Assembly: GCA_030549335.1 (NCBI GenBank)
Contig: CM060196.1
Coordinates: forward strand, 7,517,501-7,581,500
Direction: 5' to 3'
DNA: 64,000 nucleotides
DNA from: Pontederia crassipes
Lineage: Eukaryota; Streptophyta; Magnoliopsida; Commelinales; Pontederiaceae
The number at the start of each line of letters is the position of its first letter. Position 1 is the stretch's first letter. A program made the position numbers and the translations under genes. The notes beneath the pieces are model-generated. The model searched no databases, had not been told where the DNA came from, and saw nothing but the letters and a program-made list of their open reading frames with translations. Below are positions 1-64,000 of this stretch, in pieces.

Positions 1-338
1 CATACAAGATTAGATAAGAGTATGAATGACCATATACGTGAACGAGTCAGAGTGGCTCCTATTAGTGAGAAAATGGTAGATAATCGTTTGAGATGATTTG
101 GTCATGTTCAGAGAAGATCATTAGATGCGCCAGTAAGAAGAGTAGATCAAATAATCTGGAGTCCGATTAAAAGAGGGAGAGGGAGGCCAAGGCAGACACT
201 TGACGAACTAATAGGGCAAGATCTATTGGTGAATAATATACCGAAAGGTTTGGTTATTAATAGAGCGGAATGACGTCGTATGATCTATGTAGCCGACCCC
301 ACCTAGTGGGATAAGGGTTTGTTGTTGTTGTTGTTGTA
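1..338 (+). mobile_element. RTE-type LINE, 3' end with (TTG)n tail
   Basis: Frame 1 reads the C-terminal end of a plant RTE (non-LTR retrotransposon) polyprotein, downstream of the reverse transcriptase. Motifs include NRLR-stop-FGHVQRR, RGRGRPRQTLDELI and a final MIYVADPT just before the stop at 304-306. The element ends with GGGATAAGGGTTTG followed by (TTG)n at about 319-336, the microsatellite tail typical of RTE elements in place of poly(A). Two in-frame TGA codons (94-96 and 271-273) stand where the family has Trp, so this copy is dead. The 5' part lies outside the window. Family assignment is from motif memory; the tail and stops are seen directly. Confidence 0.85.
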
Positions 339-754
339 TGAAAAAATGCTAAGATAATAATAAATTGTATTGCGTTATATTTTATATTTCATATTCTAAC
401 TTTAAACTCTTGAGAATAACAATTGATATTTTGTGTAACATGACTAAATTATGAAATTAATTATTAGTACTATTGTATTATTTATTATTCGAGAAATAAT
501 TGAAAGTAAAGGCTTCTATTTTTATTCAAATTAAATTTACTTTTGTGTATTTAATCTACTTTTATGTTTAGATATACAAATCTTATTATATAATGAAATT
601 TGGAACAAAAATTATCATAAATGGAACTACCGAATTTTTTTTTATCATAAATGGACTCTTACTTTCGGTCAAATTTTGTTTAACCGTTTAGAATTGTTCA
701 TATTTTTTTTTCAATAAAGTAGGTGGTCAAGCTCGCTGCCCGACCAAGAATGCA
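339..754. other. AT-rich intergenic DNA
   Basis: No gene is visible. Around 515-560 it contains one divergent copy of an AT-rich repeat (consensus like CAAATTAAATTTACTTTT) that recurs near 8410, 8505, 11930, 12020 and 12150. Confidence 0.5.
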
Positions 755-763
755 TTAAAATAA

Positions 764-1173
764 GGGTTTTTTACCTTCCTAAATTGCGAATTTTTTTCGC
801 GTTTATTCATGACTTTCATATTTTTCGTAAATCTCATCTAAATTATATTTCTTTTTCAACTCAGGTCCATCCGTCAACTTCTGTTAATTTTTTCATCAAT
901 TTTTATTATTTTAATTTATAAAATGACCAAATTGCTCTCGCACAGTTCAAATAAATGAGCTCCCCTTTTCTTTGTTGACCTAAATGCACGAGGACAATTA
1001 GATCATTTCATAAATTAAAATAATAAAAATTAGCATAAAAACTTAATAGAAATTGACGAATTGACCTAAATGAAAAAGGGACATAGTTTAAGGTAAGGTC
1101 TGTGAAAAATACCAAAGTCGTAGGTAGACAATAAAAAAGTTCATTGTTCAGAAGAAGTAAGAGGAAAAAACTC
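764..1173. mobile_element. Foldback Mutator-type MITE with 9-bp TSD
   Basis: The element is an imperfect inverted repeat along almost its whole length: the left arm (about 764-950) pairs with the right arm (about 985-1173). It starts GGGTTTTTTACCTTCC and the reverse complement of its right end is GAGTTTTTTCCTCTTAC. It is flanked on both sides by the identical nonamer TTAAAATAA (755-763 and 1174-1182). A 9-bp target duplication with long terminal inverted repeats is diagnostic of Mutator-like elements. There is no coding capacity, so it is non-autonomous. Confidence 0.8.
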
Positions 1174-1613
1174 TTAAAATAAACTACGTAGAAGTGTTAC
1201 GTAGTCTAGCCATATACACCCGTACCAAATAACCAACTAGTAATAGAAAGTTCCGAAGGTGGCTGCATAGCACACTAGTTCCCAATGACATTATAATTGC
1301 CTTCTTTGTTACTATGTCAATACATCGATTGCCTTCACGATAGATATGCTTCATGTGTATGCATCATGACCTTCGTAGTAGATCATGAATTTCCTTTATT
1401 AAACATTTAAGCTACGCGGGTCCGAACATCCTTCCAGGCTAGAGTAGAGCTGAGCAGAATCGGTACCGGGTCCGGTTTTGGACGAATCTGATCCCGACCT
1501 GATTTCTACCGGGTCGGGAAACTTTGGACCCGGTACCGGTCCCAGAACCGGCCGATATTGGGTCCGGGTCTGACCCGTCAAACTGGGAACGTGACCGGGT
1601 TTGTACTGGGTCT

Positions 1614-1806
1614 AGCATCATACCATATACCACACACCATTAAGAAATAAACAATTAAAATCATAAAGTTTACATGTCCAGCATCATACCACATACACCA
1701 TTACATCCATGTTCAGCATCATACGAAATAAATCTAAGACATACATCATTCTAAATTGATCAAAATGACAAAACCATCATACGAAATAAACAATCCAGCA
1801 TCATAC
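1614..1806 (+). repeat. Four copies of AGCATCATAC
   Basis: The decamer AGCATCATAC occurs at 1614, 1680, 1715 and 1797, each followed by similar text (CATACACCATTA or GAAATAAAC). They lie inside the presumed 3' subterminal zone of the hAT element. hAT transposases bind clustered subterminal motifs, so these may be old binding sites; that is inference. Confidence 0.45.
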
Positions 1807-2965
1807 GGCATTAGTACATTCTAAATTGAGAGCTTCTTCTCTAGTGTAGTATTTACTTCCATCAAACTGTACAAAGAAGATGAACAAAGAAATTAACCAA
1901 GTAAAGTCAATGAAGTTATAGAAGAACAAAGAGAATTATGAATACTTGGCTTTGCATATTTTCATTTTGGCAAATATACCTTGAGAACTTGTCAAGATAA
2001 CATTACAACTGAATCATCTCATGTTTTAAATCTAAAATGCATATATAAGATTGTCTAAGAATAAGTTAGTATGGCAAGTCAAATTGCTTCTCTCATTTTG
2101 TTTAATCAAGACTAAGAATATAAATATGGCATCAAGAGAAACTTTTGATTACCACGTTCTAATTCTGGATTTTCAAACAATAAACACAACACATCGTGGA
2201 GGTAACGCTTAGCATCCCACTTGAGTTTGGAATGTTGCAAGAAATCAGATGTTTTCAGGTATACATTGGGAAAAATAATGGATATAAGTTCTCATGAAGA
2301 TATTTTAACTAAAAAGGATCATTTTCTGATAGTGGGAAGCTATTGTCAAAGACAAAGTAGCTTCCAGTTGTTCCTAACCACTTACAACAAAATCTCGTAT
2401 GGGTAACATGAATTTATAAAATAATTCTAAGAAATAGTTATCAACAAACCTTGGAACACTCCACCCATTGGCAAAAGTTGAAGTGTGAGTAAAAGGGGGC
2501 ATGAGCAAGGTCTAAAAGATTGTCAAGAAGTAGCCCATGCTCCACTCGAAGCTCCATAACTATTTGTTCACAAGAGAAAGTAAATTTTTAGAATTGTTTC
2601 TAAAATGCAAAAAACCAAGCTTCTTAATGATTATGGAATTAGATTGAAATATGAAAGTGTTAAGATAGAAGTGTTTGTAAAAGACTGCAGTTGAACAATT
2701 CAAATTTGGCATAGCAGACATAAAACAGTTTAGCACTTAACAGGTAAGAACATAATATGAAACATCTACGTGCTCACAAATTCATAATTGAAAGAGTTAA
2801 TTGTCTGTTATCATTTGATCTAATGATGAAGTTGAGGTTCCAACTTGGGTGCTCCCGGTAGCTTCTGCATAACAAAAAAATGAAAGAGTTACACAATATG
2901 TAAATGAAAGATTAACATATAAAAAATGAAAGAGTTACACAATATGTAAGTAGAATAATATAACT

Positions 2966-5034
2966 TTAACCTATAATTATATTGTTTGTGAGCTCGAATT
3001 GATCAAAATCTTCTTCAACTTTAAAACATAGTGACGATAGCCAACTTTGTGTGCACACGAGAGCTTCTGCCATTTTGGACGATAGAGAACTCCTAAAAAA
3101 ATCAAGAATGTGTCCTCCAGTGCTAAAGATAGACTCCGAAGGAACTGTAGAGATTGAAATGGCCAAAACATCATGTGCCATTAGAGAGAACACTTTATAC
3201 TTTGTAGAATTGACCTTCCACCAATTTAGAATATCAAAATTCTCTTCACCCTTACAAGGTTCCATTAAATATCTTTCAATTTCAGATTTGTTATCGATAT
3301 TCTTTTTTTCCTTTTGCATTCTACTCCATTGATGAATTCTTGCTATCTTCTCATCAATATTTACATTTTTAGCCCCAGATATAGAATTTGTATTCTTCAC
3401 TTGAGAAGTTGAGTCATTACTACCCTCATGTGCATAATAGTCATACATACGAAACATGCTATCTTGAATCTTTGTAACAACCATAGTAGCTATGGTTGAA
3501 TAATAAAGATTCGTATAGTTTCATTCAATGTAGCCAAGTTTATATCTAGGATCTAATACAACAACAATAAATATCAATGGATTAATATTTCAGGTTTTCA
3601 CAAATACTTATCGTATTTAGATCTCATGTCGCAAGCCATCTTTTGCAAGTATGCATCATGACCATTGCTTCATTTTGCAATTTGAGATTGAACAAATACA
3701 ATCTGATGAAAGCAAGCACAAGAGGTCACAAATGAAGAGCCAAATAAATTACATGTTGCATCATAAAAAAATTTCAGAAACATCACAAAATTTCGAGCAA
3801 TTTCTCAATCTTCAGTTGTTGGCGGCACACAATTGTTATCTTTGAAATGTGATTGGTATCCCCTATCTTCTTCATCCAACATCTCAAATACTTTTTGAAA
3901 TTTTTCAGCTCGTTCCAACATTAAATAGGTTGAATTCCATCGAGTTGGAACATCCATAATAACACTATATTGGCTAGTAATTTTCTCCTCTTGTATAAAT
4001 CTTTTGAATTTTTCAAATCGTGCCGGAGATGATCTCACATAGCGAACAGCCTCACGAATTGATACAATCGTTGATTTCATATCTTGCAAACCATCTTTGA
4101 TCATAAGATTTAGTGTATGTGCACAACATCTGATGTGAATAAAATTAGCATTACAAATTAAACTTTTCCAATTATTTAATCTCTTTTTCAAATGACCAAT
4201 AGCTTTATCATTGGCCGAAGCATTGTCGACGGTGATGGTGAATACCTTTTCAATTTCCCATGCTAATAAACACTTTTCAACAGCTTTAGCAATGTCCTCG
4301 CGTTTATGACTTTCAATTGAACAAAGATTAAGAACCTTTTTATGTAAAACTCAATTTTCATCAATAAAGTGTGATGTGAAACACATATAACACAATTTCT
4401 GACAAAATGTCCAAGTGTCAGTGGTTAGGTAAATACATGAAGAAGACTTCTTAAAAAGTGCCTTGAGTTTTTCCATTTCGTCAAGATATAATTGATAACA
4501 ATCTCTTGCAATAGTAAATCTTGAAGGAATCATAAATCTAGGTTTCAAACATTTTGAATACTTTCGAAAATCAACACCTTCTACAACTCTGAAAGCTTGC
4601 TCATCGCATATCACAAACTCAGCCAAGGCTCTTCTGCAGTCCTCATAGTTATATGAATGAGGGACTAATGATTTTGCTACTCCTTGTAAGCTTTGTACCA
4701 ACATCTTCTGTCCCTTCACTTCACTTCTATGCGGGAACCTCTTGCATCTTTTTAAATATTTAAATAAATAAGTAGTCCCATGTTTATTAGGATCTGCAGC
4801 AAAATCATTTCTACAATATTTGCACCTTACTCTAACTTCATGATATGAAGTAAACTTTTCAAAATGATTCCAGGTTTCAGATTTATTTTTACTAGGCTTC
4901 CTCTTAACTATCTCTATTTGATTGGAAGTATCAATACTTCCTTATACATGATTTGGATTAGATTGTGCAGACTCGATCAAGATATCACCGGAAATAGGAT
5001 TAGACCCAATATTAGTCATTGCATTATCCTCCAT
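2966..5034 (-). pseudogene. hAT transposase, BED finger to hATC domain
   Basis: Starting at ATG 5034 the minus strand reads an acidic leader, then a BED zinc finger (WNHFEKF, CKYC, LFKYLKRC at about residues 55-97), then the hAT catalytic core. The core has LTTDTWT (first Asp), TVDNASAND (second Asp) and CCAHTLNLMIKDGL. It ends in an hATC dimerisation domain with PSESIFSTGGHILDFFRSS (the catalytic Glu) and ALVCTQSWL. Frame is kept from 5034 to 3805 but is broken by a TAA after residue 30, a TGA at 4351-4353 (family has Trp after FIDEN) and a TGA at 3805-3807 (family has SEDW). A frameshift precedes the last segment (3484-2966). The BED finger His is Tyr here (KYL for RHL). The D-D-E residues survive but the gene cannot encode a full transposase. 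Enzyme role: cut-and-paste transposition in the nucleus. Confidence 0.88.
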
Positions 5035-6546
5035 TCCAAAAGTTTGAAAATGAATATTATTTATTTTCTTACACTTTTACATTGCCATTTAGGAAAGAGA
5101 TATAATTTTTTTAATCATGAAAATAATATATTATTTTCAGAAAGGGCATATTATTTATTTTATTATATTTTGTGCATTATTTTTACAAAGAGAAGATTTT
5201 TTATTTTAATAATACTCCAATGATATCGAATTAGATTTACCTACCATTATTATAGGATGTCTATATTTTCTGTAAATACATCTGAAAATAATAATAAATT
5301 ATACTAGTATTTTAATCTGATAGTATATATTTAAAGATTTGATTTTCATTTAAAGTCTTCATTTTTTCTTAATTTAATCATGACAAAAACATAAATGAAT
5401 ACAGATTATATATATACTAATTAGTATTTAAATATTTTTAGTGTGTATATAGAGAAATATTACGGCTGGGGTTGTTATGAGAGAGAGAGAGGGGGGGATT
5501 ATGATTGGGTTTGTTACCAATTAGGAGAAGATTTTGTATTAATTACGTCTATCATGGTTTTTTTTTTAATTTCCTCTGTTTCGAAGACATGGAAATTTAG
5601 GGGTATGTAATGTAATTGTAATGGAAATAATTAACTTGTGATAATTATGTGCTGATTTTTTTTCATTTTTTCTGGTAAAAAATTAGCATAATTAAATAAT
5701 TTTTTAGATTAAATTGAATTCCAGTTGTAATAGGTTAATGCGTAAACATACATACATATATAATACTACCTAATAAAATTCAGGAACAAATAATATATTG
5801 CCGATAATTTATTACAAATATAATTATCTAATTAATATTATTGCCTAATTAATCCTCCTTTTACTTTTAGGCTTTTGAGTACTATCTTCTTGAATAACTA
5901 ACTTTTATTGTAATAGGATACGTTGACAGATACATACGTTTACTTAAGTTTATGAATGAATCTTATTACTTTAAACTAGTCTTAAATTCCGTGCAATCCA
6001 CGAATATTACAAAATAAAATTATAGTGTTATAATATTTAGTTATTTAAAAAATCTTTTTTGAGTAAATAAGATAAATGGATTATTTTATTTGGAGAAAAA
6101 AATTGAATTGACATGAAAAAATTTAAAACATGATAGTGTAAATTATATTAAATTATCTTGTCCTATATGTATGAACATTTATAAGTATAAATGGACAAAA
6201 CATTAATTTTTCTATCACATTTTTTTATAGAAAAAAGTATTCGAAATTTTTTATTTAATAAAGAAAGAATCATTCTTCAAAATATGGGAATGAGCTGAAC
6301 TTATAAGGAGGAAAGTGAAAAGAAATAAAATCTATACGCAGAGCATTCCATCTAAAATCATTAAATTAGTAAAACAATTATATATATATATATATATTAT
6401 TTCCTACTAGTTAAATAGTGAATTTGATTAAGATCAAAATTATTTTATTATTCGATGGATGTAGTAAAATCATTTTAACAAAAATGATAAATTCAATGGT
6501 CATAATTTATTTAACCCTAGATGATAACTTTTTATTATCAAATTAG
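5035..6546. other. AT-rich intergenic DNA
   Basis: No gene is recognised. The 5' terminus of the hAT element should lie in or beyond here but I could not identify it. A short GA run (about 5481-5493) leads into a G run. Confidence 0.45.
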
Positions 6547-6600
<54 letters not shown>

Positions 6601-6613
6601 CTTCATCTTAAAT

Positions 6614-6646
<33 letters not shown>

Positions 6647-6660
6647 AATAATAATAATAA

Positions 6661-6729
<69 letters not shown>

Positions 6730-6740
6730 AATAAATAAAT
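6547..6740 (+). repeat. Compound microsatellite (TA)n-(CAA)n-(AAT)n-(AAAT)n
   Basis: About 26 TA units (6547-6599) are followed after a short spacer by (CAA)n (about 6615-6644), then (AAT)n to about 6719, then (AAAT)n to 6740. Apparent long Asn, Ile or Leu ORFs here are translations of the repeat, not genes. Confidence 0.97.
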
Positions 6741-7329
6741 TTTCTATATAAAAATGTAGAGTGAGGTGCCCATGCATACTCATTAGAATCGAGATATTAT
6801 CTTAATAATCTCAAACAAACAAAATTGTCCTACATGATTTATCAAAATAAATAAAATCTTTATTTTTCGTCATTTTAGTTTGGGTACAATTGTTATATGT
6901 GTATTTAAGAATATATTTACTTATAAACTAATTAATCATATCCTTTTATATTTTATTAGCTCGATTCATCTGAAAACTTTTATTCCTATTGATCTCATTT
7001 AATTTAATATACACATGTTATTCAAGCATTTTTATTTAAATTAAAAATAAATTTTACTTAAATGCACTAAAACTCCTACTTATACATATATTAACATATC
7101 ATAAAAAACATTTAAAATATAAAAAAAATCAAACTTTAGAAAAATATAAGAGATTTTAAATTTTTGGTAACACATCATGTGACATACAATGCCTCCACTT
7201 TTATTTACACACAAATGCTATATTATTTCAGTTCAACTTTTCTACTTACATGCAAGTTCAATTAACTTTTTAATGTTACAACATGATTTTATTTAATTCT
7301 TTGTAAGAAAAAACATTCTCTTTATTTAA

Positions 7330-7810
7330 AAAAAACATGTTTTTCTTTGTTTAATCGGGATAAAAAGGATATTTTTTAGTTAGTACATATATTAGTACAT
7401 TAAATATTCTATAATAATTATTATCTTTTAAAAATTTAAAAGTAAAAAAATATAAATTTTATTGTCGAAAGAAAATTTAAAATGTGATTAAAATATTTAT
7501 TTGTTTATTAAACAAAGAAAAAGCCATCGCTTATACATATATTACTAAATTTCATATTCTATGGCATGCCCTTTTTAATATATTTTAAAAAGAACAGGTT
7601 TTCTTAGTTTAATCCAGACAAAAAGATATTTTTTAAAATTAATCTGACTAAAACAACTACTTATGGCATATTCTATAATTATTGACATTTAAAAAAATCA
7701 GAAATAATAAAAATATAAATTTTATATCAACGGAAATATAAAAAGTGATTAAAATATTTATCTGTTTAAATATTTAATCTTCTTTTTTATTTTAGGTTTA
7801 TGGATATTAT
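7330..7810 (+). repeat. Diverged direct repeat, ~260-bp period
   Basis: Text around 7336-7510 (AACATGTTTTTCTTTG, TTAATCGGGATAAAAAGGA, GTGATTAAAATATTTAT) recurs with substitutions at about 7597-7770 (AACAGGTTTTCTTAG, TTAATCCAGACAAAAAGA, GTGATTAAAATATTTAT). Similarity is clear but well below identity, so this is an old local duplication. Confidence 0.5.
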
Positions 7811-7959
7811 TACCTTGTATAACAAACTTTTCATTATAATATATTTAATATTTTATGGGAAGCTCCAAAATTTTTATAATTCGAAATATATATTTATTTT
7901 TATTTGAAATGAAAACTTTTTAGGTAATATAGATAAAAATATTTAAAAACCACCCTAAC

Positions 7960-8021
7960 GATTCGATTTTTTTCGATTGGGATGGATTTTTCGAGTTGGT
8001 CAGATTTTTCCTACACCCCTA
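7960..8021. other. Possible hAT-like element end
   Basis: The minus strand from 8021 reads TAGGGGTGTAGGAAAAATC and then AACTCGAAAAATCC, resembling common hAT termini. The flanks of 1445 and 8021 do not share an 8-bp duplication, so I cannot join it to the hAT relic to the left. Confidence 0.25.
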
Positions 8022-8407
8022 ACAAAGTTAACATATATTAATATTATTAAATATGATATATTACTATTATATATGATTATGAGTAGTCATTTTAATTAAA
8101 TCCATGAAATATATTTTTAATGCAATACATTTTCCGATTAACGATTTGTTATGATTATGATTAGTTGTGTTTTGGACATAAAACTAACATATTTAGATTT
8201 ATTTATATTACGTTCCAAATTTGGAGGATTAAGTTTATGATTAGTTTAAGTTATCTGATAGTATATATTTATATTATGTTTATGATTTGAAATACGATGC
8301 TATTATATGCTATACTAACAGATAACTTATATACATATATATATATATATATATATAATCATGTTAATATTTGGATACATTGATTATGATTAATTACATA
8401 GGCTAAT

Positions 8408-8575
8408 CGAAAATCCTATTCCTAATCAAATTAGATTTACTTTCTAGATTTAATTTATTACCAACTTTATTATAAGACTTTTTATTTTCTTTTGAAAATC
8501 CTACTCGTAGTGAAATTAGATTTAGTGTGTGGATTTAATTTATTACCATATTTAAAATTTTATAATAATATTATT
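8408..8575 (+). repeat. AT-rich ~96-bp unit, two copies
   Basis: AAAATCCTATTCCTAATC and AAAATCCTACTCGTAGTG each start a segment continuing with AAATTAGATTTA and GGATTTAATTTATTACC. Related units lie in 11925-12200 and 16335-16610 and a fragment near 515. Confidence 0.5.
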
Positions 8576-8806
8576 TTATATTATGTAAATAAATTCAAAT
8601 TTGTAGAAGATTATATTTTTATTTTAATATGTTAGTAAACATTTACATACGAGGATTGGAATTATATTTAGAGTAAAATTACATATTAGAATTAGTTATA
8701 TATATATATATATATATATTAGTACTATAAATTATAATTATGATTAGTTATTATTAATATATGACACATGTCATCATCATAATAAGTCATTTATCATGCT
8801 CTCATT

Positions 8807-9546
8807 AGGGCTGAGCACGGTCCGGTCGACCCGGACCGCACCGACCCGGAAAATCGGGATAAAAACCCGGTCCGGATCCAATCCGGGCCGGAATCGAGTC
8901 CAAGTAATGAAAAATTCGATGGGTTTCAGGTCAGGATCAGGTTTACAATCTAAATACCTGATCTGGACCCGACCCTAGTTATTAGTATATAACATCCATT
9001 TCTTCATTTCCCCTCTCACTTCCTCTCTCCATCTCTCGAGTCTCGCCCTCTCCCTCTTTCTCTCTCTCTCATGATGACGGCGACAGCGGCGACGACTCCA
9101 GCCGACCTCCCCTCTCCTGACTCTACTTGGCCGCCAGGAGTGTCGCAATCCTGCCGCCAAGCATCACGATCCGCCACGATCCCTAGCGGTTGATCTCGGC
9201 CGCCAGGCGTCGGATTTGGCGCCTGGCGGCCGGATCGATCGTCGGGCGGCCAGATCTAGCCCCCTGGCGGTCGATCCGGCCACCAAGCGTTGGATCTGGC
9301 CGCCCGACGGTCAATCCTGGTGCCTGGCGGCCGAATTTGACCACTGGCGACCGATCCGATGCCATATCCAGCGTCGGATCGGCCCCCAGGTGAGTCGATC
9401 CGGCCGCCAAGCGTCGATCCGGACGTCGGATCGTGGAGCGTCAAGCACGCGATTCGAATGGCGTTTCTTGACGATTCCCGACCGCAAACCCGATCGTATT
9501 TTCGGATTATCGGGTCTGACCCGAAACCGGATCCAGCCGGTTTGTA
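8807..9546 (+). mobile_element. GC-rich non-autonomous hAT-like element, copy 1
   Basis: It starts TAGGGCTGAGCACGGTCCGG, matching the hAT terminus at 1445 in the first 12 bases (TAGRGCTGAGCA), and ends in CCGAAACCGGATCCAGCCGG just before a (TAG)n tract. The interior is much richer in GC than its flanks and carries degenerate repeats of GGCCGCCAGGCGTCGGAT (9194-9450). A TATA-like TAGTATATAACATCC (8990-9000), a CT-rich stretch (9001-9070) and an ATG with a 40-codon ORF (9071-9193) look like a captured promoter and leader. No transposase is present. The right terminus and target duplication were not found; the trinucleotide tract sits where they should be. Confidence 0.5.
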
Positions 9547-9571
9547 ATAGTAGTAGTAGCAGTAGTAGTAA

Positions 9572-9615
<44 letters not shown>

Positions 9616-9637
9616 ATAGTAGTAGTAGTAGTAGTAA
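9547..9637 (+). repeat. (TAG)n microsatellite
   Basis: An interrupted (TAG)n tract of about 30 units lies directly at the right edge of the GC-rich element. Poly-Ser or poly-Leu ORFs across it are artefacts. Confidence 0.95.
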
Positions 9638-10492
9638 TATGATTAGAATTAGTTGTTTTAACTGTACATATATTATTTTATATATCATATTATTAGTATT
9701 AATATCTCTATTTAAACAAAACCAAAACTATACAATTAAATAACATAATCTAAAATGACTAATCTAAATTCTTATATTTCAATCTAGCTATTAATTGGGA
9801 AAATAAAAAAATTATGATTTAAAATGAAAATAATTCAAAGTGATGATAATCATAAAGAATGATGCCCTTAAATTATGTGTGTGAGAGAGTTAAAATTCAT
9901 GTCCCTATCGTAATCTTTTAATTATTATTAGTCAAATATAGAATTCATATTAGAAAGAAATTGGATAAGATGTGCGTGACAAAAATTTCAGGGCCTAGCT
10001 ACCCTAGTTAATAATATAATCAAGATGCATTAATGTAAAAACTAAAAACTAAATCCACTTTAATATACTCTCAATTAAGATGCATTAATGTAAAAGGTTG
10101 CTTAAAGTAAATGACTTAAAAATTTGAGAACTTAGATATCTTAGAAGTTAAAAACAATGAAAATTTGATCAACTTAAACTTACTTTATATAAGATGTTTT
10201 AAATTGCAAATCTCTGTTTAATGACAGAATTGTTAGTAATTACAATTAATTTACTAACCATAATATCACACAAATAGAACTTGGCCTAGGTTTTGACTAC
10301 ATTTCAATCCATGAAAAATAACAAAGTAAACCGGCCTGTATTGGATCCTATATTCCTATTCGGCTCGGGTTCTCCGCACAAGAGAAGAGCAAATTGATTA
10401 ACTTTCTCTTACATTTATCATGCAAAATTATATATACTTATGCAAGAAACTACAAAATTCAGATAAAGCATTAAGGATTAAAGGGCGTCACC
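9638..10492. other. AT-rich DNA between elements (also 14048-14902)
   Basis: No gene is recognised. A short internal direct repeat, AGATGCATTAATGTAAAA, occurs at about 10023 and 10078. Confidence 0.45.
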
Positions 10493-10501
10493 CATTAAAA
10501 T

Positions 10502-11268
10502 AAGTGGATGCTCCCACCTAGATCCCGATCTAGATATGAGGGCAGAGATCAAAGACGTGATTTAGCATCGGTTTGAGCGACCATTCAGCATTTAGTGAAG
10601 CAACGGTTCAACATTTTTTGCCCTAGGTGTGACCCACGCCTTAGATGCGCCCGCTCAATCATCAATCCACGATTGCCGCACTCGCGCTCGCCCTCTCGCC
10701 ATCTACGTCGCATGCTCGGTCGCTACTGACCCGCTCGGTTGTTGCTCACTGTCGCCTCGCTCGACTCGATCTATTGCTCGCCTGTCGTCGCCACCCTCGA
10801 ATGGTGAAGTCAAAGCAACTATTATGTGAGTCCGGTGGGTTGTGAGAAGATCCAACAAGAACTGGGTGAAAAGGATGGAGTAGAGGCAAGTTTGGGAGAA
10901 GTTGGGTGGTCAAGTTCTGAGCAGGCATCGAGCGTGATGAGGGTCAGATATGATGGAGTTTGGGGGAGGGAAGAGCTGAGGCAGACAAGTTCCGAGCAAT
11001 CATCGAGGGGTGGAGATGGCGCAACTCAGGGAGGGAAGAGGTGAGGCGACCGAGTTCTGAGCAAGTGGCGATGACGGTGAGGTTTCATTCTAAGCTCTCC
11101 GAGCAGGCAGTGGGGTTGGCGAGACAGAGTCTCACGAATTGATGGGTTTTCTTTTTCGTCCCACCCCACTGAATTGCCCATGCTACCACCTGTACCAAGC
11201 ACTGAACCGTTTCTTCAAACTCTGTCGTCAAATTGGAGGGTGTACAGTCTAGGTGGGAGTGTCCACCT
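10502..11268. mobile_element. Mutator-type element with GC-rich cargo, copy 1
   Basis: Left end AAGTGGATGCTCCCACCTAG and the reverse complement of the right end AGGTGGACACTCCCACCTAG form terminal inverted repeats. Both sides carry the identical 9-bp target duplication CATTAAAAT (10493-10501 and 11269-11277), as in Mutator-like elements. The interior (about 10620-11150) is clearly richer in GC than its surroundings and is open in several short frames, but I recognise no protein. It has no transposase, so it is non-autonomous. GC-rich cargo is typical of Pack-MULEs that captured gene fragments; that capture is inference here. Confidence 0.8.
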
Positions 11269-11277
11269 CATTAAAAT

Positions 11278-12240
11278 GGATTGGACATCCATTGTATCCA
11301 AGCATTAAACATTCATCATAATCATGTTCTCAAAAGTTTAAATAGTAAAATATATTAAGATAAAATAGATATTCAACCTAGTCTTCTTGTAACGATTAGA
11401 CTATAACATAATAAGAAGAATTAACATTAAATTCATAAAGAAAATATAAAATAAAAATTGAAAATTATAAATCATAGCCCTGAAGTTGAACAATGCCTCT
11501 ACTTATAGACAAAATTGTTATTCATCTTTTAGATTTGTTATTTTTTGTTATGTAACAAACCTTTTATTATAAGATGTGTTAAAATAATAGCAAAATGTAT
11601 TGTGTCATATTTTATATTTTTTGGGATATCCACTCGACGCCTTGAGTATCTAAGGTTATTAGCATATGACTAATCTAGAGTTGGGGTAAAAAGCAACACG
11701 ATATTCCCTTGAACAAGTGATGACTAAAGGGATCGAGCATGGGATTACTAGTTCATAGTGACTCATTGGAATACAATCATATTCAGTTGTGCCAACCAAA
11801 CTTGATTATCATATTTTATATTTTGTATATTAACTGTATTTATGATTATAATTAGAAAATAATATGACACATAAGGTCTAAAATATTTTGATGTATCTTA
11901 TTAGTTCTAGATATGTTTAAAACTCCTACTCTTACTCAAATTAAAGTAAATTTTTATATTTAGTATAATTTAGTTTCCAATTATTTATCTATTTTTTCTT
12001 GATTAATCAAATCAAAACTCCTACTTCTATTCAAATTAAATTAATCTTGTATGTTTAATCTCATTTAGTTGTCAATTATACATATATTAGTATCTTATAT
12101 AAAAAAATTATTATTAAATTTTTATTTAAACTAATAAAAAATTATGAAACTCGTACATCACCCAAATTAAATTCACTTTTTGTATTTAATTTAATTTAAG
12201 TTATTTCATCAATTCATTTTATTCCACCAAGAAATGAATT
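11278..12240. other. AT-rich DNA with ~100-bp repeats (also 15688-16650)
   Basis: No gene is seen. From about 11925 to 12200 there are three diverged copies of a unit that begins like AAACTCCTACTCTTACTC, continues with AAATTAAA and ends with TTTAGTTNNCAATTAT. Confidence 0.45.
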
Positions 12241-12249
12241 CTGTTGGAA

Positions 12250-13067
12250 ATTCCATTAGAGTTAGAATTTTTTTCAATTGCAGACCAAGAGATCCCGTCA
12301 AATGCTTCAGGGCTTTCCTTAATCCCAGACATCCATAATATGTTTGGTAATTTCAGTTCACACAATCTCTCAGTATTTTTTTATAGAATTCAACTGTAAA
12401 TCCTTCAGGGCTTTCCTTAATCCCAGACTTCCAGTCCCCATAGACTATCTTTTATTTCTTTCTCAATCAGATGGCCATGCCAGCTGGGATGAAGCTTGGG
12501 AAGGGAAGGTCAAGTAACAGGGTTAATAATGTAGTGTTGTCTGAAGGCACCTCTAATTTGGTACTCCTCGATTATCATATGGCCATCATTGTCAATTATG
12601 GTGGAAATGTTGTTGGTTTTAGCTCTAATTATAGTTGACAGATGGAAGAATTTTGTATTTTTATCCCCATGTTACAGCCAGCATGTTCGTGATTTACTCC
12701 ACCATTTAATACTTCTCTGTATTAAATATGTCAAATGCTTGTTGTATGTGGCTCTTAAGATTAGAAGTTCTTGTATAGATAGACCAAAGAATTCATCCTT
12801 ATGTTCAGGTTGCTTTATCAGGTCCTGTGCTTTTAGCTGCCTTATTTTCCAACCTTCCCAGTTCATTTTTATTCTAGAGTAAAGTTTTCTTTTTTATTTG
12901 GCTTAAGGCCCTATTGATATCTTTGTTTGGCAAACAATTTGTCCATTCTCTGTACACAATATTCCTGGTTCTGCATGTTCAAACAAAAAATGTTCATATT
13001 TGAAAGCCTTTGATCTTCTTATGTAGTGATTTGTAGTTAAGATTAAAGATGGATGGTCAAATGCATA
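12250..13067 (-). pseudogene. LINE ORF2 fragment cut by duplication
   Basis: The minus strand encodes the stretch between endonuclease and reverse transcriptase of an L1-like plant LINE. Motifs include KYEHFLFEH, MNWEGWKIRQLKAQ, KWWSKSRTCWL-stop-HGDKNTKFFH (family: WLxxGDKNTKFFH) and then the degraded start of the reverse transcriptase. A 26-base segment starting CTTCAGGGCTTTCC is repeated at 12305 and 12403. The fragment stops abruptly at 13067, where it abuts the left edge of unit 2, so it is a duplicate cut off from its own endonuclease. It has stops and frameshifts. Confidence 0.8.
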
Positions 13068-13216
13068 TTAGAATTACATTTAGAGTAAAATTACATATTA
13101 GAATTAGTTATATATATATATATATATATTAGTACTATAAATTATAATTATGATTAGTTATTATTAATATATGACACATGTCATCATCATAATAAGTCAT
13201 TTATCATGCTCTCATT

Positions 13217-13956
13217 AGGGCTGAGCACGGTCCGGTCGACCCGGACCGCACCGACCCGGAAAATCGGGATAAAAACCCGGTCCGGATCCAATCCGGGCCG
13301 GAATCGAGTCCAAGTAATGAAAAATTCGATGGGTTTCAGGTCAGGATCAGGTTTACAATCTAAATACCTGATCTGGACCCGACCCTAGTTATTAGTATAT
13401 AACATCCATTTCTTCATTTCCCCTCTCACTTCCTCTCTCCATCTCTCGAGTCTCGCCCTCTCCCTCTTTCTCTCTCTCTCATGATGACGGCGACAGCGGC
13501 GACGACTCCAGCCGACCTCCCCTCTCCTGACTCTACTTGGCCGCCAGGAGTGTCGCAATCCTGCCGCCAAGCATCACGATCCGCCACGATCCCTAGCGGT
13601 TGATCTCGGCCGCCAGGCGTCGGATTTGGCGCCTGGCGGCCGGATCGATCGTCGGGCGGCCAGATCTAGCCCCCTGGCGGTCGATCCGGCCACCAAGCGT
13701 TGGATCTGGCCGCCCGACGGTCAATCCTGGTGCCTGGCGGCCGAATTTGACCACTGGCGACCGATCCGATGCCATATCCAGCGTCGGATCGGCCCCCAGG
13801 TGAGTCGATCCGGCCGCCAAGCGTCGATCCGGACGTCGGATCGTGGAGCGTCAAGCACGCGATTCGAATGGCGTTTCTTGACGATTCCCGACCGCAAACC
13901 CGATCGTATTTTCGGATTATCGGGTCTGACCCGAAACCGGATCCAGCCGGTTTGTA
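13217..13956 (+). mobile_element. GC-rich non-autonomous hAT-like element, copy 2
   Basis: Identical to 8807-9546. It arose by segmental duplication rather than transposition, because its flanks are duplicated too. Confidence 0.5.
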
Positions 13957-13981
13957 ATAGTAGTAGTAGCAGTAGTAGTAA

Positions 13982-14025
<44 letters not shown>

Positions 14026-14047
14026 ATAGTAGTAGTAGTAGTAGTAA
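13957..14047 (+). repeat. (TAG)n microsatellite, duplicated copy
   Basis: Same length and interruptions as 9547-9637. Length identity of such an unstable tract argues for a very recent duplication or an assembly duplicate. Confidence 0.95.
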
Positions 14048-14911
14048 TATGATTAGAATTAGTTGTTTTAACTGTACATATATTATTTTATATATCATAT
14101 TATTAGTATTAATATCTCTATTTAAACAAAACCAAAACTATACAATTAAATAACATAATCTAAAATGACTAATCTAAATTCTTATATTTCAATCTAGCTA
14201 TTAATTGGGAAAATAAAAAAATTATGATTTAAAATGAAAATAATTCAAAGTGATGATAATCATAAAGAATGATGCCCTTAAATTATGTGTGTGAGAGAGT
14301 TAAAATTCATGTCCCTATCGTAATCTTTTAATTATTATTAGTCAAATATAGAATTCATATTAGAAAGAAATTGGATAAGATGTGCGTGACAAAAATTTCA
14401 GGGCCTAGCTACCCTAGTTAATAATATAATCAAGATGCATTAATGTAAAAACTAAAAACTAAATCCACTTTAATATACTCTCAATTAAGATGCATTAATG
14501 TAAAAGGTTGCTTAAAGTAAATGACTTAAAAATTTGAGAACTTAGATATCTTAGAAGTTAAAAACAATGAAAATTTGATCAACTTAAACTTACTTTATAT
14601 AAGATGTTTTAAATTGCAAATCTCTGTTTAATGACAGAATTGTTAGTAATTACAATTAATTTACTAACCATAATATCACACAAATAGAACTTGGCCTAGG
14701 TTTTGACTACATTTCAATCCATGAAAAATAACAAAGTAAACCGGCCTGTATTGGATCCTATATTCCTATTCGGCTCGGGTTCTCCGCACAAGAGAAGAGC
14801 AAATTGATTAACTTTCTCTTACATTTATCATGCAAAATTATATATACTTATGCAAGAAACTACAAAATTCAGATAAAGCATTAAGGATTAAAGGGCGTCA
14901 CCCATTAAAAT

Positions 14912-15678
14912 AAGTGGATGCTCCCACCTAGATCCCGATCTAGATATGAGGGCAGAGATCAAAGACGTGATTTAGCATCGGTTTGAGCGACCATTCAGCA
15001 TTTAGTGAAGCAACGGTTCAACATTTTTTGCCCTAGGTGTGACCCACGCCTTAGATGCGCCCGCTCAATCATCAATCCACGATTGCCGCACTCGCGCTCG
15101 CCCTCTCGCCATCTACGTCGCATGCTCGGTCGCTACTGACCCGCTCGGTTGTTGCTCACTGTCGCCTCGCTCGACTCGATCTATTGCTCGCCTGTCGTCG
15201 CCACCCTCGAATGGTGAAGTCAAAGCAACTATTATGTGAGTCCGGTGGGTTGTGAGAAGATCCAACAAGAACTGGGTGAAAAGGATGGAGTAGAGGCAAG
15301 TTTGGGAGAAGTTGGGTGGTCAAGTTCTGAGCAGGCATCGAGCGTGATGAGGGTCAGATATGATGGAGTTTGGGGGAGGGAAGAGCTGAGGCAGACAAGT
15401 TCCGAGCAATCATCGAGGGGTGGAGATGGCGCAACTCAGGGAGGGAAGAGGTGAGGCGACCGAGTTCTGAGCAAGTGGCGATGACGGTGAGGTTTCATTC
15501 TAAGCTCTCCGAGCAGGCAGTGGGGTTGGCGAGACAGAGTCTCACGAATTGATGGGTTTTCTTTTTCGTCCCACCCCACTGAATTGCCCATGCTACCACC
15601 TGTACCAAGCACTGAACCGTTTCTTCAAACTCTGTCGTCAAATTGGAGGGTGTACAGTCTAGGTGGGAGTGTCCACCT
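14912..15678. mobile_element. Mutator-type element with GC-rich cargo, copy 2
   Basis: Identical to 10502-11268, with the same CATTAAAAT target duplications at 14903-14911 and 15679-15687. It was copied with the tandem unit and is not an independent insertion. Confidence 0.8.
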
Positions 15679-16659
15679 CATTAAAATGGATTGGACATCC
15701 ATTGTATCCAAGCATTAAACATTCATCATAATCATGTTCTCAAAAGTTTAAATAGTAAAATATATTAAGATAAAATAGATATTCAACCTAGTCTTCTTGT
15801 AACGATTAGACTATAACATAATAAGAAGAATTAACATTAAATTCATAAAGAAAATATAAAATAAAAATTGAAAATTATAAATCATAGCCCTGAAGTTGAA
15901 CAATGCCTCTACTTATAGACAAAATTGTTATTCATCTTTTAGATTTGTTATTTTTTGTTATGTAACAAACCTTTTATTATAAGATGTGTTAAAATAATAG
16001 CAAAATGTATTGTGTCATATTTTATATTTTTTGGGATATCCACTCGACGCCTTGAGTATCTAAGGTTATTAGCATATGACTAATCTAGAGTTGGGGTAAA
16101 AAGCAACACGATATTCCCTTGAACAAGTGATGACTAAAGGGATCGAGCATGGGATTACTAGTTCATAGTGACTCATTGGAATACAATCATATTCAGTTGT
16201 GCCAACCAAACTTGATTATCATATTTTATATTTTGTATATTAACTGTATTTATGATTATAATTAGAAAATAATATGACACATAAGGTCTAAAATATTTTG
16301 ATGTATCTTATTAGTTCTAGATATGTTTAAAACTCCTACTCTTACTCAAATTAAAGTAAATTTTTATATTTAGTATAATTTAGTTTCCAATTATTTATCT
16401 ATTTTTTCTTGATTAATCAAATCAAAACTCCTACTTCTATTCAAATTAAATTAATCTTGTATGTTTAATCTCATTTAGTTGTCAATTATACATATATTAG
16501 TATCTTATATAAAAAAATTATTATTAAATTTTTATTTAAACTAATAAAAAATTATGAAACTCGTACATCACCCAAATTAAATTCACTTTTTGTATTTAAT
16601 TTAATTTAAGTTATTTCATCAATTCATTTTATTCCACCAAGAAATGAATTCTGTTGGAA

Positions 16660-18056
16660 ATTCCATTAGAGTTAGAATTTTTTTCAATTGCAGACCAAGA
16701 GATCCCGTCAAATGCTTCAGGGCTTTCCTTAATCCCAGACATCCATAATATGTTTGGTAATTTCAGTTCACACAATCTCTCAGTATTTTTTTATAGAATT
16801 CAACTGTAAATCCTTCAGGGCTTTCCTTAATCCCAGACTTCCAGTCCCCATAGACTATCTTTTATTTCTTTCTCAATCAGATGGCCATGCCAGCTGGGAT
16901 GAAGCTTGGGAAGGGAAGGTCAAGTAACAGGGTTAATAATGTAGTGTTGTCTGAAGGCACCTCTAATTTGGTACTCCTCGATTATCATATGGCCATCATT
17001 GTCAATTATGGTGGAAATGTTGTTGGTTTTAGCTCTAATTATAGTTGACAGATGGAAGAATTTTGTATTTTTATCCCCATGTTACAGCCAGCATGTTCGT
17101 GATTTACTCCACCATTTAATACTTCTCTGTATTAAATATGTCAAATGCTTGTTGTATGTGGCTCTTAAGATTAGAAGTTCTTGTATAGATAGACCAAAGA
17201 ATTCATCCTTATGTTCAGGTTGCTTTATCAGGTCCTGTGCTTTTAGCTGCCTTATTTTCCAACCTTCCCAGTTCATTTTTATTCTAGAGTAAAGTTTTCT
17301 TTTTTATTTGGCTTAAGGCCCTATTGATATCTTTGTTTGGCAAACAATTTGTCCATTCTCTGTACACAATATTCCTGGTTCTGCATGTTCAAACAAAAAA
17401 TGTTCATATTTGAAAGCCTTTGATCTTCTTATGTAGTGATTTGTAGTTAAGATTAAAGATGGATGGTCAAATGCATAGTGAGGGAGGGTGTGCGGACCAA
17501 GCTGAGGGTGGGTTCACATCCATCGATGGTTTAATAAAAGTCTATATAGGCAACATAAGATTCTCTCATTGCTAGATCTATTATTACTCCAAGTAAAATG
17601 GAAGTTTTTTGGACTTATATCAATTAAGCCTTGATTTTGGATTAAATTTTTAAGTGCCTCAAGTGATTTGGTTATTTTGAAAGGGGCACCTCCCTTTTTG
17701 TCTGTAGGGTTGATAATTGAGTTTAGGTCACCCATGATTGCCCATGGGGCATCCTCCATGTTTAGTTTGTTCAATTTATTCTAAAGATTCATATGTGTTA
17801 CGGGAGTAGTGCTAGCATAAACACATGATAGAAGAAATAAAAAATTATGTTGAGTAACTACTGCATGTATAATTTGAGAACTTCTATGGATAGATGTCAC
17901 TTGGATGTTGGTACCGGTCCAGGGGAGGATGATCCCCCCGGATGCGTCATTTCCAACTTGGACGATCGCTTGACACTGCCTACCAAGCCTCCTAATAATT
18001 TGGAGGCCCCATTTTGCTATTCTTGCTTGGTCGGAGCTGCAGATCCGGATTCCCAT
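16660..18056 (-). pseudogene. LINE ORF2, endonuclease into RT start
   Basis: This is the original ORF2 of an L1-like LINE. It begins in an apurinic-type endonuclease domain: IVQVGNDASGGIILPW and FLLSCVYAST (17781-18056), then WAIMGDLNSIINPTDKKGG and GLIDISPKNFHFTWSNNRSS (17514-17774). It continues across 17477 as PHYAFDHPSLILTTN and KYEHFLFEHAEPG into GDKNTKFFH and a broken reverse transcriptase start near 16660-16900. The later RT, zinc-binding and RNase H parts are missing. The protein would nick target DNA and prime reverse transcription. Frameshifts and stops make it non-functional. Confidence 0.82.
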
Positions 18057-19863
18057 TTATGGCAGCTTTCCTTCTCCTTGGTGACGCCTTCCGTTCAGAT
18101 TGTGGGAGTGGAATAAGCTCTTCATCCGGGGCCTCCTTGTCAAAGGTGGTGGAAATGATCGAGGAAGTGTCCAGCAAGGTGCGACTCGGCATAGTGAAGC
18201 TTTGTAGCACCTTATCTACGAAGTTATGGTGTTGATCTCGTGAGATAGTCAAGGTTGATTCGACAAGAGCGATCCCAAAGGACCCGACAAGGAAAAAAAG
18301 GTTTTTGCTGAGTGTTTGGGAATCTTTGAGACTGGGGTGTGAGTATTGATAGGTGGCGGCCGTATCCCCGAGTTAACCCTAGAAGGGACAGATGTATCAC
18401 ATGGTTGTTGGTCGTTGAATCCCGGTTGATGGACACATGGCTCTAGATTGCAATTCCTTGGTGAAGTAGGTGGTATTGTGGTGTTCTTTGTCGTGTGATG
18501 GGGGGAATGGTGGATATGGTTTGCTGAACACATGGCCCCAAATCAGAACTACCCGTGTGCTCAAAAGATTGACGACTTCGTAATATTGGAAAATCTTGTT
18601 CGTTTAGGCCCAAATCCGACTGTTGAGAGCTAGTTGTAGATATTTTGCCATTAGAATATGGAAGTACGGTCTAATATGAGTCCGGACCAGGCCCGTTGGG
18701 GTCTGGCACATACGTCGCCAGCATCACCTTCTCCGGTTGGCAGGTGGCAAGTCTCCGGGAGTTGCTTGCAGTTGACGATCGGTGACCTCCAGGTTGTCTA
18801 GGCACTTGCAGCCACGGCCCAAAGAGTAGCACCTTCTTCTGCTTCGACGCTGGCATCTCCGTCGATTCCAAATTATCAAAGTAATTTGCTAACAACTGTG
18901 GTCAATCATCGAGATAATGGCTGGGGATGCCACATCGGAAACACAATACTGGTAGATTTTCGTAAATTACACACTAGAAATATTTCCTTCCATCAGGGGT
19001 ACGCACCTAGATGCCCTGCTTCACCGGCGATGTACGATCCATGTCGATGCAGAACCGAGCGTAATCCTGGTTATCTTGATGTCCTCCACCTGCAACACAA
19101 CTCCAAAGCACTTTGCATTACGGACGATAGTTGCAGGATTTCTAAGCTCGAATGGAAGCTCGGGCAAACGAATCCAACCAGGGGTGGACGTGATGTGCTA
19201 ATCTTTCGGCCTGAAAAAAGGTCTTGGTATAGTGAGATGTAAGTTGTTACTAGCAATGCTCCATGGTCCTGTTGTAAGCACGTGCATCCGATCAACACTT
19301 TAGGAGAATTGGAAAAGAAGGAAAATGTTCCCAATCTCAATGATGTGCAATGTTTCATTTAATTTCCAAATACCATGTAAGTCATTGCGGAACATCATGA
19401 CAACGGACGCATCTCCTGAAAATCTAGCTATCAGGCAGAACTGGAGTTTGTCAGACTTTTGTATGGTGTCTTCCAGACAAATTTCTACCCCTTCAATTTC
19501 TGCTCTTACACTTCTTAACTGATTTGGTGACATCTGAGGGGATGAGAGGCGACTTGAGCCTTGACATACGATGTTCGCCCATGACTGTTGATTCTGGATC
19601 GAACGGGAGGGAGAGTGGTTTTGTCCCTTTCCATGGAAAGTGGCGGTCTGGAGGATCCACCAGAGATAGGGGAAATGGTGGAGGAGGAGGTACCGGTGGT
19701 GGTGGAGGACATTAGAGTAGAGGGATTTTGGCGGTCGCGAGGCATCTTGGAGCCACACTTGTCCTCCTACAATATGTATCCTACAACTAGATAAATAACT
19801 CATTTCATGATGGTGAAAGGTAAAAAATTTAAAAGACATTGCATTGAACAATGTTAACAACAA
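18057..19863 (-). pseudogene. LINE ORF1, DUF4283 and zinc knuckle
   Basis: Upstream of the endonuclease lies the usual ORF1 of plant L1-like LINEs, a nucleic-acid-binding protein. A DUF4283-like domain is readable with frameshifts: EIEGVEICLEDTIQKSDK and VVMMFRNDLHGIWKLNE (about 19330-19520), then LTTGPWSIASNNLHLTIPRP and TPGWIRLPELPFELRNPATI (about 19130-19290). A CX2CX4HX4C knuckle reads CFRCGIPSHYLDD with the last Cys codon changed to TGA (about 18903-18945). A basic C-terminal stretch ASPRRRKAAINGNPDLQLRP lies near 18030-18110. Order and strand match the adjoining ORF2. The gene is broken in several places. Confidence 0.75.
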
Positions 19864-20184
19864 TATGATTAATTGTCATCTTTATCGAGTCATTGAATGT
19901 TATAAAATATCGACGTTTATCTTATCAATTTACTTCTTACTTAAAAATATATCTCATATGTTATCACGGGCTCCTTACCTTGTCTTAGTGAAATTAATAC
20001 TTCTGATAATGATTTGCTTATTTATTTTATTATAGAAAAATATTCACTATTGTTATTATTATTTGTCTTGCAAAACTTATGGGATAATACATTTGGTTCT
20101 TATAGGGAGAGATATGGGTGGATGATAAGATCATCAGTGATAATGCATATGAACTCAAGAACCTTTATGTTTTTTTTATTCCAT
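19864..20184. other. AT-rich DNA left of the nested LTR cluster
   Basis: No gene is recognised. It contains the left member of the direct repeat at 20045-20169. Confidence 0.45.
20045..20169 (+). repeat. Direct repeat flanking LTR cluster, left copy
   Basis: CTTGCAAAACTTATGGGATA through GGGTGGATGATAAGATCATC and AACTCAAGAACCTTT is similar to 30284-30388 (CTTGCAAAGGTTATGAGATA, GGGTGGATGATTAGACGATT, AACTTAGGAACTCCTTT). The two copies sit immediately outside the presumed outer LTR cluster, one on each side. They are too diverged to be a target-site duplication of a recent insertion. Confidence 0.55.
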
Positions 20185-22502
20185 TGTAATGCCTCCAAAT
20201 TTTACCCTACTATCTGTCAGGTGGAGATAGGCCTATTTTAAGCCAACATTATCTAAACTTACCTTTTCTTGGACGTTCACAATCTAATAAGAAAATAATG
20301 ATAAATTATAATAAGAAACTTATTTTATTAAAATGTGGAAGCTAACATATGTTTATTCTTAATAGTTCCACAACTATAATATAGAACAATGTATCTATTG
20401 CATCAAAGTAGCAATAATAATGAGAACAAAATTTTAAAATAAAATTTCATGCACAATTGCACCACCACAAATTTTGTTGTCCCCCATACTTCTATCTTGA
20501 CTTCAATTACATGTGGGGTTCAAAGATAGAGACATGAAATATTCATGTGAATAATTACGTCCAGTACACAAAATACAAACAAATGAAATAACTTAAATGA
20601 AAGCAATTTAATTTTTAAGCATAATCATGTTATAGTCATATAAATCAATAAACAAGTCTCAAATTTCATTCTTTGCCATTCTTTCTATTGTTATGAAATT
20701 TTCTTTAGTGAGTCGCAATACATTTATATTTTAGATAATTCCTAAGAACTTATATATATGTTATCCTAAACGAGTTTGACTTCATTTATTATGAACCACA
20801 TCATGGTTTTTTTAAGTGACTATAATGATTAAGGTGGATCAAATTAGGACCATGTGAACAATTAAGATCTTAGAAAAATAAAAATTGGGATCACAAAGAT
20901 ACCCAAGCAGGGTTGCTAGAACATCCATTCTTTATCTTTATTAGGGTCGTAAGAACTCCGCATTATTAACTTTAAATAATTAGTGCACATGAAGAATATC
21001 ATTATACAGCTTTTATCCTTTTACCCACTTACCTATCCTTGCAACTTTAAGTTTAGCATAAATCATTATAAGGAAAAAATTCTATTCAACACTTTACCAA
21101 ATAAATAGGAAATCACTTTTATAAAATCAACAAAAGTTGGGCCAAGTAAGATCAAGCCTAGGGCAAATTTGTCATGCACATGAGTCGGGTCGACGGAGAG
21201 TTAGACCTGGTCCAAAATCTTGCCACTATAACCATTCATCACTGAAACCTTAGCTGAGTTTCGAGGGAGCTTAGATCAGGTTTCGAGGGATCTCAGATCA
21301 AGTGTTGAAAGTTCTAAATCTATTTTTTCTGTCTCCAAAATCTGGGCTGGGTGTACTTGGAGCTCGTGCTGAGTTGGTTCGATTAAAATCGAACATCTGC
21401 GATTCATCAGGGAGGAACTCATGTTGGGTCCCCTATAGCCCCAGTTGGCTAAGGCATGCTAGATTTTTATGATTACTGAAGAATTCGGGCTGAGTACTTA
21501 TACAACGAAACATTAGTACCAAGTTTTAGGGGCTATGAAGGTACTTTTAGATCAATCTACATGGGATTTTGGCATGAAGTCAATTATAAACTATTGATAA
21601 ATCATAAGAGAACATATGTAACGCCCAACAACTCCTTTTGGTGCCACAAGGGTGAAATCGTAAAATCAAGTGCTTAAATTCAAATTCAAATGTTCAAGGA
21701 AAAACCAACGTTAACAAATAAACTAACTCTAGAAATTTCCAAAAAATTCAATTCGTCCATATGTCGTATACAACATTTATTCATATCCTTCACATGCAAT
21801 TTATAGAATTTAATATGCATAACGGTCAGTTTATAAATGCCAAATAATATGAGACTCAAGCCCAAAAATTTCGAATCATATTAACATATGAGTTTCGCCT
21901 CAAAACTACTACACGAAGAAAACATATCGAATGCTGACAAAATTCATTAAGGTCTCAAGCCCTTATCCAATTCCATGATAGGGTCTCGCCCATATCATCT
22001 CATTCATAAATTATGGAGCCTCAACTCCCAACAATCAACTTATCTCTACAAAAAAAGCATGGACCATAACCAAAAACTATGGGGTGTCAAGGTAAATAAA
22101 ATCATAATAATCAGCTTTAAAAAAAATGATAAGTATCAAACAAACAATAAGCCAGATATGCTCATCGCAGAATCTCACACGATCCCTTTTTGAATTAATA
22201 TTCTTTTTTAATCAAACATACAACATATGTATTCCTTCTCTATAAACATTAAAAGAAAAAGGGGTGAGAATGGATTAAAGTTAAAACGACTATATCGAGT
22301 AGTAAGACCATTGCGGAAATCAACATTTTTATTTTTTTAAGAAATATTCAAAATTTCCTCTTCTTCAAAAGGAACTCATTCACATAATGATCATACAAAA
22401 TAGTTGTCCATTGTGCACATGCATGGTGAAATCATATATATAATATAAGTTGTGAAATCATCATCAAATATGGATATCAAATCTTCTCAATGGAGAAATC
22501 AA

Positions 22503-22560
22503 TCTCACCCCTCATATCCCATTGACGCAGAATGATCATTCTAATTTCGTCCCTCGTATC
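22503..22560 (+). repeat. Minisatellite, left part
   Basis: A unit of about 40-45 bp based on CGTATCCCATTGACACAGGA. This left part is separated from its right part (27822-28030) by the inserted Ty3 relic. Confidence 0.65.
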
Positions 22561-23256
22561 TGATGCATGCAAAATACAACATACATTTAGCCATGCATTT
22601 AATCTCATTTCGAATAATTTTTTAATAGCATGCATAATTTTATGCACTTATTTAGATTAATTTTACAAAAATAAAAATCTACCCAAATGTTAGATTTTAT
22701 TGTCTAGTAAGCAAGAAAACTGAAATATGAAGCCAATGGAGAAAATCATGTTCAAATCGAAATAAAATGGAACTAGAAAATGAAAAATAGTGAAGCTACA
22801 TAACGCTGAAATCACACTATAATGGGCCATGAAGGATGTTTCACGGGCAGTGAAACATGACCGTTAAAATGTATTTTATCACGTCCTGAAAGGTGCTCAA
22901 GACACGGGCGTGACCAGACTTTTACGGGGCGTGAAATCCACTATTTTACTCCAAATCAAGGGTCATTAAATCACCATCGCCATGAAAATCCATTTTTGTC
23001 CAATTCAGACACTGGTAAGGCCGTTAAAATGTTGTTACAAGCTGTGACGAAGTATATATTCGAGATTTGGATGAATTTTTGGAAGAATTTTAAATGCACA
23101 AGGACTCCTACTCATACTATATGATCCCAAGATGATTTGGAAATATTTTATATTCAAATTTTGGAGTTTTACAAGGCCAAAATTTCATAATCAATTAAAC
23201 TCCGAATTTTTCTTATTTTAGCATAGAAAATGTTTCTGTTTCTTCTCCAACCACAT
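22561..23256 (+). repeat. 5' LTR (truncated) of the Ty3 relic
   Basis: Similar to 26240-26845, including AAATTTAGCC-type text at the start, CACGGGCGTGACC motifs, GGAAGAATTTTAAATGCAC and TTCTTCTCCAACCACAT. It carries about 100 extra bases near 22680-22810. Homology ends sharply at 23256; the last ~975 bp of the LTR are absent. Confidence 0.75.
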
Positions 23257-24275
23257 ACAAACCTGATGTACCAATTCCCCATTGTACAAGTGTGGCGCAC
23301 TTTGACAATTCCTTTGCGCCATTCGATCTGCACCGGCATCGATCCGCACCCTCAACATCAGTGGCGGCGACTTCATGATTCCGATGATTTTCTTCATCAG
23401 CGTCTCCTACTCCGACCGATGGTCCATAGACGGCTCTTTCTTATCTCCGATCATCACCACCAAGCAGGTCTCTCAGATCACTCTCTTGCTCTCTACAATA
23501 GTTCGACGATCTAGCGGCTGGAGGTAGAAGACTACACTTCACGGATCATTATCAATAGTTCACAGCTCGTGACAATATTCAACAGTGTTTCTTCAACACT
23601 ATAAGGGGTGTGATTGGCATCTCACGGGCTCCTCATCTCGAACTAGTCATCCCGAGGAGCATGCCATTTTCACATTCTGAAGGAATTCAACGTCCTGACT
23701 TTTTGGAATTGAGCAACACATACAATCATTATAAAGGCTATTCGACATCGACAACTTCACTATATAATTGACATCCGAACCATGCATTGGCTTCTCTCTA
23801 CAACTACCACATCCATCACATTGGGATACATCAGGTTGTCTCTTTACAAAACCTCCATCTATGATTTCTTTATTATTTTTACTCCATTTTCCGAATTTGA
23901 TTTTGAACACTGAGGACAATTTTGAGTTCAAGCTTGGAAGAGTTTGCATTTTCATGCATCATGCCTATCTTTTTATATTGCATCACATGCATACATTCTT
24001 ATATTATCTATTACTTGCATATGTGATTTGCATCATATCGAAAATCTATAGAAATTAAAATTTTCATATCATTCTTTCTCGTGTCTTAATATTTTCTTAT
24101 TTTTAAGCATTATTCAAGGATATCCTGCTAATTAACGAAATTTGAAATACTATTATTTTATCTTTTATCGCCTAAGTATGGGGTATTTGGAATGTTAGTG
24201 TTACTAAGTAGAACTATGAATATTTGGACGACAAATTCTTGTTCGTATTTTTTTAGTCTTGATAATAATTGACTC
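23257..24275. other. Internal region of Ty3 relic, part GC-rich
   Basis: A GC-rich segment (about 23280-23530) ends in CACCAAGCAG before GTCTCTCAG, which resembles an exon end with a donor site, but I recognise no protein. Near 23905-23942, CACTGAGGACAATTTTGAG followed by TTCAAGCTTGGAAGAG resembles the run-up to a Ty3 polypurine tract. Function is unknown. Confidence 0.35.
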
Positions 24276-25381
24276 TGTTGGATTTAAGTTTTAATGACAT
24301 ATAAAATTATATTTTGATGATACAAACCTCGAAAGATTAAAGTTAAAATGCTGAAAACATTTAAAGAAAAAGAGATAACTTTAACTACACTTTGATAAAT
24401 TAACAATTGACTATGATTGTGTTAGATTATAAATAAATCATAAATATCAAAGTTGTAGAGAATCCTGTTACCTATCCATAGAATATGAGATTATCTAATT
24501 TGGATAATTGTGCCAAAAGTTATGCTCAAAATAGTTCAGGTCAGTCAACCTACCGATCGAAGCCGATCGCTCGATCGATGATGCCGGTCGATCGACAAAT
24601 ACATGAGATTTCCCGGTCGACATCGAGATGATGTCAGTCGACATAACGGTCGATGAACCGATTGACCAACTATTTACGGCAACTGGACAAATCAGCGCAA
24701 CGGTCCATAAATGCGGTCGACCGACCCACTGTTGAAAGGAACAGTAACGACTATATTTGAAAGAGAAAAATGTTGAATAAATTTTTAATGAATTTTTCAC
24801 ATGCTGAAGCCTATTAAAGGAGTGTCAAAGCCAGAAGCAAAGACATCCATCCACACATTGAAGCAAAACTTTAAGAAATCAAAAGAAGATAATTTCTTTT
24901 GAAGTTATCATTTAGACCTTTTTTCTCTCTCTTTTCTTCTGAGTGTTCTATTGTAAAAGAGAGAAATAATTTTTTAAAAATATTGTGAGAGCTCCTGTGT
25001 AAAAGAGATTCTAAAACTTACCTCAGTGAGAAAAAATATTAGCTTCCTAGAAGGAGAGGTTGTCTTGCCTCTCGAAGTGGAGAAAATGTGGTTAATCTAA
25101 AATGCTTTCTTCTTTGCCCCGTTTTTGGTGGAATCTCCGACGGTCTCGAGGTCGAAAAATAGGAGCGGGGGCGTAGGCTAAGGTGTGGTCGAACCTCGTC
25201 AACCACTTATGTTCATTGTATTTGATTTCTCTCACTTTCTCTCCCTCTCATATTTGTGTTTATAATATGAATTGCAAATGTTTTAAGAATTGATTCTAAG
25301 CTTGCACGACGATTTTTGTGAAATCGATCTTTTCGGATTGAATACCAATTCACCCATCTTGGTGCCCTTTGGGATCCTACA
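24276..25381 (+). mobile_element. Solo Copia-type LTR, 1.1 kb
   Basis: Starts TGTTGGATTTAAG, continues with TTTTGATGATACAAAC (typical of SIRE-like Copia LTRs) and ends TTTGGGATCCTACA. The ends form the imperfect inverted repeat TGTTGGAT/TGTAGGAT. Flanking pentamers are GACTC (24271-24275) and GCCTC (25382-25386), one mismatch. Positions 24540-24740 carry many CGATCGA and GGTCGA motifs. It lies inside the Ty3 relic and is therefore younger than it. Confidence 0.6.
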
Positions 25382-25502
25382 GCCTCTTTGTTGAATGTTT
25401 AAGTGTTTATTGAAATTATAGTAAAAAAGTACAAAAAGAGAAAAGAGGGTTAGTTGAACCCCAATAAAATAAAATAAAGAAGTACAAATGTGTTGTCTGG
25501 AA

Positions 25503-25988
25503 TCTTGATGTGTCTGGATGATTAGATCCGTAGGAAATTCTTGCCTTGCGACCTAAGGGCAACTGCTCTGAGATCCGTCAATCAAAAGTCCATTACATGA
25601 ACTACCTTGTGCAATATGGTGAAGCACATAAGTACGAAATCAACAATAAAAAAAGTGAATGAAAATATCAAAAGTTTTAAAGTGAATAAGTTTTAAATCG
25701 AAAATACATAAGCTCAGTATGCACTTATATTTTCAACATTGAGACTCTTGATGTGTCTGGATGATTAGATCCGTAGGAAATTCTTGCCTTGCGACCTAAG
25801 GGCAACTGCTCTGAGATCCGTCAATCAAAAGTCCATTACATGAACTACCTTGTGCAATATGGTGAAGCACATAAGTACGAAATCAACAATAAAAAAAGTG
25901 AATGAAAATATCAAAAGTTTTAAAGTGAATAAGTTTTAAATAAAAAATACATAAGCTCAGTATGCACTTATATTTTCAACATTGAGAC
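25503..25988 (+). repeat. Tandem duplication, 243-bp unit, two copies
   Basis: Units 25503-25745 and 25746-25988 both begin TCTTGATGTGTCTGGATG and end TTTTCAACATTGAGAC. The only difference noticed is AAATCGAAAA versus AAATAAAAAA near the end. It is a recent local duplication within the internal region of the Ty3 relic. Confidence 0.92.
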
Positions 25989-26221
25989 TGTTATTTGATA
26001 GACTGTATGTTTTTTTGCATGAGATGAACTCGGATGAGTTTAAATATGTCTAATATTCATAAATTCTATAAGGTTGGATTATTAGAACGATAGAGAGATA
26101 CTTTAGCAATCGATGTATAAAATCTAGTGCTACGAAAAATAGTTGACTGACGGGATTGAAACGATTATTGACCTTCTTGTTTAGAGCTTTACCTTGCACA
26201 TTGCTTGACGACAAGCAAATA

Positions 26222-26239
26222 TCTAAGTTTGAAGGAGTT
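26222..26239 (+). other. Degenerate polypurine tract
   Basis: TCTAAGTTTGAAGGAGTT directly precedes the 3' LTR start TGATATATGC. It matches the conserved AAGTTTGGGGGAGTT primer site for plus-strand synthesis in plant Ty3 elements, with G-to-A changes. Confidence 0.6.
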
Positions 26240-27821
26240 TGATATATGCAAAATGCAAGATATATTTAGCCATGCATTTAATTTCATTTCGAATTATTTT
26301 CTAATAGTATTCATCATTTTATGAGCTTATTTATATTAATTTTACAATAATAAAGATTTGCACTGTAACGGGTCGTTAAAGATGTTTCATTGGTCATGAA
26401 AAATGACCGCAAACACTTTAATAGGTTTTTAAAATACATTTTCTCACGTTCAGAAAGGTGCTAGAGACACAGCCATGATGAGGTTTTCAAGGGCCGTGAA
26501 ATCCAATGTTTTACTTCAAATCGAACACTCTAAGGACTCTAAGGGCTGCTAAATCACCATCTCATGCCGTGAAAATCTATTTTTAGTTCGATTCGGACAC
26601 TGTTGTGATCGTTAAAACGTTGTTACAGACCGTAACGATGTGCAGATTCGATATTTGGATGGATTTTTGGAAGAATTTTAAATGCACAAAGATTCCTACT
26701 CATACTATATGATCCCAAGGTGATTTGGAAACATATTATGCATCAAATTTCGGAGTTTGACAAGGACAAAATTTCATAATCAATTAAACTCCGAATTTTT
26801 CTTATTATGACATAAAAAATGTTTATGTTTCTTCTCCAACCACATGAATCATGAACCCATATAAATAGAGGTCTTTTACAGCCAAAAGAGATGATGCTAG
26901 AGCGTGCAATCAGAGTTTTGAAGTCAAGAAACGTAATAGAATTTAGAAGGCTCGGCGAGAAAATTTCTGCACGATTGACTCTAGACGAGGACCAAGTAGC
27001 AGTTCATCGGTGTTCCTAAGAGTATTCTATGTTCTATTTCATGGTGGGATGATCTTATGCTTAATTGATACATTATTCTATCTTTTGTAATTCGAATAAT
27101 TTAGTTTTATTTCTATTTAAGACAATTGTAATAGTTTTAATCAATAAGGGCAAACTGTTAAACTTTATTTCATAATCGAATATAGTTCAATTTTCTTTCG
27201 AATATGCATGCTATTATTAATGTTCTTTCAAATATTAATTGCCTTCTTTAGTTAGCTATCATCCTTATAGGAGTAATTACTTTTGATTGCATAATTTATG
27301 TGGAATTGATTCTTGATTTTCAAGTCCAAGCATTGCATGTCACAATTCATATGATCCTTGACGGAATATTAGTTGTGTGGTCTATTAATCATTATCATGG
27401 TATGACTAGATTTTTATGCATCATAATCTCATGTTTGATTATATTATAATTCATGACGGAATACTCTTAATATAATTTGAATTAAGATAGGTTGATTGAT
27501 TATATATGAAAATTAATAATTTGAGTAGACTTTAATTCGTCGTTAGAAATTAACTCCTAATATTTGGTCAATTCAGTTTGTCTACAATTTCGTTTATAAT
27601 CCTAAGTCATAGACATCAATATATTATATTAGATTAATTTAGTTTCAGTCTTTACTTTTATGTTATTTTATTTTTTAAGCATTTTTACCCAAACTTTATG
27701 TTGTCTCTTATTAGTCTCTTAGATTAGTTTAGTTAAATAAGTTACACTCTACTCATTACATTTTATTACTTTAGCGACTAGTGCACTTGCTAGCATTTAA
27801 TTGTTATAAATTCTTGCATCA
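26240..27821 (+). repeat. 3' LTR of the Ty3 relic (1582 bp)
   Basis: Starts TGATATATGC and ends CTTGCATCA. It has a promoter-like CCCATATAAATAGAGG at about 26857-26872 that the truncated 5' LTR lacks. It overlaps the 5' LTR over its first ~605 bp with many substitutions, so the insertion is old. Confidence 0.75.
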
Positions 27822-28030
27822 GTATCTCCCATTGACACAATGATAGGACGTTGAACTTCCCTTCGTATTCCATTAACACAGGGCTTGTTATCATTTCTTT
27901 CCATCTCTCGTATCCCATTGATATATGATGATTATTTTAATTCCGCCTTTCGTATCACTATATTGACACAGGATATTGAACATGCTCTTCGTATCTCATT
28001 AATACATAGCATATCGAACTCCAATCGATC
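27822..28030 (+). repeat. Minisatellite, right part (about five units)
   Basis: Successive units start GTATCTCCCATTGACAC, CGTATTCCATTAACACAGGG, CGTATCCCATTGATATATGA, CGTATCACTATATTGACAC and CGTATCTCATTAATACATAG, about 40-45 bp apart. The array lies inside the solo LTR at 21617-29692 and continues 22503-22560. Confidence 0.75.
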
Positions 28031-29692
28031 TACTCGGAGTTAGCCAATCCTTCGAGGTAAAAATACTCCGCCTTATGTAGGGTTTTTATATGTAATGGAT
28101 AAAATGCATGAATGCGAATTCAAAGTGAAGGTTAAGAGCTTGAGTCATCGTACTAAAATATTTCATTTCAAAACCAAATCTTTCTTTCATTGACAAAAGA
28201 AACTTTCATCAAAATCGATAGCCTTCGAAAATTCATAATAAAACCTCTCAGTTCATGACACACATATGAAGTATACAAATAAGTATGATTATGTATGAAA
28301 AAAACTATCTTGAAAATTCGTTTCACATCGAATAGGACAATGTCACCACTCCAAAAAGTTAAAGTAATTAATATCATTTAAAGTAAGTTTCCTCACCTTG
28401 AATTCCTTAAGTCCCAACTACCTTCCATCAAAGAAGAGAAGTACCTATTGCATTCATTTAAACCTTATTTAGAAATATTAGCTTATCATTTAGGGCATTT
28501 ATTACTTCTAAATATCATTTGTCTTTTAATTCATTAATCACTCCATAATAATTTTTTATGACATCTTGTGCCTAGAATTAGAATTTATAATTCTCTTACC
28601 TAAGTTCATAATTAATGCATTATAACAATCATAATAACTAATTTTCATAAATCTATCATCACTAAAATTTTTTAGAATGCTTATCAATAGAGGCAAAGAA
28701 ATTGTCAACTAATAGCACCCTACTCAAACCCCCAACGGACAACCACCTATCATATTCAGTTAATCATATAATGATTTGAATTAGACACTATAATAGTTTT
28801 TATCAATTATAAAATTAGATCTTATAAATAGTTTCGGCCACCAATCATCCTTACCACACTAATGAAACCACACTTTCGAAACCGAAGCCGCACTCATCAA
28901 AACGTCGAATATAATCACCGATCACCTTTTCATCAATAATAAAATATTATTATTTAAAACTAGTTCACATAACTACAATTAACTATAATATGCACATTTC
29001 CCTTACTCTTACTAACAAAATCTGAGGGCGAATCATCAAACCTATAAGTAATATGTGATTAATTTTCATACGGACATCAACCTAATACATTTCTCCCTCA
29101 TGTGAGCACCTATGGAAAAGTCGTGGTGAGATCAGTCGGAGGCCCCCGTCGGCTCGTCAAAACAATGTCGCCGAAAACATTGCTAAAAATCTCAATCTCA
29201 ATCACCTACAAGATTGTGAGTAAAACACGTTCCAAAACTTTTCAAAATGAACCTAATCGATCTGATGATGATGCACAAGTCACCGAGAGGAAGATTGGCA
29301 CGAATCGAAGCCGAAACCGGTGGCCGGCGATCTTCCTCCTTTTCTTCCGTTCAAAGCTTACTGCGTCATCTACGGTGGACTGATCTTCACTTATCCCATG
29401 TCAAAATGTTCATCGTCCTCTTTCTAATGACACTTCACACGCGAAAAACGATGATCAGACGACGAAAAATAACGTGCCGAAAGTGAGGGGCGACTGGGAC
29501 GTGTCATGTCGAGCGTGAACAATGGAGGGGAGCAGGAGAAGAAGACAATGTCTTCTCTCTCCACCTTTCCACGTATTCATACTTTTTTTCATTTTTTTGT
29601 TGCTTGCTAAAAGACTAAAACACCCCTCGTTTTAAAAGTATTTACCTTTTCCTTTATTATTGTTAGTTTTTTAAAAATTGCAGGATGTTACA
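28031..29692 (+). other. Right part of the solo Ty3-type LTR
   Basis: No independent gene is seen. The segment 29100-29560 is richer in GC and open in short frames, but it fits LTR R/U5 sequence better than an exon. Confidence 0.4.
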
Positions 29693-30283
29693 ACGTAATA
29701 TTTATTTTCTTATTTAATCTTTCTATCTTATTTATTTTCTTAAGATATTATATTCAAAAGTGGACTCAAATGTATACATACCTTGTTCAAATAGAGTTAC
29801 CTCGACTCGAGACTTTATGCGTATTTTTTTGAGAAGACGATGAAATTAATTATGAAAAGATGGTCGATTGTAGTATCGTGCAAGTGCATCGGAAAAAGAA
29901 ACACTAAGTGAGTGTTTGGTGAAGGAACTAAATAATATGAACATGCACGAGAACAAAGAAGTTCTTGCAATAATATATTTTGTTTTTACTATCACTGGGG
30001 AAGGAAGCTTACTATGATTGAAATTATTTCTTAAATACGATATTAGATTTTTAACCACATTTAACTTTATTTTTCTATAATATATTTAATTATAATAAGT
30101 AATTACTTTATTTATTTTCTTTCTTTCTTTTGTCCAAACCCTTATGCATGCTTAACTTCCTTTTTTTTCTTTTTTACTCTAATTATCTTTTTATTTAAAA
30201 GAATTCCAAATTACATAATTAAATAATTATTTTATTTATCTATTTAGTTAATTAAAAAATATTTTTGGGATGTTACACTATTA

Positions 30284-30388
30284 CTTGCAAAGGTTATGAG
30301 ATAATATATTTAAATTATGCAGGGACAAATCAATAATGGGTGGATGATTAGACGATTAATAATGCGTATCAACTTAGGAACTCCTTTC
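30284..30388 (+). repeat. Direct repeat flanking LTR cluster, right copy
   Basis: Partner of 20045-20169, beginning seven bases after the GTTACA at 30277. Confidence 0.55.
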
Positions 30389-31559
30389 TTTTTATAATTT
30401 TGTCATATAGCAAGAATAGTACTTTCATCCATGATCGTTAAGATTTTGTATTAAACTCTTCATTTTTTTACTTTATGATTATCTTCTTTTTGTTATTTTA
30501 TCCTTATTTATTAGTCTTACTGATATGTAGGAGTTGAAGATTGATTGCTGCGACGTGACCTAAATTTGCTTTTGGGGACGACAGGGAGTTTTTTCATTAA
30601 AAATAACTATATGAAATATGAGAAACTTGTTGCAGCCAATAATAAGGTTACACACAAAATCTGGAAAATTGATAAAGATAAAAAATATAATAAACAGAAC
30701 TGAAGAACCATTTAATCCCTCAAATATAACTTGGGATTAACTCGGTCGAAGTCAATTAAAAGAGCGCATTAATCCGGTTTAGTGGAAGCTATTTTTGACG
30801 CATAAGCTGCACGTAAAAAATATAATATTTAATAGTAAATAATATTTTATTAAAATCAAAATACTATTATAAACGTTTGATAATTATTATTTTTAATATA
30901 AAATGTTATAAGCTATAAACTCTAAAATTAACGATTTCATATTTTTTCTATTATATTCTCAGATATTATTTTTATTTTAATATATCATATATTTAATTTT
31001 ACTTACAATCTAAATAAATTTTTTATTTTGAAATAATTAATATTTTATATAAAATAATATTTAAAAATTTATTAATATTCAAAATAAAATATTATAAATT
31101 AATTATTATGAATATAATGTATATAAAAATGAATATAAATTATATCTTATGTCTAATTTTATCATTTTATTCGATACAAATTAAATAATTTTTATTAAAT
31201 TTATAAATAAATTACTATTTAATACCAACTAATATCTAGTCATTATACTCTAATTAAGTCTTTATTCTCTATTTTCTCTAATTAAATCGTTAACTTTACT
31301 AAATAAGATCAGTACCGAATCTCAATGTTAACAAAGTCTGTTGATTTTAAAATCGAGTTCAATGTTCAAGAACTTGATTCAACCTAATTAAAAAAAAGTA
31401 TAATTATAATTTACTTTATTATATTGGTCTTGATCCGGATAAAAAAATTGAGGTTTCCGATCTTTATTATATAAGTATAATTATAATAATGTATTAATTT
31501 ACTTAAACACTTAATTATAATAATATACGTTATCTTAGTTTATTTTATTTTTTCATTTT
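30389..31559. other. AT-rich intergenic DNA
   Basis: No gene, repeat or RNA is recognised beyond low-complexity AT stretches (30820-31220). Confidence 0.5.
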
Positions 31560-31959
31560 CAATTTTTTGGGCCAGCCTTGCGAATGGGGGATCGACAATG
31601 GGATTTTAGAACAGACAAAGAAAGATTTTTCTCAGGCTTAGATATAATTTTTGGTAAAACAATAATAATATTATTTCGGCGAATCTTGAGGGGGAAAAAA
31701 AAGGTAAACAGGGGTTTGAAAGACTGGTTAATAAAAGGCAAGATGGCCCCCTGCAACAAACAGCACCTCGAGCTGGTCGGGGGTACCCCTTGTCCGATTG
31801 AGGACACGTGTCAAGCACTTGATGTGCCGACAGTCGCTTTCAGAACTCTGTATTTGACAAGGATTTTTCGTCCGACAGTGGATCCACCTTTACGTCCCGC
31901 ACATTATCTCGGGATTCCATCCGAAGCACCAATTTTGAATCATCAATGTTAAACTTTGC
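31560..31959. other. GC-richer unassigned segment with a G-box
   Basis: A 124-codon open frame (31578-31952, plus) exists but resembles no family I know. The segment holds the perfect palindrome GACACGTGTC at 31803-31812, a G-box/ABRE-type site bound by bZIP factors. No gene downstream within several kb is recognisable, so its role is unknown. Confidence 0.35.
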
Positions 31960-32944
31960 GACTGTTCGGTGGGAAAAAAAAGTGGGGCTCAAAATTTAGG
32001 ATGGAATTAAAGACACTTATTCTGGTGGATTAATTTTTTTAAAAAAAATTTGAGTCGACAGTAAGATGCTCTATCATTCTAGAAGAATAAATTTACTTTC
32101 GAAAAGTTGCTATTTACAAGGTTAATATTTCTTAAAATTCCATTGTAATTTTTTAAGGTTGCGTTTGGGTTGAGAGAACATTCCGATTGTTCTGCCAAAC
32201 ATCTTTCGTGACGGGAATATATCACGTGACGTTGGACAAGAACATTTTTCGAAATATTCTCGTCCAATGTTCTCGGTTTCGGCGTCAAAGGCGAGAATAT
32301 TTACCCTTTTTTTTGTCGAGCTGCAATTCTTTTTTTTAAAAGAAATTTCATCTATTATAATTATTTTGGTTTATATGTATATATAATTTATACTATATTA
32401 ATACATTATTTAGGATATTATAAAATAATTTATTAAATGTTATTATTTAAAACTATAAAATAATTAGTTCTAATAATTAATAAATATTTTATTAATTAAA
32501 CTATTCAATGATTTTTAAAAAAAATAAATTATATTTAAATTTTAAAATATACATAAATTATAATATTAATAATATTTAAATGTTTAATCAAAATAAATAA
32601 AAATAATATTAACAATATAACAATTTACATAATTATAATATTAATAATATATTCTTATTTACTATAATTTTATACATCATAATATAATAAATTATATTCT
32701 TAATTTTTACTTTTTATCCAAACGCCCACTAAAATTTTTCCATCACATCAAATTTTTAAATCTCCATCATTACATTTTTTCATCCAAACATCAACCCAAA
32801 CTTTTCTATCACAATCAATTAGTTCTCGAGAACAAATGTTCCAAAATATTCCGGTGCCAAACGCAGTCTAAGAATAAATTTAATTCTTGGAAATTAAGTT
32901 AGAATAAAGTAGAATAAATCCTTATTCTTGCTAGCCAAACAGTC
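31960..32944. mobile_element. MITE (PIF/Harbinger-like), host of a nested MITE
   Basis: Ends GACTGTTCGG (31960) and, on the reverse strand from 32944, GACTGTTTGG. Interior text such as TTATTCTGGTGGATTAA, AAAGTTGCTATTTACAAGG and GGTTAATATTTCTTAAAAT matches 41261-41518, an uninterrupted relative. The element is split by 32157-32868. Its own target duplication was not resolved. Confidence 0.6.
32157..32868. mobile_element. Tourist-like MITE with TAA duplication (712 bp)
   Basis: Left end GGTTGCGTTTGG and the reverse complement of the right end GACTGCGTTTGG form short inverted repeats, and TAA flanks both sides (32154-32156 and 32869-32871), as in PIF/Harbinger MITEs. CACGTGAC lies near the left end. 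The AT-rich interior resembles 39500-39780. No coding capacity. Confidence 0.75.
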
Positions 32945-34983
32945 TAGTTTATCTATCGTGTCATGCCATGCCTATATTATTTGTTATTCCACTACTCAAA
33001 ACTTATTGTAAGGGAGCTTGACCCAAAGATATCCAATTAGTGAATGCGTTCGAATTGTTTTTTTTTTGTCTCCAATATTAAACTCTACTATCAAACTAAT
33101 TTTGGACAAACCTCTGAATTGTTGGAATCCAAGTTCTGTTAAGTAAAATGACGATCAAGACCTTAAATTGCTCTTGATGAAGTACTCTTTTCTAACATTT
33201 TGTTACCTTTTGTTGTTCGTAATTATGTACATCATCATAATCTTAGTTATTTTTGTCTACTTTGAATTTTGAGATTATAATAAAAAATCGACGGAGCTCT
33301 TATTTAAAAATGTTTGACGTTGTCATTAGCCTACATATATAAGAGAAGTATTAATATTGAAGATAACTATCATTATTGATCAAAGAGAATTATTTTTGGT
33401 TGCCACATGACACGTATTAAAAGCGGCATCAATCGTTCAACTCATGCGGTGTTAAAAATTATGCGCATTAATCTTAAGTTCAAGTATAAATTCATCATTG
33501 AACTCGACTAATTTGATGTCATCCATGCAATATGACTAATGAGATTTTCAGAAAAAAAAAATTTGCATTAACAGAAGTGGAGTTACCTAGGAAAATTAAT
33601 TATTCATCGACTTGTGCAACTTTTATTGAAGTACAATAAGATTCAATTCAAGTAATTTGTTTCGAGTGTTGGTTATCATTTTTTTAGCTTTATTTTCCTA
33701 AAACATTGTGGAGTAATCATGACATTACAGACCCCTTGCTTGCAAATTGATTATGACGTTAATTAAATCATCATAGCAATGAAAGCATTAGATAATGAAA
33801 CTGTGGGTGCAAGCTTTTAATTAATCAAGGTTTCCCTGCCGATAGCAACTTCCCTCGATGAAATGGTTTACGATTTGGATACCTGATTATATTCTGCAAG
33901 ACGAAAAATAATCTACTTGCAACTCATACCGCTGCAAAATTAATATGGCCACACATATGTTATTGCTAATTTTCTAAAGAACGATAGTATTGACGACTCT
34001 ACTTGGATAATTCATATTCGGTACATTTAATCAATATGAATTAAAATCATTCTGGGACCAACTGGGATGATTAAATTATTTGATACAGTTGTTGATATGG
34101 TCGGCAGCTATTAAATGTACATTCAAACAGTAGTGAGTCCACAAGCATACGTAGATTGAGATCCGCGAACTTTGATTTATATAGCCAGGATGACTGCAAA
34201 TCTTTATGCAATCGCCTAAAAGGATGATTCAATTTGATTTGCAGCTTTTGACCATGGATTTGTTGGCGGATTCTGTCTTCATTATGACAATGAATTTGTG
34301 GATGGATTCTGTCTTCATTAGTAAATCTTAGTACTATACTAAGACATCATCATTATAATCACTATCAAACATTGGAAAAGTTATGTTAATTCATGAAAAA
34401 TTTGAATTTCCCTGTCGAATTAATCATCTTATTAGTAGGGTTCTGATCACTTGTTGGCGGTGTTTTTTTTGGGTTAATTTGTACGGTTGTAGAAAGTTGA
34501 TGGAATTTTCTTACTGTTATCTCATCGCCCTAATTGCTTAACAGATTTATTATTTCACCAGCTAGCATTGGACAGAGGGTGGAGGTCGCCATCCATCGTA
34601 GCCCTATCATTCAAGCAAAATCTAGGAGATCTGAGTAGGGCCGTAAATTTTATCCTTTCCTTTTACAAGTAAAAAGGAAATAAAAAAAATCTTGTGTGTG
34701 GAACATGAGGATCCACCAGCTTTTAAGCACCACCAACCACGTTTGATTGGCTCCATGCATGCATGCACTTGTGGCCAGGGGTTGGCGAAATAATTAATTA
34801 GGGCAACTTTTGTCCAAGAATCTTAAATTTCGTCATCAATCAATTTTTTTCTAAGAAAAAGAATTCAATTCGTAAATGAGACAATTTATTCATTTTTTTA
34901 ATCATATACCTCAACCACATATGTACTGTTCATCATTTTTCCCAACAAAGGAATTGGTTGCCAGCTAAAGTACTCTCTTGGCT
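32945..34983. other. Intergenic DNA, nothing recognised
   Basis: AT-rich single-copy-looking sequence with no supported coding frame, RNA or element end. Confidence 0.45.
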
Positions 34984-35241
34984 CTAGCAAGCAATTACAA
35001 GAAGACCTTGAGTACTATGTTGCATCTCCACAGCCACAGGCGACAGGCCTAAGCTACATTGGCATCCAATCGACGGCAACCACCTAAGGGATATCCCCAC
35101 TTTGCTCACCAAAGGTCTAGAAAACATGAACCCTATCCGGGATCGTCGTCGATCATTGAGCACAGCAGCGCCCAGCACTGTTGGCAGGACGGCAGGCCAC
35201 TGTTCATGGGAGACAAGCAACATCACATAAATGTGGTTCAT
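34984..35241. other. GC-richer segment, unidentified
   Basis: This 260-base segment is richer in GC than its surroundings and open on both strands (85 codons on minus, 83 overlapping on plus). Neither translation resembles a family I recognise and no splice context is convincing. It may be an old gene or transposon fragment. Confidence 0.25.
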
Positions 35242-35829
35242 GGTCTCATGCTACGGAAAAAAACTGAAAATTCTTACATATTATATGTGCATGCATGCAT
35301 AGTGAGGTAGGGTTATGCACGAGTTTTATATATTTGATCTTGCTTTTTAAAGAAAAGAAGCGATTGAGACCATAAAAATCCTGCATTGGGCCACCGTGGA
35401 AAAAAGACGCGGACTGATTGGCCTTGTTCCTGCGTCAGACTACAGAATTTCTTATTCATGAAAGGGGTGTTTCATTCTAATCATATATATTCCACTATTT
35501 TTAATCCATCTGCTAATAAAATGAAAATGAGGTAGCTAATTTTGAAAGCCTTATATGCTATATTTAATGACTTTGGAATTTGAACCTTTGCCGAGATGAT
35601 TGGTATATTTGACCCCAAGATTACGTAATGATAATTGTACTCAGCATATATCACTTTTAAGCCTTGTCAAATGTCTAGACTGTCAGCCAGTCCCTTCCTT
35701 GAACTTGACGCATTTTAAATGACAAAGCCCTTTTGTTTGTTTTCTTTTAAGTGCTATTTTTATCTCGTATATCATGATTCATGATCAATTAACTGATCCT
35801 TTTTTGTGAGAAGATGAGATTATCTATTA
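35242..35829. other. Intergenic DNA, nothing recognised
   Basis: No coding or repeat signal seen. Confidence 0.45.
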
Positions 35830-37570
35830 ATTAGAATACCATAGTAATCCGAATACAAAATGTCGTGAATGTTCGGAGGTGGCAAGTTCACCCAAAAATG
35901 ATCGAAATTAATCGATCGGCCGTAGTTGGCCAGGAAATAACAGCGCGATTAGTTTGTCGGTATACATGTGTAATTTTTAAAAAGAGAAAGGAGTCCAAAA
36001 GGGCATGGATGTCAGCAAGCAGGTGCATGATACGTCAAGGCGGCTGAGCAGGAGGCTGCGAGGGCAGAGAAGCATTCGTAGGGTAGAGAATGTTGATCAA
36101 GTTAGAGGAGTCACACTCCACGATGAGATGGGAGATGCTGCGATCCATACAGCACTGAAGACCCCAGTGGAGACCCCAAGCCTCAGTAGTGAAGCAACGT
36201 TTAAGAGCACCTGCATAAATAAAAGAGGAGTGAGAGCAGATAATATAACCTGCCCCCATGTTTAGACCAACAAAGGATCCATCTGAATTCAATTTGAATC
36301 ACCCACCTCACCCATGTGGGATCGCTGGTGGGGGTGTCCTCAGAGGTGTGGACGTTAACATATTCATTACAACCTGTCAAGGCCCGCACAAGGATCAAGT
36401 GATTGGTGGTTGACTGAGAAGAGAAGACCCAATTGTTACGCGCATTCCAAATCCCCCAAAGGGTGTAGACAATACAAGAAAGAAGCTTAGGCCGAGAGGA
36501 AGGATGCAGATGTGAGCCCTCCGTGAGCCAAGTAACGGAGGACCAAGTGTCAAAGAAAGTTAAAGGTAGCTCTAATTGATCTTGGAGCATGGTCCAAAGA
36601 GGGGCAACATGAGGGCAGAAGAAGAACAAGTGGTCACAAGTTTAAGGTGCATTGCTGCAAAAGGGGCAATCAGGATTGATTGTGGACACATAGCGGCTAA
36701 TAAGAGAACGAGTGGGGAGCCTTTGATGAAGAAGTTTCCATGCGAAATGCAACACTTTGGGAGAAGCCGGAATGCGCCACAAAGACTTCCAGTCCGTCCT
36801 ACCAGGTATCTGATCCGGCAGTGCCGGCAAAGTAAGGAATCTATAGATACTGTTGGCACGCGAACACCCATGAGTGTCATGCGTCCAGATCCACTTATCA
36901 TTCTTGAACAACGCAGGAAGGTAAATGGAGTTAATACGAGAGATGAGAGTCGGGCCGAAGTAAAGAGAGAGTATGATGGGGTCTCAGGAGCCATTATGGA
37001 TTAGAGAACTAACAGTCATCTGAGTGAGCTCGTTGTCCACAACAATGAATGTAGGGAAGCGACTAAGAGGAACATCAGAGAAACTGGGATCATCGAGGAG
37101 ATCGGTGGTGACACCGTCGCCGATAAGATGGCGCATGCCTAAGCGGATGGTAGCAGCGCTCTGCAAAAGCATACGCCAAGGCGGGGAGAATCGCCGAAGA
37201 GTAGCAGCAGAAGGAAGGGATGACCAGGGCCGGGGAACATGATACTTTTGTGCAACCAATTGGGATCATATATCGGAGCAAGAATTGAGGACAACAAAAA
37301 GTCTCTTGGCAATCAACAATGTGTGGACGATAGAGAGATTACGAATACCCAAGCCGTCGAGGTGCCTATGTGCCTGAATCCTACGTCAGCTGATGAGATG
37401 GAGACCATGGTGAGTGCCATCTGGAGACCGAAAAAAAGGTGTGCATGAGTTTCTCAAAAGACAGGATCGTTCCCGAAGAGATGCTAACCGAAGAGAGCAC
37501 GTGAATCGGAATAGAGTTAAGTACAGAATTGATAATAACAGTTCATCCAGCGGGTAACAGTATAACACTA
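35830..37570 (-). pseudogene. L1-like LINE ORF2, RT end to RNase H
   Basis: The minus strand reads, in order, the end of a reverse transcriptase (IPIHVLSSVSISSGTILSFE and MHTFFS at about 37430-37530; KYHVPRPWSSLPS at about 37210-37250), a zinc-binding zf-RVT domain (SLWRIPASPKVLHFAWKLLH, LPTRSLISRYVSTINPDCPF at 36645-36911), LWGIWNARNNWVF near 36440, and an RNase H domain at 36035-36292. The RNase H keeps three acidic active-site residues in MNSDGSF, TEAWGLHWGL and VECDSSNL. Frameshifts separate the blocks, so it is dead. The 3' end is placed only roughly and no target duplication was identified. It is a different part of the same broad class as the LINE at 16660-19863. Confidence 0.82.
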
Positions 37571-37858
37571 TTCTGTCTCTGCATCACTCATATATCATGT
37601 AATGTTACAGTACCGATACAGTGCCTTTATCAGTCGGCATAAGAAATCACATATATTAGGCTTTGTGCCTTTTCATGTAACCGAAAAAAAAAAGGAAAAT
37701 CACACAAACCCCGTGCATCGAGGCTTCAATCCTAACAACTTATTCGCATTGTTAAAAATAGACAGCAATCCATGGAAGTTCAAAAAGTGATGGCGATTGA
37801 GCGGAGCCAATAATTCAATGTGGAAAGCGACATGTAGGGAAAAGTGGACAATAATAGT

Positions 37859-37899
<41 letters not shown>

Positions 37900-39284
37900 C
37901 TGTCGACGCACATGTATTTGCTAGTCCTTCATGGATTAGACGGATACGCGTATGCTAGGACTATGCGTGGTATGCGAACGTTCATATACTTTTTTTGTGT
38001 GTAATTATTTACTTCTCTTACATATATAATACTTAGTTTTTGTTCAAGTTTTAGTTCATTCTTCTGTAATAAACCATTCCCATTTTTAATTGTTAATCAA
38101 ACAATTGAACATTGCTTTGTTTATTATTTTATGTTGATGAACTAGGTTTTTGAGCATTCCTCTAAAAAACTTAAGATGACTCAAGTTATAAAAAAAAACA
38201 TTTTTTTTTTGGTTGAAAGTGATAAACAACTTTAATTATTGTTGGAAAATGATGTGGTGTTCGAATATGGAAAATAACACATTTGAAAACTCCATTACAC
38301 AATTTGCTATCTCTACATCAACTGATCAATTCCATATGTGCACGTACCATTTTTGTATCTTAATATGACAATATCCATGCCATAGTAACTGTGTCGGACA
38401 TGATCTGTAAATCACAACTTGGAAACCGAGCTTTCAATCAAACAGATCAAGAACACAATTATTTGCACGTCAATAAACCATGTCGGCAGATGTACCTCCA
38501 ACTGGAAACTTTTAAAGACTGCATGCTTCTAATGAACTATATATCTAGGTCTAGTGTCTAATAAGTTTATGCAGGCAAAACTAAAAACAAATTGGACGAC
38601 CAACCATGCCCAATTTGCAGATGCTTGTTTGTGAGCTTTCTGCCATAAATCAATTAATCAATTGGTGCAATGTAAGATCTAGAAAGAATGATTTCATATG
38701 TAGGAGTTTGTCATTTTGATAATGTAAAATAGTCTAACTTGGATATAAAAAAATAGTAATGTATAGTGAGCAACTGGAGAGCTGGCAGCTAGTTGGTGGC
38801 GCATACAACTTCTCGTGGAAGTTGAATTTGGAGATATTTCCCCATGTCACGTATATAAAATATTCCTCCATGACCACTACATGAATTCACAGATCTAATG
38901 ACTTCCTATTCGATCTCATTTGATTTGGACTACCATTATGTTCCTCTTTGGCTTATCAGAAAAGGTGGAGAACTACTGTTATATGGTCGACAAAAAAACT
39001 CGTGCGCCGTGACAAGTCCACATCTTCTACACTAACACCATTTGTTGTTGTAATGTCTTCTTCACTCTTCAGTATACATAAAAAAAAATGGCCCTGAACA
39101 CGTTGTCTACAGGAGTTTCAGTAGACAACTGGTCACTGTTTAAAAAACCTTTTGAAAGGGATAAAACAAAGGATCGGAGCCCTGAGCCCTCTTTCAGCTT
39201 ATCAATTTAAGCGTGTATATAAATATGTATAACTACGAATTAATTTCATCCACCTATCTAGTTCCAACTAATCAAAGACTAGTT
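37571..39284. other. Intergenic DNA
   Basis: No gene is recognised. It contains an (AT)n tract of about 19 units at 37861-37898. Confidence 0.5.
37861..37898 (+). repeat. (AT)n microsatellite
   Basis: About 19 uninterrupted AT dinucleotides. Confidence 0.95.
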
Positions 39285-39780
39285 ACCTGTGTTTGTTTGC
39301 AGAATAAAGAGAGAACTTCCCTTTGCTCTGTCAAATAACATATATGAAAAATTTTGATCATGTGACTTTGATCGAAATTTTTGGTCAAAAGTTTTGACCA
39401 AAAGTTCTTATGTTCGGCAAGAATTTATTTTTTTTTTCTTTTTGTCTTTTTAGCCATCATATTTTCACCCTTTTTTCTTTTTTTCAACTCCCTAACTTCA
39501 TATATTTTTTAATTATTTTGTAATGTAAGTATATTATTTAGTTATTTATTAATACATTATTAGTCATCTTATAAAATAATTTATGAAATGTACTAATTAA
39601 AAATATGAAATATTTAGTTTTAATAATTAATAAATATTTTAGTAATTAAAATTTTCAATTATTTTTATAAAAAATATATTATATTTGGATCTTAAGATTT
39701 ACACAAATTATAATATCAATAACATTTAAAAGATTTAATCAAAATAAATAAAAATAATATTAATAATATAATCATGTGAC
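39285..39780. mobile_element. Diverged relative of the Tourist-like MITE
   Basis: AT-rich text such as TAATTAATAAATATTTTAGT, AAAAATATATTATATTTGGA and AATCAAAATAAATAAAAATA parallels the interior of 32157-32868. The left part has GTTTGTTTGCAG, AGAGAGAAC and CATGTGAC matching that element's left end. The right end is not clear. Confidence 0.5.
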
Positions 39781-41260
39781 CTGATTTCAACGGCCATGGT
39801 TCCACTTTTTTAGTGGACCACCGGGGCATTATAGCTAGGCTGATTTTTTTCTTTTGACGTGATGATTTTTTTTCTTCTCTCACTCATTTTTCCTATAAAA
39901 TAAATTATTTAATAAATATAAAATAATTTTAATTAGTATAATATATTTATTACTTATTATCTCATTAAAAACTAATATTTTATTAATATAATTAATTTTA
40001 AAAAACATTTTTTATATTTAAATAATATATTTTTTAACAAAAATTTTTCCATGAAATTTTTTATTAATAATAAAATTATACTTCATGGTTATAATAATTA
40101 TTTTAATTCAAAATTCATCAAAAATTTATTCACCATATCAACTTTTTTTTCTATCGCATCAACACCCTGATTACGTTCCGTTCCATCTAAATACATATCG
40201 AATTAATATGCCAATTCAGTTATTCACCAAAAATTTAGGATGAACTATGGTTCCATTTCCAAATATTTCTGGAAAATAAATATTAATTTTTCTCCATAAA
40301 TTTCCAACTTCCCTCCCCTTATAATTCACACGCTTTGAGTACCATTGAGACAATAATTTTGATATATGTGTGTTTCAAGTGGGGAGGATGATGAAACACT
40401 AATATAAGTTATCACATCCTTGCTCTTGTTCTTATATGTTGTTTTAGGTAAGGAAACTAGAATAACGATACGTGCCCATTCGCACAACTTTACGCCTCCA
40501 ACTACTACATTTGTATTGCGTACATTATATAAGTCGTCATGTGGGTGCAGGTAGCTTGCTGTGGACAATAAGATACTAGTACAACATTTTATTACCTCTT
40601 GCGCTTTAGTTTATATGTAAGATGTACCATGTTTGATTCTACTGATAATTTTAAATTTGGGCGTGCTTAATCTTCTGATTAATCAAATTAGAGAAATCTC
40701 TTATTAATATATCCCTTTTTAAGCGTACGGTTCGTTGCATGAATAGAACAGATATGAACATTCTCCTCCTTGCAAATGGCTGATTAGAAATTAGGTATCA
40801 CATAAGTCGTAAAGTGCTATGACATATTTTTTACTTGGCGTACCAATTAGTGTTCTCTAATTATAGCTAATCCATAATTACAAGTTAATTACATAATTCA
40901 CAAGTATATATGTCATTCGGTGATTTCTTTTTTCATAAAGTTCATATTTGGAAAAATTATAATGCTCTTCAATACAGTTGAGTTTGGTAGTTCTGTTGAT
41001 ATTAAGAATGCGTTTGACGGCAAATTTTTTTTTTCAGTTTTCCATGTGAATTTTGTAACAAGATTCCTTAATGCAACTAAGGCATTGTTTCTTCAAGACT
41101 CTCTGACTCGCTTTATACATGTGTGGGTGGTCTTTATGCTTGTATGAACTAAAATGAGGTATACATTCATCTATCTTTTTTCCCAAATGACCCAACAAGG
41201 AATGGCAATTAGAAATAAAAAATTAAGGTAGAAAATCAAACTCGATGTGCACTGATAACT
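39781..41260. other. Intergenic DNA
   Basis: No gene is recognised. Short open frames at 40326-40568 (minus) and 40920-41147 (plus) resemble nothing known. Confidence 0.45.
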
Positions 41261-41518
41261 CTACTGTTTGGTTTAGAAGTATGTATGATGAGAATAAGCA
41301 CAATTATTCTGATGGATTAAATTTTTGGGGGATTTGAGTCAACGGTAACATATTCCATCACTTCAATGAAATACGATGGCTCTAAAAAAGTTGCTGTTCA
41401 TACGGTTAATATTTCTCAAAATGATAACTTGGTCTTTTACACTTTTCGAAAAAGTGTTTCACAAAACAAGACAGAATAAAGAAGGATTAATCTTTATTCT
41501 TGCAAACCAAACGGTCAA
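41261..41518. mobile_element. MITE (PIF/Harbinger-like), ~258 bp
   Basis: The left end CTGTTTGGTTTAGAA and the reverse complement of the right end CCGTTTGGTTTGCAA are inverted repeats. The interior matches 31970-32130 and 32880-32940. Exact ends and target duplication are unresolved. Confidence 0.6.
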
Positions 41519-42803
41519 TTAATTATCATCCTAAGAAGTTGATTTAATTCTTAAAGGGCCCCAAGAGTTTTCATTTAAATTGGTTACCTTTGATCAGATG
41601 CTCTGCAAAAAAATGGTAATATGATGACAAACTAAAATCTCTCTAGCTGGTAAATTAGTTTTTATGTATGGTAGGTACAATCTTAATTATTAGTAGTCTA
41701 TTCCATGAATAATAAATTCCACATTTTACACCTCAGAGAGTAATCATCCAATAATGGGGAGAACCAGTCACGTCTCGTTTATTTTCCTTATAAATTCTCT
41801 GTACGAGTGTAAGCTATATAATGTTACGAGATTCTGCACATTTACAATGTTAAAAAGGAAAAAAATATCCTGCACATTCCAAGATATGGTTTGAGATGTT
41901 AGTTTTTTTAGTTCTCGATCAGTAATTAAATTGGCAAATTAATTTTAATGTATTTGAATAAAATTAAATATACGATGATAATTGATGTGAAGAAAAAAAA
42001 TAATTTGATGTTTTTTTTTATTTCGTTTCGATTTTTAGCGCTTATCACATCACGTGATAGTTGAAATCAAGAGCTTAACTTCAGCCAATTCATGTTGACA
42101 AACACATGAGTAAATGGACTTAATTTCCCAACAGGTTTTGTACTTAGGACCTAAATTATTGATTATGACTGTTTATGGTCGACATATTATTAATCTTAAT
42201 CACGTTAAAATTTGAGAAAAGGAATTTATTACTATAAGCCATAATATTTTGTAATATATATATATATATATATATATATGATTATTACAGTGACTTGAAC
42301 CATCAAAAGCAATAATAAATTACTTTACCTGGATACAATATGGAAGCAATTATTATTTATTGACACATTTTGAATTTATAGGAATTAAAAGTGCTATTCG
42401 TCATATTATAAAATTATCACACATTAAAATACTTTTTAACTTATTTATTAATAAATTTTATCTACTTAGTCAACACAGAAACGTAATATAATCAACTTAG
42501 TTGGTACAATTGGTTAGTGAATCGCTAGAGTTAACTTAGTCAAATAAAGTTATGCTTTTTCACTTCAACTCCGAATTAATCAAATGTTAACAGATTTTCA
42601 ACACCAAAAATTTCGTCGGAGTATAAAAAAACTAGAAACCTAATATACTTTTCTTTTTCCTCTATCAAACGAGAAGAAACACGAAAAAAAAAAGAGATGA
42701 CACTCATGTTTGTTGTGTTCACTATAAGTTGAGTTACAATGATTTTAGATTATTTGGGAATAGTAATTCGTTTCGAATAATTCAATCTCGGCAAGAGATA
42801 AAA
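41519..42803. other. AT-rich intergenic DNA
   Basis: No gene is recognised. A (TA)n run lies at about 42256-42280. Confidence 0.5.
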
Positions 42804-44874
42804 TGCAACAACCGATAAAAAAGATAAAAAAAAAAGAAAACGTGAAAGACGGACGGCTGGGAGATTTATCCATAATTCTCCATCGAACCAAGGATATAAT
42901 AGATTAGAGGACTTCCACAAAATCAGGGGATTTAATATGATTACATTGAATCATATATTAGAATTAAAAGGAGATGAGACTTTTAATAGATAAAACAATA
43001 TTACATTAACCTCCTCTCCCCTCAAACCTCACGAAACCTCTTGTGATTCACTGGAGCGCTTGGCAACCTCCAGAGCAGTCTCGACAGGTTTGGATTCATC
43101 TAGAGATCCTTCCTCCTCTCTCACACATGCCTTTCGATGTTGCAATATATAGCGAGTTGCTGAACGTTCTTGGCTGATTTGCAGGAGGCGAACACCAAGA
43201 AGAGGGAGAACAAGGAGGACACGACCATTAGTTTTTCCGACGATTCAAAGCAAGGATCAATCGCGATTAGAGGTGGGTGAATCGAAATCACATTGCATAA
43301 CCCTTAAATAGATTAAGTTTCTGCCATCAATGACTATGTCAAGAAAAGTTACGAAGTCACGAAGACCCCTGTTCGCCCTGTTTGCGTCTTGATTTCTTGA
43401 TTGCTTGATTTGTTGCTTGTAGAATTTGATTCTTGTTGCTCTGTTTCTATTTTACTAGTTACTAGGATGTAGGAATTAATCTAGGATGAAGTATGCGAAT
43501 GAATTGGGTGATTTTCGTATTGAAATCGACCAGGAACCTTCGTCGTCACGACCGTGCTAGCCTTAAGGCACGCCATGTCATTTTTTGTCACGATCGTGCC
43601 ACATTGTGGGCACGCCCATGCCACCACCTGTCCACGCGAAGTAAAAGGAAATTCGATGCCGGTCGATCGAGCGTCGATCGATCATGACCGTGCCATCCTT
43701 CTAGCACGACTGTGCCATGACCAAGTACCCATCCTCATTAAGCATAAAATCGGTTGACTGACCCCTTTGTATCGATCGACCGTCCTCACCCTCTGTCACG
43801 GCCATGCCTTCTTATGGCGCGCCCGTGCCATCCTCTATGTACTCTCCGATCGTGCTATTCACGTCGACAAGGCTGTGCCACTTTGATGTCACAATCGTGC
43901 TAAGCTACAGAGCCCCTGATTCCACCCATAAGTTTTCCTTTGATCCTGTTTTGAATGTTGTTAGTTTGCTTTATGATTTCAACATGAATCCTTTGACTGA
44001 TTTACCTTCTACTGATCTTATCGCCTCCATCATATGAAGAAAAAAGAATAACAAGTTTTTAAAAGTGATTAATAAATTAAGATGAAAGATAATAAATGGG
44101 TTGCCGTCCAAACCAAGTGTTTCATGATAATGGTCGCTCCCTAGGTCATGGTTTGATCATTCATTGACCCGCACAAAATTGTATTATTTGCTCGACATAC
44201 CCCAAGAATTAAAGACACCTAAAATTACCCTAATTTCTAAACTTGAACCAAGATTAAGAAGTATGAACAAGAAAAACAAGTATGAACGTTAAGTCAAGTT
44301 ATTGATATTCTCATGTCATGATTCTAAGATTTACGAGCATCATTTGATTTTGTTGCCTTTTGATATCTATTTATCTCTCTTATGATTATTTATGATGCGG
44401 CCATGTTACACTTTTCGTTCGAGATAAGTACTCTCCTTTAATTCTGATTTCTCTATTCAAGTTATGCATTGTATACTTATGTGATTCTTCACTTGACTAT
44501 AAAGCTTACGAGAGGACCTCCTTCCATGTATTTGATTTTCACAGGGTCATGTCAGTGATGAGGTAGAGTAAGTGTGTTGTGATAAGGCTCTAGCGACAAG
44601 AAAGCACATGAACCACTAGGTTTATTAATTTTTTCCTTCGGCATTTATAAATTCATGATGTAGAACTTTATTATATTCCTTAAAGCTGATGTAATCACTT
44701 TCCTAGACTTCTGCAAATTTTATATTATCTTCTTTTATTTTTATTTTTTCTTCCGCTGAGTTGTCTCGGTTCTTGATTGAGATATAATCAATATGATAGT
44801 CAAGTCATAGCATCCGTAGTGCGTCTCTAGATTGGTCTTCGTCACGTGACGAAGGTCGATTTGGAGGTGTTACA
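42804..44874 (+). mobile_element. Solo Ty3-type LTR (2.07 kb)
   Basis: Starts TGCAACAACC and ends GGAGGTGTTACA; the ends form the inverted repeat TGYAACAACC/TGTAACACC. Flanking pentamers are TAAAA (42799-42803) and TAAAT (44875-44879), one mismatch. The GC-richer 43020-43260 looks like a transcribed leader. Positions 43545-43910 hold about ten copies of near-palindromes like CACGACCGTGCC, mixed with CGATCGATCGA. No primer-binding site or coding domain follows, so it is read as a solo LTR. Confidence 0.5.
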
Positions 44875-47800
44875 TAAATTATGATATTTTTTCTATTTTA
44901 TATTTATATATATATATATATTAGGTGAAATTCTATATAAGTTCTCCCTTACTGAATAACAAGAGTGAGCACAATTATCATAAAATATAAAACTAAGATA
45001 ACTTCAAAATTAGGATGCCCCATATGACAGGGTACTGGCATCCCGTTGACCTAAACCCTCAACTTGCTGTCCCGGCAGTGAAGCATCGGGAACATCTTGC
45101 ATCAAAACTACGTACATTTGAAATCTTCAAATATTCCGGACATTAATTATCAACATTTTCGAAAACATCCTAAAAACCCAGCAACGGGCCGGCGACGTGT
45201 CAGCAATTCTACCTCTCAATTGTCGACTTTTTTTTTCTCCATTCGTCTAATTCAGACTCTTGGAGTTGGAATAGTGTCGTCCGTACGATATTTCATTAAC
45301 TAATATGCCACATGCTTATTTTAGAGTTCAGCGCTCTACTTAGTTGATTAATCGACTGTTAATAATTACGGTAAGCTGCTCCAATTAAATTTTACTAATT
45401 TGAATATTAGCTTCAATTGATGCACTGGTTATTACTTAATTAAACGTCACTGCAGTACCAATTCCTGATTAAATTTTATTTTATTCTCTTTTCATTTGGT
45501 GGAGACATCGAATCTATTATACAACCCAAATTACATATGGTTATGAATATGTTTCCAAGTTATATATATATATATATATTTTGGTGGTTTGTTACCAATC
45601 AAAGCTGGTGGTCCACTGAACAAGGACGCAGTATGACTTTTTTTTCCTCTCTTTTCATGTCTCTATATAGCATTTGTACTTATATCACTTAAAGTACTGC
45701 ATTAGGTTTGTTTCTGTAAAATATGGCTCAAAACCCTAACTAGTCATCGTAATGACATGCTTTCTTTCTTCTAATGGACATAATTATATCAGTTATCAGA
45801 TACGTTTCCAAAAACCTGAATTCTTTATACACAACCATTCCTCTCATGCATGATGAGTCAAAGATACCCCAAAATACACAGACGGGGGGTGATGGAACCC
45901 ACAGGCCTTTGGCATTTGATGCCAATTGCTATAATGATGCATGATGCAAAAAATGACATCGCCAGCCGGCAAGGGACCTAAGAAAAAGATTCGCTTGACA
46001 ACACAAGGAACACTAAATATTACTACGATACCCTGCTATGATGCCCAGAGCAAACAAAACATATATATTAGAACAAAGTGAATACTGAGGAGACATGAGA
46101 GGGAGGCTACTATATACTATTTACAAATAGCAAGCCACGCAGCCTAATGCCCAACCAAAGCATGCACCAAACCTTCTGAGAAGCATATTATATGTGAGAG
46201 ATGCATAGAAAACGACTCATCATAATGCACCACTGAATTATCTGTTTGTATATTATTCGTAGAGTATTCTTGTTCCTACCACAACAATCTATTTATCTGC
46301 ATGCCTCATACAAGGGGGATACGTGTTTGGAAGCCGAATTATTATTCATGAAATGGAACTTATTATTCAGGTGATTTTATTATCCATTGTCTTATTCAAA
46401 ATAAGAAAAAATATATATTTGGATGAGAGGAAAATAAAGTAAAAAAACGTTGTTTCGAACAGGAGTAGGCCACGAGCCTACTTGGATATTGAGCATTTAC
46501 CTATAAGAATTAAATTCTTTGCCATGGTATAATATAGTTCCAATTATGAGAAAAAATGAAAAGAATAGTTATTCGTCATAAATATTAACTTTTTCAAATT
46601 TCAATGTATAATAATTAGTTTTGACTGGATAGTTAGTTTTTCTCATTTATTTTCAACTGTTTTGGAGAATAAACCAACTTATTCACTAGTTATTCGTCTT
46701 CCAATATCAACAAAGAGATTACAGCCTTAGATTAATAAAAAATATGTATAAATTGTCAAAAATTATAATTGACAAAAATATTCAAACAACTATATATTGG
46801 TATAGTTGTTGAGAAATTTTTTAATGAAGTTTTATTAGAGCTCAAGAACTAAAGTCTGAATACAAGATGTTTGGGAAGTCCCCCAAGAGAATACTCCTCT
46901 CAAAAGTAGTCTGATGTTCAGAAAGCCAAAAAATCTACGACAAGGTTGCAATTGCAATTAACAAATTTACATATATTTTTTCAGAAAATGAAAGAAATTT
47001 CAAATATAATTTAAGATGGCCGAGATTCTCCATGGTTAGTTGAGGAATTAGATCCTGAGGTCTTCGCCTATTATAATTAAATTTTATGTTAAGAGAGATT
47101 TAAGAAATTGTTTTCTTCATTGATTAAATATTAATCATTCGAGTTACTATACATTTGACTACCATAGATGAAGTTTTCAGCGAGAATATTTTATATATGT
47201 TACATTAACTATTAACTAGAGAGCAGCTTGATTAAGGAATAAACGATAGAATATATAATCAAATTAGTCAAACTTCATTTTCATCGAAATCATCTTGAAA
47301 TTTAAAATACTACCATGTTATCCCACGAAATCATATATTTCACTAAAAATTATATTTCATCAAAATGAAAGAATAATGATATTCATGTCGTTTTCAACTT
47401 TTTATCATATCTTTTATTTTTTTATAATTTAACCATATATTTTTAATATAATAATAATGTCAAGAATTTATAATAAAATATAATTATAAAAATGTTACAT
47501 ATTTTAAGATTTATTCCTTTTAAATTAGAATATATAAAAAATACTATATTTTTTAATAATTTTTTTATTCTCTGTAAGATATTCTTCGTCCAAGTAAATA
47601 TTTGCTAGTTTAGTCGACTTCAGTCCTTTTAAAATTAGTGTACGTAGGAAACAACAACAATAATAATATTGTTATCATAGTGATGGCCTACGAACAACTG
47701 TTTGCTTTTGTAACTTTACGCCTGCCTCGAGGAGAGCCAAAATGCTCACTGTCGTATTTACGGAACCCAAGAACGATGGTAAAAAAAAATAAAAAAAAAT

Positions 47801-49914
47801 AGCGGCACGTGGTAATTTTCTGCCTCGTGTTTTGTTCCTAAATAAAAGATAATTTTGTTATAATTTCAATTGTCTTAATTAATCCCAGATTCTAAACATG
47901 GCGATAAATCGGAGCCGTTCGTACGCGGCGTATGGTCGCTAGCCCGCTTCTGGACAGGTGTCGCTTCGCTTCCTTAACCAATAATTCAATTGTTAGACAA
48001 TGTTGGTAATGGCATTATTTTTTTTATTTTATATTAGGGCTTTGAACTTTTTTTTAATCCAAAAAATAAGAAGTTGAGACGTCTAACTCAAGTTTTTTTT
48101 GTGAGTAAAGGTTAAAAAAATATGCTACTAAATATTTAAAACTCAATATTAAACATCATAGACTGAGATAATTCAGGTAAATCAGTTGATGGTATAAACT
48201 CCAATATCATGTTTAATCAAAATTTGATGACATCATGGCGACAAGGAACAAAATGATGGTTGTTGTGGAAAGTTTAGATTTATAGCCTTTATGTCATAAA
48301 ATGTGAAACGTAAAGTACAACTCACACAACTACGGCTATATAAAAAGTTCTAGGGTAAGTAATGCACGTCAAATTAATCCATCTCCAAAAGAAGCTTGAG
48401 CTTTCATGAGTAATTTTTTATTGCAAATAAGTACAACTTTATTACATATTTGTGAAAATAATTTATCACAATTCCATTTTTATTGCAACATTATCATATC
48501 AATTTAAATTTAAATTGCAAAACAAAATTATACAATCTGGCACCCCTTGATTAACGACATATTAATTACATGTACGCAATATAGTTTTGATAAAGAATAA
48601 TAAAAAGATTATACTTTCAGTGTTCCATTTCAAAAAACGTTTTCGCATGTTGCATCAAGAGATCACCTCCTAACTGAAATAATAACTAAAAAACAAAACA
48701 CTCGAATTGAAAAGTACTCTATAGAAAACGAAATAGGAAAACTGGGCAACGAAGAGGTAATGGACAAACGACCTAAAATTCTATACTAATGATTTCGAGT
48801 TTACTTTCCAATGACGTTATCAAGGTTAATCCTAACTCAATTTTTGAACTAATTAACCAAGGGTTAATAATTTATGGTGAGTCACGGGGGAAATTTGGAA
48901 TAAAGACAATTAGGTTTCACCATTTAAATAAATTTCTTGTTAAAAGTTTCGCAATAATAAATTAATTCAACTCGACGATAAATTGAGACCTTAATTCATG
49001 ATAAATGCGCATGACTTAACGCAAGTGAGAAATAATCGAAAATTGAGGTAATAATCGAAAAAGATGTAAATTGGATATTGGACGCACAATTTATACCCTT
49101 TGATCCTCTCGAAAAATGAGCAAATTACCGTGTTGTAAATGACGGCATAAAGTTAACATCTGAGTGGAAGATAAAGCCGTACGTGCCTTCATTCTGAAAA
49201 AGGACCGTACAACAAGCGTCGATTCACATGAAACAATTCAAAGGTCTGTCACACCACATTTTCCACCTCACTGTAATCGTATGCGAGTCGTTAATGGCGG
49301 TGAAGGATTTGACGTTTGCCCCGCCGAAGAAAGAAAGACACCATAATGGACAACTCCCCGTATTCCACAGAGAGAGGAGACATAAGTTAGAGAGAGAGAG
49401 AGATAGAGAGAGAGAGAGGAGCATTTGTAAACACAGTACAGCATAAAAAGGGAAACTTAAGAAGGTGGCTCGTCCACATGGTTGCTTTGAGCTGACATGC
49501 CATGTAACTATCACTGTTTCTCTCTCTCTTTCTCTCTCCCTCGGTATGTTGAAAAAGCTACAAGAGATACAAAAGTGTTTGAGGCAGAATCGAGTACAGG
49601 AAAGAGAATCCCGTCCAGTGACGAGCACAGCACACGATTGATTGCAATCACAAAGTTAACAGGAGGATTAAAGTAGTAGTAAAGATTCCATTCCTTCTCC
49701 GAAAGCACTGTACAATTTGATTTGCTTCATGTACATGAATCCCACCATTAGAGCTCAACTTGGACTTCTACTGTCGCAAAACGTAAATGGGACAGCATCC
49801 CCACTAAAAACACCACACCCAAGCACAAAAAGTTGATAATAACGAAGCCCTTAAGAAAAATTAGAGGGCCTTACTGCAGACAGAGAGAGAGGTTTAAGCT
49901 TTACATATCTTGTA
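44875..49914. other. Intergenic DNA downstream of the ERF gene
   Basis: No coding region is recognised. Notable items: TA runs at about 44907-44922 and 45566-45579, a G-box-like GCACGTGG at about 47804, and oppositely oriented GA-rich (49370-49425) and CT-rich (49517-49542) tracts just beyond the ERF 3' side. Confidence 0.45.
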
Positions 49915-50700
49915 CTAGTTCCACAGAAGAGCTTCGAAGCTGGTCGGAGCTAAGGCGTCCGACGTCGCCCACAGGTGATCCGGCGGGGCAACCCCAAACT
50001 CGCCCCACGGTGTTGGGAACGGCCACGAGTCGACTGGGTCGTTGTAGTAAATGAACTCGCCACCGGAATCGGCCGAGTCCAGAAGGCACCCGTCGAGCGG
50101 CGGGAGCTCAATGATTTCTGCTAGCTCGTCGGACTCGGACTTGGCCTCCACAGCCACGGACGCAGGTGGGAGAGCGGCGGCATTCTCTGCCAGCCTGTGA
50201 TGGCCGTCGGAGGATGCGGCAGCTGCGGCGGAGGTGGGGTCCATGGATGCGGCCTTGGCGGCTGCGGCTTGCACGTCGCGGGGCGAAAGCGTCGCCGGCC
50301 GCGGGAGTGAGTCGGCGAGCTCCGGGAAGTTGAGGATAGCAGACGCGCCCTTGATGTTGAGCGCTGCCACGTCATGCGCGCGTGCAGCCATCTCCGGCGT
50401 CGGGAACGTCCCCAGCCATATGCGAGATTTTTTGCGGGGCTCCCTGATCTCTGACACCCACTTACCCCAGTTCCGCATCCGAACGCCGCGGTACATCGGG
50501 TGCCTGCTCCGGTCGCGGGACCTCTTGCCGCCTCCGGCACTGGGCCTATCCTTCGTCCCCGCTGTCACCTCTTCTGACGCCCCCATCGCTCGGCTCTGGA
50601 GCGCCTGCAACGGGGAAGACGAGGAGGATGGCGAGGAGACGGAAGAGGACATGGAATTGGCGCTGCTCTCTGTCTCAGAAGAATTCTGTGGGTCTGCCAT
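49915..50700 (-). CDS. DREB subfamily AP2/ERF transcription factor
   Basis: A 261-residue intronless protein. Start chosen at ATG 50700 ([13 protein letters not shown]): the frame extends upstream to 50811, but those residues do not look like the family and the Ser-rich N-terminus from 50700 does. Domains: Ser-rich residues 6-30; a basic nuclear-import-like stretch [13 protein letters not shown] (57-68); one AP2 DNA-binding domain about 70-127 ([45 protein letters not shown]-like end); a [13 protein letters not shown] motif (139-151) typical of group A-4 (TINY-like); an acidic patch [14 protein letters not shown] (191-204); and an aromatic C-terminus ending EALLWN. Val14 and Glu19 of the AP2 domain are the DREB type, which binds DRE/CRT elements (core CCGAC) in stress and developmental promoters. 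The exact orthologue cannot be named. Coding GC is far above the flanks, usual for this family. Confidence 0.95.
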
Positions 50701-51140
50701 TGACGCCAAAAAACGGACCTTTCGTCGGCGAATCGGGCTGCGAAGATGTTGAAGCCAGCAGAAGTCGCCCTTTAAGACTGGGTTTCGGTCACAAGGAGGA
50801 CAAAAGGGCACTGTTACGGTACTAAAAGGACGGATGTATGTAAACTACGACGAAGCAAACTTTTGCACCTCTTTAGTTTGCTAGCAGCAGAGCTATGACT
50901 GTTTGAAGCACTACTGAACGATTCAATGCAGGGCTATGAAAGCTTCAAGTACAAATAAACGAGACAGCTATAAATTGGAGTTACTGCCTTGGTCTCAGCT
51001 TAAGATTGATAAAGTGGAAGAAGAAACAAAAAGGTTGAAGCTTTTTGGCAGGTAAAGGATGAGAGGACCTTTTCTAATACAGAGAGATGGATGGGAGCTT
51101 CAATGGCGAAGTATCAATTGGTAGAGGAGAAAGGCGATTG

Positions 51141-51245
51141 CTATAATGGTGCTCTCTTGCTAATTACGATCACAGCATATAGAGTTAATGGATGCAAACA
51201 CACACAGGGAAGAGATATGAAGAGGACTTGGAGGGCGTTGTACAT
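51141..51245 (-). CDS. Possible uORF in ERF leader (34 codons)
   Basis: About 440 bases upstream of the ERF start codon, the minus strand has ATG 51245 followed by 34 codons (MYNALQVLFISLPCVC) and a stop. The surrounding 51000-51300 is CT-rich like a plant 5' leader, and a weak TATA-like TACAAATAAAAC lies at about 51318-51329. Whether the transcript starts that far upstream is not known; the ORF could be chance. Confidence 0.25.
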   Translation of the reverse strand: MYNALQVLFISLPCVCLHPLTLYAVIVISKRAPL

Positions 51246-52415
51246 GGGAGGGGAAGAGAGAGAGGTGTTGGAAGAGCAGTTGGCAGAGAGGCACTGGCAA
51301 ATTGCAATTTGAGGGGGTTTTATTTGTAGGAGAAGGAAGAGGTGAGAGAGAAGGTGGAAGCGTGCGCCATCAAAGCGACGCGCAAACCTCCGTCCCCATG
51401 AAAACTTCGGACCCACTGCAGCAGCTACCATTACATATACACACATACCATGAAGCCCCCGGCAGTGCCTTTTTTAACATCTCCATTACCTCCTCACTTT
51501 TTTTAGTCCCCAATCTTTTTCACCTTCATGTATCTCTGCCTCTTTCTCTCTCCGACAATTTACTGATCACGCTCCGTCTTCTTTTTCCTACCATGAAGTG
51601 ATCATTTCTGGAACCACTTGAACATACACAACCCAACACTATTTTACCCACCCTCCTTCCCCTAGAGACCAAAATACAATTATTTTTGTCCCCATGATCA
51701 CTCAATCACCGAGTGAAAAGGCAGATATATATGGGTCACCTTTTAGGTTCTGGACTGAAAGGTTTGTAGGGCCTGAATCCCATGACTTTTGTGGCACAAC
51801 TTTATTTGACGTTTCTAATTCCTTCTGCATAAGTTTTAATGACCGCATTGGTATTGTGTAAACCAGAAAAAATGCAGTATTAGTCATCACAAGATTAAGG
51901 GAGTTGGTCTGATGTTCCTATTTGTTTAAGTGCTGTTGCTTATGCACGTAACTGTGACTTAGGATCCTCCTCCTGTGTCATTATGTGAAACAATGCATAT
52001 CAGATTGACAATTCGAAATTAGAATCTTGTATGACCATTAAATTGCCTGTATATTATATATTATTTTATATATCTCATTGAAAGTTTATTGCTAAAGTGA
52101 AATGAAAAAAATGTTCAAAAGAGAGTGGTATTAAAAACCTAGGAGCCGCAATAAACATATCTATTAGTTATAATAACATCTCACAAAGATTAAACATCTA
52201 TATTTTTTGTAACTCATACCAAAGTTTTTTTTATATTGATGTTGTGAAAAAGTATGAATGTCTTCCTCAATCATCTTCTATTGATGGAGATTTGGCCTCA
52301 AGGGGCCCCGAGGAAGGAAAAGAAAGGAAGCTAGCAAATCTTGGGAAAATCAGGTCATATCTCATGAATTTTCCTACATAAAACCTATGAGATTAAGAGA
52401 TTATGATCTCATCAT
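51246..52415. promoter_or_regulatory. Presumed ERF promoter region
   Basis: This is the 5' flank of the minus-strand ERF gene. It has CT/GA-rich tracts near 51310-51360 and 51540 and a TATA-like element near 51320. Assignment rests on position only. Confidence 0.35.
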
Positions 52416-53590
52416 TCATGAGAAAATTGTGTTAGATGGGGAGAGGGAGAGAGAGAGCACACAGAAGAGAAATTTCTTTCCCTTATGACCCGTTGGAGGA
52501 TGCCACGTTCCAGGCTTTGCACCCAAACTCTTCGCTAGCTGGCCGTGCTCCTCTGGGTGGCACTGCAAACTTCTCTTCCTCGAGGCAAAGAAGACAAAAG
52601 CTTTTCCGTGATCTAACTGTTCGTCTGAACCCTCCCGACCATTCTTGTCGCAAAACACACCAAAAAAAAATCTGGAAATGGCTCATTCGGAAGGCAAAAA
52701 TCTATGGCTGCAGAGCAGTCAAAGTACTGCACTACTGCAACCTGCCGCCCCCATGTACACATCTCATTCACAGGAAGCTCATGTGTCCCCTACCATCATC
52801 TGAAGAACTTTTGCGGTGCAGAACTCGCACTGCTAATTAATGGACTCCATGCAGTCTAATATTCTTAATCATGACACCTTAAACTCAAATCAGGTTGAAA
52901 ATTACATTAGGTTGGCAGTCTGTCATCATGCAACTCGAACCTAATGCGACTCTTAAAGTGCATGCATTCGTATCGTCTCAGTGTCACTTGGCAGCAGCAG
53001 GCAACGTCTGGCTTGCCTCCCGGATCGGTCAGAGGACCAGATTTGAAGGCTCCCAATGCTCCAATATTTTGTTGTGTAGCGAGGTCTAGCCAAGGGGGGA
53101 AGTAATGGGTAGGTGGAGCCTTAATAATACCGAGAGAGAGAGAGAGGCCTTAATTAAGAACCAAATTATTGATCTAATGGTAATAATAGGGGGACACACT
53201 GTCATGGCTCCACCATGCATGCACAAGGACGCAACGGAGCCCGACCCACACGTCTCGGCCCTCGGGCGGGTGGCCGTAATTAGGGAGGTCCATGGAGTTG
53301 CCATTGCTACGCTGCCAGCGCCTCCAACCAGTACAACAAAACTATGGCCAACATAAAGGATCCTTCGTCCAGGAAGTAGTTATTGCTCGTCGCTGGGTCA
53401 AGCTTTTGTTGCAATACTGGTCGCCAGGCTTGCAGTGCAGAGACGAGCTAGATGAGGGAGGAGGGAGAACGTCTGCATCATGTGACAAAGGGACCATGTA
53501 ATTAAGGTAATGGTCAATTAATAGAAGGTAGTGCAGGAACAGGTATGGGCAGTGCAATGATATTGCATCCCACAGGGTAAATCATTGAAT
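52416..53590. other. GC-richer unassigned region
   Basis: Several short open frames on both strands (for example 52436-52840 plus, 134 codons), none resembling a known family. It has a GA run (about 53131-53145). It may be regulatory DNA of the ERF gene or a decayed gene. Confidence 0.3.
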
Positions 53591-54593
53591 GGATGGAGGA
53601 GGACCTCTCAGGACTCTCTATACATGTAGAGAAACCACGGCCTCTAAGGAGTAGGAAAAGTAGACCTCGTATATATATAATGAAGGAAGATAACAGTACG
53701 TCAGGTGTATTTGCATGTTGTGATCTTTATGTACAATTAAATTACTGTCTCTTGGATGTGGGTAACAACGAGCATACATGTAACACACACAGCATCATTT
53801 GTGGCTCGTGAAACAAAGTGATGCTTGTTCTAATTAATAGTAAGTACTGCTCTGTCAGTTTAGAGTGTATATAAGCTGGTCTCATAATTAAATGCAAAAG
53901 GTTTGGATGATTGCATAATATAAAAACTCTTGCGTTAATCAGAATCATATATATAGTTTACCTCTCTCGAGGTCCCAGGAAGAGAAATAATCATGATATA
54001 TATGGCTCAATTAATCGGTAAGCCAGTCTCAGATGAGGGGAAAATATATAAAAGCCAATTGTTTATTTTGAGATATGTTAAAAATTAATGAGGCGGTGGC
54101 GCATTCCCTTAATTCTTTAACGTACGAATTATGATTACTTTAAAAAAGAATTAAGAGAAATTAAGTTCAATTTCCACCAATAAAATTTATATACCTCATT
54201 ATTCTTTTGCTTTCATATTAACTTTCCTTTGTAATTGGAAAAGAAATTCTTCTTCTTTTGGGGTTTCAATTGTTAAAAGGACTCCTATTATGCCTCCCAC
54301 TTGTTGATGCAGATTACATATTCATGTGCCAATAAATTAGTGTCATCCTAAAATGTAACGATGTTGAGCTAATGCTACGTACTGGTTGAGAGCTTTAGAA
54401 TGAATATTTAAACATAAAGTGCACAACTTAACTCGAATGAATAATGTGTATGCATTTTACACGTTGAGAAATATAATCATACATACTATGCATACATCAT
54501 GAAATAAATAGTGCAATAAATACGGAGGTTTTGCATATGTATATTTACAAGATGTATAACGCGCGGGATGTCTCTCTCTTCTGTCTTCTCTGC

Positions 54594-54595
<2 letters not shown>
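53591..54595. other. AT-rich intergenic DNA
   Basis: Nothing recognised. Confidence 0.45.

Positions 54596-54646
<51 letters not shown>
54596..54646 (+). repeat. (AT)n microsatellite
   Basis: About 25 AT units, 45 bases before a long C run. Confidence 0.97.
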
Positions 54647-54649
<3 letters not shown>

Positions 54650-54691
54650 GATTCACAATGATCGTACAAGTTATGTTGAGGAACGTCTTGT

Positions 54692-54733
54692 CCCCCCCCC
54701 ACCCCCCCCCCCCCCCCCCCCCCCCCCCCCACC
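54692..54733 (+). repeat. Poly(C) tract
   Basis: Nine C, one A, then 29 uninterrupted C (54702-54730), an A and two more C. A proline-rich ORF across it is an artefact. Confidence 0.97.
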
Positions 54734-55614
54734 ATTAATTTCACACGGACCATATTGCTTCCCTGAAACGGGTATAGATCAATTAAAAATGTAGGTTGTG
54801 CATGTATGTATGCATCCCACGTTATAATTAAATTCGTATTTCTCGCATTACTGCAACATTTGTTACTGCCGTATAGTTTTTTTTAGAAAAAATGTTTGTG
54901 CTGTTTCTTTCATACGTCTATTAATTATTCGATGGACGATGGATTAAAAAAACAATTGATGCATCATTCATCATGAACTAAATAATGATTAATACGTATT
55001 AAAAGACGAAGTACAAACACGAAACACTAAAAAAATAGAGAAACAATAGTAAAAAAGAATTTGTCTCTGCAATTCCATCTATTGCGTCATAGTGTTTTCC
55101 TTTTTTGGTTCTCGAGGAGGCCATGAATACCTTTTGTTGTAACATGAATAGTCTTTTTGCATTGAAATTGGTTTGAGTGGCTATAGTATTAGTTCGCATA
55201 TTATTTTCTTCTTCTTTTTTCATTAAAGATAGGTTTTAATGAGCTCTAACACAATGCGATATCGATTCATGTTCATGAGATTGAGGTTTACCTGTTGGCG
55301 AATTGACAGTGAGAACATGTAATATAATATGTTTTTTTCGTGTAAAGTTTAGGTGCTATTAGCATTAAATAGCATCACATGCGCAACCGATGCTGCCAAT
55401 AATATATATCTATGAGAGAACTTGGGTAACAGTAAATGCAGCTTCACACATGAAATGCATCAGTAATCGTTCATGTGGTATCAATTTGGGTTATGAACAC
55501 CCGAGTAATCATAAATGTGTAGACTTCAATTTTGCCTTACAAAGTTAACTGAATTATTATTAGGTTAAATAGCTTCTATAAGAAATTAACGAAGCCGTTT
55601 ATAGCAACTCTTGT
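54734..55614. other. AT-rich intergenic DNA
   Basis: Nothing recognised. Confidence 0.45.
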
Positions 55615-55685
55615 TTTGCAAAGTTGGCCTTTGTATGAGTGGAATGATTCAGTCATTCCACTCATACAAAGGCCAACTTTGCAAA
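55615..55685. repeat. Perfect 33-bp inverted repeat, 5-base loop
   Basis: Left arm 55615-55647 (TTTGCAAAGTTGGCCTTTGT at its start) is the exact reverse complement of right arm 55653-55685, with loop TTCAG. No mismatch in 33 pairs. Transcription from either strand would give a near-perfect hairpin. Confidence 0.95.
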
Positions 55686-56213
55686 TAATAACGTGGATGA
55701 TCCAGGAATTGCATGGTTTCAGTTGACTCAGATGGTGCCTTTTGAAGAGATAATTTGCAGTGCATATACGCAACATAAATATGTCTTGCTTTCAGCTGTA
55801 GAGTTCATAGATCTTGAGTGTTTCTAACAATAATAATACAAAAGGATGTTGCATGCAATTGGGGCTTAAATTCTCTGCAAAATCTGTTTTCGATCAGGAA
55901 AGTGGACCACAGTTTTGTTCCATGGCCATTGCCATTCTCGGATCAAATTCCGTAAATTTGGTGAAAAATATATCTTTTAAATATTTTAAATAATAATTAT
56001 ATATGTACGAAATTTCTTATATACACGTAACCAGTGACTTGCTTGGAAAATACAATTATTCACAGATAAAAATGCCATGTATGCAGAGTTTTAATCAAGA
56101 TCAATTCTTTTTTAAAACAATGAAACAACTAGAAATGTCCAAGGCTCTAAGTATAGTGAATATCCAACAAGTGATTCCATCAGTCAAAATTTGCGCGGCC
56201 TTATTTGTCTCGC
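55686..56213. other. AT-rich intergenic DNA
   Basis: Nothing recognised. Confidence 0.4.
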
Positions 56214-58857
56214 TGTAACAGTAACTACAACAAAAGTGTTGGAATGACAAGACATGTTGTCAATGTCTCGAATGAGATTTTATAGCTAAGATGCATATAT
56301 ACAATGAATAACAAAATAGTTTTGCTAGGAATTATATTAATCCTTCAAATAATTTAATAAATAAATAAATATAAAGTGCCAAATTTGTAAAAAATAATTA
56401 TTCATTATAATATCATAAAAATTATAATATCCTCAAAAAAAATAAAAGGAAAAAAAAGAAAAAAAAGATAAAAGAAATCTATAGCTAATTAAGATCCAAT
56501 TATAAAACCGCTAGTCTAACAAGATCAAAATGCAACTTATAAGTATTTTCATATGTTTTAAGCCACACAACTCTCTCTTTTTTTTTCTCTCCAGCCGGCA
56601 GAACCCTCTCTCCTCTTCCCCTTCAGCTCACGACCAGCCAGCACCAAGGAGGAAGGATTAAGATTAGTATTAGAGCTTTAACGAAAATTTTAAAAGTATG
56701 TAAGGGGATCCAAACCCCTCTATATCCTTTCAATGATATTTTTAATTAGATTAAGAGTTTCAAGAACATTATGTTCTTGATAGGGATTTTGATTGAGGGT
56801 AGCATGATTTAAGTTACATAATTTGTTAAATTCATAATTATTTTATAATAATTATTTAGGTAGATTTTACTTATCCAATAATTACAAATAATATATGGAT
56901 GGAAAACTCTAGAAGTCTAGTTTTCACATAAATTGATTTCACATGATTTGAGTATAAAATAGTTATGATTAAAAAATTGGACGTGTGTCATGCTGTCTCA
57001 AAAATTCGTGACTGTTTTGCAATAATTGTTTGGATAACTTTTTTTATCCAAAAATTGCAATTAATATATGTATGAAAATCCCTAAAGGTCTCCACATAAA
57101 TTAGTTTCATATGATTTGGAGTTGTATACGAATAAATATGATCCAAACATCGAACTGCTATCTCGGGTAATAGCAAGATCAAATTGTAAAACATATAAAA
57201 AATTAGAAATACTGAATTAGAATTTGAAATTTATTCCCAAGTTAAAGGTTCATGTTATCTTTCTGTGAAAATTAAAATCATTTGAAAAGAATAAGTATAT
57301 GTTAAGTTATTAATATTTTAGTGACTGCTGTCAGAATATTGTGCAGAGAATAAATTTTGGTAATTGTATGAATTTGTAGGAAAAAGTTCCAACTCTTGTT
57401 AATGAATGAAAATTATATGTTTTAATGTATTTTATTATGCATAAATGCTAAGAGATCATATCTGAAATATTTATGATGTTTTAAATTATTTTTATGAGAA
57501 CTTTAATCTAAAAAATTGAGACTTCCGTGTGAAAGATCAGACTTACAGGACGTTGGCACGGTCGTGCCAAATCTCAAAATGACCGTGACAGAAGGATGCA
57601 AAGATGGGGCCATCTATCATTCTGTCATGTCCATGACAATTGTTGTCATGATCGTGACAGGATAGCACGACCGTGACTATGTCGGTCAAGACCGTGATAG
57701 AGGACATAAGAAAATTGGATCTTTGTCACGACCGTGATGAAACCTATCACAGTTGTGACAGACTGAAAAATTGATTTATGTTATATTATTTTAAGGTTTA
57801 TTATATGTATTACTGATTTATAATTGTATGTGAACCTATATACACAAATTGCATGGACAACCATAACTAGGTTAAAATTTAAAGAGTGAGCGACGTAAAC
57901 TGATTGATGATTGTGAAAATAATGAACTCAATTGAAGAATATTGTTACTTGTCGTCCCTCAAATCGATGATAGGAAATACTGTGCTCTGCTCCATTGTGT
58001 TAGAATTTTTTTAAAAAATTATTGTGCTCTACACTTTGGAGTTAACATTTCCTGAAGGAATAAATGTATCTTACTAACAATGGTAATGTATATTTCCATT
58101 CATCTTCGGATGACGGAGCCTCGACTTTAAGGCCTAGCTATCCTATTGGAGGGCAACCACTTGATTCTTCAATTATTAATAAGATCAAAGACTGAACTAA
58201 AAAGACTGATGGCCACGAAAGTAGGATCCAAAGGGTTATGAAGCAACCCCAAGGACATTACTGAGGCAATGTAAGGACAAGTGCTAGTCACTTGGTATGT
58301 CTACTGTACTGACTTACTAACTGATGAACTGATGAGATGCTTACATGTCAAGTGTTTTACTGATGGCCTTATGTTATAAACCAATGACATGTATATTTTT
58401 ATGACTATGGCATGGCATGGATATATGTTCATTGTTATTATGAATTTGTCATATACATATGTCATGTAGTATCCTATATAGGATGCATCACATACACTGC
58501 ATGACCTTTACATACTCTAACTGAGAAACCCTACATCCTGAATTCATGCAGGTAACTGATAAGCTTAGATGGATGGCTGATCAACTCATGATGGCTAAGT
58601 TGCACATGGTATAAGAATAATGAGTCATGTCTCTAGAGTTTATGTTTAGAATGAGGTCTTATGGAATATTAAATTCTTCTTAGTTCTATGACATGATGAT
58701 GAAAACACTTTTATTTAAGTCTTCCGTTGAATTACAGATGATTTTATTTTATTTTCATGTTTAATGATTTTTCGCAATAGTATGTTCATCATTTTATTAT
58801 GATGATATTATGACGAACGGGCTAGCACTGTCGAAATGACCCAATTATTCTTGACAA
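56214..58857 (+). mobile_element. Probable Ty3-type LTR (start uncertain)
   Basis: The right limit is inferred from ATTCTTGACA (to 58857), soon followed by ATTTCAGAGCGTGG, which resembles the tRNA-Met primer-binding site TGGTATCAGAGC. TGTAACAGTAAC near 56214 is a possible LTR start. A CT-rich leader-like part lies at 56568-56650, and repeated CACGACCGTGAC-type motifs at 57545-57765 resemble those in the solo LTR at 42804-44874. The left limit is a guess. Confidence 0.35.
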
Positions 58858-59555
58858 TTTGGAGTGAAATTTCAGAGCGTGGATAGGACATATGTTAAGT
58901 ATGACTTAGTAGTGTTAAGTGTCTAAGTCCATGTGCAACCGTCATGAGCAGTCATCCAAGGTAAAGAATATGTATGTTTTGTGTTATATGTTTGACTGTT
59001 TATATTAACCATCTAATGTTAGTTGATTACTGTTATGTGAAGGATGGAAGAAAATTGTTTTGCAATGAGAATGCTAATGATTGCATTCAAGTGTGATAAT
59101 ATTGTCAAATTGAATGAGGGCAATATGTAACATGAGATGTGAATCTCATTGTAAATTGTAAGGATGATGGACATATGATAAGAAATGAATTGCCAAAAAA
59201 AATGTATACATGATTGTTCATAACAATTGAACAAACAAGCTTCCATGATCCAGAGATTATGAAATGACTAAGGAAACTATGGTGAAATTCAAATTTCACA
59301 AAGCCAGATAGAAAGTTCGTTGAATGATAAGATGACAAGTATTAAGTGGCAAGTAGAAATAGCAACACCACTAGAGAGGGTCTCCATGAGGCATTACCTT
59401 CTAAGACACTGGTGATGATAGAGGAAAATACTTGTTCGCTCATAATACAACCTATGGTGGACTATAATGTCATATTGGGCATAAATTGATTATCATACCA
59501 TGATGCCTATATGATGTGCCGACAAAGAAAAGTTATGATCAACAAGACGGACGAA
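58858..59555 (+). pseudogene. Ty3 gag-pro fragment (aspartic protease end)
   Basis: The plus strand at 59340-59530 reads the end of a Ty3 retropepsin: VVDYNVILGIN-stop-LSYHDAY then RQRKVMI (family: DVILGMDWLSxYxAxIDCxxKxV). The TGA at 59487-59489 replaces the conserved Trp. Upstream, CKDDGHMIRNELP (about 59155-59193) resembles a gag zinc knuckle with its last Cys lost. The protease would mature the gag-pol polyprotein in virus-like particles. It is badly decayed and ends where minus-strand integrase sequence begins. Confidence 0.65.
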
Positions 59556-60789
59556 GCATATCTTCCAAAGTCTGAATAGTCCTTTCCGATTGTCTATTTG
59601 TCTGAGGATGAAAAGCAGAACTAAACTGCAGCTTTGTGCCAAAGCTACTTGTAATGCCATCCAAAAATGAGATGTGAAATGAGGAACATATCTTCCATGT
59701 AGCCGAACAATCTCCTGAATATAAATTTATGCCAACTTGTTCAAAAAATTGTCCATCCTAATAGGTATAAAATGAGATAATTTTGTTAATTGATTCACTA
59801 TCACCCATATTGTGTTATGCCCTTTACTAGTCTTTGGTAGTCCTTGGTTAAAATCCATGCTTACATCTTCTCATTTTCATTGAGAAATAGGAAGTGGTTG
59901 TAATGTATATCCAGGTTTCTTATGCTCTCCTTTAATTTGTTGACATGTCAAACATTTCGATACAAATTCAGCAATATCCCACTCCACCAATAATGTTTCT
60001 TCGGGTTCTGATACATTTTACTATTTCCTGAATGCACACTATAAGGTGTTCAATGTGTCTCTTCTAAAATCGCTCTTCGTAACTCAATATCATCAGGAAC
60101 GCAGATCCTATTCCCACACCATAGTATCCCATCCTCATGCATATGAAAGTTTGGATTTCGTTCTCCTTCTCTTGTAGTTTGCAATGCTCACAACTTATGA
60201 TACTTTTGTTGAGTTTCTTTATCCTTTGTATCAATGTGGGTTTCACCATCATCGTAATTAAAATTTCATTAGGAGTCTTCTCTATATATTTAAAACCTAA
60301 ATCACTTAGTTCTTCCAAGAGCTTCCATTCGCTAACCATCATGTTAGCTAAGAAGGTTGACTTTCTACTCAATGCATCTGTTACTATATTCGCCTTGCCC
60401 GGATGTTATTGAATAGAGCAATCACAGTCCTTTAGCAAATCCATCCGTCTTCTCTTCCTCATATTTAACTCCCTCTATGAGAACAAATATTTCAAACTTT
60501 TGTGGTTGATAAATATTTCAAACATTTCTCCATACAAATAATGCCTCCAGATTTTAAGTGCAAAAATTATGGCAGCAAGTTCCAAATCATGTGTAGGATA
60601 ATTTTGTTCATAATCTTTTAGCTGTCTAAATGCATACGCGGCCACCCGAGCATTTTGCATTAAAACACAACCCAATCACTTTCGAGAAGCATCACTATAT
60701 ATAACAAACTCGTCGGTACCAGATAGAATTGTTAGGATAGGAGAGCTTGTAAGTCTCTTCTTGAGTTCCTGAAAACTTCTCTCACAATC
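59556..60789 (-). pseudogene. Ty3 pol fragment: RT end, RNase H, integrase
   Basis: On the minus strand from 60789: SFQELKKRLTSSPILT and FVIYSDASRK (RT end into RNase H), [19 protein letters not shown] and [13 protein letters not shown] (RNase H, 60475-60675), HPGKANIVTDALSRK (about 60345-60400), then integrase with MDFNQGLPKTSKGHNTIWV (about 59800-59860), VRLHG near 59690 and QSERTIQTLEDML (about 59565-59605). Several stops and frameshifts are present. The integrase first catalytic Asp (VDRLTK in the family) is Asn here (VNQLTK), and a short deletion after VRLHG removes the second (SDRDP region). It is interrupted at 60790 by a CACTA insertion. Confidence 0.82.
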
Positions 60790-60829
60790 CACTACAAAAA
60801 AATTGAGGATTAGTGACTCAACATAGGAG

Positions 60830-61245
60830 ACGCTAGGGAGGCGCTATTACGTCTTCATTGCGAAGCACGTCTCTTTAACGTCTACCTAGCGTCTCAATAT
60901 TGCGACGCTGAAAATCGGTGGCTAGTGGCGTTGCACTAGAGTCAAAGAAACTGAGACGCAAATAGCGCCCCTTGTTGACGCTATATCGACATTACGAAGA
61001 TTCTACCTTTGGGGCTGCGTGAAGCAGAGGTGCGTCGCTTAGTCGACGCGCAAGGGGCGTTCATCCTGGCGCGCTATTCCGACGCCCACGTGTCGCTACT
61101 GTAGGCGCTAGGAGGGCGCCAAATTGACGCAAATATTATCGTGCACGTGTCGTCAATGATACGCTCAGAGGGCGCTAAGTGCGATATATTTATAGTCGCA
61201 TCGACCTGTATTGCGACGCCAATGAGACGCAATGGAGACGCTACT
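60830..61245. repeat. CACTA subterminal repeats (GACGC/GCGTC)
   Basis: Many copies in both orientations of short motifs such as GAGACGC, GACGCTA, GGGCGCTA and AGCGTCTC. In En/Spm elements such motifs are bound by the TNPA protein. The region is far richer in GC than its flanks. Confidence 0.75.
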
Positions 61246-61575
61246 TGCACATTTTTTTTACCCATCCCAACCTCATTTTTTCCCTCCCCACACCCATACA
61301 ATTTATAATGCATCTCAAAATGCATTGATATTCATCACATGCAATATAAAAGCATCACAGGCAATATAAAACCATCAAACGCATAATATATAACATAAGG
61401 ATATGAAAACTACTAAACCAAACTAACAAACTATATGTTTGTGTAAGTCTATAAGTAACAAATGCATAGTTTATTTTCTATCATAGGTTTGGGAGTTATT
61501 GTTATCATTCCGGATGTTCGACCCAGACGTGCTCGGTCCATGGCCTCGCGAGGATGGATTCTACGTCGGGATCAA

Positions 61576-63765
61576 TCACTGAATTGCCTGCAATAGAGGA
61601 GCCAACTGCTGAGACACATGTTGTGATATCTGTGCCAATAACTGATGCGATAGCTGCGTCATATCAGGTGCAGCGGATGAGCTCGGAGCAAATGCACCTC
61701 TTGCATATCCTCCGATCCTCCTAGGTATCTGAGCGGCTGTGCCGAGGCCACGTAAGTATCCCCTCATGTCGTGCCGACCACCTCCTCCCAAACAGCAGGG
61801 TCATCTACGAAATAAAAAAATTATACAATCATATAATATATAAATTATATATCAAGAAACACATAAATTAAAAACATGACTAAACCAACGAAGAAACATT
61901 ACCTGGTGGCTGAGTACTCGGATCATCTCCATACTTTTCAGTCATTTTCGCATTATACTCATCCTATAAAATTTAAACATTATGTATTTCAAAAATAGTG
62001 CAACAACCAAATGACAATATCATGATACTTACCAGAAGCTTACGAGCAGTGGGCGTGACTAAGTCATTCATCTTCCGGCTCTTATGCGTGACCTCATAGA
62101 CCACACGAAAGTCTACGGGACCGCCTTCTTTCTCCTACAATAAAGTTTCAAATTTGATAACATAAGTATAAGTCAAAAGTTTGATAAATTGAATTTATAT
62201 GTAAATTACCACGCGTCGTAGATGCTCGTCAAATCGCATCGATCCCCCTATGTAGATGTGGGCCTCGGGCTTCGAAAGACGATTAACTCTTACCTTTTCC
62301 GACTTCCTTTGCCATCGTTCATCCGTCCTTTTGTGAACATCAAATACTTATACTTTCAAAAAACTATAATTTTCATAAAAATAATGTAAAAGTATACATA
62401 CTTACCACTTCCTATAGAGGGACTTCCAAACCGAGCGCCTAATATGTCTTGGGCATCTTTGTATGCTCTGCTCCAAAATGAGGCCGGCGGATGTAACGAC
62501 CTTGAGAAACTTGTATAATTGATTTCGGAGGCATTTCGCAGCGACCTCCTCAAAAGCTCTCTGGATCGTCCCTAAACTAAGATTCGGATGAAACTGATTT
62601 GCCTCCTACAAATAGAACGTTAAAACTTAGTAATTTTAAAATAAATATAAATCAAATTATATAATCCAAATAGAAGATCGTATCGTAAAGGCTCGAAACA
62701 TGTCATCCCGCACTTGAATCGGGACATCTTTCTAGAATCTCACCCCTTCCGGCAAGTGAAAAAGAACGAGAGCACTGACATCCCGCACGGTACTAGCAGG
62801 TATGAAAGTGGTCCTGCCAATTACAAAGAAGAATTAATTTTCAATGATAAGCAAAACTATAACAAAATTTGTACAATTTATCTAACTTACGGTCGAGTAA
62901 TATTATTCACAGTGATCACTCCATTATCGTGTAACCCCTCTTCATCACTCGAAGAGGAATCATCATCTGGTACAGCTGGAGTAGGCTGTGAAGGTCCGAC
63001 ATTAGCTACGGGCCCTAATACATAATAAATCATTAGTGTCATACCAAATTAAGATTGTGATAATTGATAGATTTACAGTAATGTTCTCACCTCGATTGAT
63101 ATGTACCCATAATCAGTAGCAGTCCGCTCGTCTGAATGAATTGAGTCAGGTGCTTGTGCTATCGGCGGCGTAGCAACTGACATTATTAAAAAATAATTAA
63201 TATAATTAATTGAGAAATGTCAATAATAATAAATATATCACCTGGCGTAAGTTGTCGCTCGCCAATGCTAGAATGTGGTGAATCGTTTGGTATTCTCGGC
63301 GGTGGCGGTGAGGTAGCAACTGCCATCATAAGAAAATACATAAAATTTGGCTCCTATATAAAATTAAGTAATATACAAAAAAATAACATGGTGTGACATG
63401 ACGATCGTGGTCGTGCGATCGAGACGTACCGACTATGTTTCCCGTCGACGGTGGAGCAACTGTCACAAAAGTAAAATAATTAAAAAACTCTATCTCCTAC
63501 TGTCTATTGCCTACAATGTGTCACATACCTAGAGTGATACGCTGAGCAGACCCACTAATGGATCGCCTACTATGTGATGATCCGGCTACGTGCCCCGTCG
63601 GCGGCGGAGGAACATATATTATTAAAAAAGGAATTTAACTATTAAATCAACTATAAATAAGCAACTCACAATAAAAATATTACCTGATGGTTGTGATGGC
63701 TGACTCATATGGAGTGAACGCCTAGGAGAGCGAGATGACCCAGATGCTCGACCCTTAGTAACCAT
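61576..63765 (-). pseudogene. CACTA TNPA-like gene, Transposase_24 type, ~12 exons
   Basis: From ATG 63765, apparent exons with GT-AG borders are 63684-63765, about 63529-63610 (acceptor lost), 63430-63459, 63242-63319, 63091-63176, 62891-63014, to 62813 (donor lost), 62406-62605, 62210-62327, 62033-62134, 61903-61963 and from 61804 to the end. The early exons are short, Pro/Ser-rich and low complexity; the later ones match plant Transposase_24: VPIQVRDDMFRAF, FEEVAAKCLRNQLYKFLK, HIYIGGSMRFDEH, VVYEVTHKSRKMND, DDPAVWEEVVG, MRGYLRGLGTAAQIPRR. Breaks seen: TAG at 62732-62734 for a Trp before KDVP, and a frame change after WEEVVG. TNPA-type proteins bind the subterminal repeats. Exon limits are my reading of splice sites and need transcript support. 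Confidence 0.7.
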
Positions 63766-63864
63766 GACCGAAAGAAAAAAAAAGAAACTTCTCTTATTAT
63801 CGGTAACCATATATAACTTTAAAAAAAAAGTAAAAAGCTTATGTCATTAGAATAGCTACGGGAT

Positions 63865-64000
63865 TCATTCGCTTGTTTCGTATTCTGATTCATTTTCATT
63901 ATCTTCATCATCGTCGCTATAATCTTGGTTCGAGTCATCATCACTGAAATTATCGAAGTTCACATCCAAGAAGTCATTTGAATTGAACTCTTCCATTTGC
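63865..64000 (-). CDS. C-terminal acidic tail of upstream CACTA ORF (partial)
   Basis: An open minus-strand frame enters from the window edge, reads an Asp/Glu/Asn/Ser-rich tail (for example NFDNFSDDDSNQDYSDDDED) and stops at TGA 63865-63867, 99 bases before the TNPA-like start. Its position upstream of the TNPA-like gene suggests the TNPD/transposase ORF or a further CACTA ORF. Too little is visible to be sure. Confidence 0.5.
   Translation of the reverse strand, partial: QMEEFNSNDFLDVNFDNFSDDDSNQDYSDDDEDNENESEYETSE

Follow-up and report, generated by a model that had tools for sequence, protein, structure and literature searches.

A near-perfect 4.41-kb tandem duplication in Pontederia crassipes, probably recent and closed by error-prone end joining

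Features of the window

The window, that is, the whole stretch of 64,000 nt of Pontederia crassipes DNA that was analysed, has a G+C content of 34.5% and contains no N. It holds 36 open reading frames (ORFs) of at least 100 aa, read from stop to stop, and a Pfam scan covered 18 of them; four of these 18 matched a Pfam family, each located outside the duplicated units described below. On the minus strand, a hAT dimerisation domain (2966-3520; E 2.6e-26) and a BED finger (4351-4941; E 3.8e-4) belong to a hAT transposase remnant (2966-4941) that is spread over three ORFs, the middle one of which (3805-4350) has no Pfam match. A reverse-transcriptase-associated zinc-binding domain (zf-RVT; 36642-36983, minus strand; E 7.7e-9) is likely a fragment of a non-LTR retrotransposon. 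In a G+C-rich region, Pfam identified a gene for an AP2-domain (ERF-like) protein (49915-50844, minus strand), whose best solved relatives are ERF-type factors, which we take to be plant proteins; among the 18 of 36 ORFs scanned it is the one likely host gene. This protein and the repeat content give the DNA a plant-like character. Throughout the window, no tRNA genes were detected by a search with bacterial settings, and no Rfam family matched at its gathering score.

A second near-perfect tandem duplication was observed at 25503-25988, where 243 nt occur twice. The two units differ at two adjacent bases, BLAST counting three mismatches because its alignment extends slightly further, to 247 nt; the copies, as read, overlap by 1 nt at their seam. 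It is flanked by a three-piece direct repeat (22561-23256 / 26240-26845) of 78-87% identity. This case suggests that tandem copying of other size and identity occurs in the window, a single example not being decisive. A near-perfect palindrome of 71 nt (95.8%) lies at 55615-55685.

The two units and their differences

An earlier note on this DNA had described a near-perfect tandem duplication of 4.41 kb, and its coordinates proved exact by both self-BLAST and a fixed-offset comparison: unit 1 occupies 8656..13067 (4412 nt) and unit 2 occupies 13068..17477 (4410 nt). By self-BLAST of the entire window (E <= 1e-10), 8655-13067 aligned with 13067-17477 over 4413 columns with 99.909% identity, two mismatches and one gap, and this was the sole repeat pair of at least 300 nt in the window. 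With an offset of 4410, the 4369 nt from 8699 to 13067 agree without any difference; with an offset of 4412, the match is unbroken from 8666 to 8717. Unit 1 has a G+C content of 37.2% and 140 CpG sites.

The differences are those that had been listed before. Two transitions at the left edge were placed by the fixed-offset comparison at unit positions 3 and 10 (TTGGAATTAT versus TTAGAATTAC), and the sole length difference is one TA dinucleotide, the repeat being (TA)11 in unit 1 (8697-8718) and (TA)10 in unit 2 (13109-13128). The (TAG)n-type tract, put earlier at about 90 bases, measures 93 nt in each unit (9544-9636 and 13954-14046) and is located inside the identical 4369-nt run. Of the 4411 columns, about 64 at the edge where the new seam sits contain all three differences; clustering of this kind at one edge was reached in 2 of 200000 random draws (about 1e-5), with a limit that was chosen post hoc.

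Content of the unit

The DNA had also been called transposon-rich, a description that has weak support inside the unit: there is one imperfect inverted-repeat pair, and no transposon protein domain was found in the ORFs and frames scanned there. The pair (10495-10522 / 11248-11275, inside unit 1) is 79% complementary and is one of 46 inverted-repeat pairs reported for 8401-13100, most of which are probably due to chance; 10495..11275 is a possible candidate for a small DNA transposon. Two of the four unit-1 ORFs of at least 100 aa were scanned, and neither matched Pfam, transposon domains included. By eye, the unit's right end resembles a decayed minus-strand LINE. Such an element is not claimed here, because none of the six stop-tolerant frames, taken from the right end of each unit and from the 1 kb that follows, rose above the Pfam cut-off, the one sub-threshold row being SduA_C with 13.8 bits against a cut-off of 27. 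Inside the unit there is also a 36-nt direct repeat (12300-12335 and 12398-12433), its copies 94% identical and 98 nt apart.

Seam and borders

The left border of unit 1 reads ACGAGGA/TTGGAATTATATTTAGAG, the seam between the units AAATGCATA/TTAGAATTACATTTAGAG, and the right border of unit 2 AAATGCATA/GTGAGGGAGG, the stroke marking the boundary. In its simple reading, the copies overlap by 1 nt at the seam, and two of the first ten bases are changed. The 13-nt word that spans it, CATATTAGAATTA (13064..13076), is composed of the last 4 nt of unit 1 and the first 9 nt of unit 2, and an exact copy, the proposed template, is present at 8682..8694, from unit position 27, as well as at 13094-13106 in unit 2. 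Among simulated junctions, a 13-nt match appeared in 2 of 20000 trials (0.0001) when the ends were random and in 4 of 20000 (0.0002) when the left end was held at its real place; when both ends were the real ones and two transitions were placed at random, 440 of 20000 (2.2%) already yielded one. The match was first noticed by eye and simulated afterwards, and the junction frequencies therefore flatter the template idea. The junction word had no matches in viral contigs, a collection where plant DNA is not expected.

A 1-kb stretch centred on one outer border was compared with its counterpart at the other; the best match had E 1.2, so that no border homology beyond chance was found. At the borders themselves no target-site duplication was detected: the flanks have in common just GAGG, 4 nt long and offset, and parts of 3 nt, and an 8-nt flank repeat is absent from the unit borders. 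A terminal inverted repeat was likewise not found, since the unit ends, compared as inverted repeats, agree at 10 of 30 positions. Identification of the unit as an LTR element, a Helitron or another element was rejected, as it has neither a border target-site duplication nor a terminal inverted repeat; the Helitron and LTR end rules, applied by eye, do not fit at both borders.

Origin of the duplication

If the assembly is right, the locus holds head-to-tail direct copies without long border homology, and the 4.41-kb units are probably a real, recent tandem duplication closed by error-prone end joining at a chromosome break, possibly with polymerase theta as the end-joining enzyme. In this scheme, a broken end would have been extended by about 4.4 kb with the sister chromatid as template, and the new 3' end, finishing in CATA, would have failed to rejoin its partner. 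Instead, it may have paired with the other broken end, at the CATA of 8682-8685, copied nine bases (TTAGAATTA) and let go, after which the released end would have re-paired on GAATTA (8659-8664) and been joined there, with one further base change. Steps of copying and re-pairing such as those proposed would fit end joining mediated by polymerase theta. They do not account for one of the base changes or for the TA step, and if no template was used the seam could equally come from low-quality bases at a contig start; both points count against end joining. In a narrower and rather unlikely version, polymerase theta would have made the seam in a single templated round of synthesis, and all differences would have arisen together with it, at the seam or next to it.

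Differences confined to one edge are expected if they arose during seam-making. From their clustering at the seam edge, the inter-unit differences therefore most likely date from that process, either through error-prone repair or through contig-end errors, and not from later drift; the TA step could also be a later microsatellite slip. The absence of changes in 4369 nt sets a 95% limit on divergence of 6.9e-4. At assumed rates of 1.3e-8 and 7e-9 substitutions per site and year, which are not species-specific, this would correspond to about 26,000 to 49,000 years, a small limit that holds only if the copies are real.

The choice had earlier been framed as one between a young duplication and an assembly duplicate. 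The frame is right, while the reference to collapsed haplotypes is reversed, since it is uncollapsed haplotypes that give extra copies. Taken over all its kinds, assembly error is a substantial minority possibility for the 4.4-kb repeat. Its main form, which we regard as rather unlikely, is that one 4.4-kb stretch entered the assembly two times, through overlapping contig ends or as a homotype false duplication, with no gap left at the join; the differences would then be consensus errors at a contig start. The absence of differences over 4369 nt is what one locus read twice would give, and those that do exist are confined to the units' left edge, which is also the start of unit 2. Errors in long reads, however, are mostly indels, and both base changes are transitions; nor does double assembly predict the 13-nt seam match, with the caveat of the 2.2% obtained when both ends are fixed. 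Homotype false duplications have been described, and a fraction of false duplications is found within a single scaffold, yet in the same source gaps characterise such same-scaffold pairs (PMC9516828), and no N separates the units here, although gap closing could hide a gap. The signs of false duplication named in that source comprise low depth, gaps between duplicated pairs, discordant linked reads and single-copy k-mers (Ko et al., PMC9516828); at the 4.4-kb repeat the gap alone was checked, and a gap is a usual sign, not a strict requirement. Placement of two haplotypes one behind the other (heterotype false duplication), named in that paper as the chief cause of false duplication in the three older assemblies, of birds and platypus, that it studied (PMC9516828), is very unlikely here: two haplotypes identical over 4369 nt, the 93-nt TAG tract among them, would need very low heterozygosity, although an inbred plant would permit it. 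Among the matches listed by a literature search, the term "false tandem duplication" was not used. Because no N is present and the seam carries the 13-nt match, the evidence leans to a real event, and the seam leans towards an ordinary recent break-repair accident more than towards an assembly error.

Mobile elements offer a further route, through hAT reversed-ends transposition, a head-to-tail LTR or Helitron array, or insertion of an extrachromosomal circle. Such an origin is highly improbable, with a small probability left for a simple circle insertion, even though the hAT transposase pieces (2966-4941) lie about 3.7 kb to the left and maize Ac ends are known to make tandem direct duplications (PMC3744419). 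Six short end motifs were scanned near the three borders: the four hAT-like motifs were present at none of the three, and of the two CACTA-type motifs, neither CACTA nor TAGTG occurs at the left border. TAGTG does span the right border (17476-17480). Near that border it occurs twice (17434 and 17476), and a single occurrence at 13024 lies about 44 nt from the seam. The lack of a target-site duplication at the borders and the 10 of 30 positions at which the unit ends match as inverted repeats also speak against a transposon. Unequal crossing-over (NAHR) was considered and rejected; with border homology absent between the 1-kb stretches, it has no evident substrate. Tandem duplications in rice were reportedly treated by Vaughn and Bennetzen in 2014. 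A rice study ascribes about half of its copy-number variants to non-homologous recombination, and gives homologous (NAHR) events a share of 0.48% (PMC4812662).

Comparison with known systems

The closest parallel to the end-joining reading comes from C. elegans helq-1 mutants, in which polymerase theta acts on failed copying intermediates and generates tandem duplications that range from about 100 bp to 10 kb (PMC8654963). These duplications have a median of about 1 kb and show microhomology and occasional templated insertions (Kamp et al., PMC8654963). The locus resembles them in its head-to-tail arrangement, its size within the range of 100 bp to 10 kb and perhaps also its seam, with a possible short microhomology and a templated-looking insertion, and differs in that the worm work rests on mutant lines, whole-genome reads and genetics, whereas here a single assembled locus is read from sequence alone. 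The same paper describes such duplications as rare in wild-type worms, which counts against the end-joining reading, and states that plants do not encode HELQ, with insertions that are mostly templated and often patchwork (PMC8654963).

Homotype false duplications (PMC9516828) share with the locus near-identical copies without haplotype-type differences, and are unlike it in that no gap lies between the 4.4-kb copies. The reversed-ends duplications of maize Ac are, like it, tandem, direct and found in a plant. The reported Ac/fAc duplications range from 8157 bp to 3.3 Mb and carry Ac/fAc ends and 8-bp target-site duplications at their breakpoints, neither of which was seen at the 4.4-kb units (PMC3744419).

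Implications

No gene was recognised in the unit, and a strong biological effect of the duplication is therefore not expected. Should the repeat be an artefact, it would show that a gapless seam does not prove duplication. If it is real, the locus would be a clean, datable case of break repair adding kilobase-scale DNA, with a seam that can still be read. And if the seam was indeed made in one round of templated synthesis, the locus would stand as a time-zero record of polymerase theta repair in a lineage said to lack HELQ.
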